DNA of 64,000 nt from contig CANQOR010000003.1 in NCBI GenBank assembly GCA_947625535.1, positions 1 through 64,000 on the forward strand, read 5' to 3'. The notes under the pieces were generated by a model. The model saw nothing but the letters and a program-made list of their open reading frames with translations, did not search any database and was not told the DNA's origin. How positions within the stretch are numbered: position 1 is the first letter of the stretch; each line of letters begins with the position of its first letter. The position numbers and the translations under genes are program-made. The stretch is from an uncultured Bacilli bacterium (GTDB taxonomy: Bacteria > Bacillota_I > Bacilli_A > RF39 > UBA660). This document shows positions 1-64,000 of this stretch, piece by piece.

Positions 1-67
1 TTTCTCTTAAAAACTACCATTTTTTCTTACATTTCACATTATTTTTATTATTTTGAAATTTAACTTT

Positions 68-412
68 TCATTTGAGTGTATTTATCTCCTCATATAACTT
101 ATCTATTTCTATTCCTTTACTTAATAATATATTATAAGCTATTGTATCATTATTTCCCAATATGCTTAAAATAGCTTCTTTTACATCAAAAATACTATTT
201 TTAATCTTTCTTGCAATAGGTGTATATAATATATATTCACTTTGTTTATAAGAACTACCTATTATTTCTAAAACATATCTTTTAAATTCATCATAACTAA
301 TTATCTTACTATTATATATCTTTAAATAAGCTAATAATAAATGTTCACTACCTACATAAGGTTGTTTTAAATTAATCATTTCTTCTTCTGCTATTTTATA
401 TAATTCTTCCAT
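68..412 (-). CDS. Stand-alone Clp N-terminal (Clp_N) domain protein
   Basis: This 114-residue protein matches one Clp_N repeat pair, the substrate and adaptor docking domain normally found at the front of ClpA, ClpB and ClpC. The diagnostic stretch AEEE..L....VGSEHLLLAYL is at residues 8-30. No AAA+ module follows: the gene stops with UGA 80 residues later. AGGTGAG lies 3 bases before the ATG. Stand-alone Clp_N proteins can act as adaptors or decoys for Clp proteases, but that role here is inferred. It is transcribed in the same direction as the carrier gene upstream, with that gene's terminator between them. Confidence 0.75.
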   Translation of the reverse strand: MEELYKIAEEEMINLKQPYVGSEHLLLAYLKIYNSKIISYDEFKRYVLEIIGSSYKQSEYILYTPIARKIKNSIFDVKEAILSILGNNDTIAYNILLSKGIEIDKLYEEINTLK

Positions 413-444
413 TATCTCACCTAATAAAATATATGTAATTATAT

Positions 445-472
445 AAAAAAGAAGAAGTAAAACTTCTTCTTA
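445..472 (-). terminator. Rho-independent terminator after the YfcC-like gene
   Basis: A hairpin of AAGAAGAAGT pairing with ACTTCTTCTT around a short loop is followed by a T-run on the minus strand. It overlaps the stop codon of the carrier gene. Confidence 0.75.
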
Positions 473-1900
473 CATTAATACACCTATTCCTAAAATAATA
501 AAGACAGCTATTATTAAAGATAATAAGAATTTCCAAATATAACTTAACCACTTAATATAAGGTATATCTAAGTATGTTAAAGCCATTAATAATAAGAAAC
601 TAGTAGGAACAAATACTAAAGCAATAGCTCCTCCTAAATGCCATACTAATGATGCTGTTGCTAAATCTTCCATATATGTAACAACTATATAAGAACCATA
701 CATTTGTGTAAAAGAAGGAAAATCTATTGCAAACATAAATGCTACTATTGCAATAATTGGTAAAGCAAATAAATTAAATGTTCCTTCCCCAAATAAAGCA
801 TTAATAATAGATAATGGCCATGGATATAAAGCAAGTAATACAACTAATGTATAAACTAATAGATAAATAAAGGCTAATTTAGATATCTTCTTTACTCCTA
901 AACCAAAATTCTTAATAAAATCATCAATAGATATCTTATTTAATAATGCTACAAATATTGTTGTTACTAATACAACAAATGAAGCAAATAATAAATCATT
1001 ATAATCTCCTAAGCCTTGTAAATAAGAACCTAATAATGTTGAAAATAAAGGAACATCTCCTATTACAAAACTCTTTTGAAACTTAGTATTTAATTCTGAA
1101 AAGAAACTAATATTAAAACTATCATTCCAACTAATATAACCTATACCTAGTAATATTAACATTAAACTAAATAACAATATAGTTGGCCATAATTTAGTAA
1201 CTCTTCTTTTCTTAACTTTAGATTCATCTAATACTTCAGGACTAAACATATCATACTTAGTACCATCTGCTGATTTCTTAAATTTATTCATATACATAAT
1301 TGCAAATGTATTAAATAAAATATAAGCAGCAGCAAATAATAATATTCTAATTACCATTAACTTAGATACTGGATCTGGTAATGAAGAAAATAATTCATTA
1401 AATGCTTCAACACCAAATGTTCCGACTGTTTGACCAATCATTCCTATAAACATACCACCAAAAGCTGCGCTTAAAGCCGTAAGTTTCTTAGCACCATTTC
1501 TTAAGAAAATACTTACTATAAAAGGTACTATACAAAATAATAGTAATAATTGATTAGAAATAGATACATAAAGACCCATTACTAAAGTAATAACAAGCAT
1601 TGCTATATGTTCTTTTCCTTCAATTAACTTAGCTGTTTTATCTACTAATTTACGATATGAATTAGTTTGAATTAAAACGCCATAACATCCACCAATTAAT
1701 AACAAATAAGAAATATCTATTATACGACTACTTAAAGCATACTCAAAAGCAACAAACATTTCATAAATACCAACTCTTGCCATAGTTCCTTTTACAAAAG
1801 TACCTGTTGCAAAACTACCACCTGGTATAATCCAAGATAAAACTGCATAAACAGCCATAATAATAAATAATAAAACTATCTTATCACTTTTCTTTTTCAT
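470..1900 (-). CDS. YfcC/DcuC-like membrane carrier
   Basis: This is a 476-residue integral membrane protein with about eleven hydrophobic segments. The first segment ends in SWIIPGGSF (about residues 22-30), the proline-glycine turn typical of the YfcC/C4-dicarboxylate anaerobic carrier and AbgT-like ion transporter superfamily. A second gap region (GGMFIGMIGQTVGTFG, about 148-163) resembles the re-entrant loop of that fold. The substrate cannot be read from the sequence; family members move dicarboxylates, amino acids or aminobenzoyl-glutamate. GGGAGG precedes the ATG. It lies downstream of lysS but behind its own spacer. Confidence 0.6.
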   Translation of the reverse strand: MKKKSDKIVLLFIIMAVYAVLSWIIPGGSFATGTFVKGTMARVGIYEMFVAFEYALSSRIIDISYLLLIGGCYGVLIQTNSYRKLVDKTAKLIEGKEHIAMLVITLVMGLYVSISNQLLLLFCIVPFIVSIFLRNGAKKLTALSAAFGGMFIGMIGQTVGTFGVEAFNELFSSLPDPVSKLMVIRILLFAAAYILFNTFAIMYMNKFKKSADGTKYDMFSPEVLDESKVKKRRVTKLWPTILLFSLMLILLGIGYISWNDSFNISFFSELNTKFQKSFVIGDVPLFSTLLGSYLQGLGDYNDLLFASFVVLVTTIFVALLNKISIDDFIKNFGLGVKKISKLAFIYLLVYTLVVLLALYPWPLSIINALFGEGTFNLFALPIIAIVAFMFAIDFPSFTQMYGSYIVVTYMEDLATASLVWHLGGAIALVFVPTSFLLLMALTYLDIPYIKWLSYIWKFLLSLIIAVFIILGIGVLM

Positions 1901-1949
1901 CTTTTAACCTCCCATAACCAAATTATAACACAATTCAAATAAAACCATA

Positions 1950-1977
1950 CAAAAAAAGGTAAAGATTACTCTTTACC
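1950..1977 (-). terminator. Terminator after lysS
   Basis: The stem GGTAAAGA/TCTTTACC with a short loop is followed by seven T on the minus strand, immediately after the lysS stop. Confidence 0.8.
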
Positions 1978-3459
1978 TCCTCTTTCTTTCATTGTAGGGA
2001 ATAATAATACATCACGAATAGATTCTTGTTCTAAGAACAACATACATAATCTATCAATTCCATAACCTATTCCACCAGCAGGTGGCATTCCATATTCTAA
2101 AGCTTCAACGAAATCCATATCTATGTCATTAGCTTCTTCATTTCCTAAATCTTTTTCTTTTAATTGATCTTCAAATCTTTCTAATTGATCAATTGGATCG
2201 TTTAATTCTGTATAAGCATTAGCAAATTCTTTACCAGCTATAAATAATTCAAAACGATCAACAAATCTAGGATCTTCAGGATTCTTCTTTGTAAGTGGAG
2301 ATATTTCTACTGGATGACCATATAAAAATGTAGGTTGTATTAAAGTTTCTTCTACATATTTTTCAAAGAATAAATTTATAATATGACCTACTGTCTTTTC
2401 ATGATCTTGTACTTCAATATGATGTTCTTCTGCTAATTTTAAAGCTTCTTCAACACTCATTTCCTTTTTAAAATCAATACCAGTTTGTTCTTTAATAGCA
2501 TCTACCATACTAATTCTTTTCCAAGGACCTTCTAGATTAATATCATATCCACTAAATTTATAATCCATTTTACCTATTACATCTTTAGCAATAGTTTGAT
2601 ACATATTCTCAGTTAAATCCATCATACCTTCTAAATCACTATAAGCTAAATAAGCTTCCATTAAAGTAAATTCAGGATTATGTTTTGGATCCATACCTTC
2701 ATTTCTAAATACTCGACCTATTTCATATACTGCTTCCATACCACCAACTAATAATCTTTTAAGTGGTAATTCTAAAGCGATACGTAAGTACATATCTAAA
2801 TCTTGTGTATTATGATGTGTAATAAATGGACGAGCACTAGCACCAGTAAGTAAAGTAGATAAAATAGGTGTTTCTACTTCTGTAAATCCTTGCTTATCCA
2901 TAAAGTTTTGAATACATCTAATAATTTTAGGTCTTAAGAAAGCTACACGTTTAGAATCATCATTCATTATTAAATCAACATAACGTCTTCTATATCTTTC
3001 TTCTATATCTGTTAAGCCATGGAACTTTTCAGGTAATGGTTTTAATGCTTTAACTAAATGAGTATATTTTAAACATTTTATAGTAACCTCACCAGTTTGA
3101 GTTTTCATTATTTTACCATGAACTCCTACTATATCCCCAATATCTGCTGATTTAAATAAAGTATATTCTTCTTCACCTACATCATTAATAGATATATATA
3201 TTTGAATAGGACCTGTTTTATCTTTTATTGTAAAGAATGATGCCTTACCCATCTTTCTTATAAACATAATTCTTCCTGCTACTGTAGCAGTATCATCCAT
3301 TTTTTCAAATTCATCATGATCTACTGAAGCATACTTTTCTTTTATAGAAGCAGCAAACCCCGTTCTTTCAAAGCGATGACCAAATGGGTCTAAGCCTTGT
3401 TCTCTTAACTTTTCTGCTTTTTCTCTTCTAACTAATTCTTGTTCTGTAAATTCACGCAT
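1966..3459 (-). CDS. lysS: Lysyl-tRNA synthetase, class II
   Basis: This enzyme charges tRNA-Lys with lysine in the cytoplasm. At 497 residues it has the normal length. An OB-fold anticodon-binding domain is at about residues 60-140. Class II motif 2 ([14 protein letters not shown], about 251-264) and motif 3 ([10 protein letters not shown] near the C-terminus) are intact. It appears to be a single-gene transcript, with its own terminator and a short spacer before it. I see no T-box leader in the short upstream region. Confidence 0.97.
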
Positions 3460-3507
3460 AGTTTCACTTCCTTTTCTTTAATAAGTATAACATTTATTGA
3501 ATAAAAA

Positions 3508-4518
3508 TCAATTGTCTTCCTCTTTACTTTCTATAACTAATTGCATAACCATACACATTTTATTATCATCAACATATTCTAAATCTTTTATTTGTTTAGC
3601 TAAATCACGTACCTCATTACATACTCCTAAATCCCCATTATAAGCTTGTAATAAAACATCTGGTATTCTTGGATAAAAACCAAAGCTTTTTATTAATTCA
3701 TCTAATTGTTCTGGTGATTTAGATGAAGCAAATGGCCATAAATCAACATAACTACCATCTTTTCTTACATAAAAAGATTTAACATATTTAATAACTCTAT
3801 CTTGCTTTTGTAAAGCATAAGCCCCTTTACTTATAGTTTCTATTAAACCATAATCTTTAATAGAAGTTAATGTATAACCTAATTCACTACGATCAAATTC
3901 ATATCTTGAATAATACTTAGAATTAGGACCTAATAAACCAAACTTATCATTACCATATTTACTATATTTCTCATCTATTGATAAAACATCTATCTTCTTA
4001 GTATGAAATCCATATATAGGTACTTTACCATCTACTTCACGATACATTTGTTGAAACCTAATATCACACATCGTATCATTATTACGATTATATTGAACAT
4101 AATAAACAAATCCATCATATTCATCCGTATCAGGATATGCTAACTTTCTAATACCAATAGCTTGTTCAATACCTTTATCATCTACCATATAAACATCATT
4201 AACATAATCTCTTTTATTAGCTTCACTAGCTTTTAAAGCATCCTCTTCACATTTAAAGAATATCGAATTATCCCCTACTCTAATCATTTCTACTGTACCA
4301 TCATCACGTAATCTAAAAGGTGTTATATCATAATCTTTATATCCAGCTTTAACATATATACAATTATTAAAATCTTTAACTATAAAACTTAATTTATTAT
4401 CATCATCTAATACAGCATAAACAATTAATGGTTTATCTTGAAAATATTCATAAACATGTCCCATTATATTAGGTATTTTTTCGACAACATCATCTTCACA
4501 TCTAATTATCTTTGCCAT
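3508..4518 (-). CDS. Unknown protein, paralog of the gene upstream (copy 2)
   Basis: I do not recognise this 336-residue soluble protein. It shares an ordered set of motifs with the upstream 325-residue protein: YVQYN..ND, F..Y, FHTK, a SIKDYG/TIKDFG segment, a PFxSS/PFCSQ patch, and a final GF...P...YNGDL. The two are therefore tandem duplicates that have diverged. The longest frame begins with GTG at 4521, but the ATG at 4518 has a GGAG at a good distance. It overlaps the end of the upstream gene by 17 bases, so the two are translationally coupled. There is no signal peptide or membrane segment. Confidence 0.7.
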   Translation of the reverse strand: MAKIIRCEDDVVEKIPNIMGHVYEYFQDKPLIVYAVLDDDNKLSFIVKDFNNCIYVKAGYKDYDITPFRLRDDGTVEMIRVGDNSIFFKCEEDALKASEANKRDYVNDVYMVDDKGIEQAIGIRKLAYPDTDEYDGFVYYVQYNRNNDTMCDIRFQQMYREVDGKVPIYGFHTKKIDVLSIDEKYSKYGNDKFGLLGPNSKYYSRYEFDRSELGYTLTSIKDYGLIETISKGAYALQKQDRVIKYVKSFYVRKDGSYVDLWPFASSKSPEQLDELIKSFGFYPRIPDVLLQAYNGDLGVCNEVRDLAKQIKDLEYVDDNKMCMVMQLVIESKEEDN

Positions 4519-5479
4519 CACTATCTACTCCATCACCCATTGTAAATTTTAATACCACTGGACTACCATCAGTATAATCCTTACTTTCTTCTATCTCTTT
4601 CATAAATGAAGCTAATTCCTGATATACCTTAACATCAGCTAAATCACCATTATAATAATCAATTAAAAATTGTGGTAAAGAAGTACTAAAACCTTTACTT
4701 TCTAAATAAGCATTAATATCTTCTATCTTATATTGACTACAGAAAGGGAATAAAGTAATAGCTTGATAATCTTTCGTAATAAATAACTCTTTATAATATC
4801 TAGTTATATCAACTGAACCTTGTAAACTAACTACATCTTGTCCTAAAGTAGCTCCTACTCCAAAATCTTTTATGGTCGCCCACGTATAATATGATGGTTC
4901 ATCTCTATAATCAAAAGTTCTTTTTATATAAGTTTGATTACAAAAAGGTATTTTAAAACCTTTATCTCTTAAAACAACATGTTTCTCTATTTTAATTTGA
5001 AAAGGAACCTTAGTATGAAAAGGATATATCTTACCTTGTTCACTATAAAAATTATGTTGATAAAAAATCATAACTCTCATATCATTATCTTTATTATATT
5101 GAACATAACTTACCATTCCGTTATATCCTTCATTATCAGGACCATTAGATCTAATAATTGGTTGAATAACTTCAGCTATTCCATTATCTCTTCTTTGAAA
5201 AACATTTACTCCTCCAACTGGATGCATTTCATAATCATCAAAAGCCACATCAGCTAATTTATAATTATCATCTACCGTAAACATTTCATAACTAACTGTT
5301 TTATCTACTAATTCAAATATTGTAAATAAATTTTCTATTCTATGTAATATCTTTTCTTCTCCATTTATTTCTATCTTGTAATAAACTCCAGATACATCAT
5401 GAAACAAATCATAGCACGCTTGAAAAACTGGCTCGTATTTTTTCACATCTTCTGCATTTAATTCACCTATTGTTATCAT
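4502..5479 (-). CDS. Unknown protein, paralog of the gene downstream (copy 1)
   Basis: This 325-residue protein of unknown function is the first gene of a two-gene unit. GGTGAG lies 3 bases before its ATG. The shared core with the downstream copy runs from about residue 120 (GYNGMVSYVQYN) to about 300 (YNGDL). It is rich in Tyr and Phe, has no signal peptide, and looks like an alpha/beta cytoplasmic protein. Nothing in it allows an enzymatic call. It sits between typA and lysS, and no mobile-element signs are seen. Confidence 0.7.
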   Translation of the reverse strand: MITIGELNAEDVKKYEPVFQACYDLFHDVSGVYYKIEINGEEKILHRIENLFTIFELVDKTVSYEMFTVDDNYKLADVAFDDYEMHPVGGVNVFQRRDNGIAEVIQPIIRSNGPDNEGYNGMVSYVQYNKDNDMRVMIFYQHNFYSEQGKIYPFHTKVPFQIKIEKHVVLRDKGFKIPFCNQTYIKRTFDYRDEPSYYTWATIKDFGVGATLGQDVVSLQGSVDITRYYKELFITKDYQAITLFPFCSQYKIEDINAYLESKGFSTSLPQFLIDYYNGDLADVKVYQELASFMKEIEESKDYTDGSPVVLKFTMGDGVDSDGKDN

Positions 5480-5531
5480 AATCTCACCAACTTTTTCGCT
5501 CTATTATAAACATTTTTCCTATATAAAACAA

Positions 5532-5563
5532 TAAAAAAAAACAGAAAATTTACTATTTTCTGT
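5532..5563 (-). terminator. Terminator after typA
   Basis: The stem ACAGAAAAT/ATTTTCTGT is followed by nine T on the minus strand and includes the end of typA. Confidence 0.8.
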
Positions 5564-7364
5564 TTAATCTAAATCTTTCATCTGGATCAAGAACTTTTTT
5601 TCTTAATCTAATAGCACTTGGAGTAACTTCAACATATTCATCATCTTCGATAAACTCTAAAGCTTCTTCTAATGAGAATGTTTTAGGTCTTATAAGAGCA
5701 ATCGCTTCATCACTACCAGAAGCACGTGTATTAGTAAGTTGTTTATTTTTACAAGGATTAACATTTAAATCATTATCTCTATTATTAATACCAACTATCA
5801 TACCAACATATACTTCTTCAGCAGGTCCAACTATTAAAGTACCTCTATCTTGTAAATTAAATAATGAGAAACCTAATGTTTTACCATTTTCCATAGAAAC
5901 TAAAACACCATTCTTACGACCACTAATTTCTCCAACATATGGTTTATATTCATCAAAACTACGAACCATAACTCCTTCACCTTTAGTATTAGTAATAAAA
6001 GCACTTCTATAACCAATTAAACCACGCGTAGGAGCACTAAACTCTAAATGAACATAATCATTTTCATCATTATTTACTACTTCTAAAGTAGCTTTTCTTT
6101 CTTGTAAGTCATTAATAATAGTTCCTGAATATTCAGAAGGACAATTAACAATAACTTTTTCAAAAGGTTCACATTTCTTACCATCTATTTCTTTATATAA
6201 TACTTCAGGTTTAGATACACTTAGTTCATAACCTTCTCTTCTCATATTCTCAAGTAAAATAGATAAATGTAATTCCCCACGTCCAGATACTTTATAACCA
6301 TCAGAACCAGGTAATTCTTCTACTTCTAAGCCTACGTTAGTTTCTAATTCTTTTTCTAATCTTTCTTTAATATGACGACTAGTTAAGAACTTAGAAGCTT
6401 TATCTTTACCAGCAAAAGGGCTTGAATTAACTAAGAAATCCATACTTAAAGTTGGTTTTTCTATAATAATTGGTTCCATAGGATCAACATGATCTTTATC
6501 ACATACTGTATCACCAATAGAAATATCAGGACATCCAGCAAAAGTAACAATATCTCCATAGTAAGCAACATCTTTTTCTACTCTTTTAATACCTTCTTCA
6601 ACATATAACTTAGATATTCTAAAAGATGTTACAGTACCATCATTTTTTGATAAAGCAACAGTCTGTCCATTTTTTATTTTACCTTTAGTAACACGACCAA
6701 TACCTAATCTACCAATAAATGAATCATAATCTAGAGAACTAACTTGTAATTGTAAAGGATCCTCTTCATTGCCTTCATAAGGTTTACATTGTTTTAAAAC
6801 TATATCTAGTAATGGTGAAATATCACTGCCAGGTTCATCTAAAGAAAGTTGTGCAATACCTTCTCTTGCTATACCATAAACAATTGGAAAATCTAATTGT
6901 TCATCTGTAGCATTTAATTCCATAAATAAATCAAATGTCATATCAACAACTGCCTGAGGACGAGCATCCTTCTTATCTATTTTATTAATAAATAAAATAG
7001 GTCTTAAATTACGTTCTAAAGCTTTCTTTAAAACAAATCTAGTTTGAGGCATTGGACCTTCAGCAGCATCTACAAGTAAAATAACTGTATCAACAGTTTT
7101 CATAATACGTTCTACTTCAGATGAAAAATCAGCATGTCCAGGAGTATCAACAATATTAATTTTATAATCTTTATATCTTATTGCACAATTCTTAGAATAA
7201 ATAGTAATACCTCTTTCTCTTTCAATATCATTACTATCCATTACACAATCTACAACTTCTTCGTTAGCTCTAAATACACCATTCTGATTAAGTAAAGCAT
7301 CAACTAATGTACTTTTACCAGCATCAACGTGTGCCACAACAGCTATATTAATTATTTTATCCAT
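5553..7364 (-). CDS. typA: Ribosome-associated GTPase TypA/BipA
   Basis: This translational GTPase of the EF-G/LepA class binds the ribosome and supports assembly and stress growth. Its 603 residues match the family length. G motifs: AHVDAGKST (about 9-17), the switch I region ERERGIT, DTPGH (about 73-77) and NKID (about 127-130). The TypA-specific C-terminal half is present, with the EPxE..V.V region and the final arginine-rich tail. Most TypA proteins have HVDHGK in the P-loop; here the second histidine is alanine, as in EF-G and TetM-like factors. The gene has its own terminator. GGGGAA precedes the ATG. Confidence 0.95.
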
Positions 7365-7442
7365 ATAACTTTCCCCACTTCTTTATAAAATCCATGCTAC
7401 ACAATACCACAAAATTAATTAATTGACAAGTTTTAATTACAT

Positions 7443-7469
7443 AAAAAAAGGATTTATTCATCCTTTTCC
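7443..7469 (-). terminator. Terminator after the two-gene unit 7454-10145
   Basis: The stem AAAAGGAT/ATCCTTTT is followed by a T-run on the minus strand, overlapping the end of the 138-residue gene. Confidence 0.75.
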
Positions 7470-7870
7470 TTTGGTAAATCTAAATCATCATTATTTTTAT
7501 CTTTATCTTCTTTAGATTCCTTATCTTTTTTCTTCTCTTTATTATCTTTAGAAGATTCTTTATCTATATTAGCATAACGTTTATTAAAGAAATAAATAAA
7601 TACTAATATAGCTAAGACTGCACTTATTAATTTAAAAATAAATATGTAAATTTCTCCACCCAAACCAGATATTGGTGTAAAAAATTGAATAAAATCATTT
7701 AACATATCTCTTATAATACCAATAGGTAAATAAACAAAAGCCGCCATTATAGCATAACAAACCAAAGTCCCAGTATTAATAAATAACTCTTTAAAATCTA
7801 CTTTAACTATATAAGTACAAAATTTCTTAATATTTTTAATGAAATCCTTTAACATCTTTAATATATTCAT
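7454..7870 (-). CDS. Small membrane protein with charged tail
   Basis: This 138-residue protein has two hydrophobic segments (about residues 33-55 and 75-97) followed by a highly charged Lys/Glu/Asp tail from about 105 to the end. No family is recognised. The ATG lies 4 bases after the stop of the 756-residue gene upstream, so the pair forms an operon and the two products may act together at the membrane. Confidence 0.6.
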   Translation of the reverse strand: MNILKMLKDFIKNIKKFCTYIVKVDFKELFINTGTLVCYAIMAAFVYLPIGIIRDMLNDFIQFFTPISGLGGEIYIFIFKLISAVLAILVFIYFFNKRYANIDKESSKDNKEKKKDKESKEDKDKNNDDLDLPKEKDE

Positions 7871-7874
7871 CTAA

Positions 7875-10145
7875 TCATTCCTTCTTTCCTTCGCCATTAG
7901 ATGCTACTACATTAGGTTTCTTAACAGTTACAACTTTAACCACTTTTTTTACTGGTTGTGGTGGAGGTGTTACTACCTTCTTTTTAACTACCACTTTAAC
8001 AGGTTTAACTTCTTTATTTTCTTCTACCTTTGGTTCTACCGGTTTTTTAACTACTACCTTAACTACCTTATTATTAACTGGTGGTGTTACTAAAGGAGCT
8101 TGTTCTGGGGCAAACTTTTCTGGTGCCACTGGTTCATGTACAGTTGGTGCCACAGGTTCAGGTACAGCTGGTACCACAGATTGAACTTCTGCTACTTCCG
8201 GTGCAGGTGGCACTGGCGTAACTGGTTCTACTTCTACCTTTTGTTCTACTACTGGTGTAGGTTCACTAACTACAGCACTAGGTATAGATAAATTACTAAT
8301 AAATGAATACTTACAGAAAGTTGTTTTATAACTTAACTTAATATCATCTACATAAGATATATTACCAACTAATTTAGGTTTAGTATAATACCTAGCTACA
8401 TTAGTTTTATTAGTATCAATATTAATTAATATATCTGAAGTTTCAATTAATAATTCAAAATTAACCATTTCCTTAATTGCCATCTCTGGTGAAGCATTCT
8501 TACTATAAATATCTCCTACATCAAAATAATAAGGTGAATATAATACTGGCATTTGCTCTTTTAATAAAGCAATACCTATCATTAAATTATTCTCTTTAGC
8601 ATCTACTAATAAACTACTTAAATCATTAGTTACTAAAATAAACTTTCTATTTGAAATATCATCTAACTTCTTAACTAATAAATACATATTAATATCACTA
8701 TTAATAGTCATCTTATTATTAACATTTCGTAATTTAGCTAACTCTCTAACTAAAGAAGATATAAATGTTTCAAAACTAGTAAAATCATAATTATTAAATA
8801 AAGCTTGCTTAATATTTTGATTAACTGGATCATCTATTCTCTTCTTAACTGAATCATAACACTCCGTTTTTAACTTAGAAAATCCTTTAATACTACTTAC
8901 TTTTTTAACAACATCTTTTAAAGGAACTTGTTCAAAATTATCAATTGCTAAAATAGCATTACATATCTTACGGAATTTATGATTATTATAAATAGTTAAT
9001 ATAGCTTGTTCATCTAAACTTAATTGACTATGATTCTTACTAGTTAAATCAGCAGCTACTTCATTAAGAGGTAATCTAGGTTTATTAAAACTATCTTGTT
9101 TAGCATTCTTAGAATATTTAATAGCTAAATCACCATAATTAGAATTTTGAATAGCTTCTCTTAAATAATCAGAAGTATATAATAAATTTAACTCATCATA
9201 TACCGCATACTTCTTATTAATATTTTCTATTCTTTCGGTAACATAACTATCTGCCATTGAAGTACTTTCATTTTTACATTCTATATTAATCTTTCTAAAT
9301 TTATTAACTAAATCTATTCCTCCTAAAAAAGGTTTATATTCATCATTTAAATTAGAAATGAGTTCCATTTTCTTATCGACAACTTTTATTTCATTACGAA
9401 CATCATTTTCTTCTTTTTGAGCTTCATAATATCTAACATTCATTTCCAAATTTTTATTAAGATTCCATATTTCTTTAATAAAATCTGTTATTTCTTCTAA
9501 AGAAGGACGTCTTGAAATATATAAATTATATCTATCTTTAATAGCAATCTCTAATTGTTCATCAATACTACCTTTATCAAAAACATTAGGTAATAAATTA
9601 AGTGTACGTTCTACTTTATTGTTATTATAAATATCTACTTCTTTTTGTAAATCAAAATACTTTTGACGTAAGACATTTTTTAAATCAACTAATTTTTGTA
9701 AATATTGTAATTGACGACCTTTTATTTCATCATAAACTAATAATAAATCCCCAGCTTCATATAATATTTGTGATACTTCATCCATTTGATTTCTTTGACT
9801 TTCACGTAAATCTGTTTGTTCTATATCAAACATTTCCCCAGCCATCATAATCTTTTCATTACGTAAAAATAAAGTCTTAGGATTCATTGATTCATAATTA
9901 TCTAATATCATTCTTACATGATAAGTCTTACCATTAACATTCAACCAATTTAATTGTTTAACAAACTCTTCAAAAGACTCTTTATCATCAAATACTTTAA
10001 TTCTCTCTAAAGTACCATAATCTTCATCTTCATATTCATAGCAAAGACCAATTACATTATCATTTTGATACAAGTAAGGGTGTACTGATGTTGAACTAAA
10101 CCCATACTTTTTTAATATCTCAATCGCCGTATCAAAATCTAGCAT
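7875..10145 (-). CDS. Large unknown protein with Pro/Val-rich and Lys/Val-rich tail
   Basis: This is a 756-residue soluble protein of unknown function. Residues 1-110 look like a small alpha/beta domain. About 120-300 is strongly helical and probably coiled coil (Leu, Lys, Glu-rich). About 300-620 is a mixed helical domain. From about 630 the protein becomes a disordered tail: first repeats of P-V-A-P and E-P-V type, then basic repeats of the type VKVVVKK. A tail of this kind usually tethers or extends a protein. AGGGAGG precedes the start, the stop is UGA, and the gene is followed directly by the small membrane protein. Confidence 0.6.
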   Translation of the reverse strand: MLDFDTAIEILKKYGFSSTSVHPYLYQNDNVIGLCYEYEDEDYGTLERIKVFDDKESFEEFVKQLNWLNVNGKTYHVRMILDNYESMNPKTLFLRNEKIMMAGEMFDIEQTDLRESQRNQMDEVSQILYEAGDLLLVYDEIKGRQLQYLQKLVDLKNVLRQKYFDLQKEVDIYNNNKVERTLNLLPNVFDKGSIDEQLEIAIKDRYNLYISRRPSLEEITDFIKEIWNLNKNLEMNVRYYEAQKEENDVRNEIKVVDKKMELISNLNDEYKPFLGGIDLVNKFRKINIECKNESTSMADSYVTERIENINKKYAVYDELNLLYTSDYLREAIQNSNYGDLAIKYSKNAKQDSFNKPRLPLNEVAADLTSKNHSQLSLDEQAILTIYNNHKFRKICNAILAIDNFEQVPLKDVVKKVSSIKGFSKLKTECYDSVKKRIDDPVNQNIKQALFNNYDFTSFETFISSLVRELAKLRNVNNKMTINSDINMYLLVKKLDDISNRKFILVTNDLSSLLVDAKENNLMIGIALLKEQMPVLYSPYYFDVGDIYSKNASPEMAIKEMVNFELLIETSDILINIDTNKTNVARYYTKPKLVGNISYVDDIKLSYKTTFCKYSFISNLSIPSAVVSEPTPVVEQKVEVEPVTPVPPAPEVAEVQSVVPAVPEPVAPTVHEPVAPEKFAPEQAPLVTPPVNNKVVKVVVKKPVEPKVEENKEVKPVKVVVKKKVVTPPPQPVKKVVKVVTVKKPNVVASNGEGKKE

Positions 10146-10263
10146 ATAACACCCTCCCTATTATTTGTTTTAATTATAGCACATCTATTATTATAAAAAC
10201 ACAACTTATTGATAAAATACTTTACAATGTTGTATAATAAATACAATGAAACGAGGTCATATA

Positions 10264-10938
10264 ATGGAAATTAAAGTTAAATCATATTCATCACAATCTT
10301 CCTTAATAAGTTCAATTATTTACTTTATAATTGGTGCTATATTATTTAGAAATCATGATGAAGTAATAACAGTTTTATCTTATGGTATAGGAATAATCCT
10401 AGGTATAGTAGCTGTTGTTAATATTGTTACATTTTGGGTAAGTGCTAAAAACCCTACTATTAGAACTAAAAAAATGTCTTTAGTATTTGGTGCTATAGCA
10501 CTAGGTCTTGCTATTATTTTTATCTTCTTTCATGATTTAGTAGGTAAATTATTACGTTTTATCGTTGGAGCTTGGATTTTATTTAGTGGTATAATTCGTT
10601 TAATTAATGTTTTATCTATAAGTCCTAAAAGTAAAAAATTTATTCCTTTATTAATAGTTTCTATTATCTTAATAGGTATTGGAATATTTACCATCGTATA
10701 TAGTGGTGCTATTGTTGCTACTATTGGTATTATTATGATGATTTATGCAGCTGTTGAAATAGCAGGTTATATCTTCTATTCTAAAGGAAGTTCAGAACCA
10801 GAAGAAGCTGGAACTACTACTTTAATTGTTCAAGATGAAATAACTGAAGAAAAAGATTCATCTAGCAAGAATGTTAAAGACGTTAAAAATGTTAAAGAAA
10901 AGAAGAAAAAGAAAAAAAAGAAAGATGAAGAAGAATAA
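10264..10938 (+). CDS. DUF308 (HdeD-like) membrane protein with Lys-rich tail
   Basis: The protein has 224 residues and about six transmembrane segments arranged as paired short helices with GA, GI and LG turns, typical of the DUF308/HdeD family. The C-terminal 45 residues are charged and end in a run of lysines. An in-frame ATG at 10246 would add six residues, but GAGGT is correctly spaced only for the ATG at 10264. The function of Firmicutes DUF308 proteins is not known; Escherichia coli HdeD is linked to acid resistance. It is divergent from the 756-residue gene and convergent with the next gene. Confidence 0.75.
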   Translation: MEIKVKSYSSQSSLISSIIYFIIGAILFRNHDEVITVLSYGIGIILGIVAVVNIVTFWVSAKNPTIRTKKMSLVFGAIALGLAIIFIFFHDLVGKLLRFIVGAWILFSGIIRLINVLSISPKSKKFIPLLIVSIILIGIGIFTIVYSGAIVATIGIIMMIYAAVEIAGYIFYSKGSSEPEEAGTTTLIVQDEITEEKDSSSKNVKDVKNVKEKKKKKKKKDEEE

Positions 10939-10968
10939 AACTACTAAGTAATTTAGTAGTTTATTTTT
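10938..10968. terminator. Bidirectional terminator
   Basis: The stem AAACTACTAA/TTAGTAGTTT has T-rich sequence on both sides, between convergent genes. Confidence 0.75.
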
Positions 10969-11551
10969 TACGCCATTCGTAATCTTCCATCAATTCTTTC
11001 TTATAATAACCAGAACTTTCAATAAAATTATCAACATCTTGCATTGCCATTTCTATAACACCTATATAGGCATCTGCATCTAAAATAGTTCCATCATCGG
11101 CTACACATTCTCTTAATTTACCAACAACACTATCATCATATTTACAAGTATAATTCATACTTTTATATCCTACTAAAGCATTAGCTGTAGTTCTAAAAGC
11201 AATAAAATCATTAGCTGTTGAAATATGTTTAATATTTAAAAAATAAGAATCAGTTTTAACAATAAATTCAAAACCATCTTCATATCTAGTAAATACAGAA
11301 GTACTAACATCACTTTTTAATGTACAACTACCTCCCGAACTTTGAATCATTTCACAATAATATCCTTTAGCTTCCATATATTCTCTTAAATAAGCAAAAT
11401 TCTTATTGTCATCTTCAAATCCTTTTTGATGAGATATGATAAAGAATACAACAACAACTGCTACTAAACCAGCAAAGAAATAAGCTAATTTCTCTATGAA
11501 TTCAATACGACGAGCACGACCATATAACTTACCAGAATTTTTATCCTTCAT
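10961..11551 (-). CDS. Unknown single-pass membrane protein
   Basis: This 196-residue protein has a basic N-terminus, one transmembrane segment (about residues 22-42) and an extracytoplasmic domain of about 150 residues. That domain holds four cysteines that could form disulphides. No family is recognised. It is transcribed in the same direction as gmk but behind that gene's upstream region. AGGGTGA precedes the ATG. Confidence 0.6.
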   Translation of the reverse strand: MKDKNSGKLYGRARRIEFIEKLAYFFAGLVAVVVVFFIISHQKGFEDDNKNFAYLREYMEAKGYYCEMIQSSGGSCTLKSDVSTSVFTRYEDGFEFIVKTDSYFLNIKHISTANDFIAFRTTANALVGYKSMNYTCKYDDSVVGKLRECVADDGTILDADAYIGVIEMAMQDVDNFIESSGYYKKELMEDYEWRKK

Positions 11552-11594
11552 CTAGCCTTCACCCTATTTTCTAAATATATCATATCATAAACTC

Positions 11595-11622
11595 ATAAAA
11601 AAAAGAATGATTACTCATTCTT
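11595..11622 (-). terminator. Terminator after gmk
   Basis: The stem AAGAATGA/TCATTCTT with loop GTAA is followed by eight T on the minus strand. Confidence 0.8.
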
Positions 11623-12298
11623 ATATGACGATATCTTCGTTAACAAAATCTTTATCATCCATTAATAATTCATGGATTTCTTCTTCTGTTGTATTCAAAT
11701 AAACTTCTTCAATTCTATCAACACGACATTTTTCAGACTTAATAATAGCTTCAACTTTATCTACAGCATCCTCTAACTTATCATTAACTACTACATAGTT
11801 ATATTTTGTAACTTCATTGACTTCTTTATAAGCTTGATGAAATCTATCTAAGATTTTCTCTTTAGAATCAGTTCCTCTTTTTTTAAGTCTTCTAACCATT
11901 TCTTTTAAAGAAGGCGGCATTATAAAAATAAATATTGCTTCTGGAATAAGTTTCTTTATATTACTAGCTCCTTCTATTTCTACTTCTAAAATAACATCTA
12001 TCCCTTTACTTAATTTATCACTAATAAATTCTTTAGGAGTTCCATAGTAATTACCTACATAATTTGTATATTCTAAGAAATAACCTTCTTCTATCTTCTT
12101 TTCAAATTCTTCCTTAGTTACAAAATTATAAGTAACACCAGGTACATCATTTGTTCTAATAGGTCTTGAAGTAGTTGATACTGAAAGCCATCTATGTTCA
12201 CTATCATTTTTTAATAATTCATTAATAACTGTTCCTTTTCCACTACCACTTGGAGCTGAAATAACAATTAATGAACCTCTTTCTTTTTGTTTTATCAT
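11621..12298 (-). CDS. gmk: Guanylate kinase
   Basis: The enzyme phosphorylates GMP to GDP with ATP. The P-loop is at residues 14-22 (APSGSGKGT). The GMP-binding region TSRPIR is at about 42-47, followed by the YNFV and YGTP segments, and the lid contains RLKKRGT. It has 225 residues, about 20 more than usual, because of an acidic C-terminal extension. AAGGAGAG lies before the ATG. It is monocistronic as far as can be seen. Confidence 0.95.
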   Translation of the reverse strand: MIKQKERGSLIVISAPSGSGKGTVINELLKNDSEHRWLSVSTTSRPIRTNDVPGVTYNFVTKEEFEKKIEEGYFLEYTNYVGNYYGTPKEFISDKLSKGIDVILEVEIEGASNIKKLIPEAIFIFIMPPSLKEMVRRLKKRGTDSKEKILDRFHQAYKEVNEVTKYNYVVVNDKLEDAVDKVEAIIKSEKCRVDRIEEVYLNTTEEEIHELLMDDKDFVNEDIVI

Positions 12299-12333
12299 AA
12301 AGTCTCTCCTTTAATAAATTATATTATATATTT

Positions 12334-12366
12334 TAAAAGATAACCTATAATAATTAGTTATCTTCA
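12334..12366 (-). terminator. Terminator after the ASCH gene
   Basis: The stem AAGATAAC/GTTATCTT is followed by TTTT on the minus strand. It overlaps the end of the ASCH gene. Confidence 0.65.
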
Positions 12367-12737
12367 TCATAACTCCAAAGTCCTAATTGACCATTTATTT
12401 CTTTATCAATATTTACTTTAGTAACTTTACCTAATTTAAAAGCATATCCATCTCTATATTTATCTTTATATACATTCTTATCTAATTTACTAATCATTTT
12501 ATTAAATTCATCATCTATCTTAATACAATCTTCAATAACTACCTTACATAAAATCTTCTTTTTAGGAAAATCAATACTATAATCTTTAACTTTATCTAAC
12601 CATTCTTTATCTACTCCACATCCCGCATGTATATAGATTTCTCCCCTATAATTAGTTTTCCAACTTCTAAATTCATATACCTTATACCCATTAGCTACTA
12701 AAGAAGCCCAAGGTTGTTTTAATGTTAATACTTTCAT
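12354..12737 (-). CDS. ASCH-domain protein
   Basis: This 127-residue protein is a complete ASCH domain of the PUA-like fold. Signature residues are at the N-terminus: LTLKQPWASL (about 4-13), then YEFRSW (about 21-26), and YRGEIYIHA (about 30-38). Proteins of this class bind nucleic acid or modified nucleosides, and some are amidohydrolases of N4-acetylcytidine or RNases. No substrate can be read here. Its ATG follows the ybaK stop by one base with no clear ribosome binding site of its own, which indicates coupled translation in the def-ybaK-ASCH operon. Confidence 0.8.
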   Translation of the reverse strand: MKVLTLKQPWASLVANGYKVYEFRSWKTNYRGEIYIHAGCGVDKEWLDKVKDYSIDFPKKKILCKVVIEDCIKIDDEFNKMISKLDKNVYKDKYRDGYAFKLGKVTKVNIDKEINGQLGLWSYDEDN

Positions 12738-12738
12738 C

Positions 12739-13215
12739 TTATCTAATTATATCTGCTTTAATAACATTCATCTTGTTAATAAAATCATCTTTATTAACTT
12801 CTACAGATACTCCTATCTTTCCTCCACTAAAATAAATCTTATCAAATAAATCACATGTATCATTTATTACTGTTGTAAATTGTTTTTTCATTCCAACAGG
12901 TGAACAACCACCATGAACATAACCAGTTAAAGGCAATAACTCTTTTAATGGAATCATTTCCATATCTTTTTCACCTACTGCTTTAGCAGCTTTCTTTAAA
13001 TCCAAGTTTTCTTTAACTGGAACCATAAAGACATAATGTTCCTTACTCTTAGCCACTGTAACTAAAGTTTTAAAAAACATATCTTCATTAACATTTAATA
13101 AATGAGCTACTGAAACACCATCTAAAGCTTCATTTAATTCTAATATATGAGCTTTATAAATAATTCCTTTGGATTCTAAAATACGCATTGCATTGGTTTT
13201 AACTTCTTTTACCAT
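12739..13215 (-). CDS. ybaK: YbaK/EbsC-type aminoacyl-tRNA deacylase
   Basis: The protein (158 residues, usual length) is a trans-editing factor, expected to hydrolyse Cys-tRNA(Pro) made in error by prolyl-tRNA synthetase. The catalytic lysine lies in FFKTLV (about residues 47-52). The GGCSPVGMKK loop (about 98-107) that shapes the pocket is complete. The ATG lies inside the last codons of the deformylase gene (17-base overlap), so the two are coupled. Specificity (Cys or Ala) is inferred from the family. Confidence 0.9.
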   Translation of the reverse strand: MVKEVKTNAMRILESKGIIYKAHILELNEALDGVSVAHLLNVNEDMFFKTLVTVAKSKEHYVFMVPVKENLDLKKAAKAVGEKDMEMIPLKELLPLTGYVHGGCSPVGMKKQFTTVINDTCDLFDKIYFSGGKIGVSVEVNKDDFINKMNVIKADIIR

Positions 13216-13783
13216 AATCTTTTTCTAACTCTAAGAAATCTCCTTCTTTACTTAAGATTTCATAACTATGAGTCTTTCTAAACTCCTTTCTTTCTTCTTC
13301 ATTCATAACTTTAATATCTATTGCTTTATCAATATGTAGAATACCATCTAAATGATCATATTCATGTGAAAATACTGTTGAAGCAAATCCCTTAAATGTC
13401 TTTTGATGCTTACATCCTTTAATATCTATATAATCTATTATAACTTTATATGGTCTTAAAACTAACCCTGTATTATCTAAACAACTAGCACAAGCTTCCC
13501 AATACTTAGTTAAACCTATTCTCTTTCTTATCTTAGGGTTTATTAAAATAATAGCTTCATTCCAACTATCATCTTCTATCTTACTAATATCAGTATTTTT
13601 AATATATATTAATCTTTTATCTATACCAAGTTGAATAGCAGCCATTGCAAATACTTCATTATTTATACAATAATCTTTAAGAACATTAATATCTTCTTTT
13701 ATATTATCTTTCTTAACATTTACTTTCTTACTTACTTTTCTTAACCATTCTAAATCATTTTCTATAGTCTTTACTAAAACCAT
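13199..13783 (-). CDS. def: Peptide deformylase, divergent
   Basis: Peptide deformylase removes the formyl group from the N-terminal Met of new proteins. The metal site HEYDHLDG is intact (about residues 134-141). The catalytic Gln is in AMAAIQLG (about 47-54), where the family normally has GxGLAAPQ. The cysteine ligand lies in EACAS, normally EGCLS. All five catalytic residues are therefore kept, while glycine and leucine neighbours are changed. It is 194 residues long and heads the operon with ybaK and the ASCH gene. AGGTG precedes the ATG. A second, more canonical copy elsewhere in the genome is possible. Confidence 0.8.
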   Translation of the reverse strand: MVLVKTIENDLEWLRKVSKKVNVKKDNIKEDINVLKDYCINNEVFAMAAIQLGIDKRLIYIKNTDISKIEDDSWNEAIILINPKIRKRIGLTKYWEACASCLDNTGLVLRPYKVIIDYIDIKGCKHQKTFKGFASTVFSHEYDHLDGILHIDKAIDIKVMNEEERKEFRKTHSYEILSKEGDFLELEKDYGKRS

Positions 13784-13822
13784 ATAACACCTCTAAATTT
13801 TTTCTATTATATAATATTAAAT

Positions 13823-13851
13823 TAAAAAAAGATAGTATCACTACTATCTTT
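13823..13851 (-). terminator. Terminator after htpG
   Basis: The stem AAAGATAGTA/TACTATCTTT with loop GTGA is followed by a T-run on the minus strand. Confidence 0.8.
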
Positions 13852-15712
13852 CACTCATTAAATCACATATTAAATTAGTTAATTCTGTTGGATTATCAAT
13901 AGGTAATCCTTCTATTAAACGAGCTTGATTATATAATATCTTTGTATATTGAGTTAATTTATCTTTATCTTCTTTATATAATTCTTCTAACTTCTTAGCA
14001 ATAGGATGTTTTTCATTTATTTCTAAGACAATCTCCGCTTTAACATTCTCTCCTGTAGGCATTGAATTTAAGATTTTTTCCATTTCTAAAGATATATTAC
14101 CTTCTGTACTTAAACATACTGGATGATTCTTTAGTTTATTAGTAAATTTAACATTCTTAACTCCAGGTAAAGATTCTTTCATAACTTCAAACATATCTTT
14201 AGCTTCTTTATTATGTTTTTCTAACATTTCTTTTTCTTCAGGTTCTTCTATATCTGTAGTTTCAGAAGCTACATTAACAAACTTCTTACCTTCATATTCC
14301 ATTAATGCTTGAATAGTAAATTCATCTATATAATCACATAAATATAATACTTCATAATCTTTATCTTTAAATCTTTCAACATTAGGAAGTAAATCTATCT
14401 TATCTAAACTATCTCCACTAGCATAATAGATTTTATCTTGTCCTTCCTTCATATTATCAACATATTCTTTTAATGTTACACGTTTCTTATCTTTAGAACT
14501 ATAGAATAATAATAAATCTTTTAATGTTTCATTATTCATACCATAGCTACTATAAATACCATATTTAAGTTGCATACCAAATGCTTCAAAGAATTTTTCA
14601 TAAGCTTCTCTATCTTCTTTTAATAAATCTTCTAAAGTAGTTTTAATCTTCTTTTCTAAACTCTTAGCAATTATCTTTAATTGTCTATCTTGTTGTAACA
14701 TTTCTCTTGATATATTAAGTGATATATCTTCACTATCTACTAAACCTTTAACAAAGCTAAAATAATCAGGTAATAAATCAGCACATTTATCCATTATTAA
14801 GACACCATTAGAATATAGTTGTAATCCTTTTTCATATTCCTTTGTATAGTAATCATATGGTGCATGAGAAGGAATAAACATTAAAGCATCATAAGATACT
14901 TGACCTTCTACACTACTATGAATAGTTTTAGCAGGTGCTTCAAAATCATAAAATTTATCAGAATAGAATGAATTATATTCTTCTTCTGTTACTTCACTTT
15001 CATTTCTCTTCCAAATAGGAATCATACTATTAATAGTTTCATCTTCTACTTTAGATTCCTTCTTATCATCATCTTTTACTTCTTTTTTCATAATAATAGG
15101 ATACTTAACATAATCAGAATACTTCTTAATAATACCTTCAGTTCTTCTTTGTTCTAAAAATTCATCGTAACTATCATTATCTGTATTATCTTTTAAATAT
15201 AAAGTAATCTCTGTACCAACATCTTTCTTTGTCGCTTTATTTACTTCATATCCATCAGTACCATTACTTATCCATTCATAAGCATCATCACTACCATAAG
15301 CTTTACTTAATACCTTAATCTCTTTAGCTACCATAAATGCTGAATAAAAGCCTACTCCAAATTGACCTATTATATTAATATCTTTATTCTTTTCATTCAT
15401 TTCTTTAAATAAAGAAGATCCACTCTTAGCAATAATACCTAAGTTCTCATCTAATTCTTCTTCTGTCATACCTATACCATTATCAGAAATAGTAATAGTT
15501 CTATCCTCTTTATTTAAATCTATTCTAATAGCAAAATCATCTTTATCTAACTTAACTTTACGATCAGTTAATGATTTATAATAAAGTTTATCAATTGCAT
15601 CACTAGCATTAGATACTAGTTCCCTTAAGAATATATCCTTATTTGTATACACTGAATTAATCATCATATCTAATATTTTTTTAGACTCTGTTTTAAATTG
15701 TTTCTTTTTCAT
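13844..15712 (-). CDS. htpG: Hsp90-family chaperone HtpG
   Basis: This is the ATP-dependent cytosolic chaperone of the Hsp90 family. The GHKL ATPase domain is at the N-terminus: NASDAIDKL (about 36-44), DNGIGMT (about 79-85) and GQFGVGFYS (about 115-123). The middle domain carries the catalytic arginine region (SREMLQQ), and a dimerisation domain follows. The 622 residues match the family. The short upstream region holds a CIRCE operator, so heat-shock control by HrcA is expected. The gene is monocistronic, with its own terminator. Confidence 0.96.
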   Translation of the reverse strand: MKKKQFKTESKKILDMMINSVYTNKDIFLRELVSNASDAIDKLYYKSLTDRKVKLDKDDFAIRIDLNKEDRTITISDNGIGMTEEELDENLGIIAKSGSSLFKEMNEKNKDINIIGQFGVGFYSAFMVAKEIKVLSKAYGSDDAYEWISNGTDGYEVNKATKKDVGTEITLYLKDNTDNDSYDEFLEQRRTEGIIKKYSDYVKYPIIMKKEVKDDDKKESKVEDETINSMIPIWKRNESEVTEEEYNSFYSDKFYDFEAPAKTIHSSVEGQVSYDALMFIPSHAPYDYYTKEYEKGLQLYSNGVLIMDKCADLLPDYFSFVKGLVDSEDISLNISREMLQQDRQLKIIAKSLEKKIKTTLEDLLKEDREAYEKFFEAFGMQLKYGIYSSYGMNNETLKDLLLFYSSKDKKRVTLKEYVDNMKEGQDKIYYASGDSLDKIDLLPNVERFKDKDYEVLYLCDYIDEFTIQALMEYEGKKFVNVASETTDIEEPEEKEMLEKHNKEAKDMFEVMKESLPGVKNVKFTNKLKNHPVCLSTEGNISLEMEKILNSMPTGENVKAEIVLEINEKHPIAKKLEELYKEDKDKLTQYTKILYNQARLIEGLPIDNPTELTNLICDLMSER

Positions 15713-15757
15713 ATTTCATCTTCCTTTTTCGTACTAATTGAATAATAGCACTATTAA

Positions 15758-15784
15758 TTAGCACTGTCAATGGTTAAGTGCTAA
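15758..15784 (-). promoter_or_regulatory. CIRCE element (HrcA operator) before htpG
   Basis: The arms TTAGCACT and AGTGCTAA face each other with the nine-base spacer of the classic CIRCE operator (TTAGCACTC-N9-GAGTGCTAA). Only the innermost pair deviates (G and A instead of C and G). It ends 46 bases before the htpG start codon. A further half-site, TAGCACTA, lies just downstream at about 15746-15753. Known role: binding of HrcA represses chaperone genes at normal temperature. Confidence 0.9.
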
Positions 15785-15862
15785 TTAATTAAATATTTAA
15801 TAAAAAGAAGAATTTGACTACCTCATATTTTAATTATATAATCTAGATATAGAGGTGATTGA

Positions 15863-16222
15863 ATGACTGAGCCCAATGTTTCAACAGTGTTCGAAATATT
15901 AAATACTAATGGTGAATTAGTATACATTTATGCTGTTCGTGATCCAGAAGATATCTTAAAATTTAAATACTATATCTTAAGATCAACACCTAATGATAAA
16001 CCTATTATTACAGAAATAGGACATACTTTAAATATATTACAAAAATACAAATTACCATTAGAGCATATTGATAGTGACAGTCCTAAATACCCAGTCTTTT
16101 TATCAATAAAAGCTCTTGCTGAAACACTAAAAGAAAAGAAGGTTTTACCTCCTCGTCAAAATCCACCTTTAGATACAAAACCATCTACTTTAGAATATAA
16201 ACTTAAAAATAGGATTCAATAA
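15863..16222 (+). CDS. Small unknown protein beside a transglutaminase-fold gene
   Basis: The protein has 119 residues, is soluble and has no signal peptide or recognised domain. The N-terminal two thirds look like a compact alpha/beta domain and the C-terminal third is proline-rich and basic. AGAGGTGA lies before the ATG. It is divergent from htpG and convergent with the transglutaminase-fold gene at 16225, sharing a terminator with it. The second transglutaminase-fold gene at 27488 also has a small unknown gene beside it. Confidence 0.6.
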   Translation: MTEPNVSTVFEILNTNGELVYIYAVRDPEDILKFKYYILRSTPNDKPIITEIGHTLNILQKYKLPLEHIDSDSPKYPVFLSIKALAETLKEKKVLPPRQNPPLDTKPSTLEYKLKNRIQ

Positions 16223-16233
16223 TCCTATTTTTT
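16205..16233. terminator. Bidirectional terminator
   Basis: The stem AAAATAGGATT/AATCCTATTTT lies between convergent genes and overlaps both ends. Confidence 0.75.
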
Positions 16234-17919
16234 AATACCCCAATCATCTTCTAAAGTATTTTCTAAAGACTCAATTCTATCTTTCATTCTACTACTAACA
16301 ACTATATAGTCATTATAAATATTTAAAGCATCTGTAACATAAAATTCATTAGTACGAGGATTATAAAAGAAATAATAATCTCCACTAGCATAATCACCAA
16401 TTATATTAAAAATAATCGCATACTCTCCATTTTTCTTATTTTTAATTGGATATATTTGAATTCTATTTAAAATAGCACTAAATTCTGGATTATAATCTGT
16501 TAATTGCTTTGAATTATCATAATTAATTTCTGGAAACATCATTGCTAATATTTCCTTTATAATAACTATTTGTTCACTATAATCCATTTTATTAAATTCC
16601 CCAATTGTATTACCACAATCAAATATTTGTCTAAACAAAACTTCAAACTTATTCGCTATATAATAATTAGTTAAATAACCATCATCATCTGTAGAATATT
16701 GATATAAATGTTCTGGTTTTATAAAATGAAAAGCTAAACTATTAAATATTTCTCCTAAATGTCCTATCTTTCCCTTAGTATTAAGACAATTTATTAAAGC
16801 ATTTAATTTATCTATTAATACTAAGACATTATCATAATCATATGGATCATTACTAACACTTAATTTCTTTTTTAATTTCTTAGACCATTTATTATAATTA
16901 AAATTTAATACATCTATTTTAAGTTCTTTAGTATCAACATCTTTATCTACACTTAATTCTTTTATTAATCTATCTTCCATTTGAACACATAAATTAAATA
17001 ACCAAGCATTATAATTCCAATTAGGATTTTCTACTGGAGGAACTACATCTATATTCATTCTTAATAAATCAGATATTTTTTCCGCTACATGTGTACATAA
17101 AGTTTTAATCCAAATATTAACATCACTTTCATCTAGTTGAAATAAAGAGCAATCATATAAAGATATATCCTGTCCCTTAGAACCAGTAAAGTTAATTAAA
17201 TCTTTATAAAAAGTTGTTTTACATATTTCTAAATCATAAAATAATTTATTATTCTTTAAAGCATCTCTTAACATAAATAAAGAAGCATTAGTATAATGAT
17301 AATTCCATTCTTTACTTATATTACCATTATCACCATAGTGATACATTTCCTTAATATAACCAATATCTTGATCTACTTTCTTTAAATATTCTTTAGATAC
17401 TGAAGAAGGTATAATTTGTTCCCCTTTATATACTTTAAATATTTTACCATTATAACTTCTTTCATAAGGTATATTAGATGCAAAATGTTTTGTTTCCATC
17501 CCCATTTTAATATAAGGTAAATCAGGTGTTAAAGTCATAAAATAAGCTTTATCTCCATCATAAGCAACTAATAACCAATGGTTTATTAAGAAATCATCAG
17601 CTCCTACGGTTGCTATCGTTGTATTAGTTTCAATTAATTCAGCTTTAATACCTAATCTTTCATAAATCATTTTTAGTATATATGAAGCTGACTTACATAT
17701 TACTTTATAATCACGACCAGTATTACTTTCATATATTTCTTTTATTTGTTCTATCGTTAAATTAGCTTCATCTAATTTACCATCTACCGAAAAGAAAAAA
17801 TCTGTATCACGATTTAATATTTTACCAACCTCTAAATATACATAACGTATTTTATAAAAAGTCGGCCAACTATTATCTACTCCCCTAAGCACACTATCTA
17901 TAAGTTCGTCTATATTCAT
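16225..17919 (-). CDS. Transglutaminase-fold protein, paralog A
   Basis: This 564-residue protein is a paralog of the one at 27488. The N-terminal region carries a Cys-His-Asp set in the order and spacing of the transglutaminase/papain-like fold: Cys75 in YKVICKSA, His114 in INHWLLV, Asp133 in LTPDLPY. A helix ending in a GIKAE segment separates Cys and His, as in that fold. The rest is a long helical region and a C-terminal beta-rich domain also present in the paralog. No signal peptide is seen, so a cytoplasmic role is likely; protease, amidase or cross-linking activity cannot be separated. The ATG at 17919 is preferred over an in-frame GTG at 17928 because AGGTGAT is spaced for it. Confidence 0.6.
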   Translation of the reverse strand: MNIDELIDSVLRGVDNSWPTFYKIRYVYLEVGKILNRDTDFFFSVDGKLDEANLTIEQIKEIYESNTGRDYKVICKSASYILKMIYERLGIKAELIETNTTIATVGADDFLINHWLLVAYDGDKAYFMTLTPDLPYIKMGMETKHFASNIPYERSYNGKIFKVYKGEQIIPSSVSKEYLKKVDQDIGYIKEMYHYGDNGNISKEWNYHYTNASLFMLRDALKNNKLFYDLEICKTTFYKDLINFTGSKGQDISLYDCSLFQLDESDVNIWIKTLCTHVAEKISDLLRMNIDVVPPVENPNWNYNAWLFNLCVQMEDRLIKELSVDKDVDTKELKIDVLNFNYNKWSKKLKKKLSVSNDPYDYDNVLVLIDKLNALINCLNTKGKIGHLGEIFNSLAFHFIKPEHLYQYSTDDDGYLTNYYIANKFEVLFRQIFDCGNTIGEFNKMDYSEQIVIIKEILAMMFPEINYDNSKQLTDYNPEFSAILNRIQIYPIKNKKNGEYAIIFNIIGDYASGDYYFFYNPRTNEFYVTDALNIYNDYIVVSSRMKDRIESLENTLEDDWGIKK

Positions 17920-17943
17920 GTTGATCACCTATTTAAATTATAA

Positions 17944-17971
17944 CAAAGAAAAAGAGATTAATAAATCTCTT
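17944..17971 (-). terminator. Terminator after the alcohol dehydrogenase gene
   Basis: The stem AAGAGATT/AATCTCTT is followed by a T-rich run on the minus strand. Confidence 0.75.
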
Positions 17972-19118
17972 AAAAAGCTTTCTTAAATAATTGTTCAAAA
18001 TCTTTTAAAGTTGTTTCTCTAGGATTTCCACCAGTACAAGGATCTTCTAAAGCTTTTTTAGCAAGAACTGGTATATCCTCTTCCTTACCACCAATATCTT
18101 TAATATGTTGTGGAATATCAAGACGTAGTGCTAAATCTCTAATAGCTTTTACTACTACTGAAACTATTTCTTCATCTTTTAAATTATCTACATTTAATCC
18201 TATTGCAATAGCCATATCTTTAAATCTAGACGCACATACTTGGCCATTATATTCTAAGATATATGGTAATAATAATGCATTAGCTACTCCATGAGGTGTA
18301 TCATATAAAGCCCCTAATTGATGAGCCATTGAATGAACTATTCCTAAACCAGCATTACTAAATCCCATTCCAGCAATATATTGTGCTAAAGCCATCTTAT
18401 CTAAAGCATCTCTATCCTTTGTAATAGATTTCTCTAAATTATTATAAATTAATTCCATAGCTTTTAAAGCAAACATATCACTCATTAAAGTATGTCCTTT
18501 AGTAATATAACACTCCATAGCATGAGTTAAAGCATCCATCCCTGTTGCTGCTGCTAAACTTGCTGGCATTCCTGTCATTAACTCTGAATCTACTATAGCT
18601 AATATAGGAATGTCATTAGAATCTACACATACCAACTTAACTACTTCTTTAGGATCGGTAATAACATAATTAATTGTAACTTCAGCTGCTGTACCCGCTG
18701 TTGTTGGTAACGCAATTATTGGTAAAGACCTATTCTTTGTATCAGCAGTCCCTACTAAAGTACTAATATCTTTAAATTCCGGATTATTAATTACAATTCC
18801 AATAGCTTTTGCTGTATCCATAACTGAACCACCACCAACAGCTATTAAATAATCGCAATGATGCTTTGTACACATCTTAAGTCCTTTTTTAACATTATCA
18901 ATCGTTGGATTTGGTTTAACTTCACTAAATACTTCATATAACACTTTAGATTTATCTAAAACATCTGTTACTTTCTTTGTAATACCAGCTTTAATTAAAG
19001 TTTCATCTGTAACTAATAAAGCCTTCTTTAATTTTCTTTTGTCTATCTCTTTAGGTAGTACATCTCTTGCACCCCAACCAAAATATGACGTTTCATTAAA
19101 AATAAATCGATCTGCCAT
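17970..19118 (-). CDS. Iron-containing alcohol dehydrogenase
   Basis: This group III NAD(P)H-dependent dehydrogenase (382 residues) belongs to the FucO/butanol dehydrogenase type. The dinucleotide site GGGSVMDTAK is at about residues 95-104. The metal ligands are in MDALTHAMECY and in MAHQLGALYDTPHG, giving the Asp and three His of the family. The longest frame would add 19 hydrophobic residues, but AAGGAGG at 19124-19130 fits the ATG at 19118. It probably reduces a short aldehyde to the alcohol to regenerate NAD+. A TetR regulator is divergently transcribed next to it. Confidence 0.9.
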   Translation of the reverse strand: MADRFIFNETSYFGWGARDVLPKEIDKRKLKKALLVTDETLIKAGITKKVTDVLDKSKVLYEVFSEVKPNPTIDNVKKGLKMCTKHHCDYLIAVGGGSVMDTAKAIGIVINNPEFKDISTLVGTADTKNRSLPIIALPTTAGTAAEVTINYVITDPKEVVKLVCVDSNDIPILAIVDSELMTGMPASLAAATGMDALTHAMECYITKGHTLMSDMFALKAMELIYNNLEKSITKDRDALDKMALAQYIAGMGFSNAGLGIVHSMAHQLGALYDTPHGVANALLLPYILEYNGQVCASRFKDMAIAIGLNVDNLKDEEIVSVVVKAIRDLALRLDIPQHIKDIGGKEEDIPVLAKKALEDPCTGGNPRETTLKDFEQLFKKAF

Positions 19119-19135
19119 AAAATCCTCCTTATTCT

Positions 19136-19149
19136 CTATAACATTATAG
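19136..19149. promoter_or_regulatory. Palindrome over the -10 box of the alcohol dehydrogenase gene
   Basis: CTATAA-CA-TTATAG is a perfect 6-bp inverted repeat. Read on the minus strand it contains TATAAT at 19143-19148, preceded by TGC, so it looks like an extended -10 box about 25 bases before the start codon of the dehydrogenase. Binding of the divergent TetR protein here is an inference. Confidence 0.45.
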
Positions 19150-19244
19150 CATAAAATAAAGACTAGACATAACAAATTTTAATAGACAATGTGTTGCTTA
19201 TTTAAAAAATATATATTATAATTAAGATAGTAAAAGGTGATAAT

Positions 19245-19793
19245 ATGGATAAAAGAATTATAAACACTAAGAAAAAATTAACTAATACTCTTTTAGTACT
19301 TTTAAAAGATAAAAGTATTGAAGATATTACCGTATTAGAACTATGTAAAAAAGCTAATATAAATAGAACAACATTCTATAAATATTATAAAGATGTTAAT
19401 GACTTAGTCTTTAAAATAGAAGAATCTTTAATAACTGACTTAGAAAAACTTATAGGTGAAATAAAAAGAAATTATCTTATCTCATTTACTAGTAAAATAA
19501 TTGAAACCATATCTAGTCGTAAAGAAATATATACTAGATTACTAGGTGAAAATGGTGATCATACCTTCTTAAGAAGAATCCTTCGTTTAGTGTATAACGA
19601 AAGTATTACTGAATGGCAAAAATTATTAAAAAAAGCTTCTAAAGAAGATTTAGATAAAATATATAGTTTTATTGTTGATGGTACTATTGGTATTATAAAA
19701 AAATGGATTAAAGAAGATTGCCAAGATGAACCAAGTAATATATCTATCTTTATTAATAAAATATGTATGAGTGGCTTAAGTAGTTTCATTTAA
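19245..19793 (+). CDS. TetR/AcrR-family regulator (DhaS-like), copy 1
   Basis: This 182-residue protein has an N-terminal helix-turn-helix (about residues 25-50: ITVLELCKKANINRTTFYKYY), the most conserved part of the family, followed by a helical ligand domain. It is divergent from the iron alcohol dehydrogenase with 126 bases between start codons, the usual layout for a local repressor. It is clearly related to the second TetR gene at 39426, and both have the short DhaS-like C-terminal domain. AAGGTGA precedes the ATG. Confidence 0.88.
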   Translation: MDKRIINTKKKLTNTLLVLLKDKSIEDITVLELCKKANINRTTFYKYYKDVNDLVFKIEESLITDLEKLIGEIKRNYLISFTSKIIETISSRKEIYTRLLGENGDHTFLRRILRLVYNESITEWQKLLKKASKEDLDKIYSFIVDGTIGIIKKWIKEDCQDEPSNISIFINKICMSGLSSFI

Positions 19794-19830
19794 AAAGAAT
19801 TGATTATTTTAAAATCAATTCTTTTTTTTC
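19793..19830. terminator. Bidirectional terminator
   Basis: The stem AAAGAATTGATT/AATCAATTCTTT lies between convergent genes and is followed by T-runs in both directions. Confidence 0.85.
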
Positions 19831-20466
19831 ACTATATTCATCAGTTACTTCATCATATATCATACATAACTTATTATCATTATTAACATATAAATCATAA
19901 CCATGATTCTTTATATTAGATATAGTATATAAAACATCTTCACTATCTATAATACTTTCTAACATTTCATATAACTTATCTTCATCTAAAGAATATATTT
20001 CTAATAACTTATTATTACTTAGTCTCTTACCATCAATTAATGATATTACATAAACATTACTCTTATCTTCACCCTTAATACCATTAACATAAAAATAATA
20101 ATTCTGAATAACTGAGATATAATCCTTAGTTACATAATATTTATAACTAATAACATTACCTTGTTTTAAATTATTATTATCTAATACAGCATTTTTAATA
20201 CTATTGTTAACAAAAGTCTTAATTTCTAAATTAATATTAGATACATCATCACTATTTAAATTAATATTTAATGTTTGAATTAAATAATCTTTATTATCTA
20301 ACTTAAAAGTTCTATTATCTATTAAATAAACATAATCTTTAGATTCATCTAACTTCTTTAATTCAAACTTAGTTTCTTTATCTTCATTAGTTTCTAAATC
20401 TTTCTTAGTATCTTTACAACCAACTATCATAAATAAACAAACTATAATAAGGAATACTTTTTTCAT
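19804..20466 (-). CDS. Unknown lipoprotein
   Basis: The product has 220 residues, with a lipoprotein signal peptide: MKKVFLIIVCLFMIVGC, with Cys17 as the lipidation site. The mature part starts with a charged linker and continues as an alpha/beta domain of about 180 residues. No family is recognised; the layout (a region with NVYVISLIDGKRLSNNKLLE) is reminiscent of anti-sigma-factor-like or PdaC/DUF3298-type surface domains, but this is weak. GGAGGT precedes the ATG. Confidence 0.65.
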   Translation of the reverse strand: MKKVFLIIVCLFMIVGCKDTKKDLETNEDKETKFELKKLDESKDYVYLIDNRTFKLDNKDYLIQTLNINLNSDDVSNINLEIKTFVNNSIKNAVLDNNNLKQGNVISYKYYVTKDYISVIQNYYFYVNGIKGEDKSNVYVISLIDGKRLSNNKLLEIYSLDEDKLYEMLESIIDSEDVLYTISNIKNHGYDLYVNNDNKLCMIYDEVTDEYSEKKELILK

Positions 20467-20504
20467 AAGCTACCTCCTCATATATTATAACATTTATTAG
20501 CAAA

Positions 20505-20526
20505 AGAAAAAACAGGCAACGCCTGC
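20505..20526 (-). terminator. Terminator after the 41-residue basic protein
   Basis: The stem CAGGC-GTT-GCCTG followed by six T on the minus strand is a compact GC-rich hairpin. It supports real expression of the small gene before it. Confidence 0.85.
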
Positions 20527-20538
20527 TATAATACTAGA

Positions 20539-20664
20539 TTATTTACTTTTCTTTTTATCTTTTGCCTTCTTAGTATCTTTAGCTACTAATCTAACTTTTA
20601 CTCCTCTTAAAGTTCCGAATGTCTTCTTAACACCTTCAGGTAAATTTGCTTTATAAGTTCTCAT
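20539..20664 (-). CDS. 41-residue basic protein
   Basis: This short gene has a strong AGGAGGTG ribosome binding site and a GC-rich terminator right behind it, so it is very probably real. The product starts MRTYKANLPEGVKK and ends in a run of lysines (KKAKDKKKSK); 14 of 41 residues are Lys. It has no transmembrane segment. Such a composition fits a nucleic-acid or ribosome-binding peptide, but no known family is recognised. It is a single-gene transcript between a lipoprotein and a small membrane protein. Confidence 0.75.
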   Translation of the reverse strand: MRTYKANLPEGVKKTFGTLRGVKVRLVAKDTKKAKDKKKSK

Positions 20665-20735
20665 AGGGCACCTCCTCATTTAAATAACTAAACAATTATA
20701 ACACGTATTATACAAAAAATACACCAAATTTCAAG

Positions 20736-21071
20736 TTAAATTACTAATTTGACAATTGAAAATGATATAGAAATAATAACTAGCAATAATAAAATAACAA
20801 ATAATATCGAATTAAAATGCTTTTTCTTTCTTATTACATCAATAATTATAAAAACATAAAAAAGACTTAAAAAGACTAAAATAAGAATAAGATTAACTTT
20901 ATGAAAATGACTAACTAAGAAAAAAGGATAAATTCCTCCAAAAAAGATTAAATATAAGATAGAAAAAACAATAAACTTACCAAATAAAACTCTTATCTCC
21001 TCTGGTACTTCTTTTTTATATATTTCTTTAAGTTTCTTTTTATCTACTTTAGAACCTTTATTCTTACCCAT
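20736..21071 (-). CDS. Small membrane protein with basic N-terminus
   Basis: This protein of 111 residues has a Lys-rich N-terminal 30 residues and three hydrophobic segments. No family is recognised. The longest frame starts at 21089, but AGGAG is well spaced for the ATG at 21071. The start lies within the end of the TSCPD gene (8-base overlap), so the two form an operon. Confidence 0.6.
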   Translation of the reverse strand: MGKNKGSKVDKKKLKEIYKKEVPEEIRVLFGKFIVFSILYLIFFGGIYPFFLVSHFHKVNLILILVFLSLFYVFIIIDVIRKKKHFNSILFVILLLLVIISISFSIVKLVI

Positions 21072-21327
21072 TCTTTTTATTCTCCTCATAAGCTTCTCTT
21101 ACAGCAATAGCTAACTGATCAGCACAAGAAGTCCCTCTATTACCACATAAATTACCTTTTAACTTCTCTTCAATATATTCCACTGTCTTTCCATCTAATA
21201 ACTTAGATATTGCTTTTAAATTACCAGGACATCCTCCCATAAACTGAATATTAGTAATAACATTATCATTAATATCAAAACTTATTACAACAGAACATGT
21301 CCCTTTAGTTTTATATTCATACTTCAT
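21064..21327 (-). CDS. TSCPD-domain protein (TIGR03905-like)
   Basis: The protein has 87 residues and is a complete small TSCPD domain: a TKGTCS segment near the N-terminus, GGCPGN in the middle (about 32-37), LCGNRGTSCADQLA near the end. The conserved cysteines suggest metal binding. The same domain is found at the C-terminus of some ribonucleotide reductases and as stand-alone proteins of unknown role. AGGTGAT fits the ATG at 21327 better than an in-frame GTG at 21336. Confidence 0.85.
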   Translation of the reverse strand: MKYEYKTKGTCSVVISFDINDNVITNIQFMGGCPGNLKAISKLLDGKTVEYIEEKLKGNLCGNRGTSCADQLAIAVREAYEENKKNG

Positions 21328-21433
21328 TTTTATCACCTACATAAATAATAACACAAAACCTAACTATCTATTATATTTTTTCTTTACTAAAAATAAAAAT
21401 ATTTATATAATACACTAGTAACTAGGTGGTTGT

Positions 21434-22201
21434 ATGAATAAAAATAAAATATTAAACTTAATGAAAAACCTGATTTCATTATATTTAAAAAAAGAACTTA
21501 CTATAGAAGAATATACTAAATTAATAGATAATGAATCTTCTAAAACTCGTTCTTCATTAAAAGAAACTGACTTTATAAAATATTTATTTGAATCTATTCC
21601 TTATTATAAAATAATCTATGTATATGAAAATGTTCTAAGTGAAATAAAAGATTACCAAGTTAATTCTTCTAATATAAATTTTATTTTAATAGAAGGTTGT
21701 TATAATAATTTATATACTACTTTAAAAAATAAAATAGAAGAAGAAACTAACTATCATATCTTTGAATTACTTCATATATTCTATGAACATCATAACCTAG
21801 ATTTTCAAACATCAATTAACTTATTATTAAAAAATTCATCTCATTCTAAAATAATTAAAGAATTTACTAAAGATGATAATTATAAACAACTATCTTTAGA
21901 AGAGAATATTGAATTAGATAGTGATTCTAAGAATTCTAAGTCTTCTAAAAAAGATACTATCGAAACCTTTATTAATAAACTATTAACTAAGTATTATACT
22001 TCTAATACTCTATCTACATTCGAAGAACAATTATATTCTATAATAGATAGTTATATAGAAAAAAGTCCCATTGATGGATGTTTACTAAAAGATCAAATCA
22101 AGTTAAATATGACTACTATTAAAAATAATTATACTCTTTCTAAAACATCAATTAAGAAAAAAGATGATACTAATCAATTATCTTTATTTCCTAATTTTTA
22201 A
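21434..22201 (+). CDS. Unknown helical protein ending in a beta-clamp-binding motif
   Basis: This 255-residue, mostly helical protein has a charged low-complexity linker around residues 155-178. The last residues read NQLSLFPNF: QLSLF is exactly the consensus by which polymerases and repair proteins bind the DNA sliding clamp (QL[SD]LF), and it sits at a flexible C-terminus as in true clamp clients. A DNA replication or repair link is therefore suggested, but no domain supports it. AGGTGG precedes the ATG. Its end overlaps the convergent DHH gene by 4 bases. Confidence 0.6.
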   Translation: MNKNKILNLMKNLISLYLKKELTIEEYTKLIDNESSKTRSSLKETDFIKYLFESIPYYKIIYVYENVLSEIKDYQVNSSNINFILIEGCYNNLYTTLKNKIEEETNYHIFELLHIFYEHHNLDFQTSINLLLKNSSHSKIIKEFTKDDNYKQLSLEENIELDSDSKNSKSSKKDTIETFINKLLTKYYTSNTLSTFEEQLYSIIDSYIEKSPIDGCLLKDQIKLNMTTIKNNYTLSKTSIKKKDDTNQLSLFPNF

Positions 22202-23136
22202 TCCACATATAAATTGTTAACTATTTCTTTAAATAACGCATTATCTTGTGGATTACTAGCAGCACTCTTATGTCCTTTACCACCAAAATAAACACCTATC
22301 TTAGAAGCATCTATATCTTTAACATTACGATATGAAACAGTATCAGTATCAGTCATAATCATTCCTACAACATCGATATCATTTATATTATTTTTCATTA
22401 CTACTTCATTAATATCATTACGATATTTATAAGGACATCTTACATAACCAATTCGATACTTAATATTATCAATAACCAATTCACATACTTTCATATCTTT
22501 AATTATCATTAATACATCTTTATCAAATTGCTTTATAAAATCATCTATTATTTTTAATTCTTCTGGTAAAAAAATAATTTCCTCTTCATTTAAAATCATT
22601 CTACTAGCTATTTCTATATACTTCTTATAACCTAATACTTCAAATAAAATATGTAACATCCTTCCTTTAGGATTGTTATATTTTTTCCATTCCCAAGTAT
22701 CATATTGTCTTGTCCATTCTACTAAGTCATCTAAAGACTTAGTTTTTTTAATTAACTTATTATTAAATAAATACTCATAAAATAAACTAGTTCCTGATAC
22801 TTTACCTTTCTTATCTTCTATTACTATATGAACAAAATCATACTTGTCGTTGCCTTCATCTATTTCTGACTTATGATGATCTAAAATAATTAATCTATCT
22901 TTTAAATATTCATCATTATTTATAAAAGATAATAAAGGTTCTTTAATACAAATATCTGTCACATAAATAAAATCATATTTATAAATTGATTTATCATCTA
23001 TCTTTTCTTGAACTTTCTTATTTACTTCAAATGTCTTACATGTTACATAATCAAAATCTTTAAAAGCTTGTTTACATAATATAACATTACCCATTCCATC
23101 AATATCTTGTTCATGTGTAAATAATAGTACTTTCAT
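22198..23136 (-). CDS. DHH-family phosphoesterase (NrnB-like)
   Basis: This is a 312-residue DHH-DHHA1 protein. Motif I is THEQDIDG (residues 7-14), the second Asp is in YVTDICI, the DHH signature is LDHHKSE (about 85-91), and the DHHA1 end is GGKGHKSAAS (about 289-298). This two-domain layout is that of oligoribonucleases and cyclic-dinucleotide-product hydrolases such as Bacillus NrnA/NrnB. Exact substrate is not readable. It is the last gene of an operon with the acetyltransferase and the phosphotransferase; its ribosome binding site GAGGGATAA overlaps the stop of the gene before it. Confidence 0.8.
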   Translation of the reverse strand: MKVLLFTHEQDIDGMGNVILCKQAFKDFDYVTCKTFEVNKKVQEKIDDKSIYKYDFIYVTDICIKEPLLSFINNDEYLKDRLIILDHHKSEIDEGNDKYDFVHIVIEDKKGKVSGTSLFYEYLFNNKLIKKTKSLDDLVEWTRQYDTWEWKKYNNPKGRMLHILFEVLGYKKYIEIASRMILNEEEIIFLPEELKIIDDFIKQFDKDVLMIIKDMKVCELVIDNIKYRIGYVRCPYKYRNDINEVVMKNNINDIDVVGMIMTDTDTVSYRNVKDIDASKIGVYFGGKGHKSAASNPQDNALFKEIVNNLYVD

Positions 23137-23138
23137 CT

Positions 23139-23594
23139 TTATCCCTCATATTTCATTCTATATCTTGTTTCAGTTTCTTCTATTACTTTAAAACCTAAAC
23201 TACTATATAACTTAATCGCTTCAGCATTTTCCTTATATACCCATAGATAAACAACACTATGTTTACTTAATATTTCTCTTATTAATTTACTTCCTATTCC
23301 AAGCCCTCTATATTTATCTTCAATATATATTTCATCTAATAAAACTTCATTATTTTCATTTCTTACTAATAAAGAACCAATTACTTTACTATCTATTTCT
23401 ATTACTTTATAATCATTTATTTCTTCTTTAATACTTTCTAAAACATAATTATTTATTTTATCTATTTCTTTCTTATCTAAATTATTAGCATACGCAAAAA
23501 TTGTTGCTAGCTTATAACTTATCAACAATTCCTTATCTTCATTCTTCGCTTTTCTTAATTTATAATCTATTTTACTTTTAATATTGGTTTCCAT
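23139..23594 (-). CDS. GNAT-family N-acetyltransferase
   Basis: This 151-residue GNAT protein has the acetyl-CoA binding motif RGLGIGSKLIREIL (about residues 95-108), and ends with the LYSSLGFKVIE segment typical of the family. The target is unknown. It overlaps the end of the phosphotransferase gene by 28 bases and is followed 2 bases later by the DHH gene, which points to a tight operon. Confidence 0.88.
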   Translation of the reverse strand: METNIKSKIDYKLRKAKNEDKELLISYKLATIFAYANNLDKKEIDKINNYVLESIKEEINDYKVIEIDSKVIGSLLVRNENNEVLLDEIYIEDKYRGLGIGSKLIREILSKHSVVYLWVYKENAEAIKLYSSLGFKVIEETETRYRMKYEG

Positions 23595-24697
23595 TTTTCA
23601 CCTATCTTACCTTTAATTACTCCACAATATACACTATAATCTTTTAAATTATTATCTTTAGCTACTCTTTCATAAGTATCAGTACATACTTTAATAACGT
23701 AATCATTATATTTAAAATCTCCTTGATAATAAACGATTTCATTATCTTTTATATAACCTCTAACTAAGTTATTATAACTTTCATCACTTATTCCTAAACT
23801 TAAACACCATTCTTTATGACTTAAAGAAGAATTCCTTAAATACTTAATTTCATTATCAACTATAATAAAAGCTATTCTATTTATATGAAAATCTCTTTCT
23901 CCATTGTACCAACTAAGATATATATCAAAATCATCCCTATTATACACATAAGCTCTACACATTCTAATAAATAAAACTACTATCATTAAAGCTTCTTTAT
24001 ATTCATAATCTTCATCAAAATAACTTAATATCTTCTCTTTACTTAATTTATTAAATATCTTAATAGAAGAAAATAAAGCAAAGTAAAAGTCATATAATCT
24101 ATCCCCTACAACAGGCATTAGATCTATTACATAAACACTTCCCTTATTCATAATAAAATTATGTACACCAAAATCTCCATGTATTAAATATTTCTTAATA
24201 TTATATTTTTTTATAACTTCTAAAGCAGCATCTACTTTACTAGTATCTATTTCAACATCTTTAACACGACTTATTGAATATATAGCTTCATCTTTTAAAA
24301 ACTCTATCCAACTTTTATGATCTTCTTCTAAATAACCATATCCATCATATCTAAATTCTTTATAACTATTAACTAATTCATATACTTGTTTAACTACACT
24401 ATTAACATCTATATTAACAACATTTTTAAAACTATCTCCATTAATAAATTCAAAACAAATATATAATAATTCTTCATTATAACAAACTATCTTTTGTAAA
24501 TTGTTAATACCATTATAATAAGATAAAAACTTAATTTGATTACTAAAAGTATTATAATCCATTGTTTTAACTAAATATTTATCATCTATATTAAATACTA
24601 TTGAATCAGTAGCTCCATCCGTATAATAGATAATTTTATTATTATCAATTTTAATATTTAATTTATTTTCTAAATCTAAAATAATATTATCTATCAT
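23567..24697 (-). CDS. Aminoglycoside phosphotransferase-like kinase with extra C-terminal domain
   Basis: This 376-residue protein begins with an APH-type small-molecule kinase domain: catalytic loop IHGDFGVHNFI, then the metal-binding Asp in VYVIDLMPVVGD. After about residue 250 it carries an added domain of about 120 residues, including a segment resembling a helix-turn-helix (SHKEWCLSLGISDESYNNLV). Antibiotic resistance is not implied; most such genes act on sugars, choline or unknown metabolites. The ATG at 24697 has GGTGAT at proper spacing; the upstream in-frame extension looks untranslated. Confidence 0.75.
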   Translation of the reverse strand: MIDNIILDLENKLNIKIDNNKIIYYTDGATDSIVFNIDDKYLVKTMDYNTFSNQIKFLSYYNGINNLQKIVCYNEELLYICFEFINGDSFKNVVNIDVNSVVKQVYELVNSYKEFRYDGYGYLEEDHKSWIEFLKDEAIYSISRVKDVEIDTSKVDAALEVIKKYNIKKYLIHGDFGVHNFIMNKGSVYVIDLMPVVGDRLYDFYFALFSSIKIFNKLSKEKILSYFDEDYEYKEALMIVVLFIRMCRAYVYNRDDFDIYLSWYNGERDFHINRIAFIIVDNEIKYLRNSSLSHKEWCLSLGISDESYNNLVRGYIKDNEIVYYQGDFKYNDYVIKVCTDTYERVAKDNNLKDYSVYCGVIKGKIGEKWKPILKVK

Positions 24698-24812
24698 AAG
24701 TATCACCACTAATTGTATTATAACATTAAATTCTAAATATATATTTTTATTCATATAATATTAAAGTAAATTATGTTATAATAAAATCGAATATTTAAAT
24801 AAGAGGTGCAGT

Positions 24813-25481
24813 ATGAAAAAACAAGGTATAATTGTTTTATTATTTCTTATCATTGTCATAGGTGGTGTTTTCTTCTTTGTTAAAAAAACACAAGATTTAA
24901 AGGAAGCTGAAGAAGAAAAAATAGCAAGTATTAAAAAAGGATGGTACATAGAAGTAATTTATGATGCTGTTAATGTTCGTTCTCAAACTACACAAGATAG
25001 CGATATAATTACTAAAATTAAAAATGGTGATATATACCCAGTATTAGATTTTTATGATTTAGATGGACCATATTTTTGGTATAAAATTAAACTAGCTGAT
25101 AATACTGAAGGTTATGTAGCTAATTCTAAAAATAAAGCTAGTGCTGTTTTAATTGATCACAATAGTCCAAACGACTTATATCCACCACATTTATCATTTG
25201 AAGATCCCGTATATTATGTTAGAACAATTGATGAAATCAATTATAAACATTTAACTCTATGGGATGATAAAGAAGGATATAAAGTAACACACAAAGTATA
25301 TCACGAATATGTAGATTGTACTTACGCAACTACTACATGTGAACCAAAAGACCAATATTGGATAAGATATACTATTACAGATGTTTCTGGTAAATCATTT
25401 GCTAAAACACAACAAATCGTCTTTGACGTAAGACCTCCAGAAGATAAAGTATTAGATTTTGCTACTGAATATAAAAAATAA
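24813..25481 (+). CDS. Exported or membrane-anchored SH3b-domain protein
   Basis: The product has 222 residues. One N-terminal transmembrane segment (about residues 5-23) is followed by a bacterial SH3 domain (about 45-110) with the hallmark VNVRSQTTQDSDIITKIKNGD and YKIKLADNTEGYVA. The C-terminal half looks like an Ig-like beta sandwich with two cysteines. SH3b domains bind cell-wall peptides, so it probably sits at the cell surface. AGAGGTG precedes the ATG. It is divergent from the phosphotransferase operon. Confidence 0.8.
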   Translation: MKKQGIIVLLFLIIVIGGVFFFVKKTQDLKEAEEEKIASIKKGWYIEVIYDAVNVRSQTTQDSDIITKIKNGDIYPVLDFYDLDGPYFWYKIKLADNTEGYVANSKNKASAVLIDHNSPNDLYPPHLSFEDPVYYVRTIDEINYKHLTLWDDKEGYKVTHKVYHEYVDCTYATTTCEPKDQYWIRYTITDVSGKSFAKTQQIVFDVRPPEDKVLDFATEYKK

Positions 25482-25506
25482 TCAGGATTTACACAATCCT
25501 GATTTT
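25481..25506. terminator. Bidirectional terminator
   Basis: The stem AATCAGGATT/AATCCTGATT lies between convergent genes with T-rich flanks. Confidence 0.8.
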
Positions 25507-25507
25507 A

Positions 25508-26347
25508 TTATTCATTATTTAAAGTTACAACTACTAATTCAGGTCGATTATTTATTCTAAATGGTAATATACTATTACCAATCCCTCTACTTACAATCAT
25601 AGTAGTATTTTCTTCTTTAAATGTTCCACTAGTATACTTAGGAAATAATCCTTGATTAGGAGCAATTAAACCACCTATAAAAGGAATTCTTATTTGACCT
25701 CCATGTGCATGACCAGTTAAGACTAAATCGATATTATTTTCAACATAAATATTAAATATTTCTGGTCTATGTGATATTAATAATTTAAATATACTATTGT
25801 CATCTATATTATTAATTGTTTCCTTTAAGTCATACTTTGATTGATTGGATATATAACTTGGATAAAAAGATGGATCTCCTAAACCTAAAATAGCAATTTT
25901 ATCTTCATTAACTGAAATAATTTCAAATTCATCATCTAATATTTTTATACCTATACCCTTTAAACTATTTACTATTTCTTCATATCTTCCAGAACCTGCT
26001 TCATGATTACCAGATACATAGTAAATAGGAGCTACATCTTTAATAGATTTAAGGAAATCTAAAGATACTTGTAAATCATATCTTTTACTATCTATTAAAT
26101 CTCCTGTAATTACTATTATATTAGGTTGTTGTTTCTTTATTTCTTCTATAATATCATTAGTTAATTTTTTAGACTTAGTATTATGAAAATCAGATATTTG
26201 AACTATTTTAAAACCTTTAAATGAACTAGGTATCTTATTATTTATAATATTATAATTACTAATACTTAAATAATTATTTTCATAATATAAATATAAACAA
26301 CTTAAAATAACTAATAATATAACTATTATAACTATTCTTTTTTTCAT
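25508..26347 (-). CDS. Membrane-anchored metallophosphoesterase (YkuE-like)
   Basis: This 279-residue protein has an N-terminal transmembrane anchor (residues 5-22) and a calcineurin-like phosphoesterase domain: ISDFHN (about 51-56), GDLIDS (about 81-86), GNHEAGS (about 115-121), then SHRPE and GHAHGGQ. This layout matches the YkuE/YpbG-type enzymes, usually active on membrane or envelope substrates. I see no clear Shine-Dalgarno before the ATG, which is unusual in this window. Confidence 0.88.
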   Translation of the reverse strand: MKKRIVIIVILLVILSCLYLYYENNYLSISNYNIINNKIPSSFKGFKIVQISDFHNTKSKKLTNDIIEEIKKQQPNIIVITGDLIDSKRYDLQVSLDFLKSIKDVAPIYYVSGNHEAGSGRYEEIVNSLKGIGIKILDDEFEIISVNEDKIAILGLGDPSFYPSYISNQSKYDLKETINNIDDNSIFKLLISHRPEIFNIYVENNIDLVLTGHAHGGQIRIPFIGGLIAPNQGLFPKYTSGTFKEENTTMIVSRGIGNSILPFRINNRPELVVVTLNNE

Positions 26348-26398
26348 ATAAATTTACTGTATAAATACAATATTAATTAAAATACTGTATTTATTATA

Positions 26399-26887
26399 CT
26401 ATTTTATTACGCAAGTAGCTCCATCATTTTCATAAGATTGCTTATTATCTTCTAAAGTACTATTATCTCCTTTTATTCCTTCAAAACCTTGTTCATCTAA
26501 ATCTTCTTCACTAGCTTTATCAATATCGATATCTAAGGTTGTATTATATTTATAATCCTTATCATCTACAACAACTTTAAAAACAATTCCTTCTTTTTCA
26601 AATTCTCGATTATTTTCATTCATAGTTTTTTTAAAAGCATCCCAATTATCTTTTATGATTGAATTATTTAATTTTGTATTAACTTCCATTTTCATTTGCT
26701 TTAATTTATCATTTTTATAAGTCATAGAAATTACTTGTTCAATATCCATATCTTCGTCACTTTCAATAGTTGTGCATACCAAGGTTTGTTCCTTTACTTC
26801 ACTCTCTTTTTCTTCTTTAGTTGTACCACATCCACTAACGCTAACCAAAATCATTAACATAAATAAAACGCTTAATATCTTTTTCAT
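26399..26887 (-). CDS. Lipoprotein, DUF1307/YehR-like
   Basis: This 162-residue lipoprotein starts MKKILSVLFMLMILVSVSGC with the lipidated cysteine at residue 20. The mature domain (CTTIESDEDMDIEQVISMTYKNDKL) resembles the YehR/DUF1307 family in length and pattern. GGAGGA is correctly placed for the ATG at 26887; a longer frame to 26926 has no such site. The family function is not established. Confidence 0.7.
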   Translation of the reverse strand: MKKILSVLFMLMILVSVSGCGTTKEEKESEVKEQTLVCTTIESDEDMDIEQVISMTYKNDKLKQMKMEVNTKLNNSIIKDNWDAFKKTMNENNREFEKEGIVFKVVVDDKDYKYNTTLDIDIDKASEEDLDEQGFEGIKGDNSTLEDNKQSYENDGATCVIK

Positions 26888-27019
26888 TTTTCTCCTCCAA
26901 ATCTCACTATATATAGTATAACACAAAAAATTTTATATCATATTAATAAGTCGTTTATCACCTTTTACAAGCCATTTTCTTTATGTTATAATTTCTATTG
27001 TAGAGGGGAGGAACTTAGT

Positions 27020-27469
27020 ATGACGATATTTGCATATTCTATTGGTCAGAATAAAGCAATTTTGTTAGAAATAGTTTCTGAAGTTTCTGGTGAAAAACAA
27101 AGTCTTTATTTAAAATTTAACACAATCACTGATGAACAAGGAGTAATACGTGATATTGATTCAATTACTATTATACCTTTTGCTTTTGAATTTATATATA
27201 ATAGCACGAAAGAAAAAAAGATTAAAAAAATAGATCCAGCATCTACTAAATACCTAGTTAAACTACTTACATTAAAAGTTAAGCAAATGTCTAAAGAACA
27301 AAAACATAAAGATAATAGCGCTATTCAAAGTGGTTGGAACGAAGATAAACTTAATTCCTTTTTGCTATTATTAAAAAATTATGATAGTGAGCAACATAAC
27401 GAAGATATAAAAGACAATCAAAATAAAACTATTGTACCAGAGTCTTTTAACAATTATAAAAAAAAATAA
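27020..27469 (+). CDS. Unknown protein, first gene of the transglutaminase-fold unit
   Basis: This soluble 149-residue protein has an alpha/beta N-terminal part and a charged C-terminus. No family is recognised. GGGGAGGA precedes the ATG. The transglutaminase-fold gene follows 18 bases downstream on the same strand, so the two are co-transcribed and may work together; the other paralog also has a small unknown neighbour. Confidence 0.65.
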   Translation: MTIFAYSIGQNKAILLEIVSEVSGEKQSLYLKFNTITDEQGVIRDIDSITIIPFAFEFIYNSTKEKKIKKIDPASTKYLVKLLTLKVKQMSKEQKHKDNSAIQSGWNEDKLNSFLLLLKNYDSEQHNEDIKDNQNKTIVPESFNNYKKK

Positions 27470-27487
27470 GTTATAGGAGCTTAAGGT

Positions 27488-29467
27488 ATGGAACAAGAAT
27501 TACAAAGAATAATTAATGAAATTAACTCACATTCAGAGTGGCCTACTAACGCTAAAATAAGATATGCATATATAGAATTAGGTAAACTTGTCTCTAAAGA
27601 TACATTGTTTTTTTATACAATACAAAAAAATTTTGAAGGTCAAGATAAAGAAACATTACAATATAGTTATGACAAATTAAACGAAATAATGAATACAGAA
27701 AATCGTTTTGATTACAAAGTAATATGCCGTAATTCAGCTGAAATGCTTCAACATATCTTTAAAAATTGTGGTATAGAAAGTGAAATCCATTATAATTTAG
27801 AAACTACTCCATATATAACTGATGAAGGAGAAGTAATTATAACCCACTATTTCATTGTCGTAACTGGTGACGAAAACAAAAAATATTTTCTAACTTTAAA
27901 TGCTGATCTACCTAATATTCAATTAGGTAGATCTACCTTACATTTTGGCAATAATATACCTTATAAAAACAGAGACGATACACAAATATATAATGGTGAA
28001 GAAATTAAAGCAACCATAATGAGTAAAGAAGAACTAAGAGAATTAGATAAATTAATAGGTTATATTGATTCTGATAAGAGTGTAAGTCATATGAAAACTT
28101 ATACAGATGTATTATTTGATATATTAAAAAGTGAATATGGTATTGGTGGAATAGATAATTATTTTAATTATCTTGCAAGTAAAACAAAGTTTTATAAAAC
28201 TATAATTGGTTCTTTAAATAGAAATATAAATATTGATACATACCTAGAAAGTCTAGAATATCAAAAAGATCAAAATGAAGAATATTTGTATTTAGATTTT
28301 GATTATTTAAAAATTGATGATACCGTCTGGTCATCATTACAAGAATATATTATAAAAAGTTCATTTGAAATGATTTATAGTCAATATATCAAAGACGAAA
28401 AAGGTTTATTTAATATATCATATCCCCAAATATGTAGTATATTAAATAACTTACGTGAAAAAATAAAAGCTCTTTTTGATGGAACAGCAAACAATAATTT
28501 ATGCAAGGATGCAAATGAATATATTCAATTAATAAATAATGAAGCTATTAAAAGTATTAAATCTATCATAATAAAAGATCTAATTGCTAATAACGGAAAA
28601 CCTAAAGATTGGAGTATTTTAAGAAGAAATCCCTTTATAATGATGAATCAAATTATATACCTGTTAAGCAGTATATATACTTTTAGAAGTTTAAAAGACT
28701 ACTTAAAATCAGAAGAAGAAATTATAACAGGATATAAGAAATATAATGAAGATTTAGCAACTAATATCTCAAATTTTGAAATATTAAATTCTATATATAT
28801 TGAAAAAAAGCCTTGTAGAGAACCAATTCATAATTTTGAAGAACATGCTAATCATTATGCTAAAATAAAGGAACTTCTTAATCAAAAAGATTTCTTAAAA
28901 AAAAGCATCGGTTCTTTTATCACTCAAATTCATAATGCTGCTAGTATTTTTGTAAATGAAGAAGAACTTACATACGAAGTACTACCAACTTCATATATAA
29001 TCAAAAAAATTAAAAATTCATTAACAAAAGTATTCGATATTGGTTATAAAGATCCTTTTAGTAACCTTGGTTTATCTGAACAAGCAGCTATAATAAAAGA
29101 AGTTCTACATATTATTTTAGCTGAGTTAGAACAAGATAAAAATTTACTTAGGTATCTATCTGAAGAAGATAAAAATAAAGTAAAAACTAAAAAGAGAAGC
29201 TTAATAGATTATAGAGTATTAATGTCCGTAGCTTTTAATAAAAAAACTAAAAAACCATATTATTTAATTAACATATCATCCATTAATACAAATAATTTTG
29301 CTAATAATGGTGAAGGTGTTTTACTTTATGATTTTGAAAATAACATTTTAATAACCAACAAGACATTAACTGAAATTTGTGATGAATATTATATTATTAA
29401 ATACAATGACTTAAATATAGAACAAATAGAAGAAGATGACTTAAGTACTGGTATGGGTAAAAAGTAG
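27488..29467 (+). CDS. Transglutaminase-fold protein, paralog B
   Basis: This 659-residue protein is a paralog of that at 16225. Shared landmarks: WPT..KIRY.Y.E.GK in the first 35 residues, Cys80 in DYKVICRNSA, His120 in THYFIVV, Asp140 in LNADLPN, then NNIPY and IIKE.L near the C-terminal domain. The Cys-His-Asp order and the GIESEI strand between Cys and His fit a transglutaminase/papain-like fold. No signal peptide is present. Paralog B is about 95 residues longer in its helical middle. TAGGAG precedes the ATG. Confidence 0.6.
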   Translation: MEQELQRIINEINSHSEWPTNAKIRYAYIELGKLVSKDTLFFYTIQKNFEGQDKETLQYSYDKLNEIMNTENRFDYKVICRNSAEMLQHIFKNCGIESEIHYNLETTPYITDEGEVIITHYFIVVTGDENKKYFLTLNADLPNIQLGRSTLHFGNNIPYKNRDDTQIYNGEEIKATIMSKEELRELDKLIGYIDSDKSVSHMKTYTDVLFDILKSEYGIGGIDNYFNYLASKTKFYKTIIGSLNRNINIDTYLESLEYQKDQNEEYLYLDFDYLKIDDTVWSSLQEYIIKSSFEMIYSQYIKDEKGLFNISYPQICSILNNLREKIKALFDGTANNNLCKDANEYIQLINNEAIKSIKSIIIKDLIANNGKPKDWSILRRNPFIMMNQIIYLLSSIYTFRSLKDYLKSEEEIITGYKKYNEDLATNISNFEILNSIYIEKKPCREPIHNFEEHANHYAKIKELLNQKDFLKKSIGSFITQIHNAASIFVNEEELTYEVLPTSYIIKKIKNSLTKVFDIGYKDPFSNLGLSEQAAIIKEVLHIILAELEQDKNLLRYLSEEDKNKVKTKKRSLIDYRVLMSVAFNKKTKKPYYLINISSINTNNFANNGEGVLLYDFENNILITNKTLTEICDEYYIIKYNDLNIEQIEEDDLSTGMGKK

Positions 29468-29485
29468 TTTTAACTACTTTTTTAT
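29460..29485 (+). terminator. Terminator after paralog B
   Basis: The stem AAAGTAGT/ACTACTTT with loop TTTA is followed by T-rich sequence. Confidence 0.75.
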
Positions 29486-29514
29486 AAAAAAAGAATTGAT
29501 ATAATATCAATTCA
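29485..29514 (-). terminator. Terminator after the kinase-like gene
   Basis: The stem GAATTGATAT/ATATCAATTC is followed by seven T on the minus strand. Confidence 0.75.
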
Positions 29515-30574
29515 TATGTTTTGAAGAAATTATTTTTTCTAATTCTTCGTTAATTTTTTTATTAATGTATTCTTCTGGATAAATACCTACAGGATCTAAT
29601 TCGTTTCTTCTTATTTTAAAATACAAAGTTTTTAAAACATCATTACTAGAATCTTCTAAAAACATAGACTTTATTCTACTATAAACAGAATTATCTATGT
29701 ACTCTTCTAATTTTTGAGTTTTATCAAATAAATCAAACTTTTTACAGTAAGCAATTGATGATTCTAATAATCTAATATAATCATAATTCCTATGAACAAA
29801 TAAATCACTTGGATTATTTAATTTTTCATTAACTGTATCTTCTATTAATTGATTTATCATTTCTATTAATTGTTCATATTCTTTTTCATCAAGACATAAA
29901 TCATACCCTTTATTTTCTAAAAAGTTTGCAAAATATTGTTCATTTCTATATATCCATCTTTTAAACTTATTAAAAAAAGGATGTCCATTTTCAAAAGCTT
30001 TCATAATATTTAAAATAGTTCTATCTTGTACCATTCTTCCATAACTATCATCTTTAAATGAATGACTAAAAACAGGAAATACCATATTAAAGAAATAATA
30101 AGTTTCTATAAGTGAATCATTATTTTCTTTTTTATTATATAAACCAACATCTATATTAGTAAAGCCATTCCCCCTATCATAAAAAATATTTCTATATCTT
30201 GGTTCAATCCCAATACCACAATACTCTAATAAATAACAATCTCTTACATATTTTTCCATATGTTCATATGGAATAGTTGCATAAAATTCTGTCATATCTT
30301 CATCTTTAACCAAAGACGCATATTCACTACCCTTAGCTAATTCTTCAAGTAACCAACACTCCATATCATCTTCTTTATAATCAATATATAATGGAATATT
30401 TATTCCTAATTCTCTACATCTTTGTATTCTATTTTTTAATTCTTCAAAATTTTCTACATATTTATTTATTAAAATTAAGCCGTCACTAACAAATGGGTAA
30501 GCTTTAGTACGATGTTCCCCACCATCTATTTTTTTATTTTGTACTTCGTTAATATAAAAATCAATGTCATTCAT
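29507..30574 (-). CDS. Possible divergent protein-kinase-fold protein
   Basis: This 355-residue protein is not assigned to a family with certainty. Its layout is kinase-like: an N-lobe hinge pattern with RCRELGINIP...WLLEELAKGSEY (about residues 48-83), then a catalytic-loop-like segment GIGIEPRYRNIFYDRGNGFTNIDVG (about 116-140, where family enzymes have a D..N....D arrangement). The helical C-terminal part follows. A canonical HxD is missing. The segment NIFYDRGNGF resembles HipA/APH-like folds. AGAGGT precedes the ATG. Confidence 0.45.
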   Translation of the reverse strand: MNDIDFYINEVQNKKIDGGEHRTKAYPFVSDGLILINKYVENFEELKNRIQRCRELGINIPLYIDYKEDDMECWLLEELAKGSEYASLVKDEDMTEFYATIPYEHMEKYVRDCYLLEYCGIGIEPRYRNIFYDRGNGFTNIDVGLYNKKENNDSLIETYYFFNMVFPVFSHSFKDDSYGRMVQDRTILNIMKAFENGHPFFNKFKRWIYRNEQYFANFLENKGYDLCLDEKEYEQLIEMINQLIEDTVNEKLNNPSDLFVHRNYDYIRLLESSIAYCKKFDLFDKTQKLEEYIDNSVYSRIKSMFLEDSSNDVLKTLYFKIRRNELDPVGIYPEEYINKKINEELEKIISSKHMN

Positions 30575-30630
30575 AAATTTACCTCTAATTTATTATACCA
30601 TATCCATATTAGATAACATTAAATACAAAC

Positions 30631-30657
30631 AAAAAAGAAAGACTTAATTTTCGTCTT
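30631..30657 (-). terminator. Weak terminator after the 149-residue gene
   Basis: An imperfect stem GGAAGAC/GTCTTTC is followed by TTTTTT on the minus strand at the end of the gene. Confidence 0.5.
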
Positions 30658-31093
30658 CCTCTATTTCTGTAAAAGGTGTATTAACACCATCTCTTAATCT
30701 AAAATCACATTCTTTTTCAATTTCTGGTTTTAAATGAAGTGCATCAACCATAATTAAATAAGCACCATTGAACCACTCTCTAATTTCTTTATCAGGATGT
30801 TTAAAACCAATTATTTCACAAGCATGACAAGCATGCATATAATAATGAATTGGATATTTATCACTATCTTCAGCAAGTTTTCTAACTTCTTCTAAAGTCA
30901 TCGTATCTCTCATAAAAGTTGTATCTTTAGCTGCTGCATTATATAATATAGCACATCTTAATTGACGAGTAAGTTTTTTTGATAAATCATACTTAGATTG
31001 ACCATCACAACCTCTTAAAGCAGATAATACTACTGTTTGTTGTTTCCAAGAAATATTATCAGCACATAACCATTCTTTTACTACTGATTTCAT
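30644..31093 (-). CDS. Unknown helical protein
   Basis: I do not recognise this 149-residue protein. It is helical and has a Cys/His cluster (YMHACHACEII, about residues 85-95) that might bind metal. It reads like proteins often found in phages and accessory regions, but no phage gene lies nearby. AGGGGG precedes the ATG. The long spacer upstream separates it from the DUF4143 ATPase. Confidence 0.55.
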   Translation of the reverse strand: MKSVVKEWLCADNISWKQQTVVLSALRGCDGQSKYDLSKKLTRQLRCAILYNAAAKDTTFMRDTMTLEEVRKLAEDSDKYPIHYYMHACHACEIIGFKHPDKEIREWFNGAYLIMVDALHLKPEIEKECDFRLRDGVNTPFTEIEEDEN

Positions 31094-31434
31094 ATAAATC
31101 CCCCTAATTTAAAAAGATTATGGAAGAAATATTAACATTAATCCACTATCTCCAAAATTTGTCTTATATTATAGGAAAGATAAGATGTTAAGTCAATTAT
31201 TTTTAATATTCTAGTAATTTTTGCTAATTTATATAACTAAATTATTAGGATAAAAATGTGTAATTAACATCTATTTTATTAAAAGTGGGTGCAAAAAGGT
31301 GTAATTTTTTCAAAAAAGTGGGTGCAAAAAGGTGTAATTTTTTCAAAAAAGTGGGTGCAAAAAGGTGTAAATTTTTCAAAAAAGTGGGTGCAAAAAGGTG
31401 TAGGTTGTAGTACTATTTATATAGAGGGGATAAT
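31094..31434. other. 341-base spacer carrying the 33-bp repeats
   Basis: The left part (31094-31280) is A+T-rich sequence in which I see no gene or RNA. The right part carries the tandem repeat array described separately and the ribosome binding site of the ATPase gene. Confidence 0.6.
31285..31402 (+). repeat. Four tandem 33-bp repeats before the DUF4143 ATPase gene
   Basis: Copies begin at 31285, 31318, 31351 and 31384, exactly 33 bases apart; the fourth is cut after 19 bases. The unit starts GTGGGTGCAAAAAGGTGTA and continues with TTTTTTC and AAAAAA. Copies 1 and 2 are identical, copy 3 has one change. The unit holds a T6-C-A6 dyad and the two related boxes GGGTGC and AGGTGT. The array ends 32 bases before the ATG of the ATPase gene. 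Repeats of this type usually bind a regulator or replication protein; the function here is unknown. Confidence 0.9.
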
Positions 31435-32754
31435 ATGAAAAGAAAAATTTATAATGACTTATTAAAATGGAAAGAAAAAAAAGAATTTAAACCCTTAATT
31501 ATTTTGGGTGTTAGGCAATGTGGTAAATCCTATATAATTAATGAGTTTTGCAAGAATGAATTTAAACATTATAAAGAAATAAATTTATTTCGTGACACAA
31601 AAGTAATAGATTTATATCAATCTAATGATGATTCAGAAAAAAAATATCAAGATTTAAAATTATTACTAAATTTTGATTTTGATATGGAAGATAGTGTTTT
31701 ATTCATAGATGAAATACAAGAGTGTGAAGAATTAATTTCTGAGTTAAAATATTTTAATGAAAAACATAGTAATGTTAGAATTATTTGTGCCGGTTCATTA
31801 TTAGGCGTAAAATTAGCAAAGTTATCAAAATCATTTCCAGTGGGTAAAGTATCAAGATTATATATGTATCCAATGGATTTTGAAGAATTTTTAATTGCTT
31901 TTAATGAAGAAATGTTATTAAACAAAATTAAAGCATGTTTTGATCGCAATCAAGCTATGGGTGTTCTTCATAGTAAAGCGCTTGATTATTATAAAAAGTA
32001 TCTGTTATCAGGTGGTATGCCAGAAAGTATAAAAGAATTAATTAGTGTAAAAAATAACTATTATAATTATAGTTTTGATATTTTAAATGATATTATTGCA
32101 GATTACCAAAATGATATGACCAATCATGTTAAAAGTACTGCTGAAACTTTAAAATTAAATAGTATATATAACTCTTTACCATCTCAATTACAAAACGCAT
32201 CAAAAAAATTTCAATACGCTATAGTAGATTCGGACGCTAAATCAAGAGAATATTCAACCCCACTTAATTGGTTAGAAGCAAGCAATATGGTACAAATAAG
32301 TAAATGTATAAAAATACCACAGAAACCCTTATTAGGTTTTGTGGATGAAGGAACATTTAAAGTGTATTATTCAGATGTTGGTATATTTAATAGAATATTA
32401 AATAACGATATAAAAACTATTCTTTTAGATGAAATGAAATTATATAGTGGTATTATTGCTGAAAATTATGTTGCCAATCAATTAAAATCAAATGGAATAG
32501 ATTTATTATATTGGAGAGGTACTAGAGATGCTGAGATTGATTTTTTAATTACTACTCCTAATGATGGAATAATACCAATTGAAGTTAAAGCTGGAGAGAA
32601 TACACAATCAAAGTGTTTAAAAATTTATGATGAATTATACCATCCAAATTATATGATCAGGATTAGTTCAAAAGATTTTGGATATAATCCAGAAACAAGG
32701 ATTAAATCAATACCATTATATGCGACATTCTTAATAAAAAAATTGGTGGATTAA
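31435..32754 (+). CDS. AAA ATPase with DUF4143 (AAA_14 + nuclease-like C-terminus)
   Basis: This 439-residue protein of the AAA_14/DUF4143 family has Walker A GVRQCGKSY (about residues 24-32), Walker B LFIDEIQEC (about 89-97), and the GSLLGV arginine-sensor region near 120. The C-terminal DUF4143 part has DAEIDFLI...PIEVKAG (about 365-390), resembling a PD-(D/E)XK nuclease core. These genes are common, mobile in distribution, and of unknown role. AGAGGGGA precedes the ATG. It lies between an odd tandem repeat and a tRNA gene, which suggests an accessory insert. Confidence 0.88.
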   Translation: MKRKIYNDLLKWKEKKEFKPLIILGVRQCGKSYIINEFCKNEFKHYKEINLFRDTKVIDLYQSNDDSEKKYQDLKLLLNFDFDMEDSVLFIDEIQECEELISELKYFNEKHSNVRIICAGSLLGVKLAKLSKSFPVGKVSRLYMYPMDFEEFLIAFNEEMLLNKIKACFDRNQAMGVLHSKALDYYKKYLLSGGMPESIKELISVKNNYYNYSFDILNDIIADYQNDMTNHVKSTAETLKLNSIYNSLPSQLQNASKKFQYAIVDSDAKSREYSTPLNWLEASNMVQISKCIKIPQKPLLGFVDEGTFKVYYSDVGIFNRILNNDIKTILLDEMKLYSGIIAENYVANQLKSNGIDLLYWRGTRDAEIDFLITTPNDGIIPIEVKAGENTQSKCLKIYDELYHPNYMIRISSKDFGYNPETRIKSIPLYATFLIKKLVD

Positions 32755-32790
32755 ACAGTATAATAAATATTATATTAAAAATTCAAAACA

Positions 32791-32816
32791 AAAACCTAGT
32801 ATTTCTACTAGGTTTT
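32791..32816. terminator. Bidirectional terminator between ATPase gene and tRNA-Trp
   Basis: A perfect 11-bp stem AAAACCTAGTA/TACTAGGTTTT with a four-base loop serves both the ATPase gene and the tRNA transcript. Confidence 0.85.
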
Positions 32817-32827
32817 AAATTACAAAA

Positions 32828-32901
32828 TGGCAGGGGTAGCAGGAGTTGAACCCACATCAGCGGTTTTGGAGACCGACGTTCTACCATTGAACTATACCCC
32901 T
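32828..32901 (-). tRNA. tRNA-Trp (anticodon CCA)
   Basis: Read on the minus strand it folds as a complete tRNA: acceptor AGGGGTA/TACCCCT, D-arm, anticodon loop CTCCAAA, T-loop GGGTTCAACTC, discriminator G, and encoded CCA at 32828-32830. Anticodon CCA reads only UGG, consistent with UGA being a stop codon here. Confidence 0.96.
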
Positions 32902-32984
32902 AAAAATTGGAACAATTTCATTATACCACATTTTTTTTAATGTTCAAGCCTTTTACATGTTATAATAATGCCGAGGTAATTATT

Positions 32985-33959
32985 ATGGCGGGAACAAATA
33001 CATTAAACGAAATAGGAATTTATAAATTATTATTAATATTTAAAAATGCATTGTCTATTATTTTTATAATCGTACCTATAATAGTTATGTTTATTGCAAT
33101 TAAAGATTTATTTAATTTAATGATACATCCCGATAATCCATCTACTACTATTAAAGATATTACTTCTAAAATAGTATCAGGATTAATAATCTTCTTACTA
33201 CCTACTATTATTAATTATGCTTTTACTTTAATTGAATCTTATAATCCAGAGACAGTTATAAAATATTATAATGAAGCTTCTAATGAAAAAATAGCTAGTT
33301 TAGAAAAACAATATGAACAAGAAAGAAAAGCTGATCAAGCTCGTAGTCAAGCAGAACAAAAAGAAGCTTTATTAAAAAGAAAACAAGAAGAGCAAAAAAG
33401 AAATGAAAATCTAGAACAAAACACTCGCCCAGAACCAACTCCTTCAACTCCCTATACAGGAGATACTACATCTGGTGGTTCATTTGGAAGTGTAACAGTA
33501 TCAAATGGCGTCTTCACTATTCCAAATCGAAGAGCTACTAGTGATGCTGATATACCAAAGCAATCTGGTCCATATGGTTTAAATCCTATCTTTGCTGAAA
33601 GATTAACAAAGTTAATGCAAGATGCTAGTGCTAAAGGATATAAAATAACTGTTACCAGTGGATGGCGCTCTTATAGCAGTCAAAGAAGATTATGGGATCA
33701 ATCAACAAGACCATGTTCTGAAAGAAGTAAATGGACAGCATGTCCAGGAGGTTCAAGACATGGTTTTGGTATTGCTGCCGACTTATCTTTTAATGGAAGC
33801 AGTTGTAGTGGAAATTGGGATTGTAATAGTGCTGCTAAATGGGTTCACGATAATGCTAGTCAATATGGTTTAACATTTAGAATGTCTTGGGAACCATGGC
33901 ACATTGAACCAGCTCAAGTAGTTGGTGGTTCCTTTGGTTCTTGTACAGCTACATGTTAG
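32985..33959 (+). CDS. VirB2-like membrane domain fused to a VanY-type carboxypeptidase
   Basis: The product has 324 residues. Two transmembrane segments at the N-terminus with the pattern of TrbC/VirB2-like proteins (ITSKIVSGLIIFLLPTII near the second) are followed by a coiled coil of about 60 residues and a Thr/Pro/Gly linker. The last 150 residues are a VanY-type D-alanyl-D-alanine or L,D-carboxypeptidase domain: TSGWRSYSSQ, the zinc motif SRHGFGIAADL, and EPWHIEP. Eight cysteines in the enzyme domain suggest disulphides. The ATG at 32985 has GAGGT; an upstream extension of 26 residues overlaps the promoter and is not used. A TATAAT is at 32961. Confidence 0.8.
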   Translation: MAGTNTLNEIGIYKLLLIFKNALSIIFIIVPIIVMFIAIKDLFNLMIHPDNPSTTIKDITSKIVSGLIIFLLPTIINYAFTLIESYNPETVIKYYNEASNEKIASLEKQYEQERKADQARSQAEQKEALLKRKQEEQKRNENLEQNTRPEPTPSTPYTGDTTSGGSFGSVTVSNGVFTIPNRRATSDADIPKQSGPYGLNPIFAERLTKLMQDASAKGYKITVTSGWRSYSSQRRLWDQSTRPCSERSKWTACPGGSRHGFGIAADLSFNGSSCSGNWDCNSAAKWVHDNASQYGLTFRMSWEPWHIEPAQVVGGSFGSCTATC

Positions 33960-33968
33960 GAGGATATT

Positions 33969-34622
33969 ATGAAAAAAACAATACTTATTATATTACTCGC
34001 TTTAATACTAACTGGTTGTGATGCTACTTACAAAGTAACTATCGAAGAAGATAAAATAAATGATGATATAAAAATTTATACAAATAGCAGTGACGTATCT
34101 AACGCTAACCAACAAACAATAGATAAATTTAATAACCAAATAATGGATTGGGAAAGAGGATACGAACACTACAAAAGAGAAATGTACACAACAGATACCA
34201 TAACTGGTTATGAATACACTTATGATTTTACTTACGAAGAATATGATGCTATGAGTGAACTAAGAAAATGTTATGACGAATTTAATTTTACATATAATTC
34301 TAAAGAAGTATCTCTTAATACAAGTAATGAATTTCTATGTCATACTTATTATCCAGATGTTAAAAATCTTACTATAACAATTAAAACTGATTACAAAGTA
34401 TTAACTTCTAATGCTGATAGTTCTAAAGGAAACGAATATACTTGGGTAGTTAATTCTAATAATTATAAAAATAAACCAATTACTTTAAAAATAGATAAAA
34501 CTCAAAAAGTTAAACTAGATGAAGAAGAAAAAAATCCTATTGATATCAAAATGATATTAGTTACAATTCTCTTTGTTCTATTAATCTTAGTTCTTATTGT
34601 TAACAAAAAGAAAGCTGCTTAG
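33969..34622 (+). CDS. Unknown lipoprotein with C-terminal transmembrane segment
   Basis: The protein has 217 residues. A lipoprotein signal (ILLALILTGC, Cys17) begins it, and a hydrophobic helix followed by KKKAA (about residues 194-217) ends it, so it would be held to the membrane at both ends. The domain between is of unknown type with two cysteines. AGGAGG precedes the ATG, and the gene follows the VanY-type gene after 9 bases, so it is co-transcribed with it. Confidence 0.65.
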   Translation: MKKTILIILLALILTGCDATYKVTIEEDKINDDIKIYTNSSDVSNANQQTIDKFNNQIMDWERGYEHYKREMYTTDTITGYEYTYDFTYEEYDAMSELRKCYDEFNFTYNSKEVSLNTSNEFLCHTYYPDVKNLTITIKTDYKVLTSNADSSKGNEYTWVVNSNNYKNKPITLKIDKTQKVKLDEEEKNPIDIKMILVTILFVLLILVLIVNKKKAA

Positions 34623-34634
34623 CAACTTTTTTAT
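34606..34634 (+). terminator. Probable terminator after the lipoprotein gene
   Basis: An imperfect stem AAAGCTGC/GCAACTTT with one mismatch is followed by a T-run. Confidence 0.5.
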
Positions 34635-34665
34635 ATTTAAACATACTTTATAATAGGTGAATCAT

Positions 34666-35088
34666 ATGTTACTAAATTATACTTCTAAAGAACTAGATTT
34701 ATTAGCACGTATAATGCGAGCAGAAGCTTTAAGTGAAGGTAACCTAGGTATGTTAATGGTTGGTAATGTCGTTGTAAATAGAGCTATTGCCTCTTGTCTA
34801 ACTTTTAAAGACATTCGTACTATTACAGATGCTATTTTTGATCCTAATCAATTTGTTGGTACTAAAAGCTCTTTATTTCAAGGTAGCTCTACTACTACTG
34901 AAAAGAATCTAGCTAAACGTGTCCTAAACGGTGAATATTATCACCCAGCTACTCATGCTTTATGGTTCTATGCTCCCGGTTCTAATAAAACCTGTAAAAG
35001 TACTTGGTATGGTCATCGTTTAGCAGGTTCCTATAAAAACCATTGCTTCTACATTCCAGAACCGGGTACATGTAAAGAATTATATTAA
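34666..35088 (+). CDS. CwlJ/SleB-type cell-wall hydrolase
   Basis: The protein (140 residues) is a bare Hydrolase_2 domain. The catalytic Glu is in ARIMRAEALSEG (about 13-24), followed by GNVVVNRAI, and the C-terminal YAPG and H.FY segments. There is no signal peptide. Bacillus CwlJ has the same length and also lacks a signal peptide; it cleaves spore cortex. A vegetative role is possible, since no spore genes are visible here. AGGTGA is placed for the ATG at 34666. Confidence 0.82.
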   Translation: MLLNYTSKELDLLARIMRAEALSEGNLGMLMVGNVVVNRAIASCLTFKDIRTITDAIFDPNQFVGTKSSLFQGSSTTTEKNLAKRVLNGEYYHPATHALWFYAPGSNKTCKSTWYGHRLAGSYKNHCFYIPEPGTCKELY

Positions 35089-35118
35089 AAAAATGCTAAT
35101 CATCATTAGCATTCTTTT
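35086..35118. terminator. Bidirectional terminator
   Basis: The stem AATGCTAAT/ATTAGCATT lies between the hydrolase gene and the convergent nrtR gene. Confidence 0.8.
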
Positions 35119-35926
35119 TATATCTAAACAAAACTGATGGACGATGTCCAGCCCCTGTTTGAACATACTCTGTCTTCTCTACTTTATTAGCAATAATTCT
35201 TCTAAAAGCAGGTCCTAATAACTTCTTATTTAATATAACTTCATATACTTGTTGTAAATCACCTAAAGCGAATAATTCAGGCATCATATTAAATACTACA
35301 TCAGTATAACTTATCTTATTCTTTAACCTTTCAATACCAGCCCATATTACTAAAGGATGATCAAAAGCTAGATCATTATTCTCTACTATTTCAAACTTAT
35401 ATCTATCAGTAGTTAATTCTTTTAAAGTCTTCTTAATCTTAAACTTAATAGTATCCGTTCCATTATCTAAAATAACAGTTACATTATCTTTTTCTTCAAA
35501 ATAATTAATATTAAACCAAGAGGCATTAGGACTTAATTTATCAGTTAATCTATTCTTATCTATTAAAGCCATATAAGATACTGAAACTATTCTCATACGA
35601 GGATCTCTTTTAACTCCTCCATAAGAATATAATTGTTCTAAATAAATATCATGTAAATTAGTTTCTCTAGCTAATATTCTTCTAGGACAATCTTCTAAAT
35701 CTTCATTAACATCTAAAAAACCACCAGGTAAACACCATTTATCTTTAAATGGATAATCATCCCTTTTAACTAATAAAACACTCATATACTTCTTATTAGA
35801 TTTACGATAGTTAGTAGAAACTTCATCACTTATACTAAGTATTAATATATCTGTAGTCAAAGATATCCTATCATAGGCATCAGGGTTATAAGCTTTTAAA
35901 AACTCTTCTTCACTTTTATACATCAT
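35096..35926 (-). CDS. nrtR: NrtR-type regulator of NAD metabolism (Nudix + winged helix)
   Basis: The product has 276 residues. Residues 20-150 form a Nudix domain with a broken catalytic box: GGFLDVNEDL..., then RILARE where active enzymes have REL..EE. Residues 175-276 match the winged-helix half of NrtR: AFDHPLVIWAGIERL, the LGDLQQVYE recognition region, FRR and a final HRPSVLFRY. NrtR proteins are known repressors of NAD biosynthesis genes whose degenerate Nudix domain senses ADP-ribose or related compounds. The NAD cluster lies 5 kb away, with palindromic operators. The half-site TGTTATTAA lies between the ribosome binding site and the ATG, so autoregulation is possible. Confidence 0.85.
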   Translation of the reverse strand: MMYKSEEEFLKAYNPDAYDRISLTTDILILSISDEVSTNYRKSNKKYMSVLLVKRDDYPFKDKWCLPGGFLDVNEDLEDCPRRILARETNLHDIYLEQLYSYGGVKRDPRMRIVSVSYMALIDKNRLTDKLSPNASWFNINYFEEKDNVTVILDNGTDTIKFKIKKTLKELTTDRYKFEIVENNDLAFDHPLVIWAGIERLKNKISYTDVVFNMMPELFALGDLQQVYEVILNKKLLGPAFRRIIANKVEKTEYVQTGAGHRPSVLFRYKKNANDD

Positions 35927-36007
35927 ATTAATAACACCTCACACCATAATTATAACACAAATAAATTATTTTAATATGATATAATAGCTTAAGTAAGGAG
36001 TTTTAAT

Positions 36008-36556
36008 ATGACAATAGGTATTGATATAGATGATACATTAACAAATACTAAAGACATTCAAAAAATATACTGGTTAAAATATTATAATTCTTATCCTAAA
36101 GAAGGTTATTCATCTAGTATACCCTCTAATATAAATAGTTTTGGCGATGATTATATTCAAAAATTTTGGGATATATATCGTGAAGAATTAACATTTACTC
36201 CTTCTTTTAAAGATAATTGTTCTACTATAATAAAAAAATTAAATAAAGATGGTCATACTTTATGTGTTATTACATCAAGACCCGATGAAAAATATAATGA
36301 TTTATTAGGTCAAACTAAAAAATGGTTTAAAGAAAATAATATAGATATAGATATTATATATACTAATATAAGAGATAAAGCTTCTTTTTTAGTAGAAAAA
36401 AATATAGATATGTTAATAGATGATGATATTAATCATATTAATAAAGCTTTAAGTTTAGGTAAGAAAGCTATTTTATTTAATCGTAATAATAATTTTAAAG
36501 GTTTACAAACTACTAACTGGTTAGATTTATATGACAAAATAAAAAGTACTTTATAG
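36008..36556 (+). CDS. HAD-family 5'-nucleotidase (NT5C/YqfW-like)
   Basis: This 182-residue phosphatase of the HAD superfamily has the catalytic motif GIDIDDTLT (residues 4-12), motif II Thr/Ser in VITSRP (about 86-91), and the acidic motif IDDDINH (about 137-143). The size and pattern fit the 5'(3')-deoxyribonucleotidase (NT5C) group. AAGGAG precedes the ATG. It is divergent from nrtR. Confidence 0.85.
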   Translation: MTIGIDIDDTLTNTKDIQKIYWLKYYNSYPKEGYSSSIPSNINSFGDDYIQKFWDIYREELTFTPSFKDNCSTIIKKLNKDGHTLCVITSRPDEKYNDLLGQTKKWFKENNIDIDIIYTNIRDKASFLVEKNIDMLIDDDINHINKALSLGKKAILFNRNNNFKGLQTTNWLDLYDKIKSTL

Positions 36557-36567
36557 TACTTTTTTCG
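36540..36567. terminator. Bidirectional terminator
   Basis: The stem AAAAAGTACT/AGTACTTTTT with loop TTAT lies across the ends of two convergent genes. Confidence 0.8.
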
Positions 36568-37519
36568 TTTTGTTTATTTCTTCCATTACTTGTTCTATAC
36601 TACCTTGAGCTAATTTATTATCTAATAAAATTCTTGCACATTCTTCTAAAGTACAATCATTATTTATTAAAATATGAATAGCTTTACTTAATTCCCATGT
36701 TTTAGTAGAAAGATCACGACTTCTTTGTAATTCTTGTTCATACTGATTTTTAGTTCTTTGTAATTGAACTTTTAAACCATAGTTTTCTCCTTTAAGTAAA
36801 GATACTTCTATATTATCACCGGGTACATAAATAATATCACCATGTATTGTAGCTATATAACAATGAGGAAATAATTTAATAATTAGTTCTAATACTTCTT
36901 TTTTTAAAAATAAACTATCTCCTAGTACTATGCCATTAAAAGATTTTCTAGGTACTCCATATAAAATAGAAGATACTATGTCATTATTATCTATAGGTAA
37001 TCCTCTTTCATTAACAAAAGACCTCGTTATTTTACCTTCTTCTGTTTCTTCTCTATAACAATCATAAGCTAGTAATTCACTAAATTCTTCTCTTGGTTCT
37101 ATTATAAAAGCAATTGAGTTACCACCTCTAATACCGTTACCTCCAAAAGGAGTTCTTCCATCACGATAAGTAAATCCCTTATTAAATTCTTCTAATGTTT
37201 CTTCTTTAGGTACACGATGAAAATCAGCACAATAATAAGTTTCACCATCTTCTGGAATACCTAATGCTTGACCTGTTACTATCCCACTTTTAGCTATACT
37301 ATCTAATCTACCAATATTAAAACCAGACATACCATGTATAATAGTACCCATAGGTAATATAACTTTACCATCTTCACTTAATTTAATTTCTTTTATACTA
37401 ATATCTAATTCATTTAATTTATTAAATCTATTAATTTGTTCTACTAAATATGTAATTTGTTCATTAGTTAAAGGTTTCTCTATTAAGAAACTATCTGGTA
37501 TTTTAGTTACTAACTCCAT
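36551..37519 (-). CDS. Unknown protein, possible ADP-ribosyltransferase-like fold
   Basis: The product has 322 residues and no sure family. The middle part, about residues 55-100, has the order seen in ADP-ribosyltransferase-like proteins (DarT, KptA and relatives): a strand with GTIIHG, a helix RLDSIAKSGIV, then a YYCADFH strand; a later segment VPRKSFNGIVLG also resembles their end strand. A glycine-rich loop GGNGIRGGN is at about 126-134. Residues 240-322 form a coiled coil and a small helical domain. The fold call is an inference only. AGGTGAT precedes the ATG. Confidence 0.4.
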   Translation of the reverse strand: MELVTKIPDSFLIEKPLTNEQITYLVEQINRFNKLNELDISIKEIKLSEDGKVILPMGTIIHGMSGFNIGRLDSIAKSGIVTGQALGIPEDGETYYCADFHRVPKEETLEEFNKGFTYRDGRTPFGGNGIRGGNSIAFIIEPREEFSELLAYDCYREETEEGKITRSFVNERGLPIDNNDIVSSILYGVPRKSFNGIVLGDSLFLKKEVLELIIKLFPHCYIATIHGDIIYVPGDNIEVSLLKGENYGLKVQLQRTKNQYEQELQRSRDLSTKTWELSKAIHILINNDCTLEECARILLDNKLAQGSIEQVMEEINKTKKVL

Positions 37520-37554
37520 ACTATCACCTAATTATATAATAACACATTAAATAC

Positions 37555-39276
37555 TTATTTATTTTCTTTTTCTAATTCACGATAGTCTACTTTACCAATC
37601 ATTGTCTTAGGTAAAGACTCTCTAAAGACATACTCTTTAGGTAACATATATTTAGCTAGATTTTTTTCACAATAATTTTTAATATCATTTTTTATTTTAT
37701 TAGTTACTTTTATTCCGTTATTTAATACTATATAAGCTTTAGGTACTTGTATTTTATATGGATGAGGTATTCCAATTACTCCACAATTTAAAACAGCTTC
37801 ATGTTGCATTATAACTTCTTCTATATGTGAAGGATATACATTATATCCTGATACTATTAGCATTCTTTTTAATCTTGAAGTAAAGAAAATTACACCATCT
37901 TCATTCATATAACCTAGATCTCCAGTATGAACCCATATTTTACCCTTGTCATCTTTTTCTAAGATATCATTAGTTTCTTTTTCATCATCTAAGTAACCTG
38001 GCATTACTGTTGGACCACTTATACATATCTCTCCTATTTCATTAAATGGCATCGATTCTTTAGTTTCCATATTTTCTATCTTAACTTCATTCCCAGGTAA
38101 AGGAATACCTACACTACCTAAAACATCTGACCCCATAGCACCAAATGTAACTGGACCAGTAGTTTCTGTCATTCCATAACCTTGAATAATATTACTTTGA
38201 CAATTATGTTGTTTTAAGAACTTATTTACTTCTTCATTCTTAGGTACACTTAAAGAATCTCCCCCAGATATAACATATTTAACAAAAGATAAATCTACTT
38301 TATCCATATATTTATTAGTTAATAAAGCTTCAAATAAAGTAGGTACACCTGGTACAAAAGTAGGATGATATTTAGTAAGTAATTTATCAAATCTTTTAGC
38401 ATCAAATTGTGGTATTAAAATAGAATTAGCTCCTAAACATAAAGGACCATGTACACATACTACTAAACCAAAGCAATGAAATAAAGGTAAGACTGCTAAA
38501 GCCGAATCTTTATTATTGATATTAGGAAATATTATCTCCGCTTGTTTAGCAACAGCATTAATATTTCCATTAGTTAAAACAATATTCTTAGGTTTTCCTG
38601 TAGTTCCTCCACTATGTAAAATAACAGCTATTTGATCTTTACTTGTTTTAGCTAAAACCTTATCATTATAGTTTCTACCTCTACTCATAAAATCATTCCA
38701 AAATAAATTACTTTCACTTTTCTTAGGAACTTCTACCTTACGTCCTTGTGTTACGTAGTAGCCTACTTTAAGTAACATTGGCATTGAATCACTAGGTGAA
38801 ACAATAACTGTTTTATAAACATCTGTATCATCAATTATCTCTTTTACTTTTTTATAACTTAAATTAATAGCTATTAACATAACACTTTTTGTTGTTATCA
38901 AAGAATATTTAATTTCTTCTTCAGCAGATAAAGGGTGAATCATATTAGCAATCGCCCCTATTTTATTAACAGCATAAAAAGCTATAATAGCTTCTGGAGT
39001 ATTCGCCATACATATTGTAACTACATCTCCAGGTCTAATCCCCTGACTTCTTAATGCTTTAGCACATAGATTAATCTCTCCAAAAAAGTATCTAAAAGTC
39101 ATCTTCTTATTGAAATAATTTAAAGCAATACTATCTAAATTATCTTTATTCTTTTCTTTTAAATGTTCATATAAAGATACATTAGGTACTTCAATATTCC
39201 TTTCATTCTTTTTATAAAACTTATCCCAAGGATGCTTATACTTAATCTTATTTATTACTTTATCAAATATCTTCAT
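37555..39276 (-). CDS. Acyl-CoA synthetase (AMP-forming)
   Basis: This 573-residue member of the ANL superfamily activates a fatty acid or other carboxylate to acyl-CoA. The phosphate loop is HSGGTTGKPK (about 217-226), the acid motif is QGYGMTETTG, the hinge region has HTGDLGY, and the C-terminal lysine is in KTMIGKVDYREL. The protein has no membrane segment. Its chain-length preference is not readable. AGGAGGA precedes the ATG. A TetR regulator is divergent next to it, with a palindrome in the spacer. Confidence 0.9.
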   Translation of the reverse strand: MKIFDKVINKIKYKHPWDKFYKKNERNIEVPNVSLYEHLKEKNKDNLDSIALNYFNKKMTFRYFFGEINLCAKALRSQGIRPGDVVTICMANTPEAIIAFYAVNKIGAIANMIHPLSAEEEIKYSLITTKSVMLIAINLSYKKVKEIIDDTDVYKTVIVSPSDSMPMLLKVGYYVTQGRKVEVPKKSESNLFWNDFMSRGRNYNDKVLAKTSKDQIAVILHSGGTTGKPKNIVLTNGNINAVAKQAEIIFPNINNKDSALAVLPLFHCFGLVVCVHGPLCLGANSILIPQFDAKRFDKLLTKYHPTFVPGVPTLFEALLTNKYMDKVDLSFVKYVISGGDSLSVPKNEEVNKFLKQHNCQSNIIQGYGMTETTGPVTFGAMGSDVLGSVGIPLPGNEVKIENMETKESMPFNEIGEICISGPTVMPGYLDDEKETNDILEKDDKGKIWVHTGDLGYMNEDGVIFFTSRLKRMLIVSGYNVYPSHIEEVIMQHEAVLNCGVIGIPHPYKIQVPKAYIVLNNGIKVTNKIKNDIKNYCEKNLAKYMLPKEYVFRESLPKTMIGKVDYRELEKENK

Positions 39277-39292
39277 CTTTATTCCTCCTAAA

Positions 39293-39316
39293 GTTATTAA
39301 ACATATGTTGCATAAC
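39293..39316. promoter_or_regulatory. 24-bp palindrome between acyl-CoA ligase and TetR gene
   Basis: GTTAT-N2-AACATATGTT-N2-ATAAC: 10 of 12 position pairs match. It lies just upstream of the ribosome binding site of the ligase gene and within the divergent spacer. A TetR operator has this kind of size and symmetry. Binding by the neighbouring TetR protein is inferred. Confidence 0.55.
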
Positions 39317-39425
39317 TTTCATTTGTATTATATAATTACCATATAATTACATCAATCATCAATTATTACTTAGATTGTTAATTATTAAACACATTAAATA
39401 ATATTGTTTAAAAAGAGGAATATTT

Positions 39426-39989
39426 ATGGATCGAAGAATTAAATATACAAAAAATACTATTAAAGAAACATTTATTAATTTATTATTAGAAAAAGATATT
39501 AAAAAAATTACTGTTAGTGAAATATGTAAGTTATCTGATATTAATAGAGCAACTTTCTATCGCTATTACTTAGATGTATATGATTTACTAGATAAAATAG
39601 AAGAAGAATTTGTTGAAGAACTTAAAACAGCAGCTCATCTTAATGAAGAAAACTTTAATTCTGTATCAAGTTTTTCTAAAGAATTATTAACTGTCTTCTT
39701 AAAGAATAAAGAATTAGTAAAAATATTATTTAATACTAATAATAATATTTATTTTTTAAATGATATCTTAGAAATAGCTTATGAAAAATGTAAGCAAAAA
39801 TGGCAATCTGACTTACCTAATTTAAGTGAAGAAGATATTGAGTATGCTTCTATATTTATCTTTAATGGTGCTTTAGGAGTCGTTAATTATTGGGTAAAAA
39901 ATGATTTTGATAAAGATGTCGATGAAGTAACTGAAATAATAGAAAGACTAAGTTATTTTGGTACACATAAATTTATCTACAAAAAATAA
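39426..39989 (+). CDS. TetR/AcrR-family regulator (DhaS-like), copy 2
   Basis: The protein has 187 residues. The helix-turn-helix ITVSEICKLSDINRATFYRYY is at about residues 27-47 and nearly matches the other TetR gene at 19245. It is divergent from the acyl-CoA synthetase and probably controls it, perhaps with an acyl-CoA as ligand, as in FadR/FabR-like TetR proteins; this is inferred from position. AAGAGGA precedes the ATG. Confidence 0.88.
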   Translation: MDRRIKYTKNTIKETFINLLLEKDIKKITVSEICKLSDINRATFYRYYLDVYDLLDKIEEEFVEELKTAAHLNEENFNSVSSFSKELLTVFLKNKELVKILFNTNNNIYFLNDILEIAYEKCKQKWQSDLPNLSEEDIEYASIFIFNGALGVVNYWVKNDFDKDVDEVTEIIERLSYFGTHKFIYKK

Positions 39990-40012
39990 AGAACTATCAC
40001 TAGTTCTTTTAA
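39988..40012. terminator. Bidirectional terminator
   Basis: The stem AAAGAACTA/TAGTTCTTT with loop TCAC lies between convergent genes. Confidence 0.75.
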
Positions 40013-40013
40013 A

Positions 40014-40583
40014 TTACACAATAGTAAATACTTCACTATCTTCCCAAATACAATCACATAAATAATAGTCATCGCGAATATCACGAGCTACTAAGTCAAT
40101 TTTATCTACATTATCATATGTATATTCACGAATCTTAGTATACTCATACATTTTAATTTCTCTATCTTTATCTAACAAGGTAGTAACTCTAGATTTATCA
40201 ACTACTAAATATATCTTATTAGAATTACTATCATAATAAACATCTTTTATAATAAGACCGTTATCATTTCTAGTAATTATTCTAATTACTGTTGTTTTCT
40301 TATCTTTATAATCTTTAATAAAATTCTCTAAAGTATTAAAACAAAAAGCATTATCTCCATTAACACTACATTGATCTATATTAATACTTTCAAATGAATA
40401 ATTTTTATCTAAAGTTCTAACATCATCAATTCCTTTCTTAGAATTAATTTCATAAAACTTATCAATATTCATTTTTTCTAAAACAGTATCTTCTTTATCA
40501 TCTTTACCTAATAACAAGATACCACCTATAATTAAACCAACCAATATAACAACAATTAAACATATTATAATCTTCTTTTTCAT
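40014..40583 (-). CDS. Membrane-anchored DUF4362-like protein
   Basis: The protein has 189 residues. One transmembrane segment (about 5-26) anchors an external domain. The region TLENFIKDYKDKKTTVIRI...VYYDSNSNKIYLVVD resembles the DUF4362 family of Firmicutes lipoproteins. It carries four cysteines. It lies 50 bases after nadK and has its own AAGGAG, so it may or may not belong to the NAD transcript. Confidence 0.55.
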   Translation of the reverse strand: MKKKIIICLIVVILVGLIIGGILLLGKDDKEDTVLEKMNIDKFYEINSKKGIDDVRTLDKNYSFESINIDQCSVNGDNAFCFNTLENFIKDYKDKKTTVIRIITRNDNGLIIKDVYYDSNSNKIYLVVDKSRVTTLLDKDREIKMYEYTKIREYTYDNVDKIDLVARDIRDDYYLCDCIWEDSEVFTIV

Positions 40584-40633
40584 CTCTTACTCCTTATAAA
40601 TATTATAGCTTTATAATAATCGTTAATCAATTT

Positions 40634-41440
40634 TTATTTAGTTAATATCTTATCATTAATTACTTTTATAAAATGAAAATCATTCATTCTAATACATTTA
40701 ATAGTTTTATTACTTATTTTAGTTTCTATTTTAATAACATTATCTAATACTTTATTAACTCCATCTACTTGAATAAATAAATTACTATATTCTTTACTAG
40801 GTATTAAACTAACTACTTTATCTCCAGGAATTACTAAACTATTTATTAAAGTCTTAAAAAACTTATTATTTAAAGGAGCTACTGGTGTAATAGAAAGTGT
40901 ATTTAAAGTATTATAAACTATACTACCACCAAAACTCATATTATAAGCTGTACTACCTGTACTAGTACTAATAAGTAAACCATCTCCCGTAAAGTTTTCT
41001 AATAATTCATCATCTACATATACAGGAACTTTTAAAGTACTAAACTCTCTATTACGTACTACTATTTCATTTAAAGATTTAAAATTATATATTTCATCTT
41101 CAGTAATAACTTTAGTACTTTGAATATTTATTTCTTCCACTTTATATTTATCAGAATTTAATCTTTTAACAAAATCTATACAATCTTTAATATCTATTTC
41201 TTGTAAAAAACCTAATGTTCCACTATTAATCCCTATATAATAAGCATTAACATTAAAATTAGTATCTTTTACCATTCTAAGAAAAGATCCATCTCCTCCA
41301 ATAGATATAGCCAAATCATAATCTTTATCATCTATTATAAAGCCATATTTTTTTAACTCTATTTCTAAGTCTTTAGCTACTATAACAGACTTTTCATTAT
41401 CATTTACAAATAACTTTATTTTGTTAATTTTTCTGCCCAT
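40634..41440 (-). CDS. nadK: NAD kinase
   Basis: NAD kinase makes NADP+ from NAD+ with ATP or polyphosphate. The 268 residues match the family. The catalytic GGDGSFLR is at about residues 48-55, NSGTLGFL is at about 72-79, and STSTGSTAYNMSFGG at about 158-172. It is the last NAD gene of its transcript; its ATG lies 25 bases inside the end of pncC, which implies coupling. AGGTGATAT is the ribosome binding site. Confidence 0.95.
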   Translation of the reverse strand: MGRKINKIKLFVNDNEKSVIVAKDLEIELKKYGFIIDDKDYDLAISIGGDGSFLRMVKDTNFNVNAYYIGINSGTLGFLQEIDIKDCIDFVKRLNSDKYKVEEINIQSTKVITEDEIYNFKSLNEIVVRNREFSTLKVPVYVDDELLENFTGDGLLISTSTGSTAYNMSFGGSIVYNTLNTLSITPVAPLNNKFFKTLINSLVIPGDKVVSLIPSKEYSNLFIQVDGVNKVLDNVIKIETKISNKTIKCIRMNDFHFIKVINDKILTK

Positions 41441-41904
41441 AATATATCACCTAATTTATTAATTATTATTTCTATAATAACTTTTTTATTTTCTTTACGA
41501 CTCTTTTTATCAACATTAATATCTATATCATAATATTTATTTTTATAATAAATACTAATAAATACTTCATTATCTTTACCAAAATTATTATTTTTATCAG
41601 CTCTATTTAGTTTACCAGTAATACCTATTCCTATATCTGAATTAGCAAATTTACTAATATTTAAAGCCATTTCATGAGCAGTTTCTATACTATAAACACT
41701 ATATGTATCTATTACTTCTTTATTAACACCCATTTTTATTTTATATTCATTAGAATAAGTAACAGCACTAAACTTTAATACCTCAGAAGCCCCTTCTATT
41801 GAAGTAATAGCATCAGCTATTCCCCCTCCAGTACAAGATTCCATTGTTGCAATAGTTTCTCCTCTTTTAGTAAGTTCTTTAATAATATTTTTAAATGTTT
41901 TCAT
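41416..41904 (-). CDS. pncC: NMN amidohydrolase (PncC, CinA C-terminal family)
   Basis: The protein (162 residues) is a stand-alone CinA C-terminal domain with the signature MESCTGGGIADAIT (about 19-32), and GIGITG (about 91-96). Stand-alone forms are known to convert NMN to nicotinate mononucleotide, which recycles the NMN released by NAD-dependent DNA ligase. Its place between nadD and nadK strongly supports this over a competence role. GGGAGG is spaced for the ATG at 41904. Confidence 0.88.
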   Translation of the reverse strand: MKTFKNIIKELTKRGETIATMESCTGGGIADAITSIEGASEVLKFSAVTYSNEYKIKMGVNKEVIDTYSVYSIETAHEMALNISKFANSDIGIGITGKLNRADKNNNFGKDNEVFISIYYKNKYYDIDINVDKKSRKENKKVIIEIIINKLGDILWAEKLTK

Positions 41905-41920
41905 AAATCCTCCCATATAA

Positions 41921-42511
41921 TTAATTTATATATAATTTTTCTTTCTTAATATAATCTATTATATCTTGTTCTAAGTATTTATTTAAGTCATTAATATTAT
42001 TTTGCTTAATTAATAATCTAATATTAGTAGAAGACATATCATTTAAAGGAATATTAGCTACTATAATATTTTTTACATATTTATTATATTTTTTTAATAA
42101 TTCATTTATTTCATTACCATTTCTATTAATAACTAATATTTTATAATTACTAAGTATTTCTAAACCATTCTTCCATTTATCAATATAACTTAGATTATCA
42201 GTTCCACATATAAAATATATTTCATCACTATTATATAATTGTTTAAAATACTTTAATGTTTCACAAGTATAAACTACTTTATCCTTAAGTTCATAATTAC
42301 TTACATCCATTTTATCATCTTTAGAAGTAATTATCTTTAACATTTCTAAACGATGCTTATCAGCAACTAAGTTAGTTTTATATTCATATTTAGAACCAGT
42401 AGGTACAAATATTATTTTATCAACATAGTGTTGTTTTATTAATTTTTGAGCTATTTTTATATGCATTTTATGAGGCGGATTAAAACTACCACCAAATATA
42501 CCTATTTTCAT
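41921..42511 (-). CDS. nadD: Nicotinate-nucleotide adenylyltransferase
   Basis: The enzyme joins nicotinate mononucleotide and ATP to give deamido-NAD. It has 196 residues. The nucleotidyltransferase motif is GGSFNPPHKMHI (about residues 6-17), and the second motif is SSTNIRLLI (about 159-167). GGTGATAACT precedes the ATG at 42511. A palindromic site like those at the other NAD promoters lies 14 bases upstream (42525-42549). Confidence 0.95.
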   Translation of the reverse strand: MKIGIFGGSFNPPHKMHIKIAQKLIKQHYVDKIIFVPTGSKYEYKTNLVADKHRLEMLKIITSKDDKMDVSNYELKDKVVYTCETLKYFKQLYNSDEIYFICGTDNLSYIDKWKNGLEILSNYKILVINRNGNEINELLKKYNKYVKNIIVANIPLNDMSSTNIRLLIKQNNINDLNKYLEQDIIDYIKKEKLYIN

Positions 42512-42524
42512 AGTTATCACCTTT

Positions 42525-42549
42525 TGTTAATATCATTTTATTAATAACA
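42525..42549. promoter_or_regulatory. NAD-cluster palindrome, site C (before nadD)
   Basis: A 25-base site with arms TGTTAATAT and TTAATAACA around the centre CATTTTA. It has the same length and outer ends as the sites before pncA and before the 139-residue gene; 8 of 12 pairs match. It lies between the stop of that gene and the start of nadD. Confidence 0.6.
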
Positions 42550-42969
42550 TTATTTAAAAAAATTATTACTTTTATTATAACCATAAGCTTTTTGTTTTTG
42601 TACATTCACTGTTATTCCTTTAAAGTAAGCTGTCTTTACTTCATGTTCACCCATTCCGTAGCCTTCACATCTTGAATTTAAACCATCATTTAAAGTTACA
42701 TCAGTTAATTCAAATTCATATAAACTAAATAAAGCTTTAAGTAAAGTATTTAATTGATCTGTAGACAATGTCTCTTTTACTTCTTTATTCATTCCAGCAA
42801 TATCTAACGTCTCTGTAATAGATATCTCTGTTATGCAACCTTCTTCTTCATAATATCCAATTAAACCTTTAGTAGCTTTAGCTTGAGCTTTAACTTTTCT
42901 TCCCTCTAACTTACTATAATATTCTTCTATTAATTTAAGAGTTTCCTCTTTTGTAAAACTTACTTCCAT
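42550..42969 (-). CDS. Unknown protein under the NAD-cluster operator
   Basis: The protein has 139 residues, soluble, alpha/beta, with no recognised family. It starts MEVSFTKEETLKLIEEYY and has two cysteines (in EEGCITE and SRCEGYG). It is the first gene after a strong promoter with a palindromic operator that is repeated before pncA. It is followed by nadD, pncC and nadK. Its position implies a role in NAD metabolism, but no activity can be named. AGGAGGAAAG precedes the ATG at 42969; the longer frame to 43023 runs into the promoter and is not used. Confidence 0.7.
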   Translation of the reverse strand: MEVSFTKEETLKLIEEYYSKLEGRKVKAQAKATKGLIGYYEEEGCITEISITETLDIAGMNKEVKETLSTDQLNTLLKALFSLYEFELTDVTLNDGLNSRCEGYGMGEHEVKTAYFKGITVNVQKQKAYGYNKSNNFFK

Positions 42970-42984
42970 TATAATCTTTCCTCC

Positions 42985-43009
42985 TGTTATTAACATTATA
43001 TTAATAACA
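42985..43009. promoter_or_regulatory. NAD-cluster palindrome, site A
   Basis: The arms TGTTATTAA and TTAATAACA enclose CATTATA. With one more base on each side the palindrome is 27 bases long, with 12 of 13 pairs matching. The same 25 bases recur exactly at 47809-47833, 4.8 kb away. It covers the -10 box of the promoter below. NrtR is the probable binder. Confidence 0.85.
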
Positions 43010-43023
43010 GCATAAAAAGTCAA
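42995..43023 (-). promoter_or_regulatory. Promoter of the 139-residue gene-nadD-pncC-nadK unit
   Basis: On the minus strand TTGACT (43018-43023), a 17-base spacer and TATAAT (42995-43000) form a near-consensus sigma-A promoter. The -10 box and half of the spacer lie inside palindrome A, so a bound repressor would block RNA polymerase. The start codon is 26 bases downstream of the -10 box. Confidence 0.82.
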
Positions 43024-43024
43024 T

Positions 43025-43051
43025 ATCTTTTTAACAATTTGTTAAAAAGAT
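43025..43051. terminator. Perfect inverted repeat after nadE, just upstream of the next -35 box
   Basis: ATCTTTTTAAC and GTTAAAAAGAT pair perfectly over 11 bases with a five-base loop. It could end the nadE transcript, though no T-run follows. A similar dyad (TTTTTAAC/GTTAAAAA) lies at the same distance from the -35 box of the pncA promoter, where no gene ends, so it may instead be an A/T-rich promoter element. Confidence 0.55.
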
Positions 43052-43057
43052 ACTTAA

Positions 43058-44983
43058 TTAATCTAAATTACTTAACCAAATACTACTATCAGCATCACTT
43101 GGCATTCTAAGATCTCCTCTAGGAGAAATACTTATTGTTCCAACTTTAGGTCCATCAGGTAGACAACTTCTTTTAAATTGTTGATTAAAGAATCTCTTAA
43201 TAAAGAATTTTAACCATTTATCAATAGTTTCTTCATCATACATTCCTTTAAATGCTTCATTAGCAATAAACCTAATTTTATCAGGACTAGCTCCATATCT
43301 CATAAAATGATATAAGAAGAAATCATGTAATACATAAGGGCCAACTACACTTTCAGTTTGTTGCTTAATATTACCATTTTTATCTGGTGGTAATAATTCA
43401 GGACTTATTGGTGTATCTAAAATATCTAAAATAGTTTTTTTATTTTGTTTATCTTCTTCTTTTAAAGCAAAATAATTAACTAAATATCTAACTAAAGTTT
43501 TAGGTATTGAAGAATTAACTGCATACATAGACATATGATCTCCATTATAAGTACACCATCCTAAAGCTAACTCTGATAAATCACCTGTCCCTACTACTAA
43601 GCCACCCTCTTTATTAGCAATATCCATTAATATTTGAGTTCTTTCTCTAGCTTGTGTATTTTCATAAGTGACACTTCTATCATTTAAATCTAATCCAATA
43701 TCTTTAAAATGTTGTAAAGAAGCTTCTTTAATGCTTATTTCTTTTATAGTAACACCATAATTTTTCATTAACTTAAGAGCATTATTATAAGTTCTTCCTG
43801 TAGTACCAAAACCTGGCATTGTAACACCAATCAAATTATCATTACTAATACCTAATCTTTTATAAGCTTCTAAGATAACTAAAAAAGCCAATGTACTATC
43901 TAAACCTCCACTAATACCTATAACACACTTTTTCATTCCTGTATGTTTAATTCTTTTAGCTAAACCACAAGCTTGAATAGTAATAATTTCTTCACATCTA
44001 TTAAACCTTTGTGTTTCATCACTAGGTACAAAAGGATATATATCATACTTTCTATATAAATTATTATTCTTATCTTGAATATTAATATTTATAATACGAT
44101 ATTCTAAAGATGAACTTACTCCCATAAAACTAATATCTTTAATACGATTGTTCATAAGTCTTTGAATATCAACATCAGCAATTATATGATTAGTTTTAAA
44201 ATCAAATCTATCATTTTGAACAAGCATTGTTCCATTTTCTGAAATACCAGCATATCCAGAAAATACTAAATCTGTTGTGGATTCATTAACTCCTGAAGAA
44301 GCATAAATATAAGCACATACATTCTTAGCAGCTTGCATATTAATTAAATTCTTACGATAATTGTATTTGCCTATTACTTCATTACTAGCTGATAAATTAA
44401 ATATCATTGTAGCACCATTTAAAGAAGACTCCACACTAGGTGCTTTAGGACTCCACAAGTCTTCACATATTTCTATTCCAAAAGCAATCTTACTATCATT
44501 AACATCTCTAAATATTAAATCTATTCCAATAGGTACTTCTTCTTTAAATAATTTAATTGTTTTACTACATAAAGTATTACTAGTACTAAACCATCTTTTT
44601 TCATAGAATTCCCCATAATTAGGTATATAAGTTTTAGGTACTATACCTAGTATTTTACCTTTATTAATAACTACACCACAATTAAATAATTGATTATCAC
44701 ATACTAAAGGAACTCCTACTATAGCCACAATATCTATATTCTTAGTCTTATCTAATATTTCTTTTAAACCATTTAATGCTTCTTTAAGTAATATATCTTG
44801 ACTAAATAAATCAGCACAAGTATAACCAGTTATACATAGTTCAGGGAAAGTAACAATTTGTACTCCTTCTTTAGCTAATAACTTAATTTCTTTAATTATT
44901 TCTTGAATATTAAATGAAACATTTGCTACTTTTAATTCAGGTACTGAAGCTGCAACTCGAATATAACCATATTTTTTATTCAT
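43058..44983 (-). CDS. nadE: Glutamine-dependent NAD synthetase
   Basis: The last step to NAD: amidation of deamido-NAD with ATP. The product has 641 residues: an N-terminal nitrilase-type glutaminase domain (FPELCITGYTC at about 40-50, with the catalytic Cys in GIEICEDLW), then the synthetase domain with the ATP loop GISGGLDSTLA (about 354-364) and GTGDLSELALGW. It can therefore use glutamine as nitrogen source. Its ATG overlaps the stop codon of the Nudix gene, so the genes are coupled. Confidence 0.95.
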   Translation of the reverse strand: MNKKYGYIRVAASVPELKVANVSFNIQEIIKEIKLLAKEGVQIVTFPELCITGYTCADLFSQDILLKEALNGLKEILDKTKNIDIVAIVGVPLVCDNQLFNCGVVINKGKILGIVPKTYIPNYGEFYEKRWFSTSNTLCSKTIKLFKEEVPIGIDLIFRDVNDSKIAFGIEICEDLWSPKAPSVESSLNGATMIFNLSASNEVIGKYNYRKNLINMQAAKNVCAYIYASSGVNESTTDLVFSGYAGISENGTMLVQNDRFDFKTNHIIADVDIQRLMNNRIKDISFMGVSSSLEYRIININIQDKNNNLYRKYDIYPFVPSDETQRFNRCEEIITIQACGLAKRIKHTGMKKCVIGISGGLDSTLAFLVILEAYKRLGISNDNLIGVTMPGFGTTGRTYNNALKLMKNYGVTIKEISIKEASLQHFKDIGLDLNDRSVTYENTQARERTQILMDIANKEGGLVVGTGDLSELALGWCTYNGDHMSMYAVNSSIPKTLVRYLVNYFALKEEDKQNKKTILDILDTPISPELLPPDKNGNIKQQTESVVGPYVLHDFFLYHFMRYGASPDKIRFIANEAFKGMYDEETIDKWLKFFIKRFFNQQFKRSCLPDGPKVGTISISPRGDLRMPSDADSSIWLSNLD

Positions 44984-45609
44984 TATAATATTCCTTTCTT
45001 TTTTAATGTATAAGTCATAAAAGCTAACTTAGTTCCAGAATCACATATTTTAACTGGAGATTCACTTTCTTCTTTTATTAAAGCAAGAACATCATCATAT
45101 GGCATTTCAAAAATATCTATTTTTTCTGTATCTTCTAATCTTTGTTCTTGAACTTTTTTACAACCTGAAGCTACAAATATTCTTATTTTAGCTTTACTAC
45201 ATCCTTGATCTTGATAATGGCTTTCTAATTCATATACGTCTTCTGCTTCATAACCTGTTTCTTCTAATAATTCCCTTTTAGCTGCTTCTACAGGTTCTTC
45301 TCCTTCATCCACCATACCAGCTGGAAACTCAGCAACTACTTCTTCATATGTATTAGGTCTAGATTCTAAAATCATTACAAAGTCATTATCTATAGTAATA
45401 GGTAATATTATAACTGCATCCCCATTACCTTTATTTTTAGTAATTTGTTCGCAAACCCTAGTTGAACCATCAGCTAAAGTAATTCTATATACTTTTTTTC
45501 CTATATAACCTTCTTCATAAGATGAAATAAACTCTGTCTTAACAACCTTTAATCTTTCTATAGTTTCTTTCATCTTTTTTAACATTAAACTATTCATATA
45601 ATCACTCAT
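44983..45609 (-). CDS. Nudix hydrolase, probable ADP-ribose pyrophosphatase
   Basis: This 208-residue hydrolase has an intact Nudix box: GMVDEGEEPVEAAKRELLEETG (about residues 96-117), preceded by EFPA as in ADP-ribose/ADP-sugar pyrophosphatases. It would split ADP-ribose, the waste and signal product of NAD breakdown, to AMP and ribose phosphate. That is also the type of ligand sensed by NrtR. It lies between pncB and nadE in the same operon. The ribosome binding site is weak (AGAG). Confidence 0.88.
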   Translation of the reverse strand: MSDYMNSLMLKKMKETIERLKVVKTEFISSYEEGYIGKKVYRITLADGSTRVCEQITKNKGNGDAVIILPITIDNDFVMILESRPNTYEEVVAEFPAGMVDEGEEPVEAAKRELLEETGYEAEDVYELESHYQDQGCSKAKIRIFVASGCKKVQEQRLEDTEKIDIFEMPYDDVLALIKEESESPVKICDSGTKLAFMTYTLKKKGIL

Positions 45610-45620
45610 TTCTCTATTTA

Positions 45621-47093
45621 TTATAATTCTTTTTGTAATTTAACATCAATATCATACTCTACTTGTTGACTCTTTGCTTCCTTTATTAAAGCTTTCTTAA
45701 GCTCTAATAACTTTCTAGTTAAATCAACATAGTAAGCATGAGGATTTTCTTCTCTTTTAACTTCTGGATATAATGTATCCATTTCTCTAGTACAATAATC
45801 TCTCTTTTCTAATATACTAGGATCTTCATAAACTAACTCTCCATTTACAAAGATAGGTACTTGTAATTCTCTAATACGATAATTCTTAATAGTTAAAGTA
45901 TTACTTTCATTATTAGAATCTATTAAAGTAAATTTCTTTTTAGCTATATTTTCATTATATAAAGCTACCACATCACCTAAAGCATAACCAGTATCTTTAT
46001 CATAGAATCTATAAACTCTTTTATATCCTGGTGTAATTGCTTTAGCAGCATCATTACTAGCTTTTATCTTAGATACATATTCTCCATTAATATTCATCGC
46101 ACCTAATTTATATACGCAACCTACTCTAGCTTTATCTGGTAAAACAATATTATCTCCTAAACCAATTAAATCAATTGGAGCCATTTGTTCTTTTAAAGAA
46201 CGAATAGTTCTTTCTGTTAAACCATTAGATATACATATTTTAACTTGTGGGAATCCAGCTTCATCAAACATACGTCTTGCTTCTTTAGATAAATAAGCTA
46301 AATCACCAGAATCTATTCTAATAGCTTTTAATTCATATCCTTTATTTCTTAAATATTGTGCTGTTTTAATAGCATTAGGTACACCACTTCTTAATACATC
46401 ATAAGTATCAACTAATAAAGTACAATTATTTGGATATATATCAGCATAAGCTATAAAAGATTCATACTCTGTTGGAAAAGAAGTAACATAACTATGAGCA
46501 AAAGTTCCAGATATAGGAATATTCTTTTCTTCTCCAGCTAAAACATTTGAAGTAGAAGAACAACCACCTACAATAGCACATTCACTAGCATTAACAGCTG
46601 TTTCAGGTCCTAAAGCACGTCTAGCTCCAAATTCACTTATTGGAATATTTCCAGCTGCTTCAACTACTCTTTTAGCAGCTGTTGTATAACAAATACCAGC
46701 ATTTAAATAACTAAGTAAGATAGTTTCTATAATTTGTGCTTCAATAATAGGTGCTTTAACAGTAACAATAGGTTCATTAGCAAATACTGGTGTTCCATCT
46801 GGAATAGCATATATACTACCAGTAAATTTTAAATTTCTTAGATACTTTAAGAAATCTTCAGTAAACATCCCTTTACTTCTTAAATAATCTATATCTTCAT
46901 CTGTAAAATGAAAGTTTTTAATATAATCTATAATATGATTAATTCCTCCCATTACTCCATACCCTTTATCAAAAGGATTCTTTCTAAAGAAAGCATCAAA
47001 TACTGCTTCTTCTTTTTCTTTACCTTTACTAAAATATACTTGACTCATAGTAAGTTCATATAAGTCAGTCATCATTGTTAAATTTCTTTCCAT
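45621..47093 (-). CDS. pncB: Nicotinate phosphoribosyltransferase
   Basis: The enzyme joins nicotinate to PRPP, giving nicotinate mononucleotide, the entry point of salvage. It has 490 residues, typical for the family. Signature segments: TDLYELTM at the N-terminus, EFGARRALGPE (about 155-165), the histidine in SGTFAHSY (about 196-203), and IRIDSGDL (about 258-265). Its ATG follows the pncA stop by one base and GAGGT lies inside the end of pncA. Confidence 0.95.
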   Translation of the reverse strand: MERNLTMMTDLYELTMSQVYFSKGKEKEEAVFDAFFRKNPFDKGYGVMGGINHIIDYIKNFHFTDEDIDYLRSKGMFTEDFLKYLRNLKFTGSIYAIPDGTPVFANEPIVTVKAPIIEAQIIETILLSYLNAGICYTTAAKRVVEAAGNIPISEFGARRALGPETAVNASECAIVGGCSSTSNVLAGEEKNIPISGTFAHSYVTSFPTEYESFIAYADIYPNNCTLLVDTYDVLRSGVPNAIKTAQYLRNKGYELKAIRIDSGDLAYLSKEARRMFDEAGFPQVKICISNGLTERTIRSLKEQMAPIDLIGLGDNIVLPDKARVGCVYKLGAMNINGEYVSKIKASNDAAKAITPGYKRVYRFYDKDTGYALGDVVALYNENIAKKKFTLIDSNNESNTLTIKNYRIRELQVPIFVNGELVYEDPSILEKRDYCTREMDTLYPEVKREENPHAYYVDLTRKLLELKKALIKEAKSQQVEYDIDVKLQKEL

Positions 47094-47094
47094 A

Positions 47095-47697
47095 TTAATC
47101 TACCTCTTTCATATTTTTAACAAGCTTAATTCCTGTATTTTCCATTACCACATAAGCTCTTTCATTATTTTCTTTTCGGTCATGAATACTAGGTATATCA
47201 TAAGTTTCTACAGCATCTTTAGGAACAATAATATCAACATCCATATTAACTTCATCAAAGAAATTTCTTAATGCTATAGCAAAATTTTGAATACATATAT
47301 CAGTACAACAACCAACAATTATTACTCTTCTTAAATTAACCATTTCCATTAGCATTTCCATCATTCCTGGAGCAAATAAAGCACAAGTTGAATTCTTCAT
47401 AAATAAACGATTAGCATACTCTTCATATATAGCTAATTCTTTAATTGTTCTAGATTCTTCATCACCTAAACAATGTTCAGGATATCTTTTAAGTTCAACA
47501 CTATTACTAGTATGTGAATCATTAACTACAAATAAGCCTTCTCCCTTTTCTAAAACAGTTCTAATAATAGGTATAATATTAGGTACAATATGTTTAATAG
47601 TAGGATCTGCTAACTTTCCTTTTTCACAAAACCCAACATTCATATCGATTAAAAATACTGCTTCACTCATTTCTTTTTCATTTTTTCTTTCTTTCAT
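47095..47697 (-). CDS. pncA: Nicotinamidase-like isochorismatase-family hydrolase
   Basis: The protein (200 residues) hydrolyses nicotinamide to nicotinate. The catalytic Asp is in LIDMNVGFCEKGKL (about 17-30), the Lys probably in FMKNSTCALF (about 98-107) and the Cys in VGCCTDICIQNFA (about 126-138). Position directly before pncB supports nicotinamide as substrate. AAGGA lies 9 bases before the first ATG; a second ATG nine codons later lacks such a site. It opens the operon pncA-pncB-Nudix-nadE. Confidence 0.9.
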   Translation of the reverse strand: MKERKNEKEMSEAVFLIDMNVGFCEKGKLADPTIKHIVPNIIPIIRTVLEKGEGLFVVNDSHTSNSVELKRYPEHCLGDEESRTIKELAIYEEYANRLFMKNSTCALFAPGMMEMLMEMVNLRRVIIVGCCTDICIQNFAIALRNFFDEVNMDVDIIVPKDAVETYDIPSIHDRKENNERAYVVMENTGIKLVKNMKEVD

Positions 47698-47750
47698 TTT
47701 TAATTTTCCTTTCTTATTTACATTTTGTTAATATCAAATATTATAATTAT

Positions 47751-47775
47751 TGTTATTATCATTTTGTTACTAACA
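47751..47775. promoter_or_regulatory. NAD-cluster palindrome, site D (pncA leader)
   Basis: A 25-base site with arms TGTTATTAT and TTACTAACA; 9 of 12 pairs match. It lies downstream of the pncA promoter in the untranslated leader, where a bound repressor could act as a roadblock. A further left half-site, TGTTAATATCA, starts at 47726, exactly 25 bases before it. Confidence 0.5.
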
Positions 47776-47808
47776 TTAATAAAACATAAAACAGTTTTTT
47801 TTCTCTTC

Positions 47809-47833
47809 TGTTATTAACATTATATTAATAACA
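47809..47833. promoter_or_regulatory. NAD-cluster palindrome, site B (pncA promoter)
   Basis: The same 25 bases as site A: arms TGTTATTAA and TTAATAACA around CATTATA, 11 of 12 pairs. It covers the -10 box of the pncA promoter. Exact repetition 4.8 kb apart, in the same place relative to a promoter, argues strongly for a common repressor. Confidence 0.85.
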
Positions 47834-47847
47834 TATGTCTTTGTCAA
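47819..47847 (-). promoter_or_regulatory. Promoter of the pncA-pncB-Nudix-nadE operon
   Basis: On the minus strand TTGACA (47842-47847) and TATAAT (47819-47824) are separated by 17 bases: a perfect sigma-A consensus. Upstream lies an A/T dyad TTTTTAAC/GTTAAAAA (47852-47872). The -10 box is inside palindrome B. The leader to the pncA ATG is about 115 bases. Confidence 0.88.
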
Positions 47848-47894
47848 GTACTTTTTAACAAAAAGTTAAAAACATTATACATTTACTATATACA

Positions 47895-48380
47895 TTAATC
47901 TTTTATTCTTTTAGAAACAGTCATCATTCTCGTATGATATCCATTTTTCATATAAAAGTTTTTCCCTATATCATTATATCCAAAGACATCTATATTTATA
48001 GTACAACAATCTTCATTCTTAAAATATTCTTCCATTTTACTAAGTAATTGATGCCCTACTCCCTTACTTCTAATATTTTTAGTCACAATTAACTCAATAA
48101 CATCTCCCATTTTATTTAATCGTTCATAATCAAATTCTATAACTGGTTCTCTTATAACACCCATTATTAAACCAATTATCTTATTATCTTCTTGTGCCAA
48201 ATAAATTTTACCCTTATTATTATTTACTTCTTCCATATCTTTTAGATATATTTTATCTTTATAATCATCTTTCATAATATTAAAATGATAAGGATCAAGA
48301 CTTACTATATATTCTTGTAATTCTTCTAATAAATTTTTTATATCATTATCATATTTAGTTTCATATTCTATTATTTCCAT
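47895..48380 (-). CDS. GNAT-family N-acetyltransferase
   Basis: The protein has 161 residues. The acetyl-CoA motif is RSKGVGHQLLSKMEEYF (about 106-122), and the end has FYMKNGYHTRMM. The target is unknown. GGTGAT is spaced for the ATG at 48380, not for an in-frame GTG at 48392. It is transcribed toward the NAD cluster, but the pncA promoter lies after it. Confidence 0.85.
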   Translation of the reverse strand: MEIIEYETKYDNDIKNLLEELQEYIVSLDPYHFNIMKDDYKDKIYLKDMEEVNNNKGKIYLAQEDNKIIGLIMGVIREPVIEFDYERLNKMGDVIELIVTKNIRSKGVGHQLLSKMEEYFKNEDCCTINIDVFGYNDIGKNFYMKNGYHTRMMTVSKRIKD

Positions 48381-48413
48381 ATTAATCACCACTTATATTA
48401 TATCTTTTTTATT

Positions 48414-48440
48414 AACAAAAAAGAAGGTTTCCCTTCTTTA
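48414..48440 (-). terminator. Terminator after the amidase gene
   Basis: The stem AAGAAGG/CCTTCTT with loop GAAA is followed by a T-run on the minus strand. Confidence 0.8.
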
Positions 48441-49628
48441 TGGTATTAATAATGTTTGTCCTATACTTAAATCAATTGTTTTTAAATTATTTAAATTTAT
48501 TATATCTGTAACAGTTGTTTTATATTTTTGAGCTATCTTATATAAAGTATCTCCCTCTTTAACAACATAGATATTATTCTTAGGTATTAATAATTTTTGA
48601 CCTATCGATAATAAATTACTATTTAGATTGTTAATATCTTTTAACTTATCAACACTAGTATTATATTTATTAGCTATACTCCATAAACTATCCCCACTTT
48701 TAACTATATAAGTTTCATATTCATTTAAAGAATCATTCCCTTTAGTCCCACTAACTAATAGTTTTTGATTAATACTAATATTATTATTTGTTAAGTTATT
48801 AAGTTTTTTTAATTCATCTACACTAAGACCATATTCCTTAGCTATTCCATATAAAGTATCTCCAGCTTTAACTGTATAATATACACCAACATCATTACTA
48901 GAACTAGTATCTTTAACTAACAATCTTTGTCCTACTCTTAAAATATTACTAGACAAATTGTTTATTTCTTTTAGTTTATCAACAGTAAGTCCATATTTTT
49001 GAGCAATACTCCATAAGCTATCTCCTTTTTGTACTACATAGTAATTTTGATTTACCATATTACCAGAATAAGTATATGGTACACCTAAATATAATGCAAT
49101 TGCTTTTACAACAGCTTCCGCATAGTCTTTCCAATATTTTTTAAGTAATTCAGCATCTACTTCATTATCTAAGAATCCATATTCTATAATAACAGCTTCT
49201 GTATTACCAGTATTACGATGTATAAAGTAATAATCTTTACTAGGGTTAGTAGGATATCTCATTTGATAGTATTTTCTTACATCTCTTCCCACATTTTCTA
49301 ATTCTGTAGCAATTCTTTTACTAAAACCATCACTATTACGTAGAGCATATATAATTTCAGATCCTTGACCTCCCCCAGCATTAATATGGTTACTAATTAC
49401 TAAAACATCACTACCATCTCCATAAGGAGCAATTATTTTTTTTACTCTATCATTTGGTTCAATAGTTTCATCTGTATTTCTTATTAATGTATTTTCAATT
49501 CCAAGTTCATCTAATCTATTATGAATATATTGAGCTATTTTTAAAGTATATTCTTTTTCAACAATCCCATTCCCCGTAGATCCAGGATCATTACCTCCAT
49601 GTCCAGCATCTATTACAACCTTTTTCAT
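48438..49628 (-). CDS. N-acetylmuramoyl-L-alanine amidase with four LysM domains
   Basis: The product has 396 residues. An Amidase_3 domain starts at the very N-terminus: IDAGHGGNDPGS (about 5-16) with the zinc His, the Glu in EKEYTL, SNHINAGG (about 79-86) and the catalytic Glu in IEYGFLDN. Four LysM repeats follow (about residues 200-245, 250-295, 305-350 and 353-396), each with a GDSLW/GDTLY core. It cleaves the stem peptide from muramic acid. There is no signal peptide, as in Bacillus CwlC and phage lysins. GAGGTGA is spaced for the ATG at 49628. Confidence 0.93.
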   Translation of the reverse strand: MKKVVIDAGHGGNDPGSTGNGIVEKEYTLKIAQYIHNRLDELGIENTLIRNTDETIEPNDRVKKIIAPYGDGSDVLVISNHINAGGGQGSEIIYALRNSDGFSKRIATELENVGRDVRKYYQMRYPTNPSKDYYFIHRNTGNTEAVIIEYGFLDNEVDAELLKKYWKDYAEAVVKAIALYLGVPYTYSGNMVNQNYYVVQKGDSLWSIAQKYGLTVDKLKEINNLSSNILRVGQRLLVKDTSSSNDVGVYYTVKAGDTLYGIAKEYGLSVDELKKLNNLTNNNISINQKLLVSGTKGNDSLNEYETYIVKSGDSLWSIANKYNTSVDKLKDINNLNSNLLSIGQKLLIPKNNIYVVKEGDTLYKIAQKYKTTVTDIINLNNLKTIDLSIGQTLLIP

Positions 49629-50357
49629 AGACTTCACCTCAATATAATCTATGATAAAAAAACTATTTAGACACTAAAAAAGTATATTATATAAAATATA
49701 AATCACTAAAATTACTAATTAGAAAATTAGCGTAGCTTAAAAAGTTTTTAAACTATGTTTTTTTACTAATCCTTTAAATAAACAATACTATTTTCATTTT
49801 TTGATGCAAGAAAAAAGATACTTTTCCAAGTATTAAAAAATTCTATATTACCATTTACATCATCAACTCCAAAAAACAACTTCTGTTTTAATTTATATCT
49901 AATTTTAAATTTTAAATAAAATACTTTTTTATGTTTTCACAAAAATTAATAGGCTCAAGCCATAGCACTATTTGTGTAATATAAAGAACTACATAAATTT
50001 TATATCTTATATTTAATAAACTTTTATAAGTTTTTTATACACAAATATAAATAAACAATTTCTTTTAAAATACAATTGTAGTATATCAAATTATTTTTAA
50101 ATTATAAATATAAAATAAGTTAAACAGACAATTCCATAGAATTATGAATAATTCATTTTCAAATCTCTTCTTTCACATTTAAAAATATAAAATTATATGC
50201 ATTATCTAATTCATCAAAAAAGATGCGAGCAATTAACCTATATTTAATTTTTAATAATTATTATATATGTCAATAAAATAATCACATCCAATCTTACCAT
50301 TCATTTATTTAATATTATAAAATAATAATATGATATACTATATACAAAGTATGAGGT
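49629..50357. other. 729-base spacer with a decayed gene fragment
   Basis: This spacer is very A+T-rich and has no intact gene. The part from about 49766 to 50035 contains two overlapping frames on the minus strand with protein-like composition (see the pseudogene entry). In 50036-50340 I see no gene or RNA apart from a TATA-rich promoter region before the helicase gene. Confidence 0.6.
49766..50035 (-). pseudogene. Remnant of an unknown gene, frameshifted
   Basis: On the minus strand one frame gives LYITQIVLWLEPINFCENIKK before a stop near 49925, and the next frame, open from about 49938, gives KLFFGVDDVNGNIEFFNTWK and continues SIFFLASKNENSIVYLKD to a stop at 49766. The composition (Asp, Gly, Asn, Trp, Cys) is protein-like rather than random A+T sequence. 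Joining the two needs one frameshift. No start codon with ribosome binding site remains, and I do not recognise the family. Confidence 0.4.
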
Positions 50358-53300
50358 ATGAAAATGAAAAATATAGAATTAGTAATATCCGAAGGTATTA
50401 AAAAAGGGAAATGGATTGATATTTCATATATTAATAATCAAAATGAAATTACTTTCTACTGGATTGCTATAAAAAATATCGATTTAAAAAATAGAACTCT
50501 ATTTGTTTCTATTTTTAATGCTCAAAAATCACTTGATGTTTTAGAAGCAAAAATAAAATATGAAAACATTATATCTGCCAAAATACTAGAATTTACAACA
50601 TATGAAACACCAACAGAATTAATTAATAAAATAGAAAGAAACCCCATAGATGCTGAATGGTTAAAATTTGAAACATTTAACAATAACATTTTAAGATATT
50701 ATTTAAAGTGCAATGAATTAGATAATGACCCATATCAAAAAAATAGTTTCTTAATAAGCGGAATAGACAAAGAAATTCTATTAAAAAACAAGCAAGTAAT
50801 CCTAAATTATGAACAAGAAAAGCAAGTTATTGAATATATAAAAAAATATGATGAATATAGAAAAGATGGTGTAATAAATAATCTAATACTATCATTTTTA
50901 TCAATAGATGAAAATGATAAAAAATACGTTGTGTTATTCTACGAAATAATGTTTAATCCATCTAGTAAAAAATTATCAATAAGTGACATACCTCGTATAA
51001 ACCATAACTTTTTAATTGAAGAAAAAAAACACTCACTTAGTTCATATATAGATATAAATCCACAAGAATTTGCCAATAATATAACAAAAGGAACTAAAGT
51101 ATATCTTCCTTTATATACTGAACTTATTAGAAGCAATTTAAAAGAAACAGAGATTATTAATCAATTACCAGAATTTATGATCTTACAAAGAAACATTAGT
51201 GCAAATCTATCTCCGACCTATAAAATTATAGAAGAAAAAATGCAAAACAATACGCTAGACCATCCACTTAAAGCTTTTTTTGGAAACGCAAATAGATTTG
51301 GAGCTAAAAGAAAAGAACCAAATATCGTTATATATGACGAAAAGGTTAATATAGATCAAATGAGGGTTTTATACAACACCATGAAATACCCTATCACATA
51401 TGTAGAAGGTCCACCTGGAACAGGCAAAACCCAAACCATACTAAACGTTGTATTAAGTTCATTTTTTAATTCTAAAACCACATTAATTTGTTCTTCAAAC
51501 AATAAGCCTATTAATGGAATATTAGAAAAGTTAACGTTCTCTTATAGAGAAGAAAATGATATACCATTCCCATATATAAGATTAGGAAATAGTAATGAGG
51601 TTGTAAAGTCAACGCTAAGAATTTTAGACTTATATAAATTAAATTATAAAAAAGAACCAGACGACATAAAAATAAATAGAATTAAAAATAATACCAAAAA
51701 AGGCAATGAAAAATTAATAGAATATTTAGAAATATACGAAAAAAGAAAAGAACTAAGAACAAGAATAAATAGTGCTAAAAAATTATATGATTCCATCGAT
51801 AATCATTCAAATTATTTATTTCAAAACATAGAAATTCAATTAAGAGATATGATTAAAGAATATAATAGATTACCAAATATTACAAATGAAGATGTTCTAA
51901 AATTAGTTACCTCTGCATCAGATGATATAAAATTTAAAGAATATATGTATTATGAATCTATAAAATATATTAGAAAATTAAGGACACCAAAATATCAAGA
52001 ATTAATAGATATATGCCAAATAATAGAAGAAAAAGATAGAGTAATAGCATTTAATAAATGGTGTAGTAATGATAACAATATCAAATTACTAGAAGCAGCA
52101 TTCCCTGTAATTATTACTACTAATATATCATCAGCACGACTAGGAACAGCCTATCACACATTCGACTTAGTAATTATGGATGAAGCAGGTCAATGCAACT
52201 GTGCCACAGCATTATTACCAATTGCTAGAGCCAAACAACTATTACTAGTAGGTGATACAAATCAATTAAAACCAGTAATAGTCCTAGAAGACATAATTAA
52301 CGAAAATTTAAAAGAAGAATATAAAATAACAGATGATTACGATTACAATAAATATTCTATATTAGATATAATGCGAAGACATGATAGCATTTCTAAAAAC
52401 ATAATGCTTACTTATCACTATCGATGTGGTAAAAAAATCATCAATTTTTCTAACAAAAGATTTTACAATAATAAATTAAATTTAAAATACTTAACCAAAG
52501 AAGGAAACCTTTCTTTAATAAATGTTAAAAACATAAATTCACAGTTAAGAAATGAAAATTACGAAGAAGCTAACGCAATCATAGAATATATAAAGAGAAA
52601 CAATTTAAAAGATGCTGCTATAATTACACCATTTAAAAATCAACAAAATTTAATAAACACATTGTTGGAAAAAAACAATATTAAAGATATTTCCTGTGGT
52701 ACAATCCACCAAGTTCAAGGTGCAGAAAAAAATACAATTATAATATCAACGTCTATTTCACCAAAAACGAGCAGAAAAACTTTTGATTGGATAAAAAACA
52801 ATGCCGAAATAACAAACGTAGCTGTTACAAGAGCCAAAGAAAATTTAATAGTAGTCTCAGATGTTGAATCAATAAAAAGATTATCTACAGATAAAAAAGA
52901 TGATTTATACAATTTAATAAACTATGTTTTATCAAACGGTAAAATAGAAGTACCTCCAAATGATTCTTATACAATTCAAATTGGAAATTCTAATGGTAGT
53001 AAAAACGAGGATATTTTCTTTCGTACCATATCTCACTTTTGTAGTGTAAATACAATTTTTCAGGCTAAAAGAAATATAAAAATAAGTACAATGTTTCCAA
53101 AAGATCCATTATTATCAAAATCTAAATTAGAATTTGATGTAGTTCTTTATCAAATAAATAATACAACTTTAATTCCTAGAGTAGCTATAGAGTTACAAGG
53201 TGGTGAACACTTTGGTAACTTAGAAAGAGAGAAATGCGATACAAGAAAAACTCAAATATGTAAAGAAAATAATATTATATTACTTGAAATACCAAACTCG

Positions 53301-53381
53301 TTTGCAAAATCATATGAAACAATTAAAGAATTAATATTATCAAGTTGTGGTCAAAAAGTTGAACAACTTGAATTATTTTAA
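50358..53381 (+). CDS. SF1 (Upf1/Dna2-like) helicase fused to a restriction-nuclease-like domain
   Basis: The product has 1007 residues. Residues 1-95 look like a WYL/SH3-type beta domain. The helicase core has Walker A VEGPPGTGKTQT (about 350-361), MDEAGQCN (about 610-617), GDTNQLKP, HYRCGKKI, IHQVQGAEKN and VAVTRAKENL, the full SF1B set. Residues 870-995 form a DUF2726/Vsr-like nuclease domain: EFDVVLYQ, then VAIELQGGEHF and LLEIPNSF. The last eight residues are KVEQLELF, similar to a clamp-binding motif. Helicase-nuclease fusions like this include phage-defence proteins (Hhe type). It is isolated and lies beside a decayed gene. Confidence 0.8.
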   Translation: MKMKNIELVISEGIKKGKWIDISYINNQNEITFYWIAIKNIDLKNRTLFVSIFNAQKSLDVLEAKIKYENIISAKILEFTTYETPTELINKIERNPIDAEWLKFETFNNNILRYYLKCNELDNDPYQKNSFLISGIDKEILLKNKQVILNYEQEKQVIEYIKKYDEYRKDGVINNLILSFLSIDENDKKYVVLFYEIMFNPSSKKLSISDIPRINHNFLIEEKKHSLSSYIDINPQEFANNITKGTKVYLPLYTELIRSNLKETEIINQLPEFMILQRNISANLSPTYKIIEEKMQNNTLDHPLKAFFGNANRFGAKRKEPNIVIYDEKVNIDQMRVLYNTMKYPITYVEGPPGTGKTQTILNVVLSSFFNSKTTLICSSNNKPINGILEKLTFSYREENDIPFPYIRLGNSNEVVKSTLRILDLYKLNYKKEPDDIKINRIKNNTKKGNEKLIEYLEIYEKRKELRTRINSAKKLYDSIDNHSNYLFQNIEIQLRDMIKEYNRLPNITNEDVLKLVTSASDDIKFKEYMYYESIKYIRKLRTPKYQELIDICQIIEEKDRVIAFNKWCSNDNNIKLLEAAFPVIITTNISSARLGTAYHTFDLVIMDEAGQCNCATALLPIARAKQLLLVGDTNQLKPVIVLEDIINENLKEEYKITDDYDYNKYSILDIMRRHDSISKNIMLTYHYRCGKKIINFSNKRFYNNKLNLKYLTKEGNLSLINVKNINSQLRNENYEEANAIIEYIKRNNLKDAAIITPFKNQQNLINTLLEKNNIKDISCGTIHQVQGAEKNTIIISTSISPKTSRKTFDWIKNNAEITNVAVTRAKENLIVVSDVESIKRLSTDKKDDLYNLINYVLSNGKIEVPPNDSYTIQIGNSNGSKNEDIFFRTISHFCSVNTIFQAKRNIKISTMFPKDPLLSKSKLEFDVVLYQINNTTLIPRVAIELQGGEHFGNLEREKCDTRKTQICKENNIILLEIPNSFAKSYETIKELILSSCGQKVEQLELF

Positions 53382-53459
53382 TTAATATAATCAAAATTCA
53401 AATAAAAAAATAATATCACTTTGACAAATAACATTTTAAGGCATTCGACTACTAGTAGA

Positions 53460-53488
53460 GTGACATTATAAAAAAACAATGTTATACT
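53460..53488 (+). promoter_or_regulatory. Promoter of the Ig-like lipoprotein gene
   Basis: GTGACA (53460-53465), a 17-base spacer and TATACT (53483-53488) lie 25 bases before the start codon of the lipoprotein gene. Confidence 0.6.
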
Positions 53489-53513
53489 TGTGTTGAAAGA
53501 AAGGAATAAAAAA

Positions 53514-53987
53514 ATGAAAAAAATATTATTAACAATTTTATTATGTTGTAGTTTGCTTCTTGTTCTTACAGGCTGTAAAAAAGATACAGAAGAACCAAAA
53601 GATTCATCAGATGCTAGCATATCAAATATTAAAATAACAGATGATAAAGCTAGCTTAACAATAAAAGAAGAAACACTTACTAACAAAAGTGCAATATTAA
53701 TAATTAAAAATAATAATACTTTAGAAGCTAATTATGAAGATCTTTATTGGATAGAAAAAGAAAAAGATGGAAACTGGTATAAAGTCGAAGCAATAAAAAC
53801 TCTTAATTTTAATCTTCCAGCACACATTCTTAAATCAAACGAAAGTAAAGAAATAGAAATCGATTGGGAAGACGGTTATGGTAAACTAACATCTGGAAAA
53901 TATAGAATTATTAAAAAAATATCTATAGAAACAGAAAAAGATACTAAAGAAGACTTTTATGTTGCAGCAGAGTTTACAATTAAATAA
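53514..53987 (+). CDS. Lipoprotein with Ig-like domain (Big_14-like)
   Basis: The product has 157 residues. It starts MKKILLTILLCCSLLLVLTGC, with Cys21 as lipidation site. The mature part is a beta-sandwich-like domain with YWIEKEKDGNWYKV and LTSGKYRIIKKI, the pattern of the bacterial Ig-like domain Big_14 (PF20251). It probably binds a ligand at the cell surface. The ATG at 53514 fits AAAGGAA; the longer frame begins inside the promoter. Confidence 0.72.
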   Translation: MKKILLTILLCCSLLLVLTGCKKDTEEPKDSSDASISNIKITDDKASLTIKEETLTNKSAILIIKNNNTLEANYEDLYWIEKEKDGNWYKVEAIKTLNFNLPAHILKSNESKEIEIDWEDGYGKLTSGKYRIIKKISIETEKDTKEDFYVAAEFTIK

Positions 53988-54023
53988 TTAAAAATTATGA
54001 GGAATTAAAGAAAGAATAAAATT

Positions 54024-54701
54024 ATGAAAAAAGGTTTAAAAATCATTCTTATTATTTTAGTAATTTTCATAGGAATTATTGCTATTGATACTTTACAAGC
54101 AAAGTTATTCAATAATAGTCCTATTATAAAATTAAGAGAAATATATCATGGCGGAGAAACTTATTATATAGATAAAGGTATATTTGTAAATCACTATCGT
54201 TGTAATAACAATGACAAAGTTACTAACTGGAAGGGAACAAAATTTGACTGCTTAGATGAAAACTCAAAGTATACAAATTTAAATGGTGATACACCACTTA
54301 CAAACCATAAAGAACCTATATTATCGATAACAAAAGGAATTAGACCTTGTACATCTCTTTTATTAGTGGTTTACGAAGACGGAATTTATGAACTATTTAC
54401 TGCCTATGAAGCTTGCAGACCTGGAGAAGTTTGTACTTCTATAATGAAATATACTAAATCTATCACAGGAAAAACAAATTTTGATGTCTTAAAAATAATA
54501 GATGATGATAGTGTAGAAAAAATACATTCAACAGATGTCCCTGTCGATTATGAAATAGAAATGGGCGAAAAATATACAAAAAATGGATATGAAAATCGTT
54601 ATATGATTTTACAAGACCACACTAATAAAATTCTAAAAGATTTTTTAAAAGAAATTAACATAGATTTAAATGTATGCGCAATCCCCGAATATATTGATTA
54701 A
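54024..54701 (+). CDS. Unknown membrane-anchored protein
   Basis: The product has 225 residues. One N-terminal transmembrane segment (about 5-23) is followed by an external domain with seven cysteines. No family is recognised. The gene is 36 bases after the Ig-like lipoprotein gene on the same strand and has only a weak ribosome binding site (AAAGAAAG), so it is probably co-transcribed. Confidence 0.6.
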   Translation: MKKGLKIILIILVIFIGIIAIDTLQAKLFNNSPIIKLREIYHGGETYYIDKGIFVNHYRCNNNDKVTNWKGTKFDCLDENSKYTNLNGDTPLTNHKEPILSITKGIRPCTSLLLVVYEDGIYELFTAYEACRPGEVCTSIMKYTKSITGKTNFDVLKIIDDDSVEKIHSTDVPVDYEIEMGEKYTKNGYENRYMILQDHTNKILKDFLKEINIDLNVCAIPEYID

Positions 54702-54717
54702 TAATTTTTAACACAAA

Positions 54718-54748
54718 CAAAATAGTACTTTGACAAGTACTATTTTTT
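54718..54748. terminator. Bidirectional terminator
   Basis: The perfect 12-bp stem AAAATAGTACTT/AAGTACTATTTT with a four-base loop lies between convergent genes. Confidence 0.85.
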
Positions 54749-55642
54749 AAACATGTTTTCATCTAATGAACCAGTTTTCATAATTTGTCTTTCTTGAGCA
54801 TCAAATGCTTTAAATACTAAAGTTAAATAATTATTATAATTCATTATATATTTTTTTAAAGCAATATCATCTATTAAATCAGTAGTTCTTAAAGTATTTA
54901 AGAATGCTTTACCTTTAGAATCTAAAAGAGTTCTAATAGCTTGTTTAAATTGCGCTTCATTATATTCTTTAGCTAAAAACTTTAAATATAAAGCTTCTCT
55001 AAATTCAACAAGTTCAATAATCATTTCTTTCATCGCTTTTTGAGCAATTGGATTATCTAATACAACTGAAATAATAGCAACATACTCTAAAAATACTTTA
55101 TACCATGCATCTACTTCATCATCTAAAAAGTTATCAACTCTCTTTAAAACAGTATCTAGTAGTGAATCATCCATAATAACTAATTTCTGAGTCCTTAAAA
55201 ACGAATCTTTTAATAATTGTTTTAATTGTGCTAAACCAAAGCCATATTTACCAAATATAGAAACACATACATGGTTCTTCATTGCTTTTCTAACATCTAC
55301 TTCGTCTTCACCAATTAGTAATTCTCTATTAGCATAAGTATGACATACTCCATTAATACCAAAGTTAATACCACATTTTTGATAATTTAATGGTGGACAA
55401 AAATCATTCAACCATTGCCAATAAGCGTTAGTCTGAGCTACCCTAATTTTCTCTCCTTTATCATTCCAACATCTACCATAGTTTCTCCAACAATCTTTTC
55501 TATCTAAAGAAACCACAAAACAATGTGAATCATTAGGTACATAAGTACTACTTGGCATTGCATAAGCTTCAATCCCTCTCATTTCTAAATCATCACGCAT
55601 TCGCTCTGTTTTACTAGGTACAATAACTGGTTTTGGATCCAT
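54740..55642 (-). CDS. Unknown Cys-rich protein
   Basis: The protein has 300 residues. The N-terminal half (residues 35-125) is rich in Cys and Trp with the segment GINGVCHTYANREL (about 114-127), in which adjacent Cys-His could form a catalytic or metal site. The C-terminal half is helical. No signal peptide is present. I do not recognise the family. GGAGATG precedes the ATG. Confidence 0.55.
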   Translation of the reverse strand: MDPKPVIVPSKTERMRDDLEMRGIEAYAMPSSTYVPNDSHCFVVSLDRKDCWRNYGRCWNDKGEKIRVAQTNAYWQWLNDFCPPLNYQKCGINFGINGVCHTYANRELLIGEDEVDVRKAMKNHVCVSIFGKYGFGLAQLKQLLKDSFLRTQKLVIMDDSLLDTVLKRVDNFLDDEVDAWYKVFLEYVAIISVVLDNPIAQKAMKEMIIELVEFREALYLKFLAKEYNEAQFKQAIRTLLDSKGKAFLNTLRTTDLIDDIALKKYIMNYNNYLTLVFKAFDAQERQIMKTGSLDENMFKK

Positions 55643-55685
55643 ATTAACATCTCCATTCTCTATTAATTATCTCATAAATAAATAA

Positions 55686-56897
55686 TTATTTAAAATATTT
55701 TATTATAAAACTAGTCCCTTTATTACTAGATTCTACATTTATTAAACCATTATCATTTTCAATAATCACCTTAGCTAAAGCAAGTCCAATACCTATACTA
55801 TCTGAAGAAGATTGTTCTCCTTTATAAAATCTTTCAAATATATGTGGTAAATCTTTTTTACTAATACCTTTCCCATAATCTTTAATAGCTATTAATGTAT
55901 AAACATTATATTCTTCATACTTAATTTCTATTATATCATTTATAGAAGAATATTCTATACAATTCTTTATTATATTAGTTAAAGCTTCTACTTCCCATCT
56001 ATAATCACATATAATTTTTATTTTATTATCTCCTTTAATATTTAATTTAATATTTTTTAAATCACATAAAGTAGATAAATTCTTATTTACTTCATCCATA
56101 ATATCTTTAATATATGTTTCTTTTTTTATAAAATGTATTGTATTAGCATCAAACTTCGATAATTTTAATATTGATTGTACTAAGAAATTTATATTAACAA
56201 CATTTCTTTTTATATCTTGTATAAAATCATCTCTAGTTACTTGATCCATATCTCTATCATCAATTAAATTATCTAACATAATTAATATACTAGTTAATGG
56301 TGTTTTTAATTGATGAGATATATCTTCTAAAGATACTTTTAAATTAACTTTAGCTTCTCTAGCTATATCAGCTGTTTCTTTTAACATAACTGTTGTTTTA
56401 TATATTTCATTCTTTAAGATAGATAGTTCATCTTCTGTATTAGATTTTATTTTTAAACTATAATTTCTTTTATTTAATTCTTTAATATATTCCGTTATAT
56501 CTATTATTTCTTTTTCTCTTTTCTTTAAATAAATAATAAATTGTAATAATATTAATACTATTCCTATAATTAAAATAATACTATTAATTAAAATAAATAT
56601 TACATGGTCTTTATTATTTTCTAATATAATTGCTTTATCATTTAAAGAAAAACCATATTTACTTAGTACTTCTGATTTTTCTTTGCCTTTACTATTTAAT
56701 ATTTCTATTATTTGTTCTTCTTTTATATTAGGATATTCTTTATGTACTATATCAATAATACCATTTACTTTATTATTAAAATTAACTGTATATACATGGT
56801 ATTCATATATATTAAGAAATAAAGTTATTATAAATAATATAACTATTATAATTAATATCTTTTTTATAACCTTTTTTAATTCTACTTTATTCTTCAT
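55686..56897 (-). CDS. Sensor histidine kinase
   Basis: This 403-residue kinase has two transmembrane segments (about 13-30 and 98-120) around an external loop of about 65 residues, then HAMP-like linker, the H-box EDISHQLKTPLT (about 190-201), the N-box NIIKNCIEYS, the G boxes DYGKGIS and GIGLALAKVII. It phosphorylates the partner regulator. The gene overlaps the regulator gene by 11 bases. The signal is unknown; the ABC exporter next door suggests an antibiotic peptide or envelope stress. Confidence 0.92.
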   Translation of the reverse strand: MKNKVELKKVIKKILIIIVILFIITLFLNIYEYHVYTVNFNNKVNGIIDIVHKEYPNIKEEQIIEILNSKGKEKSEVLSKYGFSLNDKAIILENNKDHVIFILINSIILIIGIVLILLQFIIYLKKREKEIIDITEYIKELNKRNYSLKIKSNTEDELSILKNEIYKTTVMLKETADIAREAKVNLKVSLEDISHQLKTPLTSILIMLDNLIDDRDMDQVTRDDFIQDIKRNVVNINFLVQSILKLSKFDANTIHFIKKETYIKDIMDEVNKNLSTLCDLKNIKLNIKGDNKIKIICDYRWEVEALTNIIKNCIEYSSINDIIEIKYEEYNVYTLIAIKDYGKGISKKDLPHIFERFYKGEQSSSDSIGIGLALAKVIIENDNGLINVESSNKGTSFIIKYFK

Positions 56898-57540
56898 CTA
56901 TTCTATACCCTATACCTTTAACTGTTTTAATAATATCTGAATCTATCTTTTCTCTAATTCTTTTAAAATATACTGTAACAGTATGATCATCTACGTAATT
57001 ACCAGTCCATTCCCATATTTTATCTAGAATAGTACTTCTACTAACTACTTTACCAATATTATTAAATAATAAATTAACTAATTTTAATTCTAAAGCAGTT
57101 AATTCAATTGGTTTATCTTTTTTATATAAAACTACTTTATCTATATTAAATGTTATATCATTTATTTTAATAATATTATTTTTTTTAGAACGTAATAATA
57201 TTTTATTAACTCTAGCTAATAATTCTTTTGTACTAAATGGTTTAGTTATATAATCTTCAGCACCCATTTCTAAACCTTTAACTATGTCATCTTCTTCATC
57301 TTTAGCTGTTAAAAATATAGTTGGTATATTTAAACCTTTAATTACATCTTCATATAAAGTAAATCCATTACCATCAGGTAATGTTATATCAAGAATAATT
57401 AAATCTACTTTATTATTAACTAAGTATTCTTTTACTTCTTTAATATTTGTTTTAGATACTAAATTTAAATTATTCTTTTCAAAAGAATAAGTAAGACCTT
57501 TAATTATCGAAACATTATCTTCAATTAATAAAATATTCAT
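56887..57540 (-). CDS. OmpR-family response regulator
   Basis: The protein has 217 residues. The receiver domain has the phosphorylated Asp in LIILDITLP (about 49-57) and the Lys in ITKPFSTKE. The C-terminal winged helix has the OmpR/PhoB pattern DDHTVTVYFKRIREKI. It is transcribed behind the ABC operon terminator with its own short upstream region, and followed directly by the kinase gene. The likely target is the ABC operon promoter, where 11-bp direct repeats occur. Confidence 0.93.
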   Translation of the reverse strand: MNILLIEDNVSIIKGLTYSFEKNNLNLVSKTNIKEVKEYLVNNKVDLIILDITLPDGNGFTLYEDVIKGLNIPTIFLTAKDEEDDIVKGLEMGAEDYITKPFSTKELLARVNKILLRSKKNNIIKINDITFNIDKVVLYKKDKPIELTALELKLVNLLFNNIGKVVSRSTILDKIWEWTGNYVDDHTVTVYFKRIREKIDSDIIKTVKGIGYRIDEE

Positions 57541-57579
57541 CTAATATCTCTTCTTTCTTATATAAATTATATCATACAA

Positions 57580-57601
57580 TAAAAGGAGCTTTTGCTCCTT
57601 A
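57580..57601 (-). terminator. Terminator after the ABC permease gene
   Basis: The stem AAGGAGC/GCTCCTT with loop AAAA is followed by TTTTA on the minus strand. Confidence 0.8.
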
Positions 57602-60241
57602 TTATATGTTTTCATTTCTAATAGTTTCTATAGTATTTTGTTTATTTATTTTATTAATAGAATATTTCATAATTAATGATATTAAAACAAAGACAACTAC
57701 TATAGATATAACTATTGCTATTATAGGTAAATTATATGGCATACCAGAGTCTTTAGCTAAGAAGAAGTATATTAAGTAAGATAATAATATACCTATTGGT
57801 AAACCAAATATTAATGCTTTAATACCCATAAAGAATGTTTCTAATCTTATCATTCTATTAAATTCTTTATTTGTCATACCAACTGATTTTAACATTGCAA
57901 ATTCTTGACGTCTTAATTCCATATTAGTAGTAATAGTATTAAATATATTAGTAATACCTATTAAAGTAATAACTATTATAAATCCATAAAGGAATATTCC
58001 TATTAAAGTAAATAAATTATTCATCATTCTAACATTTTCTTCTAAATTATTTAAATTATAACTAATTCCTTTTAATACTTCATCTATTTCATCTTGTAAT
58101 TTTGAAGCATTATCAGATTTATATAAAACAGATACAACATTATGGTCATTAGCATTCCATATTTTATCTAATAATTCATCACTAACTATAATAAATCTAG
58201 ATGTAGTTTGTTTCATCCCAAATGGTTTTTTATCCGTTATATAACCTATTTCTATTTCATAATCTTCTTGATTATCTAAACTACCTTTTAATATATCTCC
58301 TACTTTATTATTAGATATTTTTAATGACTTATATACTGTTTTATTAGAATCACTATTTTGATGTCCAACCGTTAAATAATCCATTAATATTCCTTTATCT
58401 TTTATATCTTCATAATCTAAACCTAATTCTTTAATATATTTTTTATATTGTTCATTACCTAATGAATATATATTAATATATAGTGTTAAATCTTCTTCAT
58501 CTTCTTTAGTGATATGTAAAAAATCTATATATTCAGGATTATAACTACCATTAGTATAAGTAAATCCTCTTTCTCTTATAAAACTATAATCTTCTATATT
58601 ATCTAATTTAATTGTTTCTATATATTTATCATAAGTTTCTTGATCAGATACACTAGAAGAATATAAAGATATATTATAATCAGATATTTTTAATTCATTT
58701 TCTACAGAATCAAAAGCCATATCTATAAAACTATATAAAGCTATAAAAGTAAATACAGATACTATAATAGATATAACTGTTGTACGATATTTCTTTTTAT
58801 TTCTCTTTAAATTTTTATAAGAGATTACACCTCCCATACCAAATAATTTATTTATTAATTTAGGAGCTTTTATCTTCTTAGAATTTATTTTTATATTAGC
58901 ACTATTTCTAATTGAATCTATAGGTGATATTTTACTTGCTCTTCTAGCACTTTTAAGTGCAGATAGGTAAATAGTTATTATACCTAGTATTATAGCTATT
59001 AGTATAGCTAAGTAAGAAAAAGCAAACTTTAAATTTAAACCTATAGCTAAACTATCTCTTAAGAAGTAATTACTAATTATAATTAAGATATATGCTGCTA
59101 TTAAACCAAGTAATATACCTAAAGGTATACCTATTAAACCTAAGATAGTTGCTTCGTAAAAGACATTCTTTTTTATTTGTTTCTTAGTAGCTCCAACACT
59201 TCTTAACATTCCATATTGCTTAGTTTTCTCTGTAATAGATATATCAAAACTATTTTTAATACAAAATACTGAAGTAAAGATAATAATTCCTATAACAATA
59301 GCAACTACTATAGCTAAACCACCAGTAGCATCTAAACCTAAAGGATCTGTTTCTAATGTTATTAAATATCTATTTATTGTTATTTCATATTTCATTTTAG
59401 GTAGTTCATTATTAATAAATTGTTCTGTTTCTTCACGAGTAGAAATTCCATTATAATATAAGTCAAATAAAGTACTATCTACACCTAATATATCTGATGT
59501 TAATTTATAAGCATTTTTAGTTCCATTCTTCGTATATTTAGCATAAACATCTGCTGTTTTAAATTCATTATCACTACTAGCAAGAGTAACAAATGTATAA
59601 CCTGGTGCTGAATATTCTTCAATATTAGAATCAGGTCTTTCTATAATACCAACTATTTTGTATGTTTTAGAAGTAGTATCTACTAATTCTTCATATAATT
59701 CTTCAACCGAAACATTTTGATAAGGATTACTTTGATCTAAATAAGTGTTTCCATCAGAACTAAGTCTTTTACCCACATCTAATGTAATTGTATCTCCTAT
59801 TTTAAGTTCTAAACGTCCATTAGTTTTTAAATGTGTAGGTATAACTATTTCTTTATCATTTTCTGGTAATCTACCATCTACTAATCTAATAGATAAACTT
59901 TCTAAAGATTCTTTAGTAAATGCTTTAATAAAAGCATAGGGTTTAAATTCATTTTTAGAATCAATTTTTGCATATCCAATATTATAAACTAAATTAATCT
60001 TTTCTATTTCTCGATTATTATTAAAAAAGTTAATATCTTCAACAGGTACATTGTAATAAGTTACATGGAAGTCTCCTTTTTGATAAGTTTCAAAACTTAT
60101 TAAAGATTTTAATCCACTAGCATATATAGATGCAACTGCTGTAATAAGAGCTACTGATAACATAATTCCTATTATTGTAACAATAGTTCTTTTTTTATTC
60201 AATTTTAGATTTTTTATTGTTAATTTGTTAAGTAAGTTCAT
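57602..60241 (-). CDS. ABC transporter permease with two FtsX domains
   Basis: This 879-residue permease is of the MacB/FtsX class. TM1 (about 18-40) is followed by a large external domain to about 310, TM2-4 (about 315-440) form the first FtsX unit, and TM5 (about 490-510), a second external domain and TM6-8 (about 755-865) form the second. The final tail has IETIRNENI. Such permeases move lipoproteins or antimicrobial peptides rather than importing nutrients. The ATPase gene is 5 bases upstream. Confidence 0.9.
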   Translation of the reverse strand: MNLLNKLTIKNLKLNKKRTIVTIIGIMLSVALITAVASIYASGLKSLISFETYQKGDFHVTYYNVPVEDINFFNNNREIEKINLVYNIGYAKIDSKNEFKPYAFIKAFTKESLESLSIRLVDGRLPENDKEIVIPTHLKTNGRLELKIGDTITLDVGKRLSSDGNTYLDQSNPYQNVSVEELYEELVDTTSKTYKIVGIIERPDSNIEEYSAPGYTFVTLASSDNEFKTADVYAKYTKNGTKNAYKLTSDILGVDSTLFDLYYNGISTREETEQFINNELPKMKYEITINRYLITLETDPLGLDATGGLAIVVAIVIGIIIFTSVFCIKNSFDISITEKTKQYGMLRSVGATKKQIKKNVFYEATILGLIGIPLGILLGLIAAYILIIISNYFLRDSLAIGLNLKFAFSYLAILIAIILGIITIYLSALKSARRASKISPIDSIRNSANIKINSKKIKAPKLINKLFGMGGVISYKNLKRNKKKYRTTVISIIVSVFTFIALYSFIDMAFDSVENELKISDYNISLYSSSVSDQETYDKYIETIKLDNIEDYSFIRERGFTYTNGSYNPEYIDFLHITKEDEEDLTLYINIYSLGNEQYKKYIKELGLDYEDIKDKGILMDYLTVGHQNSDSNKTVYKSLKISNNKVGDILKGSLDNQEDYEIEIGYITDKKPFGMKQTTSRFIIVSDELLDKIWNANDHNVVSVLYKSDNASKLQDEIDEVLKGISYNLNNLEENVRMMNNLFTLIGIFLYGFIIVITLIGITNIFNTITTNMELRRQEFAMLKSVGMTNKEFNRMIRLETFFMGIKALIFGLPIGILLSYLIYFFLAKDSGMPYNLPIIAIVISIVVVFVLISLIMKYSINKINKQNTIETIRNENI

Positions 60242-60246
60242 CTAAA

Positions 60247-60915
60247 TCACTCCTCAACAATTTTTCCATCTTCTAATTTAATAATACGATCTGCAAATTT
60301 AGCTATTTCCATATTATGTGTAATCATTATAATAGTTTGATTTAACTCTTTATTAGATTTCTTTAATAAAGAAACTATTTCATCACTAGCTTTAGAATCT
60401 AAGTTACCTGTTGGTTCATCTGCTAATATTAAAGCTGGATTAGTTATTAAAGCTCTTCCTATACTAGTTCTTTGTTGTTGACCTCCAGAAAGTTCATTAG
60501 GTAAATGGTTTCTTCTTTTTTGTAATCCCAATGTTTTTAATAAATCATTTAAGGTATCTTTATCTACTTCACGATTATCTAAAGATAAAGGTAATGTTAT
60601 ATTTTCTTCAACATTTAGTATTGGTATTAAATTATAAAACTGATATATTAAACCTATTTGTCTTCTTCTAAAAATGGCTAGTTTATCATCATCAAATTCA
60701 TATATATTTTGACCATCTATAAATACTTTACCACTAGTTGGTCTATCTACTCCTCCTATTAAATGTAACAATGTTGATTTACCACTACCAGAAGCTCCAA
60801 CTATTGCGACAAATTCTCCTTTTTCAATAGAAAATGACACATTATCTAAAGCCACAACTTTAGTAGTATCCTTACCATATATCTTAGTTAAATTTTCTAC
60901 TTTTAATATTTCCAT
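60247..60915 (-). CDS. ABC transporter ATPase, MacB/LolD type
   Basis: The protein has 222 residues. Walker A is GASGSGKST (about 40-48), the Q-loop is in YQFYNLIP, the signature is LSGGQQQR, and Walker B is LILADEPTGNLD. It powers the FtsX permease encoded next. AAGGAGATT fits the ATG at 60915 and excludes a longer frame to 60942. Confidence 0.94.
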   Translation of the reverse strand: MEILKVENLTKIYGKDTTKVVALDNVSFSIEKGEFVAIVGASGSGKSTLLHLIGGVDRPTSGKVFIDGQNIYEFDDDKLAIFRRRQIGLIYQFYNLIPILNVEENITLPLSLDNREVDKDTLNDLLKTLGLQKRRNHLPNELSGGQQQRTSIGRALITNPALILADEPTGNLDSKASDEIVSLLKKSNKELNQTIIMITHNMEIAKFADRIIKLEDGKIVEE

Positions 60916-60940
60916 ATATAAATCTCCTTTCAATAAACTC

Positions 60941-60975
60941 ATTATAATATATTATAAGTTACAACTAAGTTACAA
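60941..60975 (-). promoter_or_regulatory. Promoter with 11-bp direct repeats before the ABC operon
   Basis: On the minus strand TTGTAACTTAG and TTGTAACTTAT lie in direct tandem (60954-60975), one helix turn apart, followed by TATAAT at 60941-60946. There is no good -35 box. This is the layout of promoters activated by OmpR/PhoB-type regulators, and such a regulator is encoded next to the operon. Confidence 0.65.
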
Positions 60976-60999
60976 AATATCAATTTTATTCTATTGCAT

Positions 61000-61033
61000 A
61001 AAAAAACAACTAAATATATAAATTTAATTGTTT
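61000..61033 (-). terminator. Terminator after the split Asn-rich gene
   Basis: The imperfect stem ACAATTAAAT/ATTTAGTTGT is followed by seven T on the minus strand. Confidence 0.6.
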
Positions 61034-61041
61034 ATTATTAA

Positions 61042-61554
61042 TTATTTTCTATTATCTAAAGTTAATTGATCTATTTCACCATTAATTAAAACTATTTCAT
61101 AGTAATTAATTGTCGTCCAAGTTGTATCAGCATTATATTTATATGTAACAAATTGTGTTCCATCATAAGTAGATTCATTTTTGCTTGTTGGTTCACCTAA
61201 TAATTTAATTATTTCATCATCAGTTATTTTCATTCCAACTTTTAAATTACCAGGAAATATTATTGGATCAATATTATAAGTATTAATACTAAATTTAGTT
61301 TGACTAACTCTAGATACAGTACAATTTTCTAAAGTTAAAGTATTTCCACTATCATTATAAACATCAATAAATCCTGCTAGATTATCATCTTTATATAGAT
61401 TAACATATGTATAATAATTATCTTTTAACTCTTGTGTAAGATCTTCTTTTTTCATACTTAAACCTGTACCAGCAGCAAAGTCTTTATAACTTAAAGGTAA
61501 AGTAAATACTTTGTTATTAGCAGTAAATTGATAATCTTTCCAATTATTAGACAT
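61042..61554 (-). pseudogene. C-terminal part of the split Asn-rich membrane protein
   Basis: This 170-residue part starts MSNNWKDYQFTANNK and forms an external domain with no signal peptide or anchor. It is in the same frame as the gene before it; only a TAA and five codons (N-D-S-S-V) lie between. No ribosome binding site precedes the ATG at 61554. It is thus most likely the second half of one gene cut by a nonsense codon, and exported only when joined to the first half. The SNNWKDY domain follows an Asn-rich anchor in proteins I would expect in relatives. Confidence 0.65.
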
Positions 61555-61569
61555 TACTGAAGAATCATT

Positions 61570-61956
61570 TTAGTTATTAATTTCTTCTTCCTTTTTAGTT
61601 TCTTCTTTATCTTTAGTACTTTCGCTATCTTTGTCTTTATCTGTCTTCTTACTAGTTTCTTTCGTATTAGTATCAGATGAATCATTTCTAAGTTCTTTAA
61701 CTAAAAAGAATGATCCAACACCCAAACCAATAACTAATATAACAATAATTACAATAACTAAACCATTATTAGACCTTTTATTATTATAATTATTATTATA
61801 ATTAGGAGTCCCATTATAATAACCATTATTCATATTATTATAAGCATTTGGATCATAATACCCATTATTATTTACGTTATTATTCATATTATTATATCCA
61901 TTGTTATACCCGTTATTATAATTATTATTCATATTATTATCATTATATCCATTCAT
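61570..61956 (-). CDS. N-terminal part of a split Asn-rich membrane protein
   Basis: The product has 128 residues: an Asn/Tyr/Gly-rich cytoplasmic segment (about 1-62), one transmembrane segment (about 64-86) and a charged Lys/Glu/Asp/Thr linker to the stop codon at 61570. AGAGGTG lies before the ATG, so it is translated. An anchor and a linker with nothing behind them make sense only as the front of the domain that continues in frame after the TAA. The full-length product would have about 304 residues. Confidence 0.7.
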   Translation of the reverse strand: MNGYNDNNMNNNYNNGYNNGYNNMNNNVNNNGYYDPNAYNNMNNGYYNGTPNYNNNYNNKRSNNGLVIVIIVILVIGLGVGSFFLVKELRNDSSDTNTKETSKKTDKDKDSESTKDKEETKKEEEINN

Positions 61957-62023
61957 ACTAACACCTCTAATAAACTTTAAAAATAAATTTATTAATCCTT
62001 AACAATTAATAATGTCAAACAAA

Positions 62024-62050
62024 AGAAAAAAGATAAGAAACCTTATCTTA
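62024..62050 (-). terminator. Terminator after the CPBP protease gene
   Basis: The stem AAGATAAG/CTTATCTT with a short loop is followed by TTTTTT on the minus strand. Confidence 0.8.
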
Positions 62051-63487
62051 TTTATCTCTATTTAAAATAGACATCTTACCTTCTTCAACTAAAACATAAT
62101 ATCCATAATCAGAATTATAAGCAGTTACATAAGATTTATTATTATCACGATCAGTTAATACTAGTAACTCAGATCTTTCAGATAATAAATATTTTTTCAT
62201 ATTAGATTTAATATTATCTAAGAATTCATTATCATTAGTTATAGAGTCTTTACTAATATAAGAATAGTATAAGAAAGGATTTATACTATCAGTATAATCT
62301 ACATAACTAAGTACATAATATTCATCATCTTCTAAAATAATATAATCATTTAAACTATCACATTCTAACTCTACAGAATATTGTGTTTTTTCATTAGTAA
62401 GAACTAAATTATTTTTATCATTTTTTTCTAATTTAATACTATAATCTTCATTAGTAACTACAACATCACTTGCATCAGGTTCTAACGCCCTATAAGCTTG
62501 ATTAATACCTTTCATATAATATGAATTATAGTTATCTCTTGTAATAGCATAACTATCAAGATTTAAACTATCAAATTCATAAGTATCACCTAAATCCGCA
62601 TTAGAAAAACCAGCTATTATTGTAAATAAAATATAGAAGATTGGTGTAATAAGACCAAATTTTATAACTAATCCCTTATTTGGTTCTTTTGAAATATCTT
62701 TTATATGAGGTATTAAATTAAGTAATTCTATACCTGCTACTACAAGCATTAATATCATTGTAATTATTGAAAAAGATCTAGTCATTTCTGTAGTAGAAGA
62801 AACTGGAGCAATATTACTTAAGTATAATGAGAAATCCCAAAAACCATGTAATATTATAACACTCCATATATTTTTAGTTTTATAATAAATTAAACCTAAA
62901 AATATACCTGTTGCTGCTGCACTAATTACTTGCATAATAGTAGTTGGTACATCTTGACCAGCACCATATATATTACTTAAGTGAATTAAACCAAAGATAA
63001 AACCACTTATTATAATTGAATACCAAATACCTTTTTTAGAATCACCAAATCTCTCTAAAAATTCATTTAGTAACCAACCACGACATAAGAATTCTTCTGC
63101 TACTCCAACAAAGAAACAACCTAAAGCTAAATTAATTACTGTAAAGACATTAGAGAATCCGCCTTGTAACACTCCAAATAACAAAGTAAATAATACTGCT
63201 ACTACGATATAAAATAAACCATAGAACAAACCTTTAGATATCTTTTCATGTTTTTGAGTAAAAACATATGAATTCTTAAATAGTAACATAACTATTAAAA
63301 CAAGAGCAGCTAAAACTGCTTCGCTAATTACTAGTTTACTTTGGGGATACTTTAAAATAGCTTCTAATATAATATCAGATCCGTATCCCCAAATAAGTAC
63401 TTCTGTAATAAAAGTGAAGACAATTAACATAAATATTGTATATAAAACAATATTTGGTTTTTTCTTTTTCTTTTCCATATTTTCCAT
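62048..63487 (-). CDS. CPBP-family intramembrane metalloprotease with extra C-terminal domain
   Basis: The product has 479 residues. Eight or more transmembrane segments fill residues 12-310. The CPBP motifs are EEFLCRG (about residues 130-136), FGLIHLS (about 164-170) and HGFWDF (about 213-218), the glutamates and histidines of the metal site. From about 310 an external domain of about 170 residues follows, not normal for the family. The family includes CAAX-type proteases and bacteriocin self-immunity proteins. GAGGAC precedes the ATG; the gene is 3 bases after the next upstream gene. Confidence 0.88.
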   Translation of the reverse strand: MENMEKKKKKPNIVLYTIFMLIVFTFITEVLIWGYGSDIILEAILKYPQSKLVISEAVLAALVLIVMLLFKNSYVFTQKHEKISKGLFYGLFYIVVAVLFTLLFGVLQGGFSNVFTVINLALGCFFVGVAEEFLCRGWLLNEFLERFGDSKKGIWYSIIISGFIFGLIHLSNIYGAGQDVPTTIMQVISAAATGIFLGLIYYKTKNIWSVIILHGFWDFSLYLSNIAPVSSTTEMTRSFSIITMILMLVVAGIELLNLIPHIKDISKEPNKGLVIKFGLITPIFYILFTIIAGFSNADLGDTYEFDSLNLDSYAITRDNYNSYYMKGINQAYRALEPDASDVVVTNEDYSIKLEKNDKNNLVLTNEKTQYSVELECDSLNDYIILEDDEYYVLSYVDYTDSINPFLYYSYISKDSITNDNEFLDNIKSNMKKYLLSERSELLVLTDRDNNKSYVTAYNSDYGYYVLVEEGKMSILNRDK

Positions 63488-63490
63488 TTA

Positions 63491-63871
63491 TTATTTGTCC
63501 TCTTTCTTCATTTGATCATCTCTTAAATAATCAACAGGAATACCTTCAACAGTCTCACCAACTAATTCACATGTAGCTGTACCATCATCTTTTTCTACAC
63601 AGTTTTTAGCTTGAGCAAAACCATTTAAGCCGATTAACATTACAAGTAAATATAGAATCATAAGAATACTAATAACAATACCTGCAATAGATAACCCTTT
63701 AGCTTCTTTAACACCAATAAATCCTAGTACAAGACCTACTACTGCTAATGCTAATAAAACTCCAATAAAAATCATTTCACCATTTAATGATGGAGCAGCA
63801 TATAGTAATGAAGCAACTGGTAATAAAGATAATACTAAAGAAACTATTCCAAAAACCTTTTTATTTTTCAT
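63491..63871 (-). CDS. Small membrane protein, DUF4190-like
   Basis: The protein has 126 residues and three transmembrane segments with the LG.IG..EAKG turn of DUF4190 proteins (about residues 50-60), followed by an external C-terminal tail with two cysteines. GAGGTGA fits the ATG at 63871. It precedes the CPBP gene by 3 bases, so both are on one transcript. The role of DUF4190 is unknown. Confidence 0.7.
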   Translation of the reverse strand: MKNKKVFGIVSLVLSLLPVASLLYAAPSLNGEMIFIGVLLALAVVGLVLGFIGVKEAKGLSIAGIVISILMILYLLVMLIGLNGFAQAKNCVEKDDGTATCELVGETVEGIPVDYLRDDQMKKEDK

Positions 63872-64000
63872 CAAACTCACCTCACTTCCTTAAAGATTAG
63901 AGCCATTGTACTAATAATTACAATTCCCTACTATCTTATAATATAATTATACATACTTTTATAAACATCGTCCATAAACTTTATAACTTTTTCTTTAAAT

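What the first reader, a model, noticed from the sequence alone, without database searches (positions are those of the whole stretch)
31285..31434. Four 33-bp tandem repeats in front of a DUF4143 ATPase gene
The copies are exactly 33 bases apart and nearly identical in a region otherwise free of repeats. Each has two related boxes (GGGTGC and AGGTGT) and a T6-C-A6 dyad. The helical phase of about three turns fits cooperative binding by a protein, perhaps the ATPase itself. The unit length is also 11 codons and one frame is open through all copies (VGAKRCNFFKK), but no ribosome binding site is seen. The array and gene end at a tRNA, as in an accessory insert.
Basis: partly seen in the sequence, partly recalled or inferred. 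Interest (0 to 1): 0.58.

Follow-up and report, generated by a model that had tools for sequence, protein, structure and literature searches.

The report
Self-operator arrays of a defence ATPase
Four evenly spaced DNA repeats in front of a gene for a DNA-binding ATPase with a nuclease domain turn out to be one case of a pattern found in front of many such genes across bacteria, most likely docking sites where the protein sits on its own promoter; the gene belongs to a very common but untested candidate antiviral family.

Summary
In detail: a 33-bp array (31281-31402, 3.7 copies) lies directly before a DUF4143 ATPase gene (31435-32754). It is not peculiar to this genome. Among 179 catalytically complete homologues of the window's subfamily, 80 have a significant upstream direct repeat, and every one has a period of 32-34 bp or twice that; 27 degenerate paralogues have none. 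The unit sequence differs between lineages but keeps a core, about TCnYTnSAAAAAnGTG, read in the gene's direction and set against the promoter. Repeat sequence covaries best with residues 257-281 of the protein, its helix-turn-helix. A second subfamily has a 23- or 46-bp period in 24 of 24 genes; the window's genome holds one. Array plus ORF travels as a ~1.45-kb unit between unrelated sites. The protein is AAA+, winged helix and PD-(D/E)XK fold, and matches PADLOC's candidate defence family PDC-S01, reported as very common and unvalidated. Best reading: the ATPase binds its own phased operators and controls its own promoter. The tie to DUF4143 and phased binding are supported; the T6-C-A6 dyad, the peptide frame and the tRNA as attachment site are not. 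No binding has been shown experimentally.

The parts
31285..31317 (+). repeat unit 1 (core GTGGGTGCAAAAAGGTGTAA + 13-bp spacer TTTTTTCAAAAAA)
31318..31350 (+). repeat unit 2
31351..31383 (+). repeat unit 3 (one change in the spacer)
31384..31402 (+). repeat unit 4, core only; its AAAAAGGTG (31392-31400) ends 10 bp before the candidate -10
   Evidence: spacing peak
31411..31416 (+). candidate -10 box TACTAT (inferred; not in the scan)
   Evidence: weak on its own
31424..31429 (+). candidate ribosome binding site GAGGGG of the ATPase gene
   Evidence: read
31435..32754 (+). DUF4143 ATPase, 439 aa: AAA+ (about 1-150), winged helix-turn-helix (helices 235-253, 261-264, 270-282; strands 286-292, 303-312), PD-(D/E)XK-fold C-terminus (about 338-438; E343, D369, E383-x-K385)
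   Evidence: PADLOC PDC-S01 2.1e-133
32791..32816 (-). terminator-like hairpin between the gene and tRNA-Trp
31281..32771 (+). array + ORF, the unit shared with unrelated sites in other genomes

Best explanation
The array is a set of phased operator sites for the ATPase encoded directly downstream. Each 33-bp unit holds one site; the winged helix of the ATPase reads the variable 5' half and the A5-n-GTG core, several copies bind side by side along the DNA, and because the last site abuts or contains promoter elements the bound protein controls, probably represses, its own gene. Array and gene form a self-contained cassette that moves between genomes. The protein is an AAA+ / winged helix / PD-(D/E)XK single-gene defence candidate (PDC-S01). 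Shown by computation: the array, its family-wide fixed period, the shared core, its orientation and promoter register, covariation with the HTH, the transfer unit, the domain folds. Inferred: that the protein binds the array, that binding represses, that ATP drives cooperativity, and that an invader releases it.
For: Period: 80 of 179 complete homologues significant (p<=0.005 against 200 dinucleotide shuffles, best of all lags 18-70), lags 32 (23), 33 (51), 34 (1), 64-66 (5), none other; degenerate paralogues 0 of 27. Downstream control 3 of 127 versus upstream 43 of 130 at >=30/40 matches. Held-out viral-contig set: 12 of 22 non-redundant loci significant, lags 33 (8), 32 (3), 20 (1). Shared core in 37 units from proteins under 65% identical: motif score 459 against 237-249 in 6 shuffled-unit controls. 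Orientation: three-site chains on the gene's strand in 83 of 179, on the other strand in 2 of 179, 0 of 27 degenerate, 0 of 90 shuffled. Covariation: of 25-aa windows along the protein, 257-281 tracks repeat-site similarity best after controlling for whole-protein identity (0.378; 0.303 at 80% dereplication, 0 of 200 permutations reach it; 0.261 for pairs under 45% identical, 1 of 200); the model puts helices 261-264 and 270-282 there. Promoter register: -10-like hexamers sit 1 bp (22 loci) or 9-10 bp (19 loci) after the last core. Paralogues in the window's genome have private arrays: 33-bp with TTTCTAAAAATGTGAT (L223) and 23-bp CTCACGGAATGAAAATACAAAAT (L322). Subfamily B: 24 of 24 with period 23 (22) or 46 (2). 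Predictive value: 9 of 9 places with three or more phased cores in 98 genomes precede a DUF4143 gene.
Against: No binding or expression data. 99 of 179 complete homologues have no significant direct repeat by this test (42 of these 99 still have their best lag at 32-34, against 6.1% in shuffles); some of the 99 have inverted repeats (25 of 99), others nothing clear. Subfamily C has an array in only 2 of 17, at lags 37 and 60. A -10 hexamer of >=5/6 is nearly as common in shuffled AT-rich sequence (47 of 83) as observed (62 of 83); only the fixed offset speaks for it. The window's own promoter was not found by the consensus scan. The N-terminus (residues 1-25) is a second, unexplained covariation peak. 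Related sequences are not independent, and the permutations do not fully correct for that.
Confidence: 0.72

Rival explanations
1. The array is an assembly platform for the effector rather than mainly an operator: as in iteron/Rep or ORC/Cdc6 complexes, the AAA+ protein nucleates an ordered oligomer on the phased sites, which positions or restrains its nuclease; promoter control is secondary.
For: The pitch is fixed within subfamilies (32-33 and 23 bp) while the sequence drifts, as expected if pitch reflects protomer spacing. The AAA+ plus winged helix module resembles Orc1/Cdc6 bound to origin DNA (2qby_B Z 12.0, 266 aligned, rmsd 9.8) as well as archaeal ATPases 2qen (Z 17.0, 265 aligned, 3.8) and 2fna (Z 15.4, 263 aligned, 3.8). 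In the 83 loci with a clear chain of three, 13 have four or five sites, more than a simple repressor needs.
Against: The array lies on the gene's own promoter side and nearly always in the gene's orientation, which fits gene control. No structure of a complex and no activity data.
Confidence: 0.35
2. The array is the recognition end of a mobile element and the ATPase-nuclease moves its own cassette.
For: Homology between copies at unrelated sites spans array plus ORF and stops there (window/G005/G021; G000 paralogue/G185/G211). Distribution is patchy: 2 of 15 genomes of the genus have a match to the window's protein.
Against: Repeats lie on one side only (downstream control). No common terminal sequence or target duplication is visible. 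Array positions track promoters. The fold matches AAA/STAND-type ATPases and PD-(D/E)XK nucleases, not a transposase or integrase.
Confidence: 0.08
3. The repeats bind a host regulator, not the ATPase.
For: Nothing direct; operators usually bind separate regulators.
Against: Paralogues in one genome carry different arrays; orthologues in different genera carry the same one; repeat sequence follows the ATPase's HTH; the cassette carries no other gene.
Confidence: 0.08
4. The array encodes a repeat peptide or a small RNA.
For: 33 bp is 11 codons and frames 1 and 2 are open through the four units of the window.
Confidence: 0.03

Closest known systems
PDC-S01 (PADLOC phage defence candidate, single gene)
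   Same: Full-length profile match of the window protein (2.1e-133) and of homologues from subfamilies A, B and C; ATPase fused to a PD-(D/E)XK domain as stated for PDC-S01 in PMC12988326 (passages read).
   Different: The passages read describe no upstream repeats or regulation; defence activity is untested there and here.
Iteron arrays of plasmid replication initiators (recalled, no call)
   Same: Phased direct repeats upstream of the gene for a winged-helix protein, overlapping its promoter; inverted sites in some members.
   Different: No Rep domain; chromosomal single genes; periods 32-33 or 23 bp; protein is AAA+ with a nuclease-fold domain.
Regulators of defence loci: WYL-domain family (PMC9122601) and RptR (PMC12255303), both seen only as titles and abstract starts in a listing
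   Same: Defence-linked genes controlled by a DNA-binding protein.
   Different: There a separate regulator is described; here the candidate effector itself carries the DNA-binding domain and has long phased arrays.
Archaeal ATPases Sso1545 (2fna), PAB2304 (2qen) and STAND/NB-ARC proteins
   Same: AAA+/STAND core plus winged helix (Z 15-17 over 263-265 residues).
   Different: Nothing in those outputs about upstream arrays or promoter binding.

Membership tests
DUF4143 / AAA_14 ATPases (Pfam) | AAA_14 and DUF4143 domains above curated cut-offs | tested here: met
   88.6 and 100.4 bits against cut-offs 27 and 28.1
PDC-S01 | full-length match to a PADLOC PDC-S01 profile | tested here: met
   PDLC04786 E 2.1e-133, residues 1-436
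PDC-S01 | genetically embedded in known defence systems | not tested
   neighbourhood not examined for defence genes; four flanking proteins have no Pfam match
PDC-S01 | anti-phage activity | not testable with these tools
   needs phage challenge; validation reported as pending for most PDCs (PMC12988326)
PD-(D/E)XK nucleases | fold and D...ExK residues | tested here: met
   McrC 6hz4_M Z 9.4 rmsd 3.0 over 113; Can2 8q41_B Z 9.0 rmsd 3.2 over 113; E383 and K385 invariant, D369 in 90% or more of the 64 rows of A2. Activity not tested
Autoregulatory operator (own protein binds own promoter) | protein has a DNA-binding domain whose sequence covaries with the site | tested here: met
   peak at residues 257-281
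Autoregulatory operator (own protein binds own promoter) | binding and change of transcription | not testable with these tools
   needs gel shift, footprint, reporter
Iteron-type replicon | gene product is a plasmid replication initiator family | tested here: not met
   only AAA_14 and DUF4143 pass cut-offs
Transposon or integrative element using the array as its ends | array or inverted copy at both ends, or att duplication | tested here: not met
   no array downstream; no duplicate of the tRNA end in the window
CRISPR array | identical repeats with unique spacers of similar length | tested here: not met
   the 13-bp spacers are near-identical within the array

The most novel reading that the evidence does not exclude
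The arrays are self-tethering sensor platforms: each PDC-S01 ATPase-nuclease assembles along its private array at a pitch set by its subfamily (32-33 or 23 bp), which both silences its gene and keeps the nuclease inactive; an invader that displaces, titrates or degrades this complex turns on synthesis and releases nuclease at once. One of the commonest candidate defences would then be guarded by a DNA-encoded 'self' address carried in the same 1.5-kb cassette.
Probability: 0.2. Interest if true: 0.9.

Novelty: new variant of a known kind. Interest (0 to 1): 0.72.

Why it matters
PDC-S01 is reported as the fourth most common defence system across prokaryotes, with experimental validation pending for most such candidates (PMC12988326, passages read). 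A family-wide cis array with a fixed, subfamily-specific pitch, private to each gene and covarying with its helix-turn-helix, gives the first concrete handle I know of on what these proteins bind. It supplies ready ligands for structures, predicts orthogonal protein-array pairs, suggests which paralogues are functional (degenerate ones lack arrays), and lets members be recognised from DNA alone. I found no description of such arrays in the searches, but that library holds no bioRxiv preprints and few subscription papers, and I could not read the preprint that defined PDC-S01.

Tried and rejected
Coding repeat: rejected (and periods not multiples of 3). Known RNA: only the tRNA matches Rfam. 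tRNA as attachment site: no second copy of the tRNA end in the window, other copies lie elsewhere. T6-C-A6 dyad: not conserved. Naive comparison of whole repeat units with protein identity gave a weak signal (Mantel r 0.376, 0 of 999, but rank correlation near zero for pairs under 55% identical) because A-rich cores align anywhere; anchoring on the core resolved it. No PDB relative was found by sequence beyond weak AAA hits, no NCBIfam match. DUF4143 in print: one paper, a Thermus expression table in which a DUF4143 gene rose 6.6-fold with plasmid in the Argonaute-encoding strain (PMC4406477, one section read); suggestive only. Foldseek for the C-terminal domain gave no match at E<=0.001; the fold assignment rests on VIA-align.

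Rows dropped: L010, L133, L138, L142 and L144 (partial or edge matches) were left out of the homologue set; one locus with a short upstream stretch was not scored (210 of 211, of which 4 were not in the alignment and had 1 significant array, lag 32). From I fetched 80 of the listed matches that had no locus, chosen by hand for spread and to include the degenerate group. could use 74 of 80 loci. One search was a first pass over 30 of those loci. Subfamily labels were corrected by a better pattern (three genes moved from C to B) and checked on a tree (B 100*, C 96*). The 34 clusters were represented by their best-p member, so '25 of 34' means 'at least one significant member'.

Full report
WHAT IS THERE. 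The window holds a 33-bp direct repeat at 31281-31402 with 3.7 copies, followed after 32 bp by a 439-aa gene at 31435-32754 with AAA_14 and DUF4143 domains. The 20-bp core GTGGGTGCAAAAAGGTGTAA is nearly invariant; the 13-bp spacer is a TTTTTTCAAAAAA dyad here but differs in orthologues. The array occurs once in the genome.

IT BELONGS TO THE GENE. With one mismatch allowed the core is found in 5 of 98 relatives, 15 hits, all just upstream of a homologue 76-100% identical to this one (a broken one in G047), and the reversed control pattern gives none. Homologues that are only 30-60% identical have arrays of quite different sequence but the same pitch. This led to a systematic test.

THE PITCH. 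I took 220 bp upstream of 210 homologues and asked for the best direct repeat at any lag from 18 to 70, against 200 dinucleotide shuffles each. Of 179 with intact Walker B (DE), 80 were significant at the floor of the test (about one expected by chance in 210): 23 at lag 32, 51 at 33, 1 at 34, 5 at 64-66, none elsewhere. Of 27 paralogues with a degenerate Walker B (DN), mostly lacking the nuclease lysine as well, none was. Four genes outside the alignment gave one more (lag 32). A first pass had 59 of 130, same lags, with 3 of 127 downstream stretches scoring as high as 43 of 130 upstream ones. A held-out set from viral contigs gave 12 of 22 non-redundant loci, 8 at 33, 3 at 32, 1 at 20. Among named genomes (p<=0.02) arrays were seen in 15 of 40 Bacillota, 5 of 23 Bacteroidota, 1 of 3 Actinomycetota, 2 of 2 Mycoplasmatota, 2 of 4 Spirochaetota, 0 of 4 Fibrobacterota and 1 of 1 archaeon. 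Plasmid copies in Segatella copri, Acinetobacter, Vibrio, Collinsella, Glaesserella and Criblamydia have significant arrays too; those in Fusobacterium, Parabacteroides and Ruminococcus albus did not reach the floor.

A COMMON CORE. A motif search over 37 repeat units from proteins under 65% identical found one bipartite core, about T[CT][CG][CT]TnSAAAAAn[GT]TG, score 459 against 237-249 for six sets of shuffled units. Chains of three such sites 31-34 bp apart lie on the gene's strand in 83 of 179 loci and on the other strand in 2 of 179, in 0 of 27 degenerate paralogues and 0 of 90 shuffled sequences. Seventy of the 83 have three sites, 8 have four and 5 have five; the last core ends a median 36 bp before the start codon; -10-like hexamers begin 1 bp (22 loci) or 9-10 bp (19 loci) after it. 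In the window the candidate is TACTAT at 31411, offset 10. The mere presence of such hexamers is weak evidence (62 of 83, shuffled 47 of 83), the fixed offset is better.

ANOTHER ARRANGEMENT. Some homologues without direct repeats have inverted repeats at the promoter: 25 of 99, against 3 of 27 degenerate and 5 of 40 direct-repeat loci examined (40 of 80). Several have arm centres about 31-35 bp apart, for instance L184-L189 and L095.

WHO READS THE REPEAT. The protein was modelled with high confidence (mean pLDDT 94.5, pTM 0.93): AAA+ core, winged helix (helices 235-253, 261-264, 270-282, wing strands 286-292 and 303-312), C-terminal domain. I compared repeat-site similarity with identity in sliding 25-residue windows, controlling for whole-protein identity (91 loci with a usable site). 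The best window is 257-281 (0.378; dereplicated to 59 loci 0.303, 0 of 200 permutations; pairs under 45% identical 0.261, 1 of 200), which is the helix-turn-helix. A smaller peak lies at residues 1-25 and I cannot explain it. Relatedness is only partly controlled.

THE FAMILY IS LARGER. A Pfam DUF4143 search of 195 genomes of the phylum brought in two other subfamilies, each a clade on the tree. Subfamily B ('K-x-C/G-GKT') has a 23-bp period in 22 and 46 in 2 of 24 genes; subfamily C (classical 'RQVGKS/T') has significant arrays in 2 of 17, at lags 37 and 60. In the same set subfamily A had 21 of 33 (32 x7, 33 x9, 34 x1, 64 x1, 66 x3). The window's genome carries a B member with four 23-bp units (L322) and a second A member with its own 33-bp array TTTCTAAAAATGTGATTTTT (L223), so one genome holds three private arrays.

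MOBILITY. Near-identical copies at unrelated sites share array plus ORF and little else: window against G005 31268-32827, against G021 31271/31304-32771; the G000 paralogue, G185 and G211 share about 1.45 kb with almost no flank similarity. In G004 the flank gene stands next to a tRNA-Trp remnant without the cassette. Copies elsewhere are not at that tRNA.

WHAT THE PROTEIN IS. PADLOC calls it PDC-S01, a single-gene phage defence candidate (2.1e-133; B and C members match PDC-S01 models too). PMC12988326 (passages read) reports PDC-S01 as the fourth most common defence across prokaryotes, with validation pending for most PDCs, and notes an ATPase fused to PD-(D/E)XK. PMC13356809 (passages read) reports it as the most frequent individual locus in rumen genomes. 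The AAA+ plus winged helix part is closest to archaeal ATPases 2qen (Z 17.0) and 2fna (Z 15.4), then CED-4/NLR and Orc1/Cdc6. The C-terminal domain modelled alone (pLDDT 89.7) is closest to McrC (Z 9.4) and Can2 (Z 9.0), both PD-(D/E)XK (the family name of these two is recalled).

PREDICTIVE CHECK. The pattern AAAAAnGTG-N23-25-AAAAAnGTG in 98 genomes gave 21 places. All 9 places with three or more phased cores precede a DUF4143 gene; of 12 places with a single pair, 2 do; the reversed pattern hit 13 times. The core was defined partly on these genomes, so this is a test of specificity, not of discovery.

CONCLUSION. The array is best read as phased operators for the ATPase's own winged helix on its own promoter, in a mobile defence-candidate cassette. 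Binding, repression and the trigger are inferred. A platform role in assembling the nuclease is the main rival and the two are not exclusive. Roughly half of the window's subfamily shows no significant array by my test, so the rule is strong on period, not on presence. I found no description of the arrays in print in the searches listed, within the limits of that library.

Noticed in passing
L026 1486-2772, L028 1501-2775; other DN-type paralogues L020, L024-L029, L231-L250: A degenerate DUF4143 paralogue (Walker B DN, nuclease lysine lost) without upstream array sits, in L026 and L028, directly after a gene that looks like spo0A with a tpiA-like gene before it and, in L026, a gpmI-like gene after it (names recalled from the sequences). 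It may be a domesticated copy with a new role.
   Followed up: partly
L340, L341, L342 (G413:C11, about 46.4-53.0 kb): Three DUF4143 genes about 2 kb apart in a row, each with its own array: period 34, 23 and 33 bp.
   Followed up: partly
L154 about 1379-1468 (G004:C17) and G004:C17:18419-18526: A truncated tRNA-Trp end about 4.7 kb from an intact tRNA-Trp match, as left by an element that integrates at this tRNA.
   Followed up: no
L285 (phage scaffold MT836768): A 33-bp array in which the AAAAGTGTGG core lies on the strand opposite to the gene, unlike nearly all others.
   Followed up: no
L286, L296, L297 (subfamily C): Classical DUF4143 genes without arrays seem to have short-gap inverted repeats at the promoter, for instance in L286; not tested statistically.
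   Followed up: no
G021:C27:7167-7411: Remnants of a second DUF4143 copy with several stops lie about 1 kb after the intact cassette.
   Followed up: no
window 27020-31093: Four neighbouring proteins (149, 659, 355 and 149 aa) without any Pfam match.
   Followed up: no
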